IMG/VR virus record: IMGVR_UViG_3300042521_000473
Coordinates: 1-33,754 of that record
Length of the DNA: 33,754 nucleotides
Strand: one strand, 5' to 3'
Source: a virus
Below the pieces are notes generated by a model that made no database searches, was not told the DNA's origin, and was given only the letters and a program-made list of their open reading frames with translations. A program made the position numbers and the translations under genes. This document shows, piece after piece, positions 1 through 33,754 of this stretch; the first letter of the stretch is position 1; each line of letters starts with the position of its first letter.

Positions 1-1056
1 GCCTCGATGCAGGAACCCGACCGGCACGGGCACGCCGGCGTTGATCTGCTGCTCCAGCGTGGCGAACCCGGCCACCTTGGTGAACCGGGCCTTGATGCCG
101 TAGCTGCTCAGCGCCCGGATCTGCGCGGTCGGGTCAGTTGTGTCGCCGTAGGACTGAACCCTCTTCAGGTATTGATCGTCGCCGTTGGCGCCTCGCAGGG
201 TGCCGGGCTTGAGGTACTGCAGCAGCATGGCGCAGGAACTGCTGAAGCACATCCGGGCGGCTTGGGCACGATCGGCAGAGTCCATCTGCGCGAACCAGGG
301 CACCTGCAGCGGGTTGCCGTAGCCGGTCTGCTGCTGCAGCTGCACCGGAGGGCGGCCGGCCACCGTCAGCCGCCCAGACTCCACCAACCCCCACACGCGG
401 CGCGCCTCAGCCTGCCGGCGGTCAAGGTGCGGCACGCCAGGGCGGAAGTAGACCTCGCTGAAATAGGCCGCCGCTCTGGCTGGGTCCATCCCTGCGGGCC
501 GATCCTCGAACACCCGAGTCCAGCCGATCAGCGAGCCCTGCGGCGGATCGTGCAGGCCGGCGTACTCCTCAGCGAAATACAGTTGCTGCCAGGCGTTGCC
601 GCCCGGGTTAATCCCTTTGGCGATGGCAGCGGCTCGGGCTTTGTCGTAGGCGGTGCGCCGAACGCCGGTGTATTGCATCGCCCCGCGACCGGCACCAGAG
701 CCGGCCTCGATCACGTCGAGCTTGTCAAGCAAGGGGTGGCCGGTTTCGACGATCACGCAGCCGATGAAACCGCACGCCTCAGCTACGGTCAGCGGACTGA
801 TCTTGTTTTGGCTGAGACGCGAGACCTCGGGCCCCGTCAGGAATGTCAGCCATGATTGAAGATTGGCCAGCTCGTTCTGAGCCTCAGGTCTCGGCGCCGC
901 AGGGCTCCCCTGTGCCCTCCACAGCTCGGTGAACTCCTGGCGTTGCTCATCGCTCAGCGACTCATCCAGCGCCTGCAGGGCAGCCAGCTGATGCGGGGTG
1001 ATGGTGCCGGCGCGGGCGAGATGCTCAGCAGCAGCGCGGACGGTGGCGAAGGTCAT
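1..1056 (-). CDS. Modular endolysin, lysozyme-like plus C39-type peptidase (3' end cut by window edge)
   Basis: I translated this frame from the raw sequence: it is open from an ATG at 1056 to the left edge (352 codons, no stop). Residues about 85-225 look like a lysozyme or lytic transglycosylase fold, with a candidate catalytic Glu104 in VETGH and a GAMQYTG block (residues 125-131) resembling the GLMQ motif of that superfamily. Residues from about 245 match the start of a papain-like C39_2 peptidase: Gln257 in FAQ, likely nucleophile Cys270 in MCFSSSCAM, then NGDDQYL and YGDTTD blocks. The catalytic His and Asp would lie beyond the edge. The predicted role is cleavage of both glycan and peptide parts of host peptidoglycan at lysis. 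The start overlaps the preceding gene by ATGA, and small membrane proteins lie just upstream, as expected for a lysis cassette. No signal peptide is seen, so export probably depends on a holin. Confidence 0.8.
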   Translation of the reverse strand, partial: MTFATVRAAAEHLARAGTITPHQLAALQALDESLSDEQRQEFTELWRAQGSPAAPRPEAQNELANLQSWLTFLTGPEVSRLSQNKISPLTVAEACGFIGCVIVETGHPLLDKLDVIEAGSGAGRGAMQYTGVRRTAYDKARAAAIAKGINPGGNAWQQLYFAEEYAGLHDPPQGSLIGWTRVFEDRPAGMDPARAAAYFSEVYFRPGVPHLDRRQAEARRVWGLVESGRLTVAGRPPVQLQQQTGYGNPLQVPWFAQMDSADRAQAARMCFSSSCAMLLQYLKPGTLRGANGDDQYLKRVQSYGDTTDPTAQIRALSSYGIKARFTKVAGFATLEQQINAGVPVPVGFLHRG

Positions 1057-1931
1057 GTGATGGAGTCGATGAAGTTCCGATCGGGCCGCAGGTTGTCGAT
1101 GTTGGCGAGCATCGTTCCCCGGAACCCATCCATCAGCCAGATGGGGCGGTTGGCCTTGGCTGCAGTCTGCAGGCCGGAGACGTTCGACCGCAGCGCCCAG
1201 CTGTGGTCGGTGTCGAACACCTGCGGACCCTTGAATCCGGCGACGGGGGCAGGCCCGCCAGGGGCGATCCAGTCGGCACCGGTGCGGCGCATCCATTGCT
1301 GGCCGCTGGAGGGGCTCGCGCCACGGGCATAGCTGACGCCCACGGGTGTATCGGTGAGGCGCTGGACCTGCTTGACCACCCAGCCCTGAAACCAGCCGGT
1401 GCTGGGCCTGGTCAATTCGTTCCCGACCTCGAACAGCACATTGTCATAGCCCTCCAGGGTGCGCACCATCCGCTTGATGTGCGCCTTCTGGTAGCGATTC
1501 CAGGGGCCGCGCGCGTGAACGTCGTGGTGGGTCTTCGGGCCATGCCCGCGGAAGGGGTGGAACTCCCAGGCCCTCGGGAACAGATCGGGCAGGCTGCCCT
1601 CAAACAACACCACGCCGGTCACCATGTCCCGGCGGTCGGCCTCTGCAACGGCCTTCTCCATGCGCCGGTAGAACTTCCCGTTCAGGCTGAGGTCTTCCTT
1701 CCACGGCCCGCCCTTCACGCGGATCAGGCCGGGATCAGCGCCAACGAAAGGCGGGCTGGAGTTGACGAACGCCCGCGTCTCAATCGTCCATAGCCGGGTG
1801 AAGTTGCCGGTGAGCCGGTCGATCGGGGTGCGGTTCCCCGCCACCGGCTGCACCACGTCCCAGGTGTGGCTGCCGGCCAGCGTGCGGGCCTTGCCGTTAA
1901 TCAGAAACCGGTCGCCCTTGACGGTGATCAT
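1053..1931 (-). CDS. Glycoside-hydrolase-like protein of the lysis cassette (clan-A TIM-barrel type), copy A
   Basis: This 292-residue protein opens with a short strand region (MITVKGDRFLINGK) followed by the block LAGSHTW (residues 18-24), which I associate with cellulase-superfamily proteins related to the apiosidase-like/DUF6298 group. The block FEVGNEL carries Glu172 in the position of the clan-A acid/base (NE) motif. FTRLWTIET (residues 44-52), VVLFEG and DTDHSW (240-245) are other conserved barrel-like blocks. The expected second catalytic Glu is not evident: the C-terminal strand reads IWLMDG with Asp268. A related gene lies at 19339-20259 on the other strand. The gene overlaps its neighbours by ATGA on both sides, so it is translated with the lysis genes. 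Its substrate is unknown; a host surface polysaccharide is a reasonable guess. No signal peptide is seen. Confidence 0.65.
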   Translation of the reverse strand: MITVKGDRFLINGKARTLAGSHTWDVVQPVAGNRTPIDRLTGNFTRLWTIETRAFVNSSPPFVGADPGLIRVKGGPWKEDLSLNGKFYRRMEKAVAEADRRDMVTGVVLFEGSLPDLFPRAWEFHPFRGHGPKTHHDVHARGPWNRYQKAHIKRMVRTLEGYDNVLFEVGNELTRPSTGWFQGWVVKQVQRLTDTPVGVSYARGASPSSGQQWMRRTGADWIAPGGPAPVAGFKGPQVFDTDHSWALRSNVSGLQTAAKANRPIWLMDGFRGTMLANIDNLRPDRNFIDSIT

Positions 1932-2080
1932 TTCAGGTCGGGCAGGCGGTCGTTCGCGGCCTTGTCGGCGCGCCGGTAGAGCCGGCGCCAGAGCGGCTTG
2001 ACCACCAGCTCAGCGACGCCCAGGCCGAGGAACCACACGGCCAGGGCCAGTCGCTCATCGTTGGCGGTGGGGTGTGTCAT
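1928..2080 (-). CDS. Small single-span membrane protein of the lysis cassette
   Basis: A 50-residue reading frame found by translating the raw sequence. It has one hydrophobic segment (LALAVWFLGLGVAELVV, residues 11-27) followed by a strongly basic stretch (KPLWRRLYRRADK) and a polar tail. The start overlaps the stop of the upstream membrane-protein gene by ATGA, and its own stop overlaps the start of the glycosidase-like gene by ATGA. This coupling is the main support that it is real. One membrane span with a basic tail suits a small holin, pinholin or regulator of a holin. No family is recognised. Confidence 0.6.
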   Translation of the reverse strand: MTHPTANDERLALAVWFLGLGVAELVVKPLWRRLYRRADKAANDRLPDLK

Positions 2081-2310
2081 GAGTCGGGGTCAGTGGGGCG
2101 GCCCTTGCGCAGTTTCGGATTCAGGGTTTCGTATCCCAGCTGGAACGCCCCGGCGCTGGCGCCGCCGAGGCCCATGAAAGGCAGCCCGGTGAGCCAGCAG
2201 CGCTCTACATCCCCGCCAGCGCGGCGGCAGTCCACGATGTAGGCCATCCCCGCCAACACCGACAGGCTGGCCGCTGAGAACACGCTGGCCAGGACAGTGG
2301 GGCGATTCAT
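2077..2310 (-). CDS. Candidate holin (two membrane segments)
   Basis: A 77-residue protein with hydrophobic segments at about residues 7-25 (LASVFSAASLSVLAGMAYI) and 40-60 (LTGLPFMGLGGASAGAFQLG). A short loop between them carries two cysteines, and the C-terminal tail is charged (NPKLRKGRPTDPDS). Size, two spans and a charged tail are the usual features of class II phage holins, and the gene lies four genes upstream of the endolysin in an unbroken chain of ATGA overlaps. No sequence family is recognised, so the call rests on topology and position. The neighbouring 88- and 50-residue membrane proteins are alternative candidates for the pore former. Confidence 0.55.
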   Translation of the reverse strand: MNRPTVLASVFSAASLSVLAGMAYIVDCRRAGGDVERCWLTGLPFMGLGGASAGAFQLGYETLNPKLRKGRPTDPDS

Positions 2311-2573
2311 CGGTTCAGCTCCAGCCGGATGGTGCGGCGGTCCAGTTCCTGCACTTCCTGCTCCAGCTTCTCGAACCTGAGCCCGAACTGAGTCTGATTG
2401 CTCAGGATCTGGGTGATCTGGGTTTCCAGCTGTTGCAGCCGGTTTGGCAGGCTCACCACCAGCCAGCCCATGCCGCCGGCAGTGGCGAGAATTGCTGCAG
2501 CCATCAGGCTGGCGGCGGTCGCTTCGAGCACCTGGACCCTGGAGAATCTGCGGCGTTCAGGTGGCGGGGTCAC
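2307..2573 (-). CDS. Membrane-anchored coiled-coil protein, possible lysis accessory
   Basis: An 88-residue protein starting at GTG (2573). It has a basic N-terminus (PPERRRFSR), one hydrophobic segment at about residues 19-37 (ASLMAAAILATAGGMGWLVV), then a heptad-rich coiled coil to the end (LPNRLQQLETQ, RFEKLEQEVQELDRR). Single-span proteins with a long coiled coil next to a holin recall XhlA-type lysis accessory proteins and inner-membrane spanin subunits. That is an analogy of layout, not sequence recognition. It shares an ATGA overlap with the next gene and is separated by 44 bases from the gene upstream, so it is the first gene of the tightly coupled lysis block. Confidence 0.55.
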   Translation of the reverse strand: MTPPPERRRFSRVQVLEATAASLMAAAILATAGGMGWLVVSLPNRLQQLETQITQILSNQTQFGLRFEKLEQEVQELDRRTIRLELNR

Positions 2574-2617
2574 GGGCGTGGCGGATCTGCCTCAGTCTGC
2601 AGAGCGGCAGCCAAGCC

Positions 2618-3619
2618 TCAGACCAGCCGCGCCAGGAACAGCGGATTGGCGGCATCCGCTGAGCTGTTGTTGGCGAAATTGAGCACCTCCCATTCCTCAA
2701 CGCCAGCCGTGATCACGATGCTGTCACCAAAGCTAAAGCTGGTACTGGTGTAGGGGAAGTAGACGGCGAAATCCTCCGGCAGCGGCTCATTCACGTAGAA
2801 CGAATAGGAGCAGCCGAACAGAACGGGAGTGTAATTAGAGGCAAATGGCAAGTTGGTGCGCTGCAGGCGATAGGGGACGGAGATAACGTTGTTTGAGGCG
2901 TCAGAACTGGGATCATTTGAGGATGCAGACGATCCAACACTGCTATAGCCAAAAAGCCTTCGGCTCACTGCAAAAAAAGAATTAGTTGTAACATTTCTCA
3001 GTCCCTGACTTTGCGCATAGCTCCTGCGCAGCCTGTAAATATCTTGAAAGTGAGCACGTCCTACGCTGGTAGCGCTTATAGCGTTTGCTTCCATCAGCAT
3101 ATTTACAGCATGATGGAAAAATACCTGATTCAGATCCAGCCACGGCACCAGCGTTGCAGAGTCTGGCGTGATCATAAACGGATAGGGCGTTGCGCCATTC
3201 CTGATCACAAACCACGAATAGTCCGGGTTGTCGGTGCTGGTGTAGCGAACGACGTTAATCTCTGTGCTGTTTGACAGCGTTCCAGCCAGTGAGAAATGGT
3301 TAGCCGTGGTGTTGGTTGTCGTGCTGTAGAAATCCGTGTATTGCGTCCCGGTCGGCACATGCGTCGTGGCGTTCCATCCGGTTGCCACACTGACGCCAAT
3401 CGTGCTGGTTGAGATGACGAACCAGTAATAGCAGGTGCCGTAAGTCTTGGTGCCGTCGTACACCACCTGCAGGATTCTGTTTTCAACGCTGCCGCTCAGG
3501 AAAGAGTCATACCAAGACACCATCAAGCCGGCGTCGATAAACGCATCTTCTAGCAGTTGCGCTGCAGCCGATGCCAGCCAGGGAGCAGCAGCGGAATAGG
3601 TTTCCTTGGTGACGGGCAT
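2618..3619 (-). CDS. Unknown 333-residue protein, probable virion component
   Basis: No family is recognised. The protein is rich in Ser, Thr, Asn, Tyr and Phe, with many short beta-prone stretches (for example TCYYWFVIST and DYSWFVIRNG, two similar YxWFVI motifs), and has no membrane segment. Such composition is common in tail-tip or receptor-facing phage proteins. It lies between the fibre/baseplate-like genes and the lysis cassette, two bases after the 162-residue gene. The middle, about 2880-3270, is clearly more AT-rich than its surroundings, which suggests a separate origin for part of the gene. The ATG start is unambiguous, with MPVTKETYSAAAPWLA as the N-terminus. Confidence 0.6.
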   Translation of the reverse strand: MPVTKETYSAAAPWLASAAAQLLEDAFIDAGLMVSWYDSFLSGSVENRILQVVYDGTKTYGTCYYWFVISTSTIGVSVATGWNATTHVPTGTQYTDFYSTTTNTTANHFSLAGTLSNSTEINVVRYTSTDNPDYSWFVIRNGATPYPFMITPDSATLVPWLDLNQVFFHHAVNMLMEANAISATSVGRAHFQDIYRLRRSYAQSQGLRNVTTNSFFAVSRRLFGYSSVGSSASSNDPSSDASNNVISVPYRLQRTNLPFASNYTPVLFGCSYSFYVNEPLPEDFAVYFPYTSTSFSFGDSIVITAGVEEWEVLNFANNSSADAANPLFLARLV

Positions 3620-3621
3620 GG

Positions 3622-4110
3622 CTACAGAAGAGAAACAAACGGAATGCTTAGCTCAATGCTAGGCGTGGGCTCATCAAACTCCAAAGAACCCTCTGGCGGC
3701 AGGGCAACATTCCCGCCAGCGCCGGTGGCTTGCAGTACGGCAAACGGCACGACAAGGTTCAGGCTTGCCGTGGTCTCAGAGCTGCCCAGCCCCAGTGACG
3801 GCACCGGCAGCACCACGTCAGAATCAACCAGTGCAACCATCGTTGCCGCTGGCTGCCCGACGAATGCCGCACTGGCGGGCCATGCGGCAGTCGAAACCGT
3901 CACCTCATCGGCATAGCTGATCGACACCATCGGCAGGCTGCCGGTGATCTCGGCGATCCTGGCGGCGGCGTCCACCTCGGCGGCGATGGCCACCTCTGCC
4001 GCGTCAACAAGCGACACCTCAGCAGCACTGGCGCGATTGACCGCAGCGATCTGCGCCGGCTCGCCAACCACCAGCACCTCAGCCTTCAGCATGGCGCCGA
4101 TGACGGCCAT
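3622..4110 (-). CDS. Unknown 162-residue Ala/Val-rich protein, probable virion component
   Basis: No family is recognised. The first half is rich in alanine and acidic residues and looks helical (AAEVSLVDAAEVAIAAEVDA). The second half is beta-prone with many prolines and ends in hydrophobic residues (IELSIPFVSLL). The start forms a TGATG overlap with the upstream BppU-like gene, so the two are translationally coupled and probably belong to the same tail-end assembly. A cluster of similar small genes (4.9-3.6 kb) separates the S74 fibre from the lysis genes. Confidence 0.55.
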   Translation of the reverse strand: MAVIGAMLKAEVLVVGEPAQIAAVNRASAAEVSLVDAAEVAIAAEVDAAARIAEITGSLPMVSISYADEVTVSTAAWPASAAFVGQPAATMVALVDSDVVLPVPSLGLGSSETTASLNLVVPFAVLQATGAGGNVALPPEGSLEFDEPTPSIELSIPFVSLL

Positions 4111-4742
4111 CAGCTATTCCTCGAATAGGTCTTCGCCACCGTCGCCACACCCTGCAGCCAGTAGTACCGCTCACCGGCGCTGCTGGTCAGTGAGGCATCC
4201 CATCCGTAGCGGCCCACCTCCAGCCCGGCGGTGGTGGCCGGTGCCATCGTGACGCTCACCAGGCCATCGGCAGCGGTCTCCAGCGCGCAGGTGAACGTCG
4301 CCTTCTGCAGATCGTCCACCAGCCCCTTCACATCCGCATCGGCGGTGTAGCCGGTCAGGTCAACCGGCTGGGCAACCACCATCGGATCGAGCGCGGTGTT
4401 CGCCACCGTGATGGCCGCCCCGCCGTTGGTGGCCGAGACGGTGAATGCGCTGCTGGTCAGCCCGGTAGCCGAGACGAAATACACCTGATTGAGCGTCAAC
4501 CCGCAGGGTACGTCTGGCGCCTCAGGCGTGGTTGTCGCCGGCAGGGCGGCCTCTGCATCACCCGGCGGCACGATCACCACCTTGTCGCCAGCGCTCAGGC
4601 CGTGGCACGGCACGGTGAAGACCGGGTTGCCGCTGGTGACAGCAAACGCCGTGATGGCCTGCTGTTTCTGCAGCGCCCGGAACACCGCCCGGAACGTGCT
4701 GTTCTGCAGGATCGTGATGTCCAGCTTGGCGGGGTAGATCAC
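4110..4742 (-). CDS. BppU-like baseplate or tail protein with an inserted HGL-type domain
   Basis: The ends resemble the N-terminal domain of BppU-type (DUF2479) phage baseplate proteins: a first strand with ILQNSTFRAVF, then VDLTGYTADADVKG, a polar strand region and a final GRYGWDASLTS/RYYWLQGVATV block. Between them (residues about 34-112) sits a module with the pattern CHGLSAGDKVVIVP ... NQVYFVSATGL ... AFTVSATNGGAAI. The same module occurs in the protein encoded at 22410-24050, so it seems to be a portable phage domain. The predicted role is a structural part linking a fibre to the tail. The start is GTG in a GTGA overlap with the upstream 58-residue gene. Confidence 0.6.
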   Translation of the reverse strand: MIYPAKLDITILQNSTFRAVFRALQKQQAITAFAVTSGNPVFTVPCHGLSAGDKVVIVPPGDAEAALPATTTPEAPDVPCGLTLNQVYFVSATGLTSSAFTVSATNGGAAITVANTALDPMVVAQPVDLTGYTADADVKGLVDDLQKATFTCALETAADGLVSVTMAPATTAGLEVGRYGWDASLTSSAGERYYWLQGVATVAKTYSRNS

Positions 4743-4915
4743 TGGGCCTCGACCTCCGCAGCCACCGCCTCAGGCGCGACCGGCTCAGGCTTGACCACCT
4801 CAACCGCCGCCAGGAACGCATCGATCTGGCCGGCGGCGAGCTGCTTGAGGATCGCATTGCCGCTGGCGTGGGCCACGCCGTAGGCGGTGATCAGCTGGAT
4901 CAGCTGCTCTTTCAT
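4739..4915 (-). CDS. Small helical protein, function unknown
   Basis: A 58-residue acidic protein. Its N-terminal half is helical (MKEQLIQLITAYGVAHASG) and its C-terminus is rich in Ala, Glu, Val and Pro. I chose the ATG at 4915 over the in-frame ATG at 4936, because an AGGAG ribosome site lies five bases upstream of the former, while the latter lies on the stop of the fibre gene with no such site. Genes of this kind often follow fibre genes and can be fibre-assembly helpers, but nothing in the sequence proves that here. Confidence 0.55.
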   Translation of the reverse strand: MKEQLIQLITAYGVAHASGNAILKQLAAGQIDAFLAAVEVVKPEPVAPEAVAAEVEAQ

Positions 4916-4935
4916 CGGGGCTCCTGTCCTATCCA

Positions 4936-7383
4936 TCAGGCTAGAGACTGCAGCGCTGCCTCCAGCGCGGCGATCCTGGCCTCATGGTCGTTTGACACGT
5001 TGATCAGGTGCACGCCGAACCGGTCGTAGCTGACGCCCTCCGCCTGGCCTCCGACGCCCCACATCACCATCTCCGGTGCATACTCCGCCACCTCTTCAGC
5101 GATCAGGCCCCACACCCTGATGGTCGGATCGTCGCTGGTGTTCTCCGGGTTCGGCAGGTAGCTCACCGGCCTGGTGGCTGACAGGATCCGGCGGCTTTCG
5201 GCCAGCGGTGCTGTCTCAATTTCGACCTTGTACTGCCGCGATGACGTGACCCGCTGCACCTGATCGTTGGCGGTGTTCAGGTAGACGTTGGCGCTCACCC
5301 CCGTGGTGGTGTTGGTGCGGATGCCGGAGCTGAAGACGGTGCCGTTGGCGGTGAAGGTGCCATCGCTCACCAGCGCGTTGGAGAACGTCTTGGCCCCGCC
5401 GATAGTCTGCGCGCCGGTGGTGTAGACGCCGTTGGTCACAGTGGCAGCGTTGCCGGTGATGTTGGTGGACCATGCCAGGCCCGTGGCCGTGCTGCTGTCT
5501 GCCACCAGCACCTGACCATTGGTGCCCACTGCCAGCTTGGTGAGGGTCGTAGCGGCGCTGGCCGCCAGCAGATCGCCTTTGGTGTAGCTGGCGAGGTTGG
5601 TGCCGCCCCTGGCCACCGCCAGGGTGCCGCTGGTCAGGTTGCTGGCGTTGCGGCATTCGGTGCTGACCTCCTCAATCGCCGCCTGCACGTTGGTGGCGAT
5701 GATCGCGCCAGTGGCGACGAAATCCACCCCGCTGGCGGTCTGGGTGGTGTAGCCCGCCGATGTATCCACCTCAACCCAGGCCGTGCCGGTGGAAAGCAGC
5801 AGATCGGGCGGGGCCAGCGCAACGGCGGGTGCGGGGCTGGTCCCTGTGCCGGACTCGCTGACCACCAGGTAGTAGCCCGAGTTGGCCGCCGCAGCGGCAG
5901 GCAGCGCGTTGCCGACCACCAGACCCAGTGCTGTGCCCTCGGCGGTGGTGCTGGCTACTTCGTTGTCGGAGGCGTCATAGGTGCCGGCGAACTTGACCGC
6001 ACCGGTGCTGATCCCGATCGGCTGCCAGACGTTGCCATCCCACATGAAGAAGGCTTTGTCGATCGGGTTGAAGTGCAACTGGCTGATGTACTCAGCAACG
6101 GGGATCGCCTCGCCGATCTTCCCCACGCTGTAATCCGCCAGCTTGGCCCCGGTCACGGCGTCGTTCGCCAGTCGATCGGTCGGGAACTCGCCGGCCGTGA
6201 TCTTGCTGGCGTTCAGCTCGGGGATGTTCGCCTCTGGGATGGTCGGCGCCAGATGCTGCTGCCATTCGCTGCCGGTCCAGGTCCACTCCACACCCGTGGC
6301 GGCGTTGAACCACTGCTGCCCCACGAACGCCCCGCTACCGGACGGCGATCCGTTGCTCACCACGGCAGAGGATTGATCCGCCAGTTTGGCGGCGGTGATC
6401 GCGTCGTCCTTTACCGCACCGGTGGGAATGCTCAGCGCGGCGTACTTCAGCTCGGTGATCACTCCATCGGCGATCGTTGCAGCGAATGTCCCGGTGCCGG
6501 TGCCGGTCACGTCACCGGTGAGGGTGATGGTCTGATCGCCGGTGTTGGTGCCCGAGCTGGTGCCCGAGAACGTCGAGCCGTTCGTCCAGGTGCCGGATGC
6601 CACCGCCAGCGTGCCCAGTCCCAGCGTGCTGCGTTGCGCTGCAGCATCGACACCAGCGATCAAGGCGCGGCCGGCAGCGGTCAGCGGCACCTCTTCAACT
6701 GGGCCCGCACCGGCGGAGCTGCGGCCCAACAGTCGATCAGTGGTGGAGACGTTCTGGATGCGGTCGTAGGTGACAGCACCGGCGGCGATCTTGGCCGTGG
6801 CTACCGCACCGGCGCCCAGCTTGGCCTCCAGTACCGCCCCATCAGCCAGCTTGCCGCTGGTCACATTCAGGTCAGCCAGCGCGGCGGTGTTCACCGATCC
6901 GGCGGCGTAGGCGGCTGAGCCCAGCGGCGTCACCTTTGCCGTGGTCACAGCGCCGTCAGCCAGCTTCCCGGTGGTCACCTGCAGATCGCCGATGCCGGCG
7001 GTTGGCATCACCACCTGCTGGAATGCTGCGCCGTCCCACACCTGCAGATTGCCGGTGCCGCTGTGCAGCCACCCGCGCCCGCGATGGTTCCCCGTGCTAG
7101 GGGCTGTGACCGCAACGGCGGTTGCTGCATCGGCGGCCAGCTTGGCGGCGGTGAGCGCGCCATCGCTGATAGCCACGGCGCCCAGCTTGGTCGTGCTGCC
7201 CTGATCCAGCTTGGCTAGGTCAATCTCGCCGGCGTCCACCAGGTCGATGCCGGCGGCGACCAGATCCTTCAGCGTGATCCGCTTCGTCTCGCTGGCGGAA
7301 ATGTCGGCGATGGGCACCGCATCATTGGCCGCCGCGCCAGCCTTCGAGAGCGGCGTGAGCTGGGTTATCCGCTGATCAGCCAA
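4936..7383 (-). CDS. Long tail fibre with C-terminal S74-type intramolecular chaperone
   Basis: An 815-residue protein. The N-terminus (MADQRITQLTPLSKAGAAAND) is a fibre-attachment type I know from phages and prophages of picocyanobacteria. Residues about 60-440 carry many degenerate repeats of the form AKLADGAVTTAKV, typical of fibre shafts. The last 100 residues match a peptidase S74 chaperone: SSRQYK, with Ser and Lys five apart as in the self-cleaving dyad, then VWGLIAEEVAEYAPEMV, GVSYDRFGVHLINV and a final helix (DHEARIAALEAAL). This domain drives trimer folding and normally cleaves itself off. The start is TTG at 7383, supported by a GAGG ribosome site seven bases upstream. The stop lies in the junction motif described in the findings. 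Confidence 0.85.
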   Translation of the reverse strand: MADQRITQLTPLSKAGAAANDAVPIADISASETKRITLKDLVAAGIDLVDAGEIDLAKLDQGSTTKLGAVAISDGALTAAKLAADAATAVAVTAPSTGNHRGRGWLHSGTGNLQVWDGAAFQQVVMPTAGIGDLQVTTGKLADGAVTTAKVTPLGSAAYAAGSVNTAALADLNVTSGKLADGAVLEAKLGAGAVATAKIAAGAVTYDRIQNVSTTDRLLGRSSAGAGPVEEVPLTAAGRALIAGVDAAAQRSTLGLGTLAVASGTWTNGSTFSGTSSGTNTGDQTITLTGDVTGTGTGTFAATIADGVITELKYAALSIPTGAVKDDAITAAKLADQSSAVVSNGSPSGSGAFVGQQWFNAATGVEWTWTGSEWQQHLAPTIPEANIPELNASKITAGEFPTDRLANDAVTGAKLADYSVGKIGEAIPVAEYISQLHFNPIDKAFFMWDGNVWQPIGISTGAVKFAGTYDASDNEVASTTAEGTALGLVVGNALPAAAAANSGYYLVVSESGTGTSPAPAVALAPPDLLLSTGTAWVEVDTSAGYTTQTASGVDFVATGAIIATNVQAAIEEVSTECRNASNLTSGTLAVARGGTNLASYTKGDLLAASAATTLTKLAVGTNGQVLVADSSTATGLAWSTNITGNAATVTNGVYTTGAQTIGGAKTFSNALVSDGTFTANGTVFSSGIRTNTTTGVSANVYLNTANDQVQRVTSSRQYKVEIETAPLAESRRILSATRPVSYLPNPENTSDDPTIRVWGLIAEEVAEYAPEMVMWGVGGQAEGVSYDRFGVHLINVSNDHEARIAALEAALQSLA

Positions 7384-7430
7384 GGGTGCGCCTCACCGCG
7401 ACCGTCCACAGGCTCAGGCTACGGACTGGC

Positions 7431-8315
7431 TCAGTCGTCCACTTCCTGCAGCAGGTAATCCAGCGACTGCTCCAGCTCGATGCGGTCGTCATCCTCCTTC
7501 AGAATGTACTCAGCGGGTCTGCCGTAGACGAGCTGGATTTCATCGGTGGTGACGAAATCAATGGCGCAGCGCACAATGTCGCCAGCGCGCACCTGCACGC
7601 CGGAGCGGTTGATCACTGCGGTCAGGTTGTAGAAGATCGTGTCAACCGTGGGATCAATGTCCTTGTCGGTCAGATACAATGCTAGATCAAACTCGCTGCC
7701 GATCTCCACCCGCTGGATCAGCTGCAGCAGCAACAGCGATGGCTCGGTGAACCCGATCGTGCGGTAGTTGAACTCGCACTCAATCCGCCCGGCGCCGCTG
7801 ATCAGCCCGGCGGACAGCTGCTGGCGGAAGCGGTCGCTCAGGCTGCTCGCGTCGATCGTCTGCCGGTCGGTGTTGAACTCATACCCCTCCACCGATCCCA
7901 GCAGGTTGAACTGCACATCGCGCACGCGCACGCTGATCGCCAACGGGTTGCCGGTGAACGCTGCCAGCGGGATCTCATTGGCGCGGACGTTGTTGACCGC
8001 ATCGGTGAAGGTCGGGAAGAATCGCAGGCCGCCCACGGCATTGACGTGCACGTAGGCCGTGAAGCTCTCTTCGGGTGGGTCGGTGCTCTCCAGGCCCCAC
8101 ACGGACGGCGGGAAGCACACCAGCCCCCGTGCATCGGCGGTGCTGATGTCCACCCGATCGCCGATCAGGATGTTGTTGATCGCCCCGTCGAATGACAGCC
8201 GGTTGAGCGACGTGTTCACGTCATCGGGGATGATCTGATCAGACACAATGCCGATGAAGGCCTTGGTGCCACGCCTCAGCTTGACGTTGCCTTTCGTGCC
8301 GAGGTAGTGCGTCAT
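7431..8315 (-). CDS. Tail-tube-like structural protein
   Basis: A 294-residue protein. The region around residues 140-275 resembles a phage tail-tube fold: VEGYEFNTDRQTIDASSLSDR, then GLISGAGRIECEF, a beta-rich part and a closing segment VRAGDIVRCAIDFVTTDEI. That order (domain label, loop, GSG-type strand, final strands) is seen in tube and tube-derived distal-tail proteins. The first half is beta-prone with no family recognised. The gene overlaps the 146-residue tube-like gene by TGATG and both lie between J and the long fibre. They may therefore form a distal-tail or baseplate hub rather than the main tube, which is encoded at 17481-18662. Confidence 0.55.
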   Translation of the reverse strand: MTHYLGTKGNVKLRRGTKAFIGIVSDQIIPDDVNTSLNRLSFDGAINNILIGDRVDISTADARGLVCFPPSVWGLESTDPPEESFTAYVHVNAVGGLRFFPTFTDAVNNVRANEIPLAAFTGNPLAISVRVRDVQFNLLGSVEGYEFNTDRQTIDASSLSDRFRQQLSAGLISGAGRIECEFNYRTIGFTEPSLLLLQLIQRVEIGSEFDLALYLTDKDIDPTVDTIFYNLTAVINRSGVQVRAGDIVRCAIDFVTTDEIQLVYGRPAEYILKEDDDRIELEQSLDYLLQEVDD

Positions 8316-8755
8316 CAGGCGGCCTGGTTAATGGCCTCGTCGAAGTCCCCGTCCATCGTGAACTGAATCGGCACCACCACCAGCTCACCCACCGCTGAGC
8401 CGATCACGGCGCTGGTGATGTAGGCGTACATCTTGATGTCGTCAAGGCCGCCGGTGTCTACGTCAAGCTCCAGGAATACCCGGTCTTGTTCAGTGATGGC
8501 GCCTTTTTTGTGGATCTTGGCCAGCAGTGCGGTGAACTGCGTTTTCTGTGCCGACTCGCCCGACTCCAGCCGGTAGTACATCAGCGTGGCGCTGCCGGTC
8601 GCTCCCTTCAGCGATGGGATGAACGACCGCGCATCGGCGCCTAGGTCGGTGGTGGGCAGCAGGTCAACATTGGTTTCCACAGACCAGTTCTGCACCTTCG
8701 CGACAGGCTTGCCGCTGAAGATCAGCCCCCCGGTTCGGCCTGTGTAGAAACCCAT
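8315..8755 (-). CDS. Small tail-tube-like protein
   Basis: A 146-residue protein. NWSVETNVDLLPTTDLGADA is followed by FIPSLKGATGSATLMYYRLE and a final strand (VVPIQFTMDGDFDEA), which is the usual pattern of a short tail-tube domain. It starts at an ATG with an AGGAGG site about ten bases upstream, just past the end of J, and is coupled by TGATG to the next gene. Because the main tube is encoded elsewhere, this copy is more likely a specialised ring near the tail tip. The fold is inferred from motif order only. Confidence 0.55.
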   Translation of the reverse strand: MGFYTGRTGGLIFSGKPVAKVQNWSVETNVDLLPTTDLGADARSFIPSLKGATGSATLMYYRLESGESAQKTQFTALLAKIHKKGAITEQDRVFLELDVDTGGLDDIKMYAYITSAVIGSAVGELVVVPIQFTMDGDFDEAINQAA

Positions 8756-8785
8756 CAGCTGGCGCCCTCCTGCATCTCAGGCTAC

Positions 8786-11716
8786 TCACCGCACGCTGAA
8801 CAGCGCATCGGTGAAGTCTGCCACCCGGCTGAGCAGCTCACCGCCCACTGTCTCGCAGGGGTGCTCCAGCGCCTTGACCGTCACCTCACCTTCCTCGCTC
8901 ATCGTCACCTCAGTCACCCGGAACACCCGTTTGCGATCAGCCGCGGCGCCCAACACGAACATGGCGCCCACGTCATCGCTCAGGGCGCTGGCCTTGCCGT
9001 CCGTCACCGTCACACTGGCCAGTGAGCGGACGTTGCCGCCGCTGCGATACACCAGCGCGGCGTAGGTGCCATCGCGCAGCTGATCACTCAGCGGGGCATT
9101 GAGCACGCCGCCAGGCATCACCACGCCAGCTGTCATCCGGTCCCAGGTGTTCAGGCCCACGTCCACGTAGATGTAGGCGCCCGGGCTCACCGGTGTGTCG
9201 GTGGGGACGGTTTGGAACTCGATGCCGCGCCGCACCCATCGCCGCTGATTGCACAGCAGCTTGCCGTAGAGGATCGCCTGCTCGCGCTGGGTGACGAACT
9301 GCGAAAGGTCGAACGTCTGGCGGATCGCTGCATCCTCGACGGCATCGCGCAGCTGCACATCCACGCTGGCATTGCGCGGGAACACGTCATCTTCCTCTGT
9401 CTCCCGGTAGATCACCGAAGCGATCAGGTCCTGAACACTGGCGCCGTAGTCGAGGAACTCTTCGCGGTAGGTGCCCTCCAGGATGTTGCCGGTGGTGAAC
9501 AGCGCCGAGATGCCCACGCGGCGATTGGCGCGCCCGCTGCTGTTGACCGGCACTGCCGGCACCAAGGTCTCCTTCCCGCCGATCTTGCCGAACTCCAGCA
9601 GCGAGTAAGGCGCCGCCTCGGCCCAGAACTGCCGCCAGGATCCGACCTCAGCAATCAGCGGGTCCATGAACAGCTGGCACCCGAGACCGCTGTTCTGGCA
9701 GAACCGCTTGCTCAGGGCCAGGCTGCCCCAGTCCACGCCGGATGGCTTGGCATACCGGCCGATGCCGTTTTCTTCGTCCAGCACGGTATCCGCGAAAATG
9801 TCCGGCGCCCAGCTGGTGCTGTCTGCACTCTTGCTGTAGGTGCCATCGTCGTTCACCACCCAGGAATCCTTGCCCTCGGTGACGAACGCCGAGATGCTGC
9901 GCAGATCCTGCACGCCCCGGCCGCTGAACACCCCGAAAGCCAGCGTGCTCATCCGGCTGTACTTGCCCTCGGTCGATCCCAGCTGCTGCTCTGTGACGGC
10001 TGTGATCTGGAACTCTGGGCCCGCCTCGAAGCTGAACTGGATGTCGGTGTCGCTGCGGACGCTGAACAGATCCCACTCATTGGTGAGCACCGGCCCGCGA
10101 TCCTTCAACGCCGAGCCGATGTCCTTCAGGTTGCCCACCCACCGAAACTGATTGCCACCGTGCGCAAAGCTCTCGCCCTTGCCGCTGTTCTCGATCAGGG
10201 CCACTTGCTGCTGACCGTTCTGCGCCCGCTCTGCCGCCAGATCGCTGATCGGCTGAAACTCGAACTCCCACTTTTGACCGCTGCTGCCGGCGCGGAAATC
10301 CAGGCTGATGAAGTGATCCAGATCGGCGGATCTGCGGCAGGCGATGATCAGCGGCAGCAGGTCCTGGGTGGCCCGGCTGAGCGGTCGATACAACACCCGG
10401 AAGAACGACATTCGGGCCTTGATGCCGTTGTCGCTGGCCTTGTAACCCTCGGGCTCGCTGTCGCCGTACTTTTTTTGCCGGCCCTGGATGCGGCGGAACA
10501 GCTTGACCCGCATTGAGAACGACACCAGATCACAGGCCGTCACGGTCTGGTATGCGGCGCTGTCGGCCTTCACCAGCGCTTTGGTGTAGAAGTTGTCATC
10601 CTTGCTGCCATCGCCCGGCGCCTCGCGGTCGTCATAGGCCGTTGACGGTGTACGGCCGGCGGCGACGCAACGGAACGTGGCCCGCACCTCGTTGTCATCA
10701 AGGTTGGTGTTGTCGGTGATGCTGAGCAGGGCGAATCGGGCTGTGCCCAGCTGATAGGTGCTGCCCCGGTCCAAGCTGCTCACCAGCTGGTAACGCTGCT
10801 CCTGCGCGGCCTCTTCGGCGATGCTGGTTTTCCTGTCTTGGGTCTTGGCGAACACCAGCGTGATTTCCGAGCCGACCGTGTAGACGCCCGTGCCGCCCGT
10901 GCCCCAGCCGTTGGCGGTGAGGGTGATGCCGTTGCCGGCGGTCACGATTTCGCCCTTGCTGTCGCGCTCCTGCAGCTGGACGTTGATCGGGATCGGATTA
11001 AATACCCCGCAGCTGGTCAGGCTGGAGGGGCTGAATGCCTGGCTGTAGCCGCTGCGGCGGGTGGCACCATCGATGATCCGGCACACGTCATCGCCCGGCG
11101 CGGCGCCCTCGCGGGAGGGGTCGCTGTCATCGCCGATCTGCCGCTGATTGAATCTGGCGTTGCCGTTTGAGTTGTAGTAGAGCCAGGTTTTCGATGCGGC
11201 GAACTCCCTCAGCGGAAGCTGGCCAAAGGCCACCCGGTCCCAGTCGATCCGCTGAATCCTGGCGGCGCCGGCCACTAGCAGCAGCTGCATGAACTGCGAG
11301 CTGCCGTAGCTGCGGACGCTGCTCCACACCAGCGACGTGGCGACGCGCACGCCGCCGCGTGGGTTCTGCGCGGTGTTGGTGTAAATCAGGTTCAGCGGCT
11401 CGCCGTACTGGGCCAGCTCCTGGGAGGAGTTGAACCCGAAGCGTGGGGCGAAGCGCTGCTCGCGGGTCTGGCGCGGGCTGCGGCCGGCGCTCGGCACCGA
11501 TGGCCGCAGCAGCAGGGCGCTGGCCACCTGGAACAGGATGCCCACCACCGTGAGCACGATGGATGCGGTGAGGGGGTTGCAGCGGATCTCCGCCTGCTGA
11601 TCTTCGATGCTGGGGCTGTAATCCTTCTGCTGGGCCGCGATGAAGTCCAGGTAGTCCTCACGGCTGACGCCCAGCTGCTCAATCAGCTGGTACTCATAGG
11701 GCAGCAGGCGTCTCAT
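8786..11716 (-). CDS. Tail-tip / host-specificity protein, J-like
   Basis: A 976-residue protein in the position of lambda J, directly after M-, L- and K-like genes and downstream of the tape measure. Near the N-terminus there is one hydrophobic segment (about residues 48-68, LTASIVLTVVGILFQVASAL) followed by a proline/arginine-rich stretch. The small protein I that precedes J in lambda may be fused here, or the segment may interact with the tail during assembly. The middle and C-terminal parts hold long beta-rich regions with blocks typical of J proteins: SLVWSSVRSYGSSQFMQLLLV, QLFMDPLIAEVGSWRQFWAEA and a later RVTEVTMSEEGEVTVKALEH. The ATG at 11716 gives an ATGA overlap with the K-like gene and is preferred to the upstream in-frame start at 11731. 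The protein probably contacts the host receptor. Confidence 0.75.
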   Translation of the reverse strand: MRRLLPYEYQLIEQLGVSREDYLDFIAAQQKDYSPSIEDQQAEIRCNPLTASIVLTVVGILFQVASALLLRPSVPSAGRSPRQTREQRFAPRFGFNSSQELAQYGEPLNLIYTNTAQNPRGGVRVATSLVWSSVRSYGSSQFMQLLLVAGAARIQRIDWDRVAFGQLPLREFAASKTWLYYNSNGNARFNQRQIGDDSDPSREGAAPGDDVCRIIDGATRRSGYSQAFSPSSLTSCGVFNPIPINVQLQERDSKGEIVTAGNGITLTANGWGTGGTGVYTVGSEITLVFAKTQDRKTSIAEEAAQEQRYQLVSSLDRGSTYQLGTARFALLSITDNTNLDDNEVRATFRCVAAGRTPSTAYDDREAPGDGSKDDNFYTKALVKADSAAYQTVTACDLVSFSMRVKLFRRIQGRQKKYGDSEPEGYKASDNGIKARMSFFRVLYRPLSRATQDLLPLIIACRRSADLDHFISLDFRAGSSGQKWEFEFQPISDLAAERAQNGQQQVALIENSGKGESFAHGGNQFRWVGNLKDIGSALKDRGPVLTNEWDLFSVRSDTDIQFSFEAGPEFQITAVTEQQLGSTEGKYSRMSTLAFGVFSGRGVQDLRSISAFVTEGKDSWVVNDDGTYSKSADSTSWAPDIFADTVLDEENGIGRYAKPSGVDWGSLALSKRFCQNSGLGCQLFMDPLIAEVGSWRQFWAEAAPYSLLEFGKIGGKETLVPAVPVNSSGRANRRVGISALFTTGNILEGTYREEFLDYGASVQDLIASVIYRETEEDDVFPRNASVDVQLRDAVEDAAIRQTFDLSQFVTQREQAILYGKLLCNQRRWVRRGIEFQTVPTDTPVSPGAYIYVDVGLNTWDRMTAGVVMPGGVLNAPLSDQLRDGTYAALVYRSGGNVRSLASVTVTDGKASALSDDVGAMFVLGAAADRKRVFRVTEVTMSEEGEVTVKALEHPCETVGGELLSRVADFTDALFSVR

Positions 11717-12084
11717 CGCAGCCGATAACACTGGCCGGCGCCCTGCGGCAACGGCGTCATTACCACAGTCTGTCCAGGGGCGATGAACACCACCCCGCCA
11801 TCCACCGCCACGCCCAGCGCCGCTGCAGCGCCGGCCAGCAGGATCGGGTCGCCCGGCAGGGCCGCGGCCACGGGATCGGCCATCATGCCCAGCAGGCGCC
11901 GCAGGTGGAGCAGCCCGAACGTCTCAGCCGTGTGCTCGCGGTAGACCCACTCGAACTGCGCCGCGTGATCCGGCAGGCCCAGCCGCCGCCGTACCGCGCA
12001 GACCAGCTGGAAGCAGTCCGTGCAGCCGCTGCCATCACCAGGCCGGCAGCCCCACCGATACGACAGGCCGATCAGATCGTTCAT
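11713..12084 (-). CDS. K-like tail assembly protein with NlpC/P60-like fold, probably inactive
   Basis: A 123-residue protein. GLSYRWGCRPGDGSGCTDCFQL resembles the NlpC/P60 start (GxxYxWGG ... DCSGL), with a candidate Cys in TDCFQL. In active enzymes a His-containing strand (HVG-V/I-x-L) follows; here the aligned segment reads ALGVAVDGGVVFIAPGQ, with no His. It may therefore keep only a structural role. The gene lies between the L-like gene and J with ATGA overlaps on both sides, exactly where lambda encodes K, a tail-tip assembly protein whose NlpC domain can act during DNA entry. The size is about that of a lone NlpC domain; no JAMM-type domain is present. Confidence 0.6.
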   Translation of the reverse strand: MNDLIGLSYRWGCRPGDGSGCTDCFQLVCAVRRRLGLPDHAAQFEWVYREHTAETFGLLHLRRLLGMMADPVAAALPGDPILLAGAAAALGVAVDGGVVFIAPGQTVVMTPLPQGAGQCYRLR

Positions 12085-12545
12085 CTCAGGTAGAGCTCCG
12101 CATTGAGCGGCAGGATGCCCACGTTGTCGCTGGTCAGCGTGCGCGCCGGGAAGTTGGTGCCGACCGAATCCATCGCCGATCGAAACCGCAGCTCCACGGT
12201 GTCATCGTTGAACCCGGCGCCCGAGCCCACGTAATAGTCCTCGTACTGATTGGCGATGGCGCCGGTGGCGTTGAGCCAGAGGGTGGTCAGGGTCAGCTCG
12301 CTTAGGCGGTTGCCGTCGCCTTCCTCCACCAGCCGCAGCACTACCTCCAGGTTGGGGAACAGCACCTGCACGGTCTCATTGTCGCCGCCCAGGCTGGCCA
12401 TCGCGCCGCTCACCTGGAACGGAGCGAAGTCGTACTTGTCGCCTAGGTAGGTGTACTCCTGGCCGATGAAGTAGTTCTGGTAGCGATGCCGCGTGCCGCC
12501 GCTGGTGCGCAGGTTGAACAGCTGAGCGATGCGGATCGTGCTCAT
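12081..12545 (-). CDS. L-like minor tail protein
   Basis: A 154-residue protein with MSTIRIAQLFNLRTSGGTRHRYQ at the N-terminus and beta-rich repeats after it (FEPFQ-like FAPFQVSGAMASLGG; LSELTLTTLWLNATG). The call rests mainly on order: it follows an M-like gene and precedes the K- and J-like genes, as in lambda, and size and beta content fit a tail-tip ring component. ATGA overlaps join it to both neighbours. Lambda L binds an iron-sulphur cluster; only a search could say whether this protein is truly homologous, and no Cys cluster is visible. Confidence 0.55.
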   Translation of the reverse strand: MSTIRIAQLFNLRTSGGTRHRYQNYFIGQEYTYLGDKYDFAPFQVSGAMASLGGDNETVQVLFPNLEVVLRLVEEGDGNRLSELTLTTLWLNATGAIANQYEDYYVGSGAGFNDDTVELRFRSAMDSVGTNFPARTLTSDNVGILPLNAELYLR

Positions 12546-12958
12546 ACGTTCAGCTCCGCCACCAGCTCCACGGTAATGCTGCTGATCTCATTGCCGGCCC
12601 ACTGAATCGATGGCGGGCCCGCGTACTCCCACAAGCAACCGTCAGGGGAGCGCAGCATCGAGCGCAGGCCAGGGCGCTGCGGGCTGCTGCTCTGGCCAGC
12701 AGTGGTGACGCCAGCAAACGTCTCAGGCGGCAGCTCGAAGCGATCGTCTTCATCGATGTTTTCGTAGTGCCGCACCACCTGCAGGATGTCCCGATCGCGG
12801 CGGTTGGCGAAGGTGAGGCGCAGCTGATAGCCGAACTTTTTGTTTCCGTATCGGCGCTTGACCGTCGTGCCCGCCATGGTGCGGAACGCCTTGACCGGGT
12901 AGGCGCCGAGCGTCATCTGCCGCTCGTTCGGTTTCAGGTCGGGGAAGGTCGCGGCCAT
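12542..12958 (-). CDS. M-like minor tail protein
   Basis: A 138-residue protein. FPDLKPNERQMTLGAYPVKAF near the start, KKFGYQLRLTFANRRDRDI in the middle and a closing strand (SSITVELVAEL) are typical of small phage minor tail proteins that cap the tape measure end. It overlaps the tape-measure stop by TGATG and the L-like gene by ATGA. Its position directly after the tape measure matches lambda M. Sequence recognition is weak, so the function rests on order and coupling. Confidence 0.6.
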   Translation of the reverse strand: MAATFPDLKPNERQMTLGAYPVKAFRTMAGTTVKRRYGNKKFGYQLRLTFANRRDRDILQVVRHYENIDEDDRFELPPETFAGVTTAGQSSSPQRPGLRSMLRSPDGCLWEYAGPPSIQWAGNEISSITVELVAELNV

Positions 12959-15900
12959 CAGCGGATGCCCACCTTGCTGCGGGTTGCTGGGCTCTGCTGC
13001 AGTCTGTCCAGCGTCATGCTCATCCCGCGCCTGGCGCCATCGTTGGCGGCACGCTTGCGGGTTTCGGCCATCGCCGCCTCCAGCTGATCGCGGGAGACGT
13101 ACTCCACCCCGTTGATCGTGGTGGTCTCGAAGCTCATGGCCAACACCGGTGAGGGGTTGCTGCCGGCGGGCGATGCACCCATCAGCTCGCGCATCCGATC
13201 GCCACGGGCACCGTCCGGGGCCTGCAGCGCCACGGGGATGCGGCGGCCATCAGGCAGCGGCACATAGGCCTCATTCATCGAGCCCTCGCCGAACAGGGCC
13301 ACCTGAGGGGTGCTGGCGACGCCACCGCGGCTGTAGGCCTTCAGCGGCAGTGGGCCGGAAGGGGACATGATGCCGCCGTTGGCGAAGCCGGTAGTGGGGA
13401 AGCTGAGGGCGGGGCTGATCCCGCCAGCGCCGAATGGGCCGGTTGAGGATCCAGAGAACCCGCCACCCGCAGAGCTGCCGATCCCGGCGAACATCCGGGC
13501 GATGCCGATGGCGATGTACTGGGCAATCATCTTTTTCGCGGTGTCGATCAGCGCGCTGGCGATGCCCTGCAGGAAGTCGGCGAACACTTCTTTGGCGGAC
13601 TTGGTGCCGGCGATCATCTCCGCCACGCCGCTGGTCACAAGCGACGCGGCAGCATCAGCCGCCTGGCCAATGGCGGGGTACTTCTGCAGGATCTCGTCAA
13701 GCTCGCGCTTCTGCTGCTCCAGCACGTTGAACACCGCCGGCTCGGATGCCTGGCGGGTCAGGTCTTGCATCATGCGCTGACGCTCCGCCAGGATCTCATT
13801 CAGATCCTGTTCAGCCCTGAGCCGAGCCAGCGCCAGCTGTTGCTCCTTTTCGCGCTCCAGCCCTTCACGGATGGCGGCGGTTTCAGCCACGCCGCCGAGC
13901 CGGGCGATTTCCTCTTCAATCGCCTTCAGGCTCTGCAGTTTCTCTAGGTGCTGCTGAGTGATGTTGTCAATCTCGATTTCAAGCTCCAACCGGCGGCGCT
14001 GCTCATCGGTTGTGGCACCTAGCAGACTCCTTTCATTGTGAAGCTGCACAGCGGTCTTGGCTCGTTCTTCGTTGAACTCTTCGAGCTGTTTCTGTGCGGC
14101 GGCTTGCTGTTCGCGGAGTTGCTGCATTGCGGCCATGTTTTCTTCGTAGCCGGCGACTTGGGCTTGCGCCTGTTCAACAGCGCCAAACCCAACATTCTCC
14201 ATTGAGCCGCCAAAGAATGTGCTCAGCGCTTTCTGGCGATGTGGTCCCATCCGCTGCACGCCGCTCACGGCGCTGGTGCCGAATGAGTCGCGGGCGTTGC
14301 GATTGGCGCGAGGATTGCCGGCCAGCACGGTGGTATAGAGGTCCAACAGGCTGGCCCCCTGGGTGCTCATCCCTGCGCCCTTGAAGCGGTCTTGGAAATA
14401 CCGCACAACAGGCCCCATCACCTGCTCCTCAAATGACTGGCCGGGAGTGACGCCGTACTGCCGCCGCTCAGGCGCGCCGAACTGGATCAGGCCTTGGTAG
14501 TTACCGCCAGCGCCACCACGGATTGACGGGCTGAAGGTGCCGGCGGTCTCAAAACTGATGATCGTCGCCAGGTCGAGCGGGCTGACGCCGAGCTTTTGAG
14601 CCGCAGCCACCAGCGCCTTGCCGCGGCTGGAAAGCTCGAACCTTGGGGCCGCAGCAGCCCTGCCCCCCGTGCCAGCACCTGCTCCACCGCCGCCAGCAGC
14701 GCCGGGCAGTGCGGGGGCGGGTGGAGCACCGGGGAGGGTGCCGGGAGCCTGAGGCACAAATGGCGCGGCACCCGCCACAGGCCGACCTGTCGCCGTGTCG
14801 TAGGTGATCCCGCCCACGGTGTAGGTGTTCGGCACGCCTGCCGCCTGCAGCCGCTGCTGACCCGTCTGCATCGCGCTGACAGCTGCATCCCCCACATTGA
14901 TTCCCGCCGTGGCCAGGATTGCCATGAACGGGTTGGAGTAGTTGATCATGTTGGAGATGGTCTGCTGCCATCTCGACTGCACGAAATCAAACGCCGCAGA
15001 GAACACGTTGCCGATCGTGGTGGAAACGCTCTGCATCGCGCCCGCCAGCCACTGGCCGTCAACGCCGATGGCGCGCAGGGCCTCGCCAGCGCGGTCGCGT
15101 GCCCAGCCGAACATTGCCGCGAAGCTGTTGGCGATGTTCTGCACACCTTTGGCCAGGAACTGACCCATCGCCGTAGCCGCATCGGTGATGCGCTTAAACG
15201 ACGCCTGCGCGTCAGCGGCGATTGATCCCCAGAACAGCTTGAACCGCTCGGGGTAGGTGTTGACAAACTCCCTGAACGGCTCGATGAACTTGTAGGCCGC
15301 TGCCGTGGCCGCAATGATCCCGGCGGCGGCCAGTACCCAGGGATTGGCCAGCACGGCGAGGTTGAGGCCGGTCTGCGCTGCAGTGGCGGCGCCTGTTGAC
15401 GCGGCATAGGCCTGCATGGCCTTCGTTGCAGCGCTGATCCCGCCAATGGCGCTCATCGCCGTGGTCAGGCCGAGAACGGCAACACCGGCAACGGCCGCGG
15501 CGGCTCCAACCTGCTTGATCGGCTCTGGCAGTTTGCTGGTCTGCTCCAGTATTCCGGTTGCCGCCTTAGTGAGCGCGATGGTGGCTGGCAGCAGCGATTG
15601 CCCGAACTGAATTTGCAGCTCCTGCCCCGCAATCTGCAGGTTGCGGAACTGCTGAGCCGGGCCTTTCATCGCCTCAGCCAGCTTGGGGGCGCCGTCGCGC
15701 TCGATCCGCCCGAGAGCGGTCAGCACGATGTCGCCGGTGATCCTGCCCTCTTTCGCAAGCTCGCGGATCTGGCCGATCGGCACGCCCATCACTTCAGCGA
15801 TGCCCTGCACCACCGCCGGGGTCTGCTCAAACACGCTGTTCAGTTCTTCGCCGCGCAGGACGCCGGTGCCGAGCGCCTGGCTCAGCTGCAGAAACGCCGC

Positions 15901-16575
15901 GCTGGCCTCAGCCGACGTGGTGCCGCTCAGCTTCGCTGCCGTGTTGAATCCGTTGTAGACCGTGCTGATCTCCTCCAGCGTCAGCCCGACTGGCCGCAGC
16001 CTGGCGTAGATCTGGGCGAACTCTTGATTGGTCTGCGTCTGCGCAGTGCCGAACCTCTGCGCGGCTGCGGTAGCAGTGGCCTGCACCCGGCTGTAATCGT
16101 CAAGGCCCTGTGACAGCGACCTCAACCGCCGCTCTGACTCCTCACTCGCCACCACGGCGCCCAGCGATCCGCCGATGGCCCTGCCGGCGCCGATGGTGGC
16201 CAGGCTGCCGGCGAGGCCCGCTGCCAGCCTGCGGCCCAGTGAATCACCCGCCGCCGCTGCCGTCCCATCCAGCCCCCGCAGCTTCCCTTCCAGCTTCTGG
16301 ATCTCCGCCCCGTACCGCTGAAACTCCCTGCTGCCGATCTTGGCCTGCTCCTGCAGCCCACGGAATGCGCCAATGCTGCTGCGGATGCCGGCGATCGTGT
16401 TGTCGTTAGCGCGGGCGAACTGGAACGTCGCGGCCCGCAGGGTGCTGATCTCGCGCGCTGTGGTCTGGCTGTTCTTGCCCAGATCCTGCAGCGACTTCTT
16501 CACCCGGTCGATATTCCCGCCGCCCTTCACCTCGGCCGACAGCCGGATGGCGGTATCCAGGCTCATCCGGGCCAT
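12958..16575 (-). CDS. Tail tape measure protein with internal muralytic domain
   Basis: A 1205-residue protein, the longest in the window. Residues about 75-330 match the tape-measure N-domain (FAQIYARLRPVGLTLEEIS, QALGTGVLRGEELNSVFEQ, GRITGDIVLTALGRI). Two hydrophobic segments lie at about 355-380 and 405-430 (VAGVAVLGLTTAMSAIGG; WVLAAAGIIAATAAAY). Residues about 645-790 form a lysozyme-like domain with a probable catalytic Glu near residue 674 in SFETAGTF and a YQGLIQFG block near 692. A long coiled coil (about 800-930) and a hydrophobic C-terminal region follow. The protein sets tail length, and the muralytic domain would help open the cell wall at DNA entry. It lies 31 bases after the tail chaperone frame. 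Confidence 0.92.
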   Translation of the reverse strand: MARMSLDTAIRLSAEVKGGGNIDRVKKSLQDLGKNSQTTAREISTLRAATFQFARANDNTIAGIRSSIGAFRGLQEQAKIGSREFQRYGAEIQKLEGKLRGLDGTAAAAGDSLGRRLAAGLAGSLATIGAGRAIGGSLGAVVASEESERRLRSLSQGLDDYSRVQATATAAAQRFGTAQTQTNQEFAQIYARLRPVGLTLEEISTVYNGFNTAAKLSGTTSAEASAAFLQLSQALGTGVLRGEELNSVFEQTPAVVQGIAEVMGVPIGQIRELAKEGRITGDIVLTALGRIERDGAPKLAEAMKGPAQQFRNLQIAGQELQIQFGQSLLPATIALTKAATGILEQTSKLPEPIKQVGAAAAVAGVAVLGLTTAMSAIGGISAATKAMQAYAASTGAATAAQTGLNLAVLANPWVLAAAGIIAATAAAYKFIEPFREFVNTYPERFKLFWGSIAADAQASFKRITDAATAMGQFLAKGVQNIANSFAAMFGWARDRAGEALRAIGVDGQWLAGAMQSVSTTIGNVFSAAFDFVQSRWQQTISNMINYSNPFMAILATAGINVGDAAVSAMQTGQQRLQAAGVPNTYTVGGITYDTATGRPVAGAAPFVPQAPGTLPGAPPAPALPGAAGGGGAGAGTGGRAAAAPRFELSSRGKALVAAAQKLGVSPLDLATIISFETAGTFSPSIRGGAGGNYQGLIQFGAPERRQYGVTPGQSFEEQVMGPVVRYFQDRFKGAGMSTQGASLLDLYTTVLAGNPRANRNARDSFGTSAVSGVQRMGPHRQKALSTFFGGSMENVGFGAVEQAQAQVAGYEENMAAMQQLREQQAAAQKQLEEFNEERAKTAVQLHNERSLLGATTDEQRRRLELEIEIDNITQQHLEKLQSLKAIEEEIARLGGVAETAAIREGLEREKEQQLALARLRAEQDLNEILAERQRMMQDLTRQASEPAVFNVLEQQKRELDEILQKYPAIGQAADAAASLVTSGVAEMIAGTKSAKEVFADFLQGIASALIDTAKKMIAQYIAIGIARMFAGIGSSAGGGFSGSSTGPFGAGGISPALSFPTTGFANGGIMSPSGPLPLKAYSRGGVASTPQVALFGEGSMNEAYVPLPDGRRIPVALQAPDGARGDRMRELMGASPAGSNPSPVLAMSFETTTINGVEYVSRDQLEAAMAETRKRAANDGARRGMSMTLDRLQQSPATRSKVGIR

Positions 16576-16606
16576 GCTCTATTCGGCTGCCATTCCTGAG
16601 ATCAGC

Positions 16607-16954
16607 CTACGGATCCTCCCTCATCACCCCCAGAAACTCCCGCTCAACCAGCCGCAGATCCTCCAGCAGCCACAACCGGTCAGAGCGCTTCACGCCCTCA
16701 TCCTTGGCCCATAGGAGAAACACCTGGTAGTCAAGTCCCACGGGCCCATTCATCCCCATCCGCCACTGGGTCTGGAGCTTCATGAACCAGCCGATCGCCT
16801 CGACGTTCTCCGCCAGCAGGCCGAACGTCTCCGGCCGCCGCTCGACCTCAGGCACCGCCAGGCCGAACACCGCCGCAGCGTCAGCCGCGTCCTTGCCGTT
16901 GTCGGCCGGGTCACCCTTCGCGGCAGCGGCGAGGAACCGCGCCGCGTCTATGAG
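16607..16954 (-). CDS. T-like extension of the tail assembly chaperone (DUF1799-like), reached by -1 frameshift
   Basis: The minus-one frame is open from the slippery site (16954) to a TAG at 16607, giving 115 residues. The C-terminal part carries LLAENVEAIGWFMKLQTQW, GPVGLDYQVFLLWAK and LWLLEDLRLVEREFLG, which is the DUF1799 phage tail chaperone signature. The frame has no good ATG with a ribosome site. A GTG at 16870 exists but would drop the first 28 codons, so I read it as the second half of a G-GT type fusion of about 266 residues. In lambda, GT recruits the tube subunit and G spirals round the tape measure. The next gene is the tape measure, as expected. Confidence 0.75.
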   Translation of the reverse strand, partial: LIDAARFLAAAAKGDPADNGKDAADAAAVFGLAVPEVERRPETFGLLAENVEAIGWFMKLQTQWRMGMNGPVGLDYQVFLLWAKDEGVKRSDRLWLLEDLRLVEREFLGVMREDP

Positions 16955-17406
16955 TTTTTTGCCCGGAACCCTCCGGCCTTCGCAGCGGCCTTCTCAGAGG
17001 GCTGGCCCAGGCTCTCCAGCCAGGCCTTGAAGATCGCAGCACTGGCGCCCTGCACCCGGTAGAGCTGGGCCTTGGTGGCGTCGCTGAACTCGATCGGCTC
17101 GCCATCCTCGCCCACCACCTCATCGCCCCAGCCGCAGAGCACCTCATCCGCCAGATCCTGGTAGGTGCATGGCAAAGGGTCGCTCAGTGAGGCCTCTTCG
17201 TCCTTGGCATAGCCCTGCAGCGCCTCAATGCGCTTGCGCATGGCCACCAGCATCTGATTGTGCTGGTCCTGCAGCGCCTGCGCGTCCTGCTCATCCAGCA
17301 CGCTGAAATGAGCGGTGAACTTGTAGGGCTTCTTGACTCCACCTTTGGCCGGCAGATCAACACTCACCGGCCACTCAATAAACTCAGGCTGATACAGATG
17401 GAACAT
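16948..17406 (-). CDS. G-like tail assembly chaperone
   Basis: A 152-residue protein. The N-terminal half starts with FHLYQPEFIEWPVSVDLPA and KPYKFTAHFSVLDEQDAQ, and the rest contains RKRIEALQGYAKDEEASL, GEPIEFSDATKAQLY and an alanine-rich C-terminus ending in AKNS. Length, acidic content and place between tube and tape measure match phage tail assembly chaperones of the lambda G type. The last codons GCA AAA AAC TCA TAG form a slippery A AAA AAC site. Most ribosomes should stop at TAG (16948) and a minority should continue into the T frame. I see no strong ribosome site before the ATG at 17406. Confidence 0.8.
   Translation of the reverse strand: MFHLYQPEFIEWPVSVDLPAKGGVKKPYKFTAHFSVLDEQDAQALQDQHNQMLVAMRKRIEALQGYAKDEEASLSDPLPCTYQDLADEVLCGWGDEVVGEDGEPIEFSDATKAQLYRVQGASAAIFKAWLESLGQPSEKAAAKAGGFRAKNS
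16954..16960 (-). promoter_or_regulatory. Programmed -1 ribosomal frameshift slippery site (A AAA AAC)
   Basis: On the coding strand the heptamer A AAA AAC sits in the correct register (codons GCA AAA AAC TCA TAG), one sense codon before the G-frame stop. Both tRNAs can re-pair one base back, after which reading continues CTC ATA GAC into the DUF1799 frame. I checked the register: 16954 and 16870 differ by 84, so both lie in the same frame. Confidence 0.8.
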
Positions 17407-17480
17407 GGGACTAAATCAGGGGAATGGAAATAAATGGGTTGTAACTTAAGGTCAGATCTCCCAGTCTTGGTGTTTCATCA

Positions 17481-18662
17481 TCAGAAGAACACCAGCCGGG
17501 TTTCGTCGTTCTGGGTCTTGGGCAGTGCCGTAAACGGAATGCCCATCATGTCGATACCATCCGAATCAGGGAAACTCAGATCACCACTGATCTGAGTGTT
17601 CGGCATAAACAGAATCGAACTGTTGCCAGATACAGTGCCTTGCTGCACAACAAACACACCATCGCTCGCGCCGCTATTATCCGCTGCGCTGCTAAAATAG
17701 TTCTTCGTCGCAACAGCTGGATTCTCAATCGTCAACGTACCATTCGGATTCGGCCTGTCCGTTATCCGCGCCTGCGGTGTGCAGTTGATCAAACTCCTGA
17801 AACTTACGCTATTTGCCCAGTCAAACGTAAACCCTTCACTGCACGGTCCATACCCCTGGAACTGCAGCGATTTCGTATGGCTCGGAGTCACAGGCAGCGG
17901 CTCGGCCTGTGCTCCATAACTGAACGATTCACTCGTCTTCGCAACCGGTGTCTGATAACGCCCTACACCAGTAATCGTGAACGTTCCATACTGGTTCAGC
18001 GGTGCACTCAATGCAGGGCTGCCACGAAATCCAACAATCCGGTGCACATTCGCATCCTTCACGCACACCAGCGTCGCGCTTGAATTGGCGCCAAATGTCG
18101 AAATCGGCTGATACACCGATCGAGCTGAAATCCGATACTGACTATCACCGCCGCCGGTAAACGCTGCAGTAGTCGGCAGCACCGTCACAACCCTGGTGCT
18201 GCCATTGTGTGCAACGATGATCCCCTTGTGGCCGCTGCCAGTCCCGCTGGTGATCTCAATCGGAAACCCCACATACGCATCGCTCGCAGGATTGCTGCCG
18301 CCAAGATCCGCCAGCGTTAAGCTCCCGGCACCGCCAGCAGTCGCAGCGCCGGTAATCTCAACGCCCAGCGTCTCATTCTTCCCGCTCGCCAGCAGCAATG
18401 GCGCAAATCGTGGCGCAGTCGCAGCAGTTCCAGAACCGGACCACTCAAAGGTAATCGTCACCGCCACATGCTCATTGGTCAGCGGTGCACGATCAGCACC
18501 CAAAAACCCCTTAAGCAGGTTCCGCTGCACACGATCACCCGTGATCGGATTCACCTCAATACTCACCACCTTCACCGCATCGGATGCGGTAGGCGTTGAA
18601 TCGGTGCCGTAAGTGCTCTCGGTCTTGGCAAGAATGAAGCTATTGCGGATCAACAGGCCCAT
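17481..18662 (-). CDS. Major tail tube protein, V-like
   Basis: A 393-residue protein starting MGLLIRNSFILAKTESTYGT, a common opening of phage tail tube proteins, with DRVQRNLLKGFLGADRAPLTN soon after. The middle (about 110-175) contains an Ig-like or insertion domain rich in Gly, Ser and Thr (GYVGFPIEIT-like YVGFPIEITSGTGSGHKGII). The last part has blocks SLQFQGYGPCSEGFTFDWANS and MPNTQISGDLSFPDSDGI. It lies between the terminator and the chaperone genes, as lambda V does. The preceding mini-gene supplies a GGAG ribosome site eight bases upstream of this ATG and ends in a TGATG overlap with it. Confidence 0.8.
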   Translation of the reverse strand: MGLLIRNSFILAKTESTYGTDSTPTASDAVKVVSIEVNPITGDRVQRNLLKGFLGADRAPLTNEHVAVTITFEWSGSGTAATAPRFAPLLLASGKNETLGVEITGAATAGGAGSLTLADLGGSNPASDAYVGFPIEITSGTGSGHKGIIVAHNGSTRVVTVLPTTAAFTGGGDSQYRISARSVYQPISTFGANSSATLVCVKDANVHRIVGFRGSPALSAPLNQYGTFTITGVGRYQTPVAKTSESFSYGAQAEPLPVTPSHTKSLQFQGYGPCSEGFTFDWANSVSFRSLINCTPQARITDRPNPNGTLTIENPAVATKNYFSSAADNSGASDGVFVVQQGTVSGNSSILFMPNTQISGDLSFPDSDGIDMMGIPFTALPKTQNDETRLVFF

Positions 18663-18817
18663 CAGTTTTTCTCCGTGGTCTTAATGGTCGGGGCCTTCGC
18701 AGCAGGCTTGGCCTCGGCTTCGGGCAGTGCCTCACCCTCGGGACGCATCACGCCATCAGCACCGCAGACGTATCGCCCGCTGATGCCGTGGTTCATTGGG
18801 TAGAAAGGTTCGCCCAT
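18662..18817 (-). CDS. Small unknown protein between tail terminator and tail tube
   Basis: A 51-residue frame found by translating the raw sequence. The N-terminus reads MGEPFYPMNHGISGRYVCGAD, and the C-terminal half is low-complexity Ala, Glu, Lys and Pro. Its TGA shares a base with the ATG of the tube gene (TGATG) and its last codons carry the tube gene's ribosome site, so it seems part of the operon. No family is recognised. Position suggests a minor tail component or a translational coupler for the tube. Confidence 0.55.
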   Translation of the reverse strand: MGEPFYPMNHGISGRYVCGADGVMRPEGEALPEAEAKPAAKAPTIKTTEKN

Positions 18818-18846
18818 CCCTAGCTAGTGCCGGATCTACCCTCAGC

Positions 18847-19299
18847 CTATGGAGCCACTGAGATGTCACTGTCCAGCGTCCTGTACTTCACCAAAAACTG
18901 GAACCCAAACCACCCTGCTGTCAGGTCAGCCGCCTCATACTGTGGCCTCCATCCATCTGGCTGCACATCCTTTGCTAACCCGCCCATTGTCCGGTCGGCC
19001 ATCATCCGCTGGTGCACCTGCACACCAATCGGATCCGCCAGCTGGTCTGGAATATCACCCCGCACATACACCTCGATCAGCACCGCCAGCGTCTGATCCA
19101 GCCGCCCCATACTCGCACCCGTAGTCCGTGGTGCATTGAATGGATCATCGTTGCCAGGACTCACGATGATCGCAGGTGCTTCATTCCTGCTCATCGCCTG
19201 CGCCCTGCTCCGGTAGATCCGCTGCCCTACCTCCGCAATGCCAGGCAGCGTCACAGTATGAATCCGGTTTAGGATTTGCTCGCGGATTGATGCTGTCAC
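18847..19299 (-). CDS. Tail terminator protein, U-like
   Basis: A 150-residue protein starting at GTG (19299). Blocks IREQILNRIHTVTLPGIAEVG, RSRAQAMSRNEAPAIIVSPG, LAVLIEVYVRGDIPDQLADP and FLVKYRTLDSDISVAP fit phage tail-terminator proteins (DUF3168 or lambda U type). These form a ring that closes the tube and joins it to the head. Place and size agree: it stands first in the tail block, before the tube gene. Its stop TAG is part of a TAGGCTGA junction motif. A plus-strand gene starts 39 bases away in the opposite direction. Confidence 0.65.
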   Translation of the reverse strand: MTASIREQILNRIHTVTLPGIAEVGQRIYRSRAQAMSRNEAPAIIVSPGNDDPFNAPRTTGASMGRLDQTLAVLIEVYVRGDIPDQLADPIGVQVHQRMMADRTMGGLAKDVQPDGWRPQYEAADLTAGWFGFQFLVKYRTLDSDISVAP

Positions 19300-19338
19300 G
19301 CCACTCGATAGACCTACTCCAAAGGCTATGGCTTGACT

Positions 19339-20259
19339 GTGATCGGCATTAAAGGCGACAGCTTCACCTGGGACGGCCGGCCGGTGCGCCTGGCAGGATC
19401 ACACACTTGGAACACGGTCCAGCGCATTGCGGGCGAACGGATCAGCCTGCAGCAGCTGGCGTTGCCTGAGCCATCCAAAAGCGTCAGGCCCTTTACCCGG
19501 CTATGGACGATCGAGACAAAGGGATTCGTCGGTGAAAACAGCCTGTGGGGCAGCAACACGCCGGGGCTGATCAAGATCCAGGATGGGCCATATCGCAACG
19601 ACGGCAGCCTGAACCGCAAGTATTACCGGGCGCTGGAGCGCACCGTCAAGAGGGCTGAGCGCCGGGACATCGTGACCGGCGTGGTGCTGTTCGAGGGCAG
19701 CATCCCCGACATCTTCCCGCGTGCATGGGAGCAGCACCCGTTCAATGGCCTAGGTCCCGCCAGCCACGATCAGGTTCATACGCAAGGGCCATGGAACAAA
19801 CTCCAGCAGCGGCACATCACCCGCACGGTGCGGACGCTTGAGCCCTACGACAACGTGATTTATGAGGTTGGCAACGAACTCATGGCCACCAGCACGGGGT
19901 GGTTCCAGCGGTGGGTTGTTGGACTGGTCAAGAAGCTCACCAACAAACCCGTAGGCGTTTCCTATGCCCGTGGCATCAGGCCCAGCAAGGGCAAGCAAGA
20001 GACGTGGATGGTCGCCTCCGGTGCCGACTGGATTGCACCACAGGGCAGCAGCATCGCCCAGATTGGTGGTGTGCCTGGGTTCCGTGGCCCGCAGGTGCTG
20101 GACACTGATCATGCTTGGCCGTTGGTGCCGAATCTTGCCGGGATGAAGTCAGCCTGGCAGCGTGGATTTGACGTGCTGCTGATGGATGGGATGAACGGCA
20201 CCATGCTTAGGAATCAGGGCAGCATGGCCGCTGATCGAGCGTGGGTTGCGGATCTGTAG
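19339..20259 (+). CDS. Glycoside-hydrolase-like protein, copy B, on the opposite strand
   Basis: A 306-residue protein collinear with the lysis-cassette protein at 1053-1931, with roughly half the residues identical by eye. Shared blocks are LAGSHTW, FTRLWTIET, VTGVVLFEGS, YEVGNEL (candidate acid/base Glu), STGWFQ, PVGVSYARG, GADWIAP and DTDHAW. Like copy A it ends with a strand LLMDGMNGTM, where a second catalytic Glu might be expected but Asp is found. I chose GTG at 19339 because its N-terminus, MIGIKGDSF, aligns with copy A (MITVKGDRF); a TTG at 19333 is also possible. No signal peptide or membrane span is visible. It runs against all surrounding late genes, so it needs its own promoter and resembles a moron gene. 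Confidence 0.65.
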   Translation: MIGIKGDSFTWDGRPVRLAGSHTWNTVQRIAGERISLQQLALPEPSKSVRPFTRLWTIETKGFVGENSLWGSNTPGLIKIQDGPYRNDGSLNRKYYRALERTVKRAERRDIVTGVVLFEGSIPDIFPRAWEQHPFNGLGPASHDQVHTQGPWNKLQQRHITRTVRTLEPYDNVIYEVGNELMATSTGWFQRWVVGLVKKLTNKPVGVSYARGIRPSKGKQETWMVASGADWIAPQGSSIAQIGGVPGFRGPQVLDTDHAWPLVPNLAGMKSAWQRGFDVLLMDGMNGTMLRNQGSMAADRAWVADL

Positions 20260-20268
20260 CAGAAAACC

Positions 20269-20598
20269 CTAGGGCTTGGCGGCATAGTCTCCACATTCAT
20301 TCGCATAGCTAGGTCCGCCTTCTTCAGGATCAGGCCAGCCAAGCCGACAGGGGCGAATGCAGTCAGTATCCCAAAACCTGCAATTCAAGCAACTCAGCTT
20401 TGAAGTCTTTTTGTTCCATCGCGGAATCTCTGGCAACTTGTCGGCGTGAATCCTGCCCATGCGTACATCATCGATCACCCCCCAGCCGACGATGACCGCC
20501 AACAGCAGCGCCAACGGCAGGGGCAGGGCACCCAGCAGCCAGACCATCAACGCGGCCACTAGGGCGACGGCAACGGTGATACGGATCAGGTAGGGCAT
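20269..20598 (-). CDS. Small membrane protein with C-terminal cysteine cluster
   Basis: A 109-residue protein. Two hydrophobic stretches (about residues 4-42, ITVAVALVAALMVWLLGAL and LALLLAVIVGWGVI) form one or two membrane segments. A basic linker follows, then a cysteine-rich tail: CLNCRFWDTDC, CRLGWPDPEE and NECGDY. The four to five Cys in CxxC ... C ... C ... C order could bind a metal. I chose the ATG at 20598, because GGAGG lies just before it. The gene overlaps the 49-residue frame upstream by 13 bases. No family is recognised; it belongs to the accessory zone. Confidence 0.55.
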   Translation of the reverse strand: MPYLIRITVAVALVAALMVWLLGALPLPLALLLAVIVGWGVIDDVRMGRIHADKLPEIPRWNKKTSKLSCLNCRFWDTDCIRPCRLGWPDPEEGGPSYANECGDYAAKP

Positions 20599-20735
20599 GG
20601 TTCCTCCAGAAGCCACTGCGCGATCAGCCGCCACTGGTCCGGGGTGAGCGATGGCCTGGCGTGCAGGTAGTCGGCACGTTCATCGGCATCCTGTAGCAAC
20701 TGCTGGGCGAGCTGTCGCTGGTGGTCGCGGATCAC
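20586..20735 (-). CDS. Small polar protein of the accessory zone
   Basis: A 49-residue frame found by direct translation, starting at GTG (20735), whose G is shared with the stop of the upstream mini-gene (TAGTG). It is helical and charged (RDHQRQLAQQLLQDADERADY) and ends in a hydrophobic helix with LTPDQWRLIAQWLLEEP. Its 3' end carries the ribosome site of the next gene. The tight overlaps on both sides support translation; the role is unknown. Confidence 0.45.
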   Translation of the reverse strand: MIRDHQRQLAQQLLQDADERADYLHARPSLTPDQWRLIAQWLLEEPCPT

Positions 20736-20871
20736 TACTCGGTCCACTGGACCCTGACCAACGCTGCGAAAAACAACGCGGTAAACAGCAGCAGGGGCGA
20801 CATTCCTGCTGCCAGCATCGCAACCTCGGTCCAGGAATAGTTGGGGCAGGTCATAAGAGGTAGGGCATGGT
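20588..20871. repeat. 14-bp direct repeat flanking the mini-gene chain
   Basis: The plus-strand sequence AGGTAGGGCATGGT occurs at 20588-20601 and again at 20858-20871, 270 bases apart. On the minus strand both copies read ATGCCCTACCT. The left copy is the true start (MPYL) of the 109-residue gene; the right copy starts a five-codon frame that stops at once. The pair looks like the scar of a local duplication. Confidence 0.6.
20735..20854 (-). CDS. 39-residue single-span membrane peptide
   Basis: Found by direct translation. A short polar N-terminus (MTCPNYSWTE) is followed by one hydrophobic helix (VAMLAAGMSPLLLFTALFFA) and a short tail. It is the first frame of a chain of three overlapping minus-strand mini-genes that ends with the cysteine-cluster membrane protein. 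Immediately upstream a five-codon frame (MPYLL) overlaps its start by ATGA. It could be a toxin-like or lysis-modulating peptide, but no family is recognised. Confidence 0.45.
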   Translation of the reverse strand: MTCPNYSWTEVAMLAAGMSPLLLFTALFFAALVRVQWTE

Positions 20872-20891
20872 AGTGGCCGAATCTACTACGG

Positions 20892-21146
20892 CTACGGTTT
20901 TGGAACCCACCGCAACGCAGATTCTAAAACCTCGGTTTCAGGATCGTCCGCGAGGTATTGGCCTGCGCTGTTCCGGGGCTGGTCGTAAATCCATTCGCTG
21001 CCATCTGGCGCAGTCCATGGTTGGAACCTCGTCGGGTTCTCGGGCCACTGCCATGCCACTGCCTGGAGTCCCGCCTGCAGCCCACTGATGAACGCCTGCG
21101 GCAGTCGCGACCTGCGATACCATGCGTTCGGCTGTCCAGTGCTACC
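20892..21146 (-). pseudogene. Truncated remnant: C-terminal module related to the protein at 21790-22410
   Basis: The frame is open for 85 codons from just after a TAG at 21147-21149 to a TAG at 20892, but has no ATG. The only usual start is GTG at 21059, giving 55 residues. The sequence reads PWTAPDGSEWIYDQP, GQYLADDPETEVL and ESALRWVPKP. It matches the end of the 206-residue protein (EWTSPTGTLYRV, GQFLPDDPQTPPR, ESLRWVVVEP) in order and spacing and ends at the same point. I therefore read it as the 3' piece of a once longer related gene. A short functional gene starting at the GTG cannot be excluded. The rest of 20855-21213 holds nothing else I can support. Confidence 0.5.
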
Positions 21147-21213
21147 CTATTTATGTGCCCCGGCGGACTGGCATCCCCGAGGCGCGACCAATCCGCTACT
21201 CAGGAGCAGACTG

Positions 21214-21768
21214 ATGACTAAAGACTACTTGACGAGCGAACCATTCAAACGGCTATTTGCGGTCTTCTATCTCTGGTACGAAGGAGACAGCAATTTAATA
21301 GACATCTTTTGTGGAATCGCCACTAGCTTGAACTCAGCAATCAACATTGCTAACAGCAGGGCAAACGGGAGGCCTTGTGAAATTTTTATGCCAGGGCAAG
21401 AGGCTCCAGATGATGGAAGCTATGGTGACAAAAGATTGCGTTACAGAATTGCAGCAGTTGAGGCTGACTTTGCCTTTGAAGACGGTTGTGCATACGACGC
21501 CAACCAGCCTGCCACTCAAAAGTGGGGTGAAGGTTGCGACAGCTCTGTGGCTATCAACTACGCTTCTATGTTCAGTGCCTGTCGCTCCCTGGAATCACTT
21601 CCAGACTTTTCACAAGCTAAGGAAGCATGGGATAGTCTTGAGGTTGATTGGCAGGCAGTTTTTGCGGCCTGCAAGCCTGTAACGGAACCGGTCAACGAGC
21701 GGGAGAAATTACGGGAACGACGCGCTTCCTGGCAGCGCATACAAAAGCTGTTGTGCGCTGATAACTGA
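21214..21768 (+). CDS. Unknown 184-residue plus-strand protein (moron-like)
   Basis: The ATG at 21214 has an AGGAG site eight bases upstream and is preferred to earlier in-frame starts. The protein is soluble and acidic and has seven cysteines spread along it (DIFCGIA, RPCEIF, DGCAYD, EGCDSS, SACRSL, AACKPV, LLCADN). It starts TKDYLTSEPFKRLFAVFYLWYEG and has a charged helix near its end (NEREKLRERRASWQRIQKL). No family is recognised. Base composition is visibly more AT-rich than the flanking genes, and it runs against the late genes. It sits between two related C-terminal modules, one intact and one broken. These are signs of a recently acquired accessory gene; a lysogenic-conversion or anti-phage role is possible but unsupported. 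Confidence 0.65.
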   Translation: MTKDYLTSEPFKRLFAVFYLWYEGDSNLIDIFCGIATSLNSAINIANSRANGRPCEIFMPGQEAPDDGSYGDKRLRYRIAAVEADFAFEDGCAYDANQPATQKWGEGCDSSVAINYASMFSACRSLESLPDFSQAKEAWDSLEVDWQAVFAACKPVTEPVNEREKLRERRASWQRIQKLLCADN

Positions 21769-21789
21769 GGAGGTGAAGGCCTGGCACTC

Positions 21790-22410
21790 TCATGGCTCAA
21801 CCACCACCCACCGCAGGGATTCCCTGGGCGGGGTCTGTGGGTCATCGGGGAGGAACTGCCCATCCTCCCCAGCGGCCTGGGCTACCCGGTAGAGGGTGCC
21901 GGTGGGGGAGGTCCATTCCTGGCCGAGGTTCTGGGCCGGAGGCGGCACCGTCAGCGCCTCGGTGAAAGCGGCTGGCAGATCAAACCCCTGCGCCATGCTC
22001 AGCACCCCAGCCAGCAGCTGATCAGAGATCAGGCCCAGCCCACGGGCCATCGACCAGGAGTCGAGAAACACCCGAGCATCCCCATCGGCAGCCTTGCCGA
22101 GGCCCACACCCAACCCAAGGCCTAGGGCCGGAAGCTGCTGCAGGGCCGTTCCTAGGAGTTGATTGATCGCCTCGGAGGCCTGCACTGCGGAGCCAAACTG
22201 CACCCACTGAGCATCGGACTGACCATTGATTCCCCAAAATGCTTCGGCTATCTGGCGACTGTCAAACCAGTACCAATCATCTACTGGGTAGATGTAATCA
22301 GCGTGGTTTGCGGCGGTTAGCGTAAATCTTGGCGCGTAAACGCTGGTGCCTGCATACTGGAGCAGGTCATCGGTGAACTTGTAGAAACCGGGGTAGGACA
22401 TGGCGATCAT
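21790..22410 (-). CDS. Unknown protein of the fibre region, 206 residues
   Basis: Start chosen at ATG 22410, which forms a TAATG overlap with the repeat-protein gene; another in-frame ATG lies at 22401. The N-terminal third is aromatic (YPGFYKFTDDLLQY, DYIYPVDDWYWFDSRQ). The middle is Gly/Leu/Ala-rich (LPALGLGLGVGLGKAADGDA). The C-terminus has the module EWTSPTGTLYRV ... DDPQTPPRESLRWV, which also occurs in the broken frame at 20892-21146. No family is recognised. Coupling to the upstream gene suggests that the two products act together at the particle surface. Confidence 0.55.
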   Translation of the reverse strand: MIAMSYPGFYKFTDDLLQYAGTSVYAPRFTLTAANHADYIYPVDDWYWFDSRQIAEAFWGINGQSDAQWVQFGSAVQASEAINQLLGTALQQLPALGLGLGVGLGKAADGDARVFLDSWSMARGLGLISDQLLAGVLSMAQGFDLPAAFTEALTVPPPAQNLGQEWTSPTGTLYRVAQAAGEDGQFLPDDPQTPPRESLRWVVVEP

Positions 22411-24050
22411 TAGGCGGTAACGGTCCACCCTTTGGCGGTGGCAATGGTGGGGTCGTAGCCTGCTCCATTGATGCCGTAGTTGCCGGTTACAGTGATTGTT
22501 TGGCCGGTAACAACAGGCAGGCCGGTGAATAGTTCGTTCAGTGCGGCGGCTGATAACTTGCAGCTGGCTACAGAGAATGAGAAGCGCATTCCTGTAAGCT
22601 GGGCACGGGCGAGGGATGAGCAGTTGGCGACAAAGTTTGCGGCATTTGCTGCTGAGGAAATGCCGCTCATGTCAAGCGGCGGGATGCTTTCCAGGGAGGT
22701 GCAGCCTTGGAACATGCTGCTCATGTTCGTAACTGCTGCAACACTGCCTGGAAATACAGGGATTGTTTGCAGACTGCTGCAGCTTTGGAACATGCTGCTC
22801 ATGTTCGTAACTGCTGCAACACTGCCTGGAAATGCAGGGATTGTTTGCAGACTGCTGCAGTTTTGGAACATGCTGCTCATGTTCGTAACTGCTGCAACAC
22901 TGCCTGGAAATACAGGGATTGTTTGCAGACTGAAGCAGCCTTGGAACATGCCGCCCATGTTCGTAACTGCTGCAACACTGCCTGGAAATACAGGGATTGT
23001 TTGCAGACTGCTGCAGCTTTGGAACATGGTAGCCATGTTCGTAACTGCTGCAACACTTCCTGGAAATGCAAGGATTGCTTGCAGACTGCTGCAGCCGCTG
23101 AACATGCTGCTCATGTTCGTAACTGCTGCAACACTGCCTGGAAATACAGGGATTGTTTGCAGACTGGGGCAGCCGCTGAACATGCTGCTCATGTTCGTAA
23201 CTGCTGTGGCATTAGGCAGTGACGGCAGCGATTGCAATGAGCGGCAGCCCTGAAACAGGGTTGATGCCATACTCGTCAACGCACCAACCGATACAATGTT
23301 GATCCGCTCTACATTTGCGTGAACAACAGTCGTCGAACCCCCAATCGTTAATCCCGTGCCACTGACCTGCGGCAATGCCATCGCAATATCCAGCCATCCT
23401 GTCGCATAACCATTCACCAACCCCGTCTGTCCATGCTTCTGAAAGAAGTTGGCAACTGTTAGGTTCTGTCCTGCCTGTGGTGTAATCGTCACTACCGCCA
23501 CCTTATACGGCAGCAACGTGGCCGAACCGTCACCCGTAAACGTTACCGGACTGCCGCCAGCAGTCAGCGAAACTTGGAACGTATTTGCTGCTGCATTAAC
23601 AACAAAATACCGCTGCTTCGCAACAATTCCCGTTGTGGTAACAATGCTGTAGAACCGTACAATCGCGCCATTGCTCAGCCCATGAGCCGTGCGGTTGACA
23701 GTGCTAGTTGCAGCCGTAAACGTAACCGGCGCATTCGTTCCAGCCAGCGCAGCAGAGTTAAAGTCAAACTCATAATCTGCTCTGGCATTGCTTGCATAGT
23801 TCGTCGTCGTCCCATCGCCATAATTGATGATGTAGGCGCCTTGGGCTAAGAATGCGAAAAAGTTGCCACCCTTGCCAACACCATCGCCAGGCCACACCGC
23901 ATAGAGGCCAACGATCTTCTGCTCTGCCGCGCCAGGTGCGGTCAACGCTGGCCACGCCGCATTTCGCACCCACTCGTCAGCCGCTGCACCACCCGCACCG
24001 CCTGCTACCAGCGTGCTGCCCAGATAGATTTTCCCAGTAGTCGTAGGCAT
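22410..24050 (-). CDS. BspA-like leucine-rich-repeat surface protein
   Basis: A 546-residue protein. The N-terminus (MPTTTGKIYLGSTLVAGGAGG) is like that of small phage fibre proteins. Residues about 105-175 contain a HGL-type module (VNRTAHGLSNGAIVRFYS ... YFVVNAAANTFQVSL) shared with the BppU-like protein. From about residue 263 to 453 there are repeats of 26 residues with the consensus VTNMSSMFQxCSSLQTIPVF, the BspA/DUF285 leucine-rich repeat. The C-terminus (GTVTGNYGI-like TITVTGNYGINGAGYDPTIA) closes the solenoid and matches the usual end of such proteins. These proteins bind surfaces or polymers, so a receptor-binding or adhesion role on the virion is plausible. The start follows the fibre gene by two bases. 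Confidence 0.75.
   Translation of the reverse strand: MPTTTGKIYLGSTLVAGGAGGAAADEWVRNAAWPALTAPGAAEQKIVGLYAVWPGDGVGKGGNFFAFLAQGAYIINYGDGTTTNYASNARADYEFDFNSAALAGTNAPVTFTAATSTVNRTAHGLSNGAIVRFYSIVTTTGIVAKQRYFVVNAAANTFQVSLTAGGSPVTFTGDGSATLLPYKVAVVTITPQAGQNLTVANFFQKHGQTGLVNGYATGWLDIAMALPQVSGTGLTIGGSTTVVHANVERINIVSVGALTSMASTLFQGCRSLQSLPSLPNATAVTNMSSMFSGCPSLQTIPVFPGSVAAVTNMSSMFSGCSSLQAILAFPGSVAAVTNMATMFQSCSSLQTIPVFPGSVAAVTNMGGMFQGCFSLQTIPVFPGSVAAVTNMSSMFQNCSSLQTIPAFPGSVAAVTNMSSMFQSCSSLQTIPVFPGSVAAVTNMSSMFQGCTSLESIPPLDMSGISSAANAANFVANCSSLARAQLTGMRFSFSVASCKLSAAALNELFTGLPVVTGQTITVTGNYGINGAGYDPTIATAKGWTVTA
22711..23216 (-). repeat. 78-bp tandem repeat array inside the leucine-rich-repeat gene
   Basis: The anchor AACATG on the plus strand recurs at 22711, 22789, 22867, 22945, 23023, 23101 and 23179, exactly 78 bases apart each time. 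Most of each unit is identical (for example TTCGTAACTGCTGCAACACT), so the repeats are near-identical in DNA and not only in protein. Differences cluster at a few codons (the two residues before the Met that precedes Phe, the two after Phe and the one after Cys). Confidence 0.9.
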
Positions 24051-24052
24051 AC

Positions 24053-25204
24053 TCAGCTCGTAATAACGTACAGGGTTGATGCGCTTGGTGATGCAATCGC
24101 GTCGTACTCGGCCTGGGTCAGGCTGACAATGTTGGTCACTGCATCGGCGCCTGTGATTCCTGTGACATCGCTCACCACGGCAATGTCGATCTTTTGCTTG
24201 TCGGTGGCGCTGGCCAGACCCGCTGTAGTGCTGTTGACTAGGGGGAGCACCGCGTCATCCCCAGTCGAGCTGCGCACTTCGCGGCTGGCGGCGTCGTAGG
24301 TGAGGTTGGTGGCGACGTTCACTTGAGCGCCAGAGGCAACCCCGTCGAGCTTTGTCTTGTCCGCCCCACTCATCAGGCCGGCCAACGTCGTGCTCGCCTC
24401 AGGCAACGTCACGTCAGCGCCTGTAGAGCTGCCCAGCAGCCGACTGCTCGCCGTGTAACTCAGATCGGTCGGGCCGGGAATCGAGGGCAGTCCCGACAAA
24501 CTGCCATATGCGATCTGCGCACCATCGCCGCCGTTGTGATCATGGCTGTTGCCATTGGTCACACCCTGCGCTGCTGGAGCAAAGTCTGTCGTTGCTGCAG
24601 CAGCGGCTGTCCCCAAGGTGGGCTTGTTCAGGATCTGGGCGTCACCACTGGAGGCGTTCCAGTCGGCGTTGACGTTTACCTCGGCGCCGGCCTGGATACC
24701 ATCGAGCTTGGTCTTGTCGGCGCCGCTCATCGAACCGGCGGCGCTGGTGGTCGCAGCGGTGATGCTGATCGCCGGGGTATTGCCACCAGAACTGACAATC
24801 GGTGCAGTCCCAGACACTGAGCTGACACCACCTGACGGCAACCCCGTTAACTGCGACGCATCCACCGCCGGAAGCCTGCCAGCATTATCGAGCTGCACCA
24901 CATTCCCGGCTGCCGTGCCGACGTTCTGTGCCGCAGCACTACCGAGCGTTGGCCGGTTGCTCAGATCGCCATACGCTCCAGTCGTTGCAACCGTCGCCAA
25001 AGTCGACTCCAACGCATACTGCCCATGCGGATCCGCAGCAGCAACGTGTGCATTAACCGCCGCCGTAATCGATCCACCACATAAATCCGCAATCGCCTGC
25101 GTTGACGCATCTACCGTCGTCCCACCCTGATCCATAGGCACCCTCTCAGTGCCACTCAATGGCACCGTCGCATTAGGCAAACCCGTGATCGTTACGTCAG
25201 CCAT
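24053..25204 (-). CDS. Tail-fibre-like protein
   Basis: A 383-residue protein. The N-terminus (MADVTITGLPNATVPLSGTE) followed by DQGGTTVDASTQAIADL is a common fibre attachment type in phages of cyanobacteria. The shaft has repeats of the type MSGADKTKLDGIQAGAEVN (three copies) and ILNKPTLGTAAA. The C-terminal tip (VSLTQAEYDAIASPSASTLYV) is a small module that ends many phage fibres. It starts in a TGATG overlap with the head-closure gene and is followed two bases later by the leucine-rich-repeat gene, so adsorption-type genes are embedded between head and tail modules. Confidence 0.7.
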   Translation of the reverse strand: MADVTITGLPNATVPLSGTERVPMDQGGTTVDASTQAIADLCGGSITAAVNAHVAAADPHGQYALESTLATVATTGAYGDLSNRPTLGSAAAQNVGTAAGNVVQLDNAGRLPAVDASQLTGLPSGGVSSVSGTAPIVSSGGNTPAISITAATTSAAGSMSGADKTKLDGIQAGAEVNVNADWNASSGDAQILNKPTLGTAAAAATTDFAPAAQGVTNGNSHDHNGGDGAQIAYGSLSGLPSIPGPTDLSYTASSRLLGSSTGADVTLPEASTTLAGLMSGADKTKLDGVASGAQVNVATNLTYDAASREVRSSTGDDAVLPLVNSTTAGLASATDKQKIDIAVVSDVTGITGADAVTNIVSLTQAEYDAIASPSASTLYVITS

Positions 25205-25563
25205 CAGAGTGTCACCAGCAATCGATCATCAAGTGTCTTCAGCCGCAACCCGGCCAACGTAGTGATATACATCGCAATCGCCTCAATCTTCTCCAGCACC
25301 ATCACACAAAACCTCCCATCAGCCAACTTCAGTGGCTCATGCTGCAGCCTATACACCTGCCCCTCATGCAACACCTGATCCCCATACCCCAACCCACCAA
25401 ACAAATCAGCCCGCACCGTCAGCGCATACTCCACACTGATCACCTGATCGCCCATCATCACCTGCGACTGGCGATCCATAATCCCTAAACCAACAACGGC
25501 CCCAGCAGTTACGCTAGAGCCGAAGTCAGCCAGCAGGAAATCATCGGGGATCTCCTGGATCAT
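25204..25563 (-). CDS. Head-closure / head-tail attachment protein, FII-like
   Basis: A 119-residue protein. FLLADFGSSVTAGAVVGLGIMD near the start and the later YGDQVLHEGQVYRLQHEPLKL match small phage head-tail attachment proteins, which form a ring below the portal. Place agrees: it is the last of the head genes. The start lies five bases after the end of the decoration-like gene, and its stop overlaps the fibre gene. The N-terminal part has an alternative weak start only a few codons in, but the first ATG fits the family length. Confidence 0.6.
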   Translation of the reverse strand: MIQEIPDDFLLADFGSSVTAGAVVGLGIMDRQSQVMMGDQVISVEYALTVRADLFGGLGYGDQVLHEGQVYRLQHEPLKLADGRFCVMVLEKIEAIAMYITTLAGLRLKTLDDRLLVTL

Positions 25564-25568
25564 TGCGA

Positions 25569-25955
25569 TCAGGGCCGGTACTTCTTGATGCCAACCGCAA
25601 CGCAGCTCACAACAGCGCTATAAGTGCCGGTTTCATCGAAGAAACTCAGCCGCAGCCGGGACGGCAGATCGTCTTTCGAGATCACCAGCCGGTTGTGATA
25701 AGCGGCGACGGCCAGGTCAGGGAATGCGCCGCCGGTGACGTCTACGGCATCGCTACCGTCGGACGCATCGCCGGCCTGCACCTTCACCTTCATGGCGCTG
25801 CCGGCAGCGCTGGCAGGGGCGGTGAGGATTAGGCACACATCACCATCAAAATCATGGCAATTAACGGCGGTGGTGTTGTTCGCCGCTGACACAGTGGTTG
25901 GGGCCAGAATGGTGACGCTATGCAGCGCCTCCAGGTTGCGTTGTCTGATAGCCAT
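25569..25955 (-). CDS. Probable capsid decoration or minor head protein
   Basis: A 128-residue protein, beta-rich throughout (VTILAPTTVSAANNTTAVNC, DFDGDVCLILTAP, VSCVAVGIKKYRP). The pattern of a small sandwich of strands with an internal acidic loop (GDASDGSDAVDV) is common in phage decoration proteins and small head proteins. An excellent GGAGG site lies a few bases before the ATG. The gene follows the capsid fusion and one small gene. Function is inferred from place and fold pattern only. Confidence 0.5.
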   Translation of the reverse strand: MAIRQRNLEALHSVTILAPTTVSAANNTTAVNCHDFDGDVCLILTAPASAAGSAMKVKVQAGDASDGSDAVDVTGGAFPDLAVAAYHNRLVISKDDLPSRLRLSFFDETGTYSAVVSCVAVGIKKYRP

Positions 25956-25957
25956 GG

Positions 25958-26203
25958 TCAGGTTTCCTCCGTGGGGGGCTGAGTGACCGTGCTGAGCACG
26001 GGGTTGTTGTCCGTGGTGCGGCGTTTTCCGCCACGGCGTGGCGATTCGCCTTCGACCTCAGCGGCTGGGGCGGGAGCAGTGTGCTCAGTTGCCCACCCGC
26101 TGCGAATCATGTGAAGGCCAAAGTCGTTATCAACAGTAACCACGTCGCCGATCTCTCGATCCTTGCGACTGATCACCATCGATTCGAGCATCTCGACTTC
26201 CAT
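25958..26203 (-). CDS. Small head-region protein, possible FI-like
   Basis: An 81-residue protein starting at ATG 26203, two bases after the capsid stop. The alternative ATG at 26191 has a GGAAG site five bases upstream and may be used instead. The first 40 residues (MLESMVISRKDREIGDVVTV, LHMIRSGWATEH) recall a short phage head-gene domain. The C-terminal half is disordered and charged (ESPRRGGKRRTTDNN). It may be a connector or a DNA-packaging accessory like lambda FI. Confidence 0.5.
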   Translation of the reverse strand: MEVEMLESMVISRKDREIGDVVTVDNDFGLHMIRSGWATEHTAPAPAAEVEGESPRRGGKRRTTDNNPVLSTVTQPPTEET

Positions 26204-26205
26204 CC

Positions 26206-28281
26206 TCAGATACCCCACACAAAGGCCTCGGGATAGCGAACCCCAAAGTCGCAATCCTGCAGGATGCTGATCTCAACGCTGCCGGAATCCTGATACTTAT
26301 AGGGATTCACGCCGATGTCTTGGCCGCTCCAGAACGCCAGCAGCACCTGCGAGAAGTCGCCGAAGAGGCTATTATTCACCTCCAGCTGGTTTGACATCAG
26401 GGCCGGGTAGCCGTTGATCTCGTTGTTGCGCAGAACGTAGAAGTCGCTCTGAGCGTTCTCCAGCGTGGTCTTGTAGACGCCCCTTGCATGGGCGTTCATC
26501 ATGTACGCCATGCTGGGCACATCCAGGTTCGCCAGGCTCACCTTCGTTTCCATCTCAACCAGGTTGAGGAAGGTGCCAAAGTTATAGCTTACGCTGTTGA
26601 TGGTCTTCGCCTGGCCGCCGGACAGCGTTTCAGTCTTCACCCCATCGGTGTACCGCAGGCCCAGGGGGCGCTTGGATCCGCCTGGGGAGTACAGGAAGTC
26701 CTTGTCAATACCAAGGGCGACCTTGCGGCTCAGGTGGCTGCGAACCCAGGCTTCGGAGGAGAATCCGGTCTGGCCGATGAAACGGCGCGTCAGGACAGTT
26801 TTCGCACCGACAGTCTTGGGCGTGAGGCTGACCTGGCCAACCAGGATCTCAGAGGCGTCAGGCGCCTGGCCCTCACCAACCCAGTAGTGAGTAGGGCCGG
26901 CGGTTTCCTTGGGGATGTCGATGTCACCCACCAGACCGCTCAGCACGGTGGCGCCGGCAGCGGTGATGCTCAGGCGGTTGTAGATCAGCTCAATCATCGA
27001 GCCAATCAGCAGGTCGGTGTCAATCAGCGCACCGCCGGTGGTGAATCCACCTGCGGTCTGATCAGCGCGGATGTTCTTACGACCGGCGCCCATGCCGGGG
27101 ATCTGCGCGACCATCACGTCGGCGGGGATGCGGAACGAGCCCTGCAGCTCGCGGCCCGAATGCTTCACCGCAGCGGCGGACGCTTCCAGCTCCAGTCCGG
27201 CAGCATCACGCAGACGGGCATCGGTCGGGTCAGAAAAGTGCCGAATCGCATTCAGGATGTTGTACCGCTTCACCTCGCGGTCAGACATGCCGATCAGGCC
27301 ATCAGCGCTCGACTGCATGCGACCGCTCATCTCGACCCTCTTGGCACCCTTGGCTTGCATCGCCAGCTCAAACAGCTCGGCGCGAACGCAGTCCACGCTG
27401 GCGCCAGACTCGATGTATTCATCGGCCTTTTCGTTGCCTGCGCCGGCCTTCTCGCACATATTCCGAATGGTCTTCGAGCGCTCGCGCTCAGCCTGCACAG
27501 CGGTCATCTCCCGCTCTGCAACGTCAATGGTCTGGGTTGTCATAGCAGGAGATGCGGTTTGCATTTCTCCATTCAGGCTATGCACCTCCTCATTCTCTTC
27601 CTTCGCCACCTGATCATCCACGGGCGGTTCAGTTACCGCATCAACCAAAGCAGCAGTCTTGGCAACTGGCTTCCGTGGCTCGACAAACTCCACCAGTTTG
27701 GCCAATGCCTGCGGCATCTTGGCGAATCGACCCAAGGGCACAGCAGCTGCCTTCACATCGCGAGCCGGTGCCATCTCCGATGCAAACCCAAACTCAACAG
27801 CCTCGGCAGCAGTAAGCCAGCTCTCGGCGGCCATCAGAGAACGCACGTCATCCTCGCTCAGTCCAGAGCGATCAACGTACGCTTGCCGATACGCAGTCGA
27901 AATCCGATCGATTAGATCAGCTTCCTTCCTGAGGTCATTGGCGCCACCAATGCCGAGCCCCCATGCCTCATGGATCATAAGGAAGCTGCTCTCTGGCATG
28001 ACGATCTCATCGCCAGCCATCGCAATCAACGATGCAGCACTGGCAGCCACGCCGTCAATAATCACGCGCTTCCGTCCTGCGTACCGGGACAGCATCGAAT
28101 AGATCGCTAAGCCCTCCAGCGCATCGCCGCCATAGCTGAACAGATTGATCGTCAGCGGCTCATCGCGACCCGTCAACGCGCTCTGCACCTCTCGGGCTGT
28201 AATCTCCCAGCCCACCTCGCCAATCAAAGCCATTTCAAGCCCTGAGTTGTCGGCGGCGGCCTTAATTGCTACGCCAGTCAT
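26206..28281 (-). CDS. ClpP-type prohead protease fused to HK97-type major capsid protein
   Basis: A 691-residue protein. Residues 15-180 are a ClpP-like (S14) protease: strand INLFSYGGDALEGLAIY, nucleophile Ser81 in GVAASAAS, His104 in LMIHEAW and the block ESWLTAAEAVEFGFASE. A linker of about 60 residues (residues 181-240) and a coiled-coil delta-type domain (EREMTAVQAERERSKTIRN) follow. From about residue 370 the sequence is an HK97-fold capsid protein (VGEGQAPDASEILVGQVSLT, PSMAYMMNAHARGVYKTTLE, WSGQDIGVNPYKYQDSGSVE). Such fusions are known in annotated phages. The protease would mature the prohead, perhaps after cleaving the linker. Internal start signals near residue 240 are discussed in the findings. 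Confidence 0.9.
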   Translation of the reverse strand: MTGVAIKAAADNSGLEMALIGEVGWEITAREVQSALTGRDEPLTINLFSYGGDALEGLAIYSMLSRYAGRKRVIIDGVAASAASLIAMAGDEIVMPESSFLMIHEAWGLGIGGANDLRKEADLIDRISTAYRQAYVDRSGLSEDDVRSLMAAESWLTAAEAVEFGFASEMAPARDVKAAAVPLGRFAKMPQALAKLVEFVEPRKPVAKTAALVDAVTEPPVDDQVAKEENEEVHSLNGEMQTASPAMTTQTIDVAEREMTAVQAERERSKTIRNMCEKAGAGNEKADEYIESGASVDCVRAELFELAMQAKGAKRVEMSGRMQSSADGLIGMSDREVKRYNILNAIRHFSDPTDARLRDAAGLELEASAAAVKHSGRELQGSFRIPADVMVAQIPGMGAGRKNIRADQTAGGFTTGGALIDTDLLIGSMIELIYNRLSITAAGATVLSGLVGDIDIPKETAGPTHYWVGEGQAPDASEILVGQVSLTPKTVGAKTVLTRRFIGQTGFSSEAWVRSHLSRKVALGIDKDFLYSPGGSKRPLGLRYTDGVKTETLSGGQAKTINSVSYNFGTFLNLVEMETKVSLANLDVPSMAYMMNAHARGVYKTTLENAQSDFYVLRNNEINGYPALMSNQLEVNNSLFGDFSQVLLAFWSGQDIGVNPYKYQDSGSVEISILQDCDFGVRYPEAFVWGI

Positions 28282-28307
28282 TCAGCCTATAGCGATCTTG
28301 CTACAGG

Positions 28308-30002
28308 CTATGAATCCCCTTCCGTACCCATTCCCGGCAGAGCAGCCGCTGTCGTCCCATTCTGTTGCTCAGGCAGGCCCAGCCTTCTCCGCAACGCCAC
28401 CTCGTACGCAATCTGCGCCCAAGTGCTCTCCAGATCAGTTCCATAAAGCTCTGCCATCTGGTCAGAGGTTGACTGCAGTCCCATTTCCTGCGCATCCTTA
28501 TACGCTTTCATCTCCTTCGCGGGATCTACCCAGCTCCATGTGCGGGCCTGCCAGCGTGGGGACGTGTAAAGCTCTGGCTCGTTCCAATAGTTGCCAAATA
28601 ACTCAACAGGCAAAACGCCAGCCATTACGGCAGCATCAACCCATTCTTCAAACACTCGCTGGTGGAATTGCTGGATAAACAAAGACTGCATAACCCGATA
28701 CCAATCCCGAACCTCCAGCTTCTCTTCACGCATGGAGCTGTAATTAGCATCACTGTGATCGCCGCTGATTGCTGAGTAGCTGCTGGTAATGCCAGTCGAA
28801 AACCGGCGCAGCATTGTCTTTAGTACAATCTCAAACTGGTTATCATCAGGGCCAAATTGCGGCGGATACGGCTGCTCCCCAGGATTCAGCTCAACCCATT
28901 GCCCCGGTGAGCTGCGAGACAGTATCTCCCCAGTGCTTGGGTCTTGCTCATCCGCCAAACCTGAGGATGCCCCTTCATTGGGATCCTCTTCCTTCTTGCC
29001 GACAAACCCAAGAATGTTGTTGACAATCCGCTTCCGGGTCCAGTGGGACTTTTCATATTCGTTGATATTGTGAATCGTCGTCAGAACTGGCGCTAGGTGG
29101 GGGATTTCACGGAGCTGCCCGATTTCATCGGGAATGAAAACATGAATCAAATCCCTTGCGTCTACAAAATAATGCTTAGGCTCATTGCTCAGTGGATCGC
29201 CTGGGTCGCTATTGCCCGGGTGCCGCCGCAATACCGCATACCGCGTAACACGTCCGCCACGACGATCATCGGTCTCAACACCAAGTCGCCAAAAATGGCC
29301 AGGCCGATCTGACATGCCATTGTAATCTTCATCAAGCTGATCAACGCTCAATAACTCGAAGCAAAGCTGTTCACGTCTAGGATTATTATTGGCAGATGAT
29401 CGAATAATTCGAACCATTGCGCCACCGTGCGTTTGAAACGCACCAGCAATCATCAGCTCAAACTGATGAAACGAATATCGCCCGGCAAGATCAAACGTAT
29501 CAGGCTTGCAAAACTGCTTCCACTTCGCTTCCAGAACTTGATTCCTGACATCATCACGCTCTAGCGCAGTCTGCGCCAGAATCATTCGATCAAGCGCTGC
29601 ATCCAATGCTCGCCCTTGCTCACCCCTCGCCAGCAGCCGTGCAATCTCCATTGATACCTCAGCCCGCGCCCTGCCCGCTTGTCGATCGCTCCGGCCACCA
29701 AGCGGGATCTGACCACGCATCTGCACACCTCGGGCGCCAATCACATTGATCTGCATGCTCCGCACTGCACGCCGGGCATACGGATTCAACAGCGCCTGAT
29801 AACGACACTTAGACCTAATCCCTTTCAATCCACCCCGCAGCATCGCCTGAGGATCGACAAACACTCCAGGCATGTCGCCCAACAGTCTTCCCCCAAGGTG
29901 GCCTGCTAGCCCTTGCTGCGCCCGCGCTTTTCGTGCTCGCGGGCCAGGGCCAGACTCCCAAACCCTGCGAGCAAAACCCTTCGCTCTGCCAATCAAACTC
30001 AT
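28308..30002 (-). CDS. Portal protein, lambda B type
   Basis: A 564-residue protein with the usual landmarks of lambda-type portals: GGLKGIRSKCRYQALLNPYARRAV near the start, DLIHVFIPDEIGQLREIP in the middle, SDANYSSMREEKLEVRDWYR, and the C-terminal NYWNEPELYTSPRWQARTWSW. A basic N-terminus and disordered tail are normal. Twelve copies would form the DNA channel at one capsid vertex. Its start overlaps the gpW-like gene by ATGA and its TAG stop falls in a motif close to the junction element described in the findings. Confidence 0.9.
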   Translation of the reverse strand: MSLIGRAKGFARRVWESGPGPRARKARAQQGLAGHLGGRLLGDMPGVFVDPQAMLRGGLKGIRSKCRYQALLNPYARRAVRSMQINVIGARGVQMRGQIPLGGRSDRQAGRARAEVSMEIARLLARGEQGRALDAALDRMILAQTALERDDVRNQVLEAKWKQFCKPDTFDLAGRYSFHQFELMIAGAFQTHGGAMVRIIRSSANNNPRREQLCFELLSVDQLDEDYNGMSDRPGHFWRLGVETDDRRGGRVTRYAVLRRHPGNSDPGDPLSNEPKHYFVDARDLIHVFIPDEIGQLREIPHLAPVLTTIHNINEYEKSHWTRKRIVNNILGFVGKKEEDPNEGASSGLADEQDPSTGEILSRSSPGQWVELNPGEQPYPPQFGPDDNQFEIVLKTMLRRFSTGITSSYSAISGDHSDANYSSMREEKLEVRDWYRVMQSLFIQQFHQRVFEEWVDAAVMAGVLPVELFGNYWNEPELYTSPRWQARTWSWVDPAKEMKAYKDAQEMGLQSTSDQMAELYGTDLESTWAQIAYEVALRRRLGLPEQQNGTTAAALPGMGTEGDS

Positions 30003-30556
30003 GGCTCAAACCTCACAAGGATTCTGCGGCTAGATGCCACACCCTGAGCCAACGCCTCAGCACGCCGCGCAGCCGCAACCCTGCTAATCAAGTCGTCGCG
30101 CTCCTTTCGTAATTCAGCTAGATCCGCACGTCGCACCTTTCGACCGCCAGATCCCAATGCACCAACCTGATACTCCTGCGCACCGCTTACCAGTGCCCTG
30201 ATCGCTTCCTTAATCGCATCCAGATCAATCTCATCTTGGCTGCGATCATCAAATGCTCCAGGCGTGCCGCTAAACGCCAAACTGCGGCGCACCGTCAGAC
30301 CGCCACGCCTTACCGTGTGAGACGCTCCGTCGATCGTTGCCACCACCTGCAGCGCCCAATCACCTGCAGCCATTGCAGAGGTGACCTGCGCTGTTAGCTC
30401 AATCATCCAACCATCTGCTGTATTCACTCCAACCGCCTGAGCGCCAGCCCCAGCTGCCTTTCCTCGCAGCCAAACAGTCACCCCCTGCGCACCAACTGGC
30501 ACGTCAGGTTCAACCCATCTAATCCGGTCTCCCTGGTATAGCTCCTTGGGATTCAT
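29999..30556 (-). CDS. gpW-like head-tail connector with an N-terminal beta domain
   Basis: A 185-residue protein. The C-terminal third is gpW-like: EYQVGALGSGGRKVRRADL, then a helix AELRKERDDLISRV. Before it lies a linker with DRSQDEIDLDAIKEAIRAL. The first hundred residues are beta-rich (GVTVWLRGKAAGAGAQAVG; ALQVVATIDGASHTVRRGG) and resemble an Ig-type domain often fused to small head proteins. I use ATG 30556; a TTG at 30577 is possible but would overlap the terminase stop. Place between terminase and portal is that of lambda W. Confidence 0.6.
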   Translation of the reverse strand: MNPKELYQGDRIRWVEPDVPVGAQGVTVWLRGKAAGAGAQAVGVNTADGWMIELTAQVTSAMAAGDWALQVVATIDGASHTVRRGGLTVRRSLAFSGTPGAFDDRSQDEIDLDAIKEAIRALVSGAQEYQVGALGSGGRKVRRADLAELRKERDDLISRVAAARRAEALAQGVASSRRILVRFEP

Positions 30557-30560
30557 CGGC

Positions 30561-32492
30561 TCACGACTGCAAATCAAATACTCGGCGTCGTGGGCGCCGC
30601 TTCCCTCCCAAGCCTACCGATGACAACCGCTGCGCCTCAATCAACCGCTCCAGCTGGTCCCACATCGTCGCCCGTGAATACCGCCGCGCCACCAACTGCA
30701 GCGCTGCATACGCCATCCTCGTACAGTCCCCCGCCTCATCCCTGCTACCGGTCGGCTTGTCCCATTTGTACTCTCGCTTGCCGGCACCCTTCTTTGGCAT
30801 CTTCTTCCACGGGAACAGCTCTGCCAAAAACTGATCCGTAGCAGCCTCACCAAAATGCAAATATCCAGGCCCAGGTTTCTCCTGCCGTAATCTCCCCTGC
30901 AGATGCTGAATACTTGTCTCATACCCCACCGGATACATCAGCACACCTTTCTTAATCACACTCTGATTCTTCCTGTTGATATTCACCGGCACTCCCTTAC
31001 CGATCAGCGGTTTACCCTTGCTCTCTGAACCCTTCATCGGCACCCATCTGCCCACCCTGGTGCGGCACCAGTCCCGTACTTCATGCGTCGCATATCCACC
31101 ATCATCAATACCACCTAACGCAATCTGCAGCTCTGCCCCATCCTCACGCTTCCATTTCGTCTCCAGCACTGCATCCAACTGATTCAACGTCTCAACCTGC
31201 TGTGGGTCGCCATCGATCTCAAAATGCCCCACATGCCAACCTTCCTCTCCCCTCCCCCATCCCCATATCGTCACCACCAGCCGCTCAGCCATCGCACCAC
31301 CGCCGCCCTGTACGTCAACGCCAGCGGTCAACACCAACACACCATTCGGCACCACGTCCGCTGGATACCCATTCCCAACTCCTGCATCCTGCCGCCGCTG
31401 AGACAATCCCTCCACATTCAACTTCCCGGTAATCGTGTCCTCCCATGGCACGCCCAACACCGTATTGTGAAACGTCTGCATCGAATCCGTATCACCCTTC
31501 CGCATCATCTCCAGCGCTTCTTGGTACTCACTCACCAGATTTCCCCACTCCGCTCCAGCGTGGTAGCTATACGCTGCCCAGATATGCCTACTCCTTACCC
31601 TCGGATAACCATCCTTCAATATCTGCTGGCTACGGTCCAGCCCCAGCGGACATGCCCACCCGCCATGCTCATCCATCCATCGCAACCTGGCATATCCAAT
31701 CAACTCATGGCAGTTCTCACATTCATACTTCCCCGCATCCTCGCCTTCCTTTCGCATCTGCTCCCACCTCAGCACCTGATACTCCCCGCAATGCGGACAC
31801 GGCAAGTACCGGTACTGCTGGTCACCCTTCTTAAACCACTGGTGCGTTTTATCATCAGGATAAATTGGCGTCCCGCCAATGATCGTCTTGCGGTTCCAGG
31901 TGGTGGCCGATCGATTCATCCCTAGCTTGATCTGATCACCTTCGTCGATCGCGTCATACGCTGACGGTTCCTCAAATATCACTACCGTCCGTTCCTTACG
32001 CCGAAACCCCTTACCACTGGCAGCGCTCACAATATCGATCAGCCCGCCATTGGTGAGCTTTTTAAGCAGGATGGTATTCGTCGCCGTTCCCCTAGCCTTC
32101 GACTCAGCCAGTAACCCCTGCAAACATGGCGAATCCCTAAACAAATCCGATATATCTTCCTTACTATACTCTTCCGCATCATTCTGCACCGGCTGCACAA
32201 TCATGATCTTGCTCGGCTTCCAATGCGAGTAATACTGCACCGCGCCGATCTTCACGCACTCGGACCATCCCACACGGGCTGACTTCATGCAAACCTCCAC
32301 TTCCACATATGCACTGGTAAATCCATAAAACCAGTCACGCTGATACGGCCTAGTCGTCCACTTACCTTTACTCGCTGCATTACCCGTAACATGACCATAC
32401 GTGTCCGCATACTCAACCCCGTTCAACAGCGGCCGTGGCCTGAAGCATTCCGCCAAGCTCCGAGCCATACTTATCCGATCGCGGCTGATCAT
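30561..32492 (-). CDS. Terminase large subunit, lambda gpA family
   Basis: A 643-residue protein with gpA features: a Walker-A-like P-loop KSARVGWSE at residues 70-78, the acidic pair in TVVIFEEPSAYD (Walker-B region, residues 169-180), the coupling block GGTPI, a four-Cys zinc knuckle (C232, C235, C258, C261) and nuclease-domain blocks LTAGVDVQGG and GGIDDGGYATHEVRDWCR. The ATPase drives DNA into the prohead and the nuclease cuts concatemers. The family is typical of phages with cohesive ends. The start overlaps the small subunit by ATGA. Confidence 0.93.
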   Translation of the reverse strand: MISRDRISMARSLAECFRPRPLLNGVEYADTYGHVTGNAASKGKWTTRPYQRDWFYGFTSAYVEVEVCMKSARVGWSECVKIGAVQYYSHWKPSKIMIVQPVQNDAEEYSKEDISDLFRDSPCLQGLLAESKARGTATNTILLKKLTNGGLIDIVSAASGKGFRRKERTVVIFEEPSAYDAIDEGDQIKLGMNRSATTWNRKTIIGGTPIYPDDKTHQWFKKGDQQYRYLPCPHCGEYQVLRWEQMRKEGEDAGKYECENCHELIGYARLRWMDEHGGWACPLGLDRSQQILKDGYPRVRSRHIWAAYSYHAGAEWGNLVSEYQEALEMMRKGDTDSMQTFHNTVLGVPWEDTITGKLNVEGLSQRRQDAGVGNGYPADVVPNGVLVLTAGVDVQGGGGAMAERLVVTIWGWGRGEEGWHVGHFEIDGDPQQVETLNQLDAVLETKWKREDGAELQIALGGIDDGGYATHEVRDWCRTRVGRWVPMKGSESKGKPLIGKGVPVNINRKNQSVIKKGVLMYPVGYETSIQHLQGRLRQEKPGPGYLHFGEAATDQFLAELFPWKKMPKKGAGKREYKWDKPTGSRDEAGDCTRMAYAALQLVARRYSRATMWDQLERLIEAQRLSSVGLGGKRRPRRRVFDLQS

Positions 32493-33088
32493 CCCGCTAC
32501 CTCCCCTTCCGTAAACTCCCAGTCCGCTACGTTCTGCAGAAACTGATTCACCAACTTCGTTACAATGTCCTGCTCTTCTACCGTAAGATGCGGGATCTGG
32601 TTCTTAATCTGCTGCGGCAAACTCAACGCCTGATCCTGCAACGTCAGCGCCACCGCCTTCTGCGCTTGCTCTACATCATCCCGATACACCAGCTTCCCCT
32701 CCAGCAGCTCGCGCTCTACCTGCAGCTTCAGTTTCTTTTCGTACTCAGTCCAGGCGCGTTCTGTGTTGAAGTCTGGTGTGTCGCCATCAGCATCAGCAGG
32801 GCGCTTCTCTGACTGAGCTGCATCACTTCTGACGGCCATCCGTTCCTTCGCTGGCCGCAACGGCTTCTGCGCTGCTTCCACAGGCGCTTTTCGGCTGCCA
32901 TGCTTGCTCTTCGTCTTCGGCACCTTCGCCCACGCATCATGCAGACCCTCCCGCCGCACATGCCGCACACCATTCACCAGCACCTCGTCGAGAAACCCGT
33001 TCTCGATCGCCCGGTAAACCTGATTCCTACTCGTCAGCCCCAGCACTGCCGCAGCATCACGAATAGTCAGCAGCTCAGTTCCCGCCAC
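32489..33088 (-). CDS. Terminase small subunit, Nu1-like
   Basis: A 199-residue protein. Residues 7-48 form a MerR/excisionase-like helix-turn-helix (LTIRDAAAVLGLTSRNQVYR) with a short wing (FLDEVLVNGVRHVRREG). A basic linker and a helical assembly region follow, ending with EEQDIVTKLVNQFLQNVADWE, which may bind the large subunit. The protein should recognise the packaging site. The start is GTG at 33088, directly after a stop in the same frame, and no clear ribosome site precedes it; a downstream start is possible. The inverted TGTCACA repeats begin two bases upstream of it. Confidence 0.85.
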   Translation of the reverse strand: MAGTELLTIRDAAAVLGLTSRNQVYRAIENGFLDEVLVNGVRHVRREGLHDAWAKVPKTKSKHGSRKAPVEAAQKPLRPAKERMAVRSDAAQSEKRPADADGDTPDFNTERAWTEYEKKLKLQVERELLEGKLVYRDDVEQAQKAVALTLQDQALSLPQQIKNQIPHLTVEEQDIVTKLVNQFLQNVADWEFTEGEVAG

Positions 33089-33089
33089 G

Positions 33090-33137
33090 TGTCACATTCG
33101 CTTGTCACAATCTATCTGTGACAGAATCTATGTGACA
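33090..33137. promoter_or_regulatory. Nested inverted TGTCACA/TGTGACA repeats before the terminase
   Basis: Four heptamers lie in order: TGTCACA at 33090-33096 and 33103-33109, then TGTGACA at 33117-33123 and 33131-33137. The inner and outer pairs share almost the same centre (about 33113). A weaker copy, AGTCACA, is at 33197-33203. The array touches the terS start, so it could be an operator or a terminase-binding site. Confidence 0.7.
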
Positions 33138-33215
33138 GGCCGGTTCTCCTGTGGTGGTGCTGGGGTGGGGGATATACTGGCCGGTTATTGCGAAACAGTC
33201 ACATAACGATAGCAT

Positions 33216-33368
33216 GTTCTCAATAGAGAAAACAGGCGTCGGAACTAACCGCTCTGTTCTCAACAGGAAGGACCCAGATCCACTGCAGTGCAAGGGTTCT
33301 CAATAATTAGCAGTGTTGAGAATCAATAGCTGGCCTGCCTTATTGAGAATCCCAGTGCTGGCCTGCCA
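33216..33368. repeat. TTCTCAA repeat array, candidate cos or control region
   Basis: TTCTCAA occurs at 33217-33223, 33257-33263 and 33297-33303, exactly 40 bases apart. It occurs in opposite orientation (TTGAGAA) at 33316-33322 and 33343-33349. The first copy is part of a hairpin-like TTCTC AATA GAGAA. The two reversed copies start a tandem 27-28-bp unit that also contains GCTGGCCTGCC (33329-33339 and 33357-33367). The whole segment 33089-33370 has no convincing gene. Confidence 0.75.
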
Positions 33369-33370
33369 TC

Positions 33371-33754
33371 TCAGCGGAAGCCTGCCCGCGCCAGCTCCTC
33401 CCTCAGCTGTTGCTCAATCTCCCCAGGCCAATACACCTGCACCTGCTTCTGTAGGTCGCCCTTCAGGTCGTACGTGCTGGCTCGGCGCTTGGGCTGGGGC
33501 TCAAGCGTCCACTTCATCTGCGCTCCGCGGAATGACTCGTAGCTGCCACGGCCGGTCCGCTGCCAGATACCGAAGCGGCCCTCCCCACCCTTGATCGGCG
33601 TGATGAACATCCGATTGGCGCGGTTCACCATCGTTCCCGTCTTCCTGACTGATGACCAGCCCGTGAGCGCCTTGGTGTAGGCAGCACGTGTGACGTTGCC
33701 TTTGCTGTCCTTGCGCTGCGAACGAGTGGGGACCATCGTGACCCTGCTGCCCAC
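33371..33754 (-). CDS. Unknown phage protein, cut or starting at the right edge
   Basis: The frame is open to the edge; a GTG uses the last three bases and an in-frame ATG follows six codons later, so the true start may lie outside. The 127 visible residues are basic: QRKDSKGNVTRAAYTKALTG, GEGRFGIWQRTGRGSYESFRG, PQPKRRASTYDLKGDLQKQV and the end QQLREELARAGFR. The GIWQRTGRG block reminds me of small tail-completion proteins that follow head genes, but I do not recognise the family. If a cos site lies next to it, this gene would be at the far end of the linear genome. Confidence 0.5.
   Translation of the reverse strand: MGSRVTMVPTRSQRKDSKGNVTRAAYTKALTGWSSVRKTGTMVNRANRMFITPIKGGEGRFGIWQRTGRGSYESFRGAQMKWTLEPQPKRRASTYDLKGDLQKQVQVYWPGEIEQQLREELARAGFR

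Follow-up and report, generated by a model that had tools for sequence, protein, structure and literature searches.

Lysis cassettes with several membrane proteins

Several phage lysis systems combine an endolysin with more than one small membrane protein. In Bacillus subtilis PBSX, the XhlA-XhlB-XlyA unit pairs an endolysin with two membrane proteins, one of which is small and bears a charged helix, and the consulted portions of two reports state that all three are needed for lysis (PMC5589764, PMC10630273). In the mycobacteriophages Girr and NormanBulbieJr, the two-segment membrane protein LysF1a and LysF1b, which consists of a single segment and a charged helix, are joined by ATGA and jointly set lysis, according to the available part of the report (PMC13056207). 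Gordonia phages carry three consecutive holin-like membrane genes together with the endolysin, and in Enterococcus phages holins, XhlA-like proteins and endolysin domains are swapped between phages, as far as the excerpted reports describe them (PMC9671378 and PMC10630273, respectively).

Here, we describe a five-gene cassette at the beginning of a viral DNA stretch of 33,754 nucleotides, the whole of which is referred to as the window. It resembles each of these systems but differs in composition. Compared to PBSX as covered by these excerpts, it has a third membrane protein, its endolysin consists of two domains, and a glycosidase is added; the PBSX host is Gram-positive, and the S1-type proteins described below lack a Pfam XhlA match. 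Its similarity to LysF1a/LysF1b concerns protein layout and the ATGA joint, while the mycobacterial system, in the part seen, shows the reversed gene order, a mycobacterial host and no third membrane protein. The Gordonia cassettes belong to phages of Gram-positive hosts and use LysA/LysB, and the excerpt of that report mentions neither a clan GH-A gene nor ATGA-bounded exchange (PMC9671378). Enterococcus phages, in the portion consulted, swap mainly wall-binding domains (PMC10630273), whereas the present cassettes exchange the catalytic domain in the middle of the endolysin, between ends that are mostly constant, and an additional enzyme gene. No earlier account could be recognised from titles and abstracts, with subscription journals thinly covered, either for this cassette or for the presence of a glycosidase in any lysis cassette.

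Organization of the cassette

The genes, their joints and a related gene elsewhere in the window are as follows, with ATGA given in coding-strand reading:

2307..2573, minus strand: S1, 88 aa, GTG start, single-segment membrane protein of slot-1 type S1a
2307..2310, minus strand: ATGA joint S1/S2
2077..2310, minus strand: S2, 77-aa membrane protein
2077..2080, minus strand: ATGA joint S2/S3
1928..2080, minus strand: S3, 50-aa single-segment membrane protein
1928..1931, minus strand: ATGA joint S3/g4
1053..1931, minus strand: g4, 292 aa, optional operon insert, predicted TIM-barrel glycoside hydrolase of clan GH-A
1053..1056, minus strand: ATGA joint g4/endolysin
1..1056, minus strand: g5, endolysin, open at the window edge with 352 of 424 residues visible
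19333..20259, plus strand: g4 paralogue, 308 aa, 53% aa identity, amid structural genes and outside the operon

As proposed in the first-pass annotation, five genes of 88, 77, 50, 292 and more than 351 residues are linked by ATGA, and all four joints lie on the minus strand. Four-base overlaps are found at 4/4 cassette joints versus 5/22 other close minus-strand joints, the latter taken from a hand-drawn list of minus-strand genes in the window. Thus, the ATGA overlaps in the cassette exceed chance. A scan of positions 1-3700 for sigma-70-like promoters found none, with 0.6 expected.

For comparison, 46 relatives were profiled from the best 80 of 107 candidates, after 34 had been left out by eye as near-duplicates or fragments. 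S2 was found in 34 of the 46 loci, and these were collapsed at 95% to 28 groups, in which the presence of S2 is consequently given by selection. The common order is S1-S2-S3-(g4)-endolysin, and ATGA occurs at 81 of 86 cassette joints; because the groups are mutually related, this number reflects conservation and not 86 independent events. In one locus (L104, a member of the group of L103), the S1/S2 joint reads GTGA. Gene order, overlaps and linkage to the endolysin are all kept, which agrees with the initial reading as a lysis cassette. The virus is one of freshwater cyanobacteria. Most probably, the cassette is the operon for late lysis in a siphovirus-like phage that is kin of Synechococcus phage S-LBS1, and we assign the mechanism proposed below the same degree of confidence.

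The small membrane proteins

A single hydrophobic segment stands out clearly in each of S1, S2 and S3 (highest 19-residue Kyte-Doolittle averages of 1.75-1.76). The first-pass annotation listed two mini membrane proteins in its title and three different ones in its text, and only the latter count is correct. Its assumption that three are needed does not hold: among the 28 S2-containing groups, S3 is absent in three and S1 undetected in two, and in three marine isolates no more than two small membrane genes are seen ahead of the endolysin, which rules out three membrane proteins as a general rule.

S1 is conserved in relatives, and its C-terminal part is helical and charged. Three interchangeable types occupy this first slot. 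S1a, the type present in the window, has a basic N-terminus, one membrane segment and then a coiled-coil-like helix; S1b starts with the membrane segment, followed by basic residues and a charged helix; and in S1c the membrane segment comes last. Neither S1a (E<=1) nor S1b and S1c (E<=0.1) matched XhlA (PF10779) in Pfam, but the sequences are short and may still work in an XhlA-like manner. S2 has a clear hydrophobic segment and a second, weak one, together with a Cys pair in the loop and a GYxTxNPxLR-like motif; one strong segment is predicted in 29/29 sequences and a second exceeds the threshold in 5/29. S3 has a basic tail and ends with DRLPDLK. The pN/pS values of S2 and S3 are not low, which speaks against the mechanism proposed below, though many pairs are saturated. 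None of the three proteins matched holin families in the Pfam, PHROGs and NCBIfam profiles. S1 is as good a holin candidate as S2, and sequence alone names no holin.

Small membrane genes also precede the endolysin in the isolated Synechococcus phages S-LBS1, S-CBS1, S-CBS3 and KBS-S-2A, where these genes are annotated as hypothetical or signal-peptide proteins; the endolysins have N-terminal domains related to the one described here. S-LBS1 shares an S1b relative and ATGA joints with the cassette, and S-CBS1 the C39 second domain of the endolysin. In contrast, S-LBS1 and S-CBS3 encode an M15 peptidase in place of C39, and no g4 was found in any of the four. S1b relatives adjoin lysis genes in S-LBS1 and in Synechococcus phage S-SRP02; the cassette-related small genes of both phages are without lysis annotation, and the texts of two isolation papers (PMC6157547, PMC8557907) contain no word beginning with 'holin'. 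A membrane protein with the sequence VNLTPTPKDD, present in one relative (L023) and in S-SRP02, was dropped as a lysis lead, since it pointed to head-gene regions of LUZ100 and of a Rhizobium phage.

The endolysin and the exchange of modules

The endolysin consists of an N-terminal helical domain, a Phage_lysozyme2 domain (E 4.8e-8; 33.7 bits versus a curated cut-off of 28.2) and a Peptidase C39 domain, and no signal peptide is visible, in line with the first-pass description. The near-identical contigs L005 and L006 complete the protein to 424 residues, and the Peptidase_C39_2 match improves from E 1.5e-3 for the cut protein to 7.1e-10 for the full protein of L005. The active-site Cys, His and Asp of the peptidase are present in both contigs as C270, H362 and D378 (full-length numbering); the His and Asp, whose absence to the left of the window would have spoken against the earlier proposal, are thus in place. 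Over its peptidase part, the full protein matches the endolysin family PHROG 10051 with E 3.2e-70.

Among the relatives, the middle domain varies between Phage_lysozyme2, GH24-like and GH19-like, while the ends are mostly constant, and the three S1 types and three middle domains are freely combined. g4 directly precedes the endolysin in 7/28 groups and is missing from the other 21, and where it is present, ATGA is found at 6/6 S3/g4 and 7/7 g4/endolysin joints. In the empty-site pair L104/L097, the flanks are 92% and 97% alike and ATGA is located on both sides of g4, which shows a clean insertion of g4 with an ATGA joint at either end. The ATGA joint appears to serve as a fixed border for the exchange of whole genes.

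g4 as a predicted glycoside hydrolase

The first-pass annotation correctly counted the 292-residue gene but did not interpret it. The window protein itself is unnamed by Pfam, PHROGs and NCBIfam, yet 25 of 37 family members match Pfam Cellulase at E<=1. A structure model built from 37 sequences reached a pLDDT of 92.8, while a first model from 17 sequences was poor (52.1) and kept out of the fold searches. In the PDB, the model matched GH5 and other clan GH-A structures with Z up to 22.5 (GH5 mannanase). The Cellulase matches, the model and the GH5 fold matches rule out that g4 is an endolysin part or a membrane protein, and g4 is predicted to be a clan GH-A (GH5-like) glycoside hydrolase.

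N171-E172 is invariant (37/37) and corresponds to the Asn-Glu acid/base motif, placed at the end of strand 4 by position. In GH5 enzymes, a second catalytic Glu, the nucleophile, is located on a later barrel strand. g4 has no invariant Glu after E172 but an invariant Asp-x-Asp-His (D240, D242, H243) instead, as assigned by position against the GH5 pattern and not by measured distance. We accordingly claim for g4 the clan GH-A fold and not a typical GH5 enzyme.

In isolated phages, tblastn detected no g4 at E<=0.01. Two-peptide patterns applied to a genome collection of 84,980 species yielded 22 and 45 pattern stretches, none of which was confirmed, although distant relatives would escape such a search. 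Only 9 of 52 g4 contexts are lysis operons and the rest are varied; these contexts comprise the paralogue of the window and 51 loci, picked by eye so that duplicates were avoided, and some, where a simple gene caller missed small genes and the g4 label, were read separately. In the g4 tree, all ten operon copies fall within one clade of 14 (support 100/100).

Proposed mechanism and alternatives

Sequence shows the anatomy of the cassette, its conservation, the exchange of modules, the clean insertion of g4, the enzyme domains and the predicted fold, whereas we infer each functional step of the following model. S1, with its membrane segment and charged helix, and S2, a hairpin-like protein with a Cys-bearing loop, would assemble within the inner membrane as a holin complex in which one protein permeabilises and the other tunes, by analogy to XhlA/XhlB or LysF1b/LysF1a. 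S3 would modulate timing or assembly and be dispensable. The endolysin and g4, both without visible signal peptide, would wait in the cytoplasm until they are freed by the membrane breach; the endolysin would then cut glycan strands with its lysozyme/transglycosylase-like domain and peptide links with C39, while g4, as an optional extra, may cut envelope or sheath polysaccharide of the host. The ATGA joints would couple translation. Precedents for two-protein holin systems and for cassettes with three membrane genes support this mechanism.

S1 could also be the hole-former on its own, as LysF1b, with S2 only modulating like the two-segment LysF1a, a possibility that we take seriously but hold at clearly less than even chance. 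The genetics of LysF1b/LysF1a in Girr and NormanBulbieJr, whose genes share an ATGA joint, point in this direction as far as the consulted part of the report goes (PMC13056207), and so do the layout of S1b, which is that of LysF1b, and a membrane-plus-charged-helix gene before the endolysin in three marine isolates without visible S2. The basic N-terminus of S1a, however, predicts the opposite orientation, the segment of S1c comes last, and S2 is present in 3/46 loci without detected S1. A role of S1 as an Rz-like inner-membrane spanin that disrupts the outer membrane, leaving S2 or S3 as the holin, would fit the layout of S1a, whose coiled-coil-like helix would then be located in the periplasm, and a match to the Rz-like spanins of PHROG 739. 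This match is weak (E 0.0041), S1b and S1c share the slot but differ in layout, and no o-spanin or lipobox lipoprotein partner was detected, under the lipobox criteria applied, in the first 9000 bases of the window, in L005 or in the lysis region of S-LBS1. We consider a spanin function of S1 improbable; the lack of an o-spanin candidate also leaves outer-membrane disruption without explanation in the mechanism that we favor.

For g4, there is almost an even chance that it has no part in lysis and is a mobile auxiliary gene riding the late operon, one that might, for example, target the polysaccharide or sheath of the host for other purposes. Its predominance outside lysis operons suggests that its role may not be lysis; the second copy in the same genome is far from the lysis genes, and most cassette groups do without it. 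Against this, insertion preserved both joints exactly, and its position ties g4 expression to the endolysin. The preserved joints and the single clade holding the operon copies indicate that the arrangement has lasted. A more far-reaching proposal, which we regard as unlikely, is that g4 founds a virus-restricted family in which Asp replaces the Glu nucleophile, that this phage clade recruited it as a dedicated lysis enzyme to cut cyanobacterial wall- or sheath-bound polysaccharide, a layer untouched by standard endolysins, and that ATGA is an evolved swap connector. Wall-linked polysaccharide is a conceivable substrate; our search for literature on it in cyanobacteria found no usable paper.

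Conclusions

In the isolated phages examined, no lysis annotation is attached to the small genes that precede the endolysin. The cassette provides a set of testable candidates. Its swapped modules represent a natural series for assigning function to individual parts, and the endolysin constitutes a scaffold with three natural catalytic inserts. With g4, it also presents a predicted viral glycosidase family whose member in the window is still without a name in the profile databases.

Cassette organization and host

The cassette comprises five minus-strand ORFs, extending from position 2573 to beyond base 1 of the window. As the first-pass annotation had proposed, they are linked by four-base overlaps, with ATGA at all four joints:

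S1, minus strand, 88 aa, GTG start: small membrane protein
S2, minus strand, 77 aa: small membrane protein
S3, minus strand, 50 aa: small membrane protein
g4, minus strand, 292 aa: predicted clan GH-A glycoside hydrolase
g5, minus strand, 352 codons visible before the window edge: endolysin

When the bases were inspected by eye, a GGAG was found upstream of S2 and no purine-rich ribosome site was seen upstream of S3, g4 and g5, a pattern that is consistent with translational coupling. The window corresponds to an IMG/VR record of 33,754 bases. Its terminase shares 61% identity with that of Synechococcus phage S-LBS1, and the endolysin matches comprise 109 phage records, every one named Synechococcus phage or cyanophage. 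The host is likely a freshwater picocyanobacterium.

Conservation and exchange of modules

Relatives were collected by an endolysin scan; from the best 80 of 107 candidates, 46 loci were profiled after exclusion of apparent duplicates and fragments. Some type of S1 was present in 36 of these, S2 in 34, S3 in 31 and g4 in 8, while 7 of the 46 contained none of them. Clustering at 95% identity reduced the 34 S2-bearing loci to 28 groups, of which 26 carry S1, 25 S3 and 7 g4. ATGA was found at 81 of their 86 cassette joints: S1/S2 (26/26), S2/S3 (24/25), S3/g4 (6/6), g4/endolysin (7/7), S3/endolysin (15/19), S2/g4 (1/1) and S2/endolysin (2/2). The 86 joints are not independent events, because the groups are related. 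For comparison, 5 of the 22 other close joints in the window, according to our own gene list, have a four-base overlap.

The first slot is occupied by interchangeable types:

S1a, 88-94 residues: basic N-terminus, then membrane segment, then helix
S1b, 59-63 residues: membrane segment first
S1c, 87-119 residues: membrane segment last

By the script's reading, GTG is the start codon of each of the 12 S1a and 12 S1b genes (24 loci), whereas S2 starts with ATG in nearly all loci. The S1 type combines freely with the endolysin middle domain over the 28 groups: GH19, GH24 and Phage_lysozyme2 domains accompany S1a in 2, 7 and 3 groups and S1b in 6, 4 and 2, respectively; S1c occurs once with GH19 and once with GH24, and both groups without a detected S1 have GH24.

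S2 has a membrane segment, a weak second hydrophobic segment and a loop that bears a Cys pair in 24 of 29 sequences; a GYxTxNPxLR-like motif was seen by eye. S3 has a single segment and in most sequences DRLPDL at the C-terminal end. In three contigs (L077, L088, L100), a helix-turn-helix is fused to the S2 C-terminus, as in the S2 copy at L015:5394-5855 (Pfam HTH_23, E 1.5e-9); these are putative membrane-tethered DNA-binding lysis proteins.

Related arrangements occur in isolated phages. In S-LBS1, SLBS1_A27 is an S1b relative, A28 a membrane protein with a Cys pair, A29 a protein of 93 residues that lacks a strong membrane segment and A30 a GH24-M15 lysozyme; the A28/A29 and A29/A30 joints are both ATGA. 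Because the end of A27 also reads ATGA (19964-19967), A28 probably starts at this overlap and spans L188:19964-20170, rather than starting at the annotated 20009. S-SRP02 contains an unannotated S1b gene (L189:4001-4174; record 6063-6230) upstream of the small membrane gene SSRP02_p009, and a separate C39 peptidase gene nearby on the opposite strand. The marine phages S-CBS1, S-CBS3 and KBS-S-2A encode a membrane-plus-charged-helix protein and a single-segment protein of ~50 residues upstream of the endolysin, which is Glucosaminidase-C39 in S-CBS1 and GH24-M15 in S-CBS3.

The complete endolysin

Two contigs, L005 and L006, match every cassette gene with 98.9-100% protein identity, the sole difference being the S1 start residue as written for the comparison. 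Both reach beyond the left edge of the window and yield an endolysin of 424 residues, in which all three C39 residues are present (C270, H362, D378). It matches PHROG 10051 endolysin (E 3.2e-70) and Peptidase_C39_2 (E 7.1e-10). Reading the full sequence revealed no N-terminal hydrophobic stretch, in agreement with the earlier claim that a signal peptide is absent. The next gene, which encodes an HNH endonuclease, overlaps the endolysin gene by one base.

Across relatives, a ~58-residue N-terminal domain and usually the C39 peptidase are constant (L009 has another second domain), while the middle domain is Phage_lysozyme2, GH24-like or GH19-like. The N-terminal domain (L005:6876-7052) has no Pfam name, the best match being DnaT (E 0.052). 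Four isolated Synechococcus siphoviruses (S-CBS1, S-CBS3, S-LBS1, KBS-S-2A) have endolysins that match a stretch of L023 related to this domain, which is possibly wall-binding. In L143, L149 and L153, matches to S1c, C39 and GH24-like domains occur in series with both enzyme parts at distinct positions, an arrangement that would fit a peptidase gene distinct from the lysozyme gene.

A predicted glycoside hydrolase as a plug-in gene

The window g4 protein has no match at E<=1 in Pfam, PHROGs or NCBIfam. The structure predicted from the 37-member family alignment is confident (pLDDT 92.8, pTM 0.92) and its solved-structure matches are glycoside hydrolases, with GH5 mannanases on top (3wh9, E 9.1e-8; 3wfl, Z 22.5, rmsd 3.2, 259 aligned), followed by GH35 and GH140 enzymes. 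GH5, GH35 and GH140 belong to clan GH-A. GH5 (Cellulase) is also the Pfam family matched by most members (25/37 with E<=1; lowest E 9e-7). Among the 37 members, the Asn-Glu motif N171-E172 is invariant and no invariant Glu follows E172; D240, D242 and H243 are each conserved in 37/37, and by position one of them may be the nucleophile. The family is present in 59 viral loci. Two pattern scans of prokaryote genomes (22 and 45 stretches) gave no confirmed member within the method's reach, and none was found in isolated phage records within reach of the search used.

L104 (with g4) and L097 (without) differ by a clean g4 insertion with ATGA at each end, and their flanks are 92% (90 bases) and 97% (150 bases) alike. 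S3 genes upstream of g4 and those directly upstream of the endolysin are similar in their last 30 bases: over 21 loci, pairwise identity averages 0.75 there, compared with 0.60 in the membrane-segment region. On these sequence comparisons, g4 is a plug-in gene of the cassette. It occurs in 12 of 37 records searched, among which only the window has two copies; G026 has a cassette without g4, yet carries g4 elsewhere. A tree of 43 members places every one of the 10 operon copies in a single clade of 14 (support 100/100) together with 4 non-operon copies; the second window copy belongs to a separate clade. Capture into the operon may therefore be old, with later movement.

The second copy lies amid structural genes, and the following are noted in the window outside the cassette:

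19333-20259, plus strand (opposite to the cassette): second g4 glycosidase, 308 residues; arrangement shared by L045, L047-L051, L064 and L065 among 52 g4 contexts
21088-21768, plus strand: 226-residue protein near the g4 paralogue, no Pfam match, in 4 of 52 g4 contexts
22410-24050, minus strand: protein of 546 residues containing leucine-rich repeats of the DUF285/BspA type (E 3.8e-32), possibly a variable surface or tail protein
26206-28281, minus strand: 691-residue protein combining a ClpP-like protease and major capsid domain in one chain

Selection and proposed lysis function

Median pN/pS was 0.14 for S1b (63 pairs), 0.31 for g4 (27) and 0.37 for S1a (66). For S3 (0.55, 313 pairs) and S2 (0.76, 404 pairs), many of the pairs are saturated and poorly aligned, and these values alone do not show purifying selection.

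The five overlapping genes of the first-pass annotation are confirmed, and its interpretation of them is partly supported. Sequence alone does not single out one of the small proteins as the holin, and no spanin partner was found among the first 9000 bases of the window, in L005 or in the lysis region of S-LBS1. Several precedents have been described: XhlA, XhlB and XlyA of PBSX are each required (PMC5589764, PMC10630273); in mycobacteriophages Girr and NBJ, single-segment LysF1b acts as holin and two-segment LysF1a, joined to it by ATGA, as modulator (PMC13056207); in Gordonia phages, a single cassette can contain three membrane genes (PMC9671378); and holin and endopeptidase of cyanophage PaV-LD have been expressed (PMC9096620). 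Because of these precedents, we propose that S1 and S2 would form a holin in two parts, either of which could be the hole-former, and that S3 would be an accessory. Released along with the endolysin, g4 would attack envelope or sheath polysaccharide.
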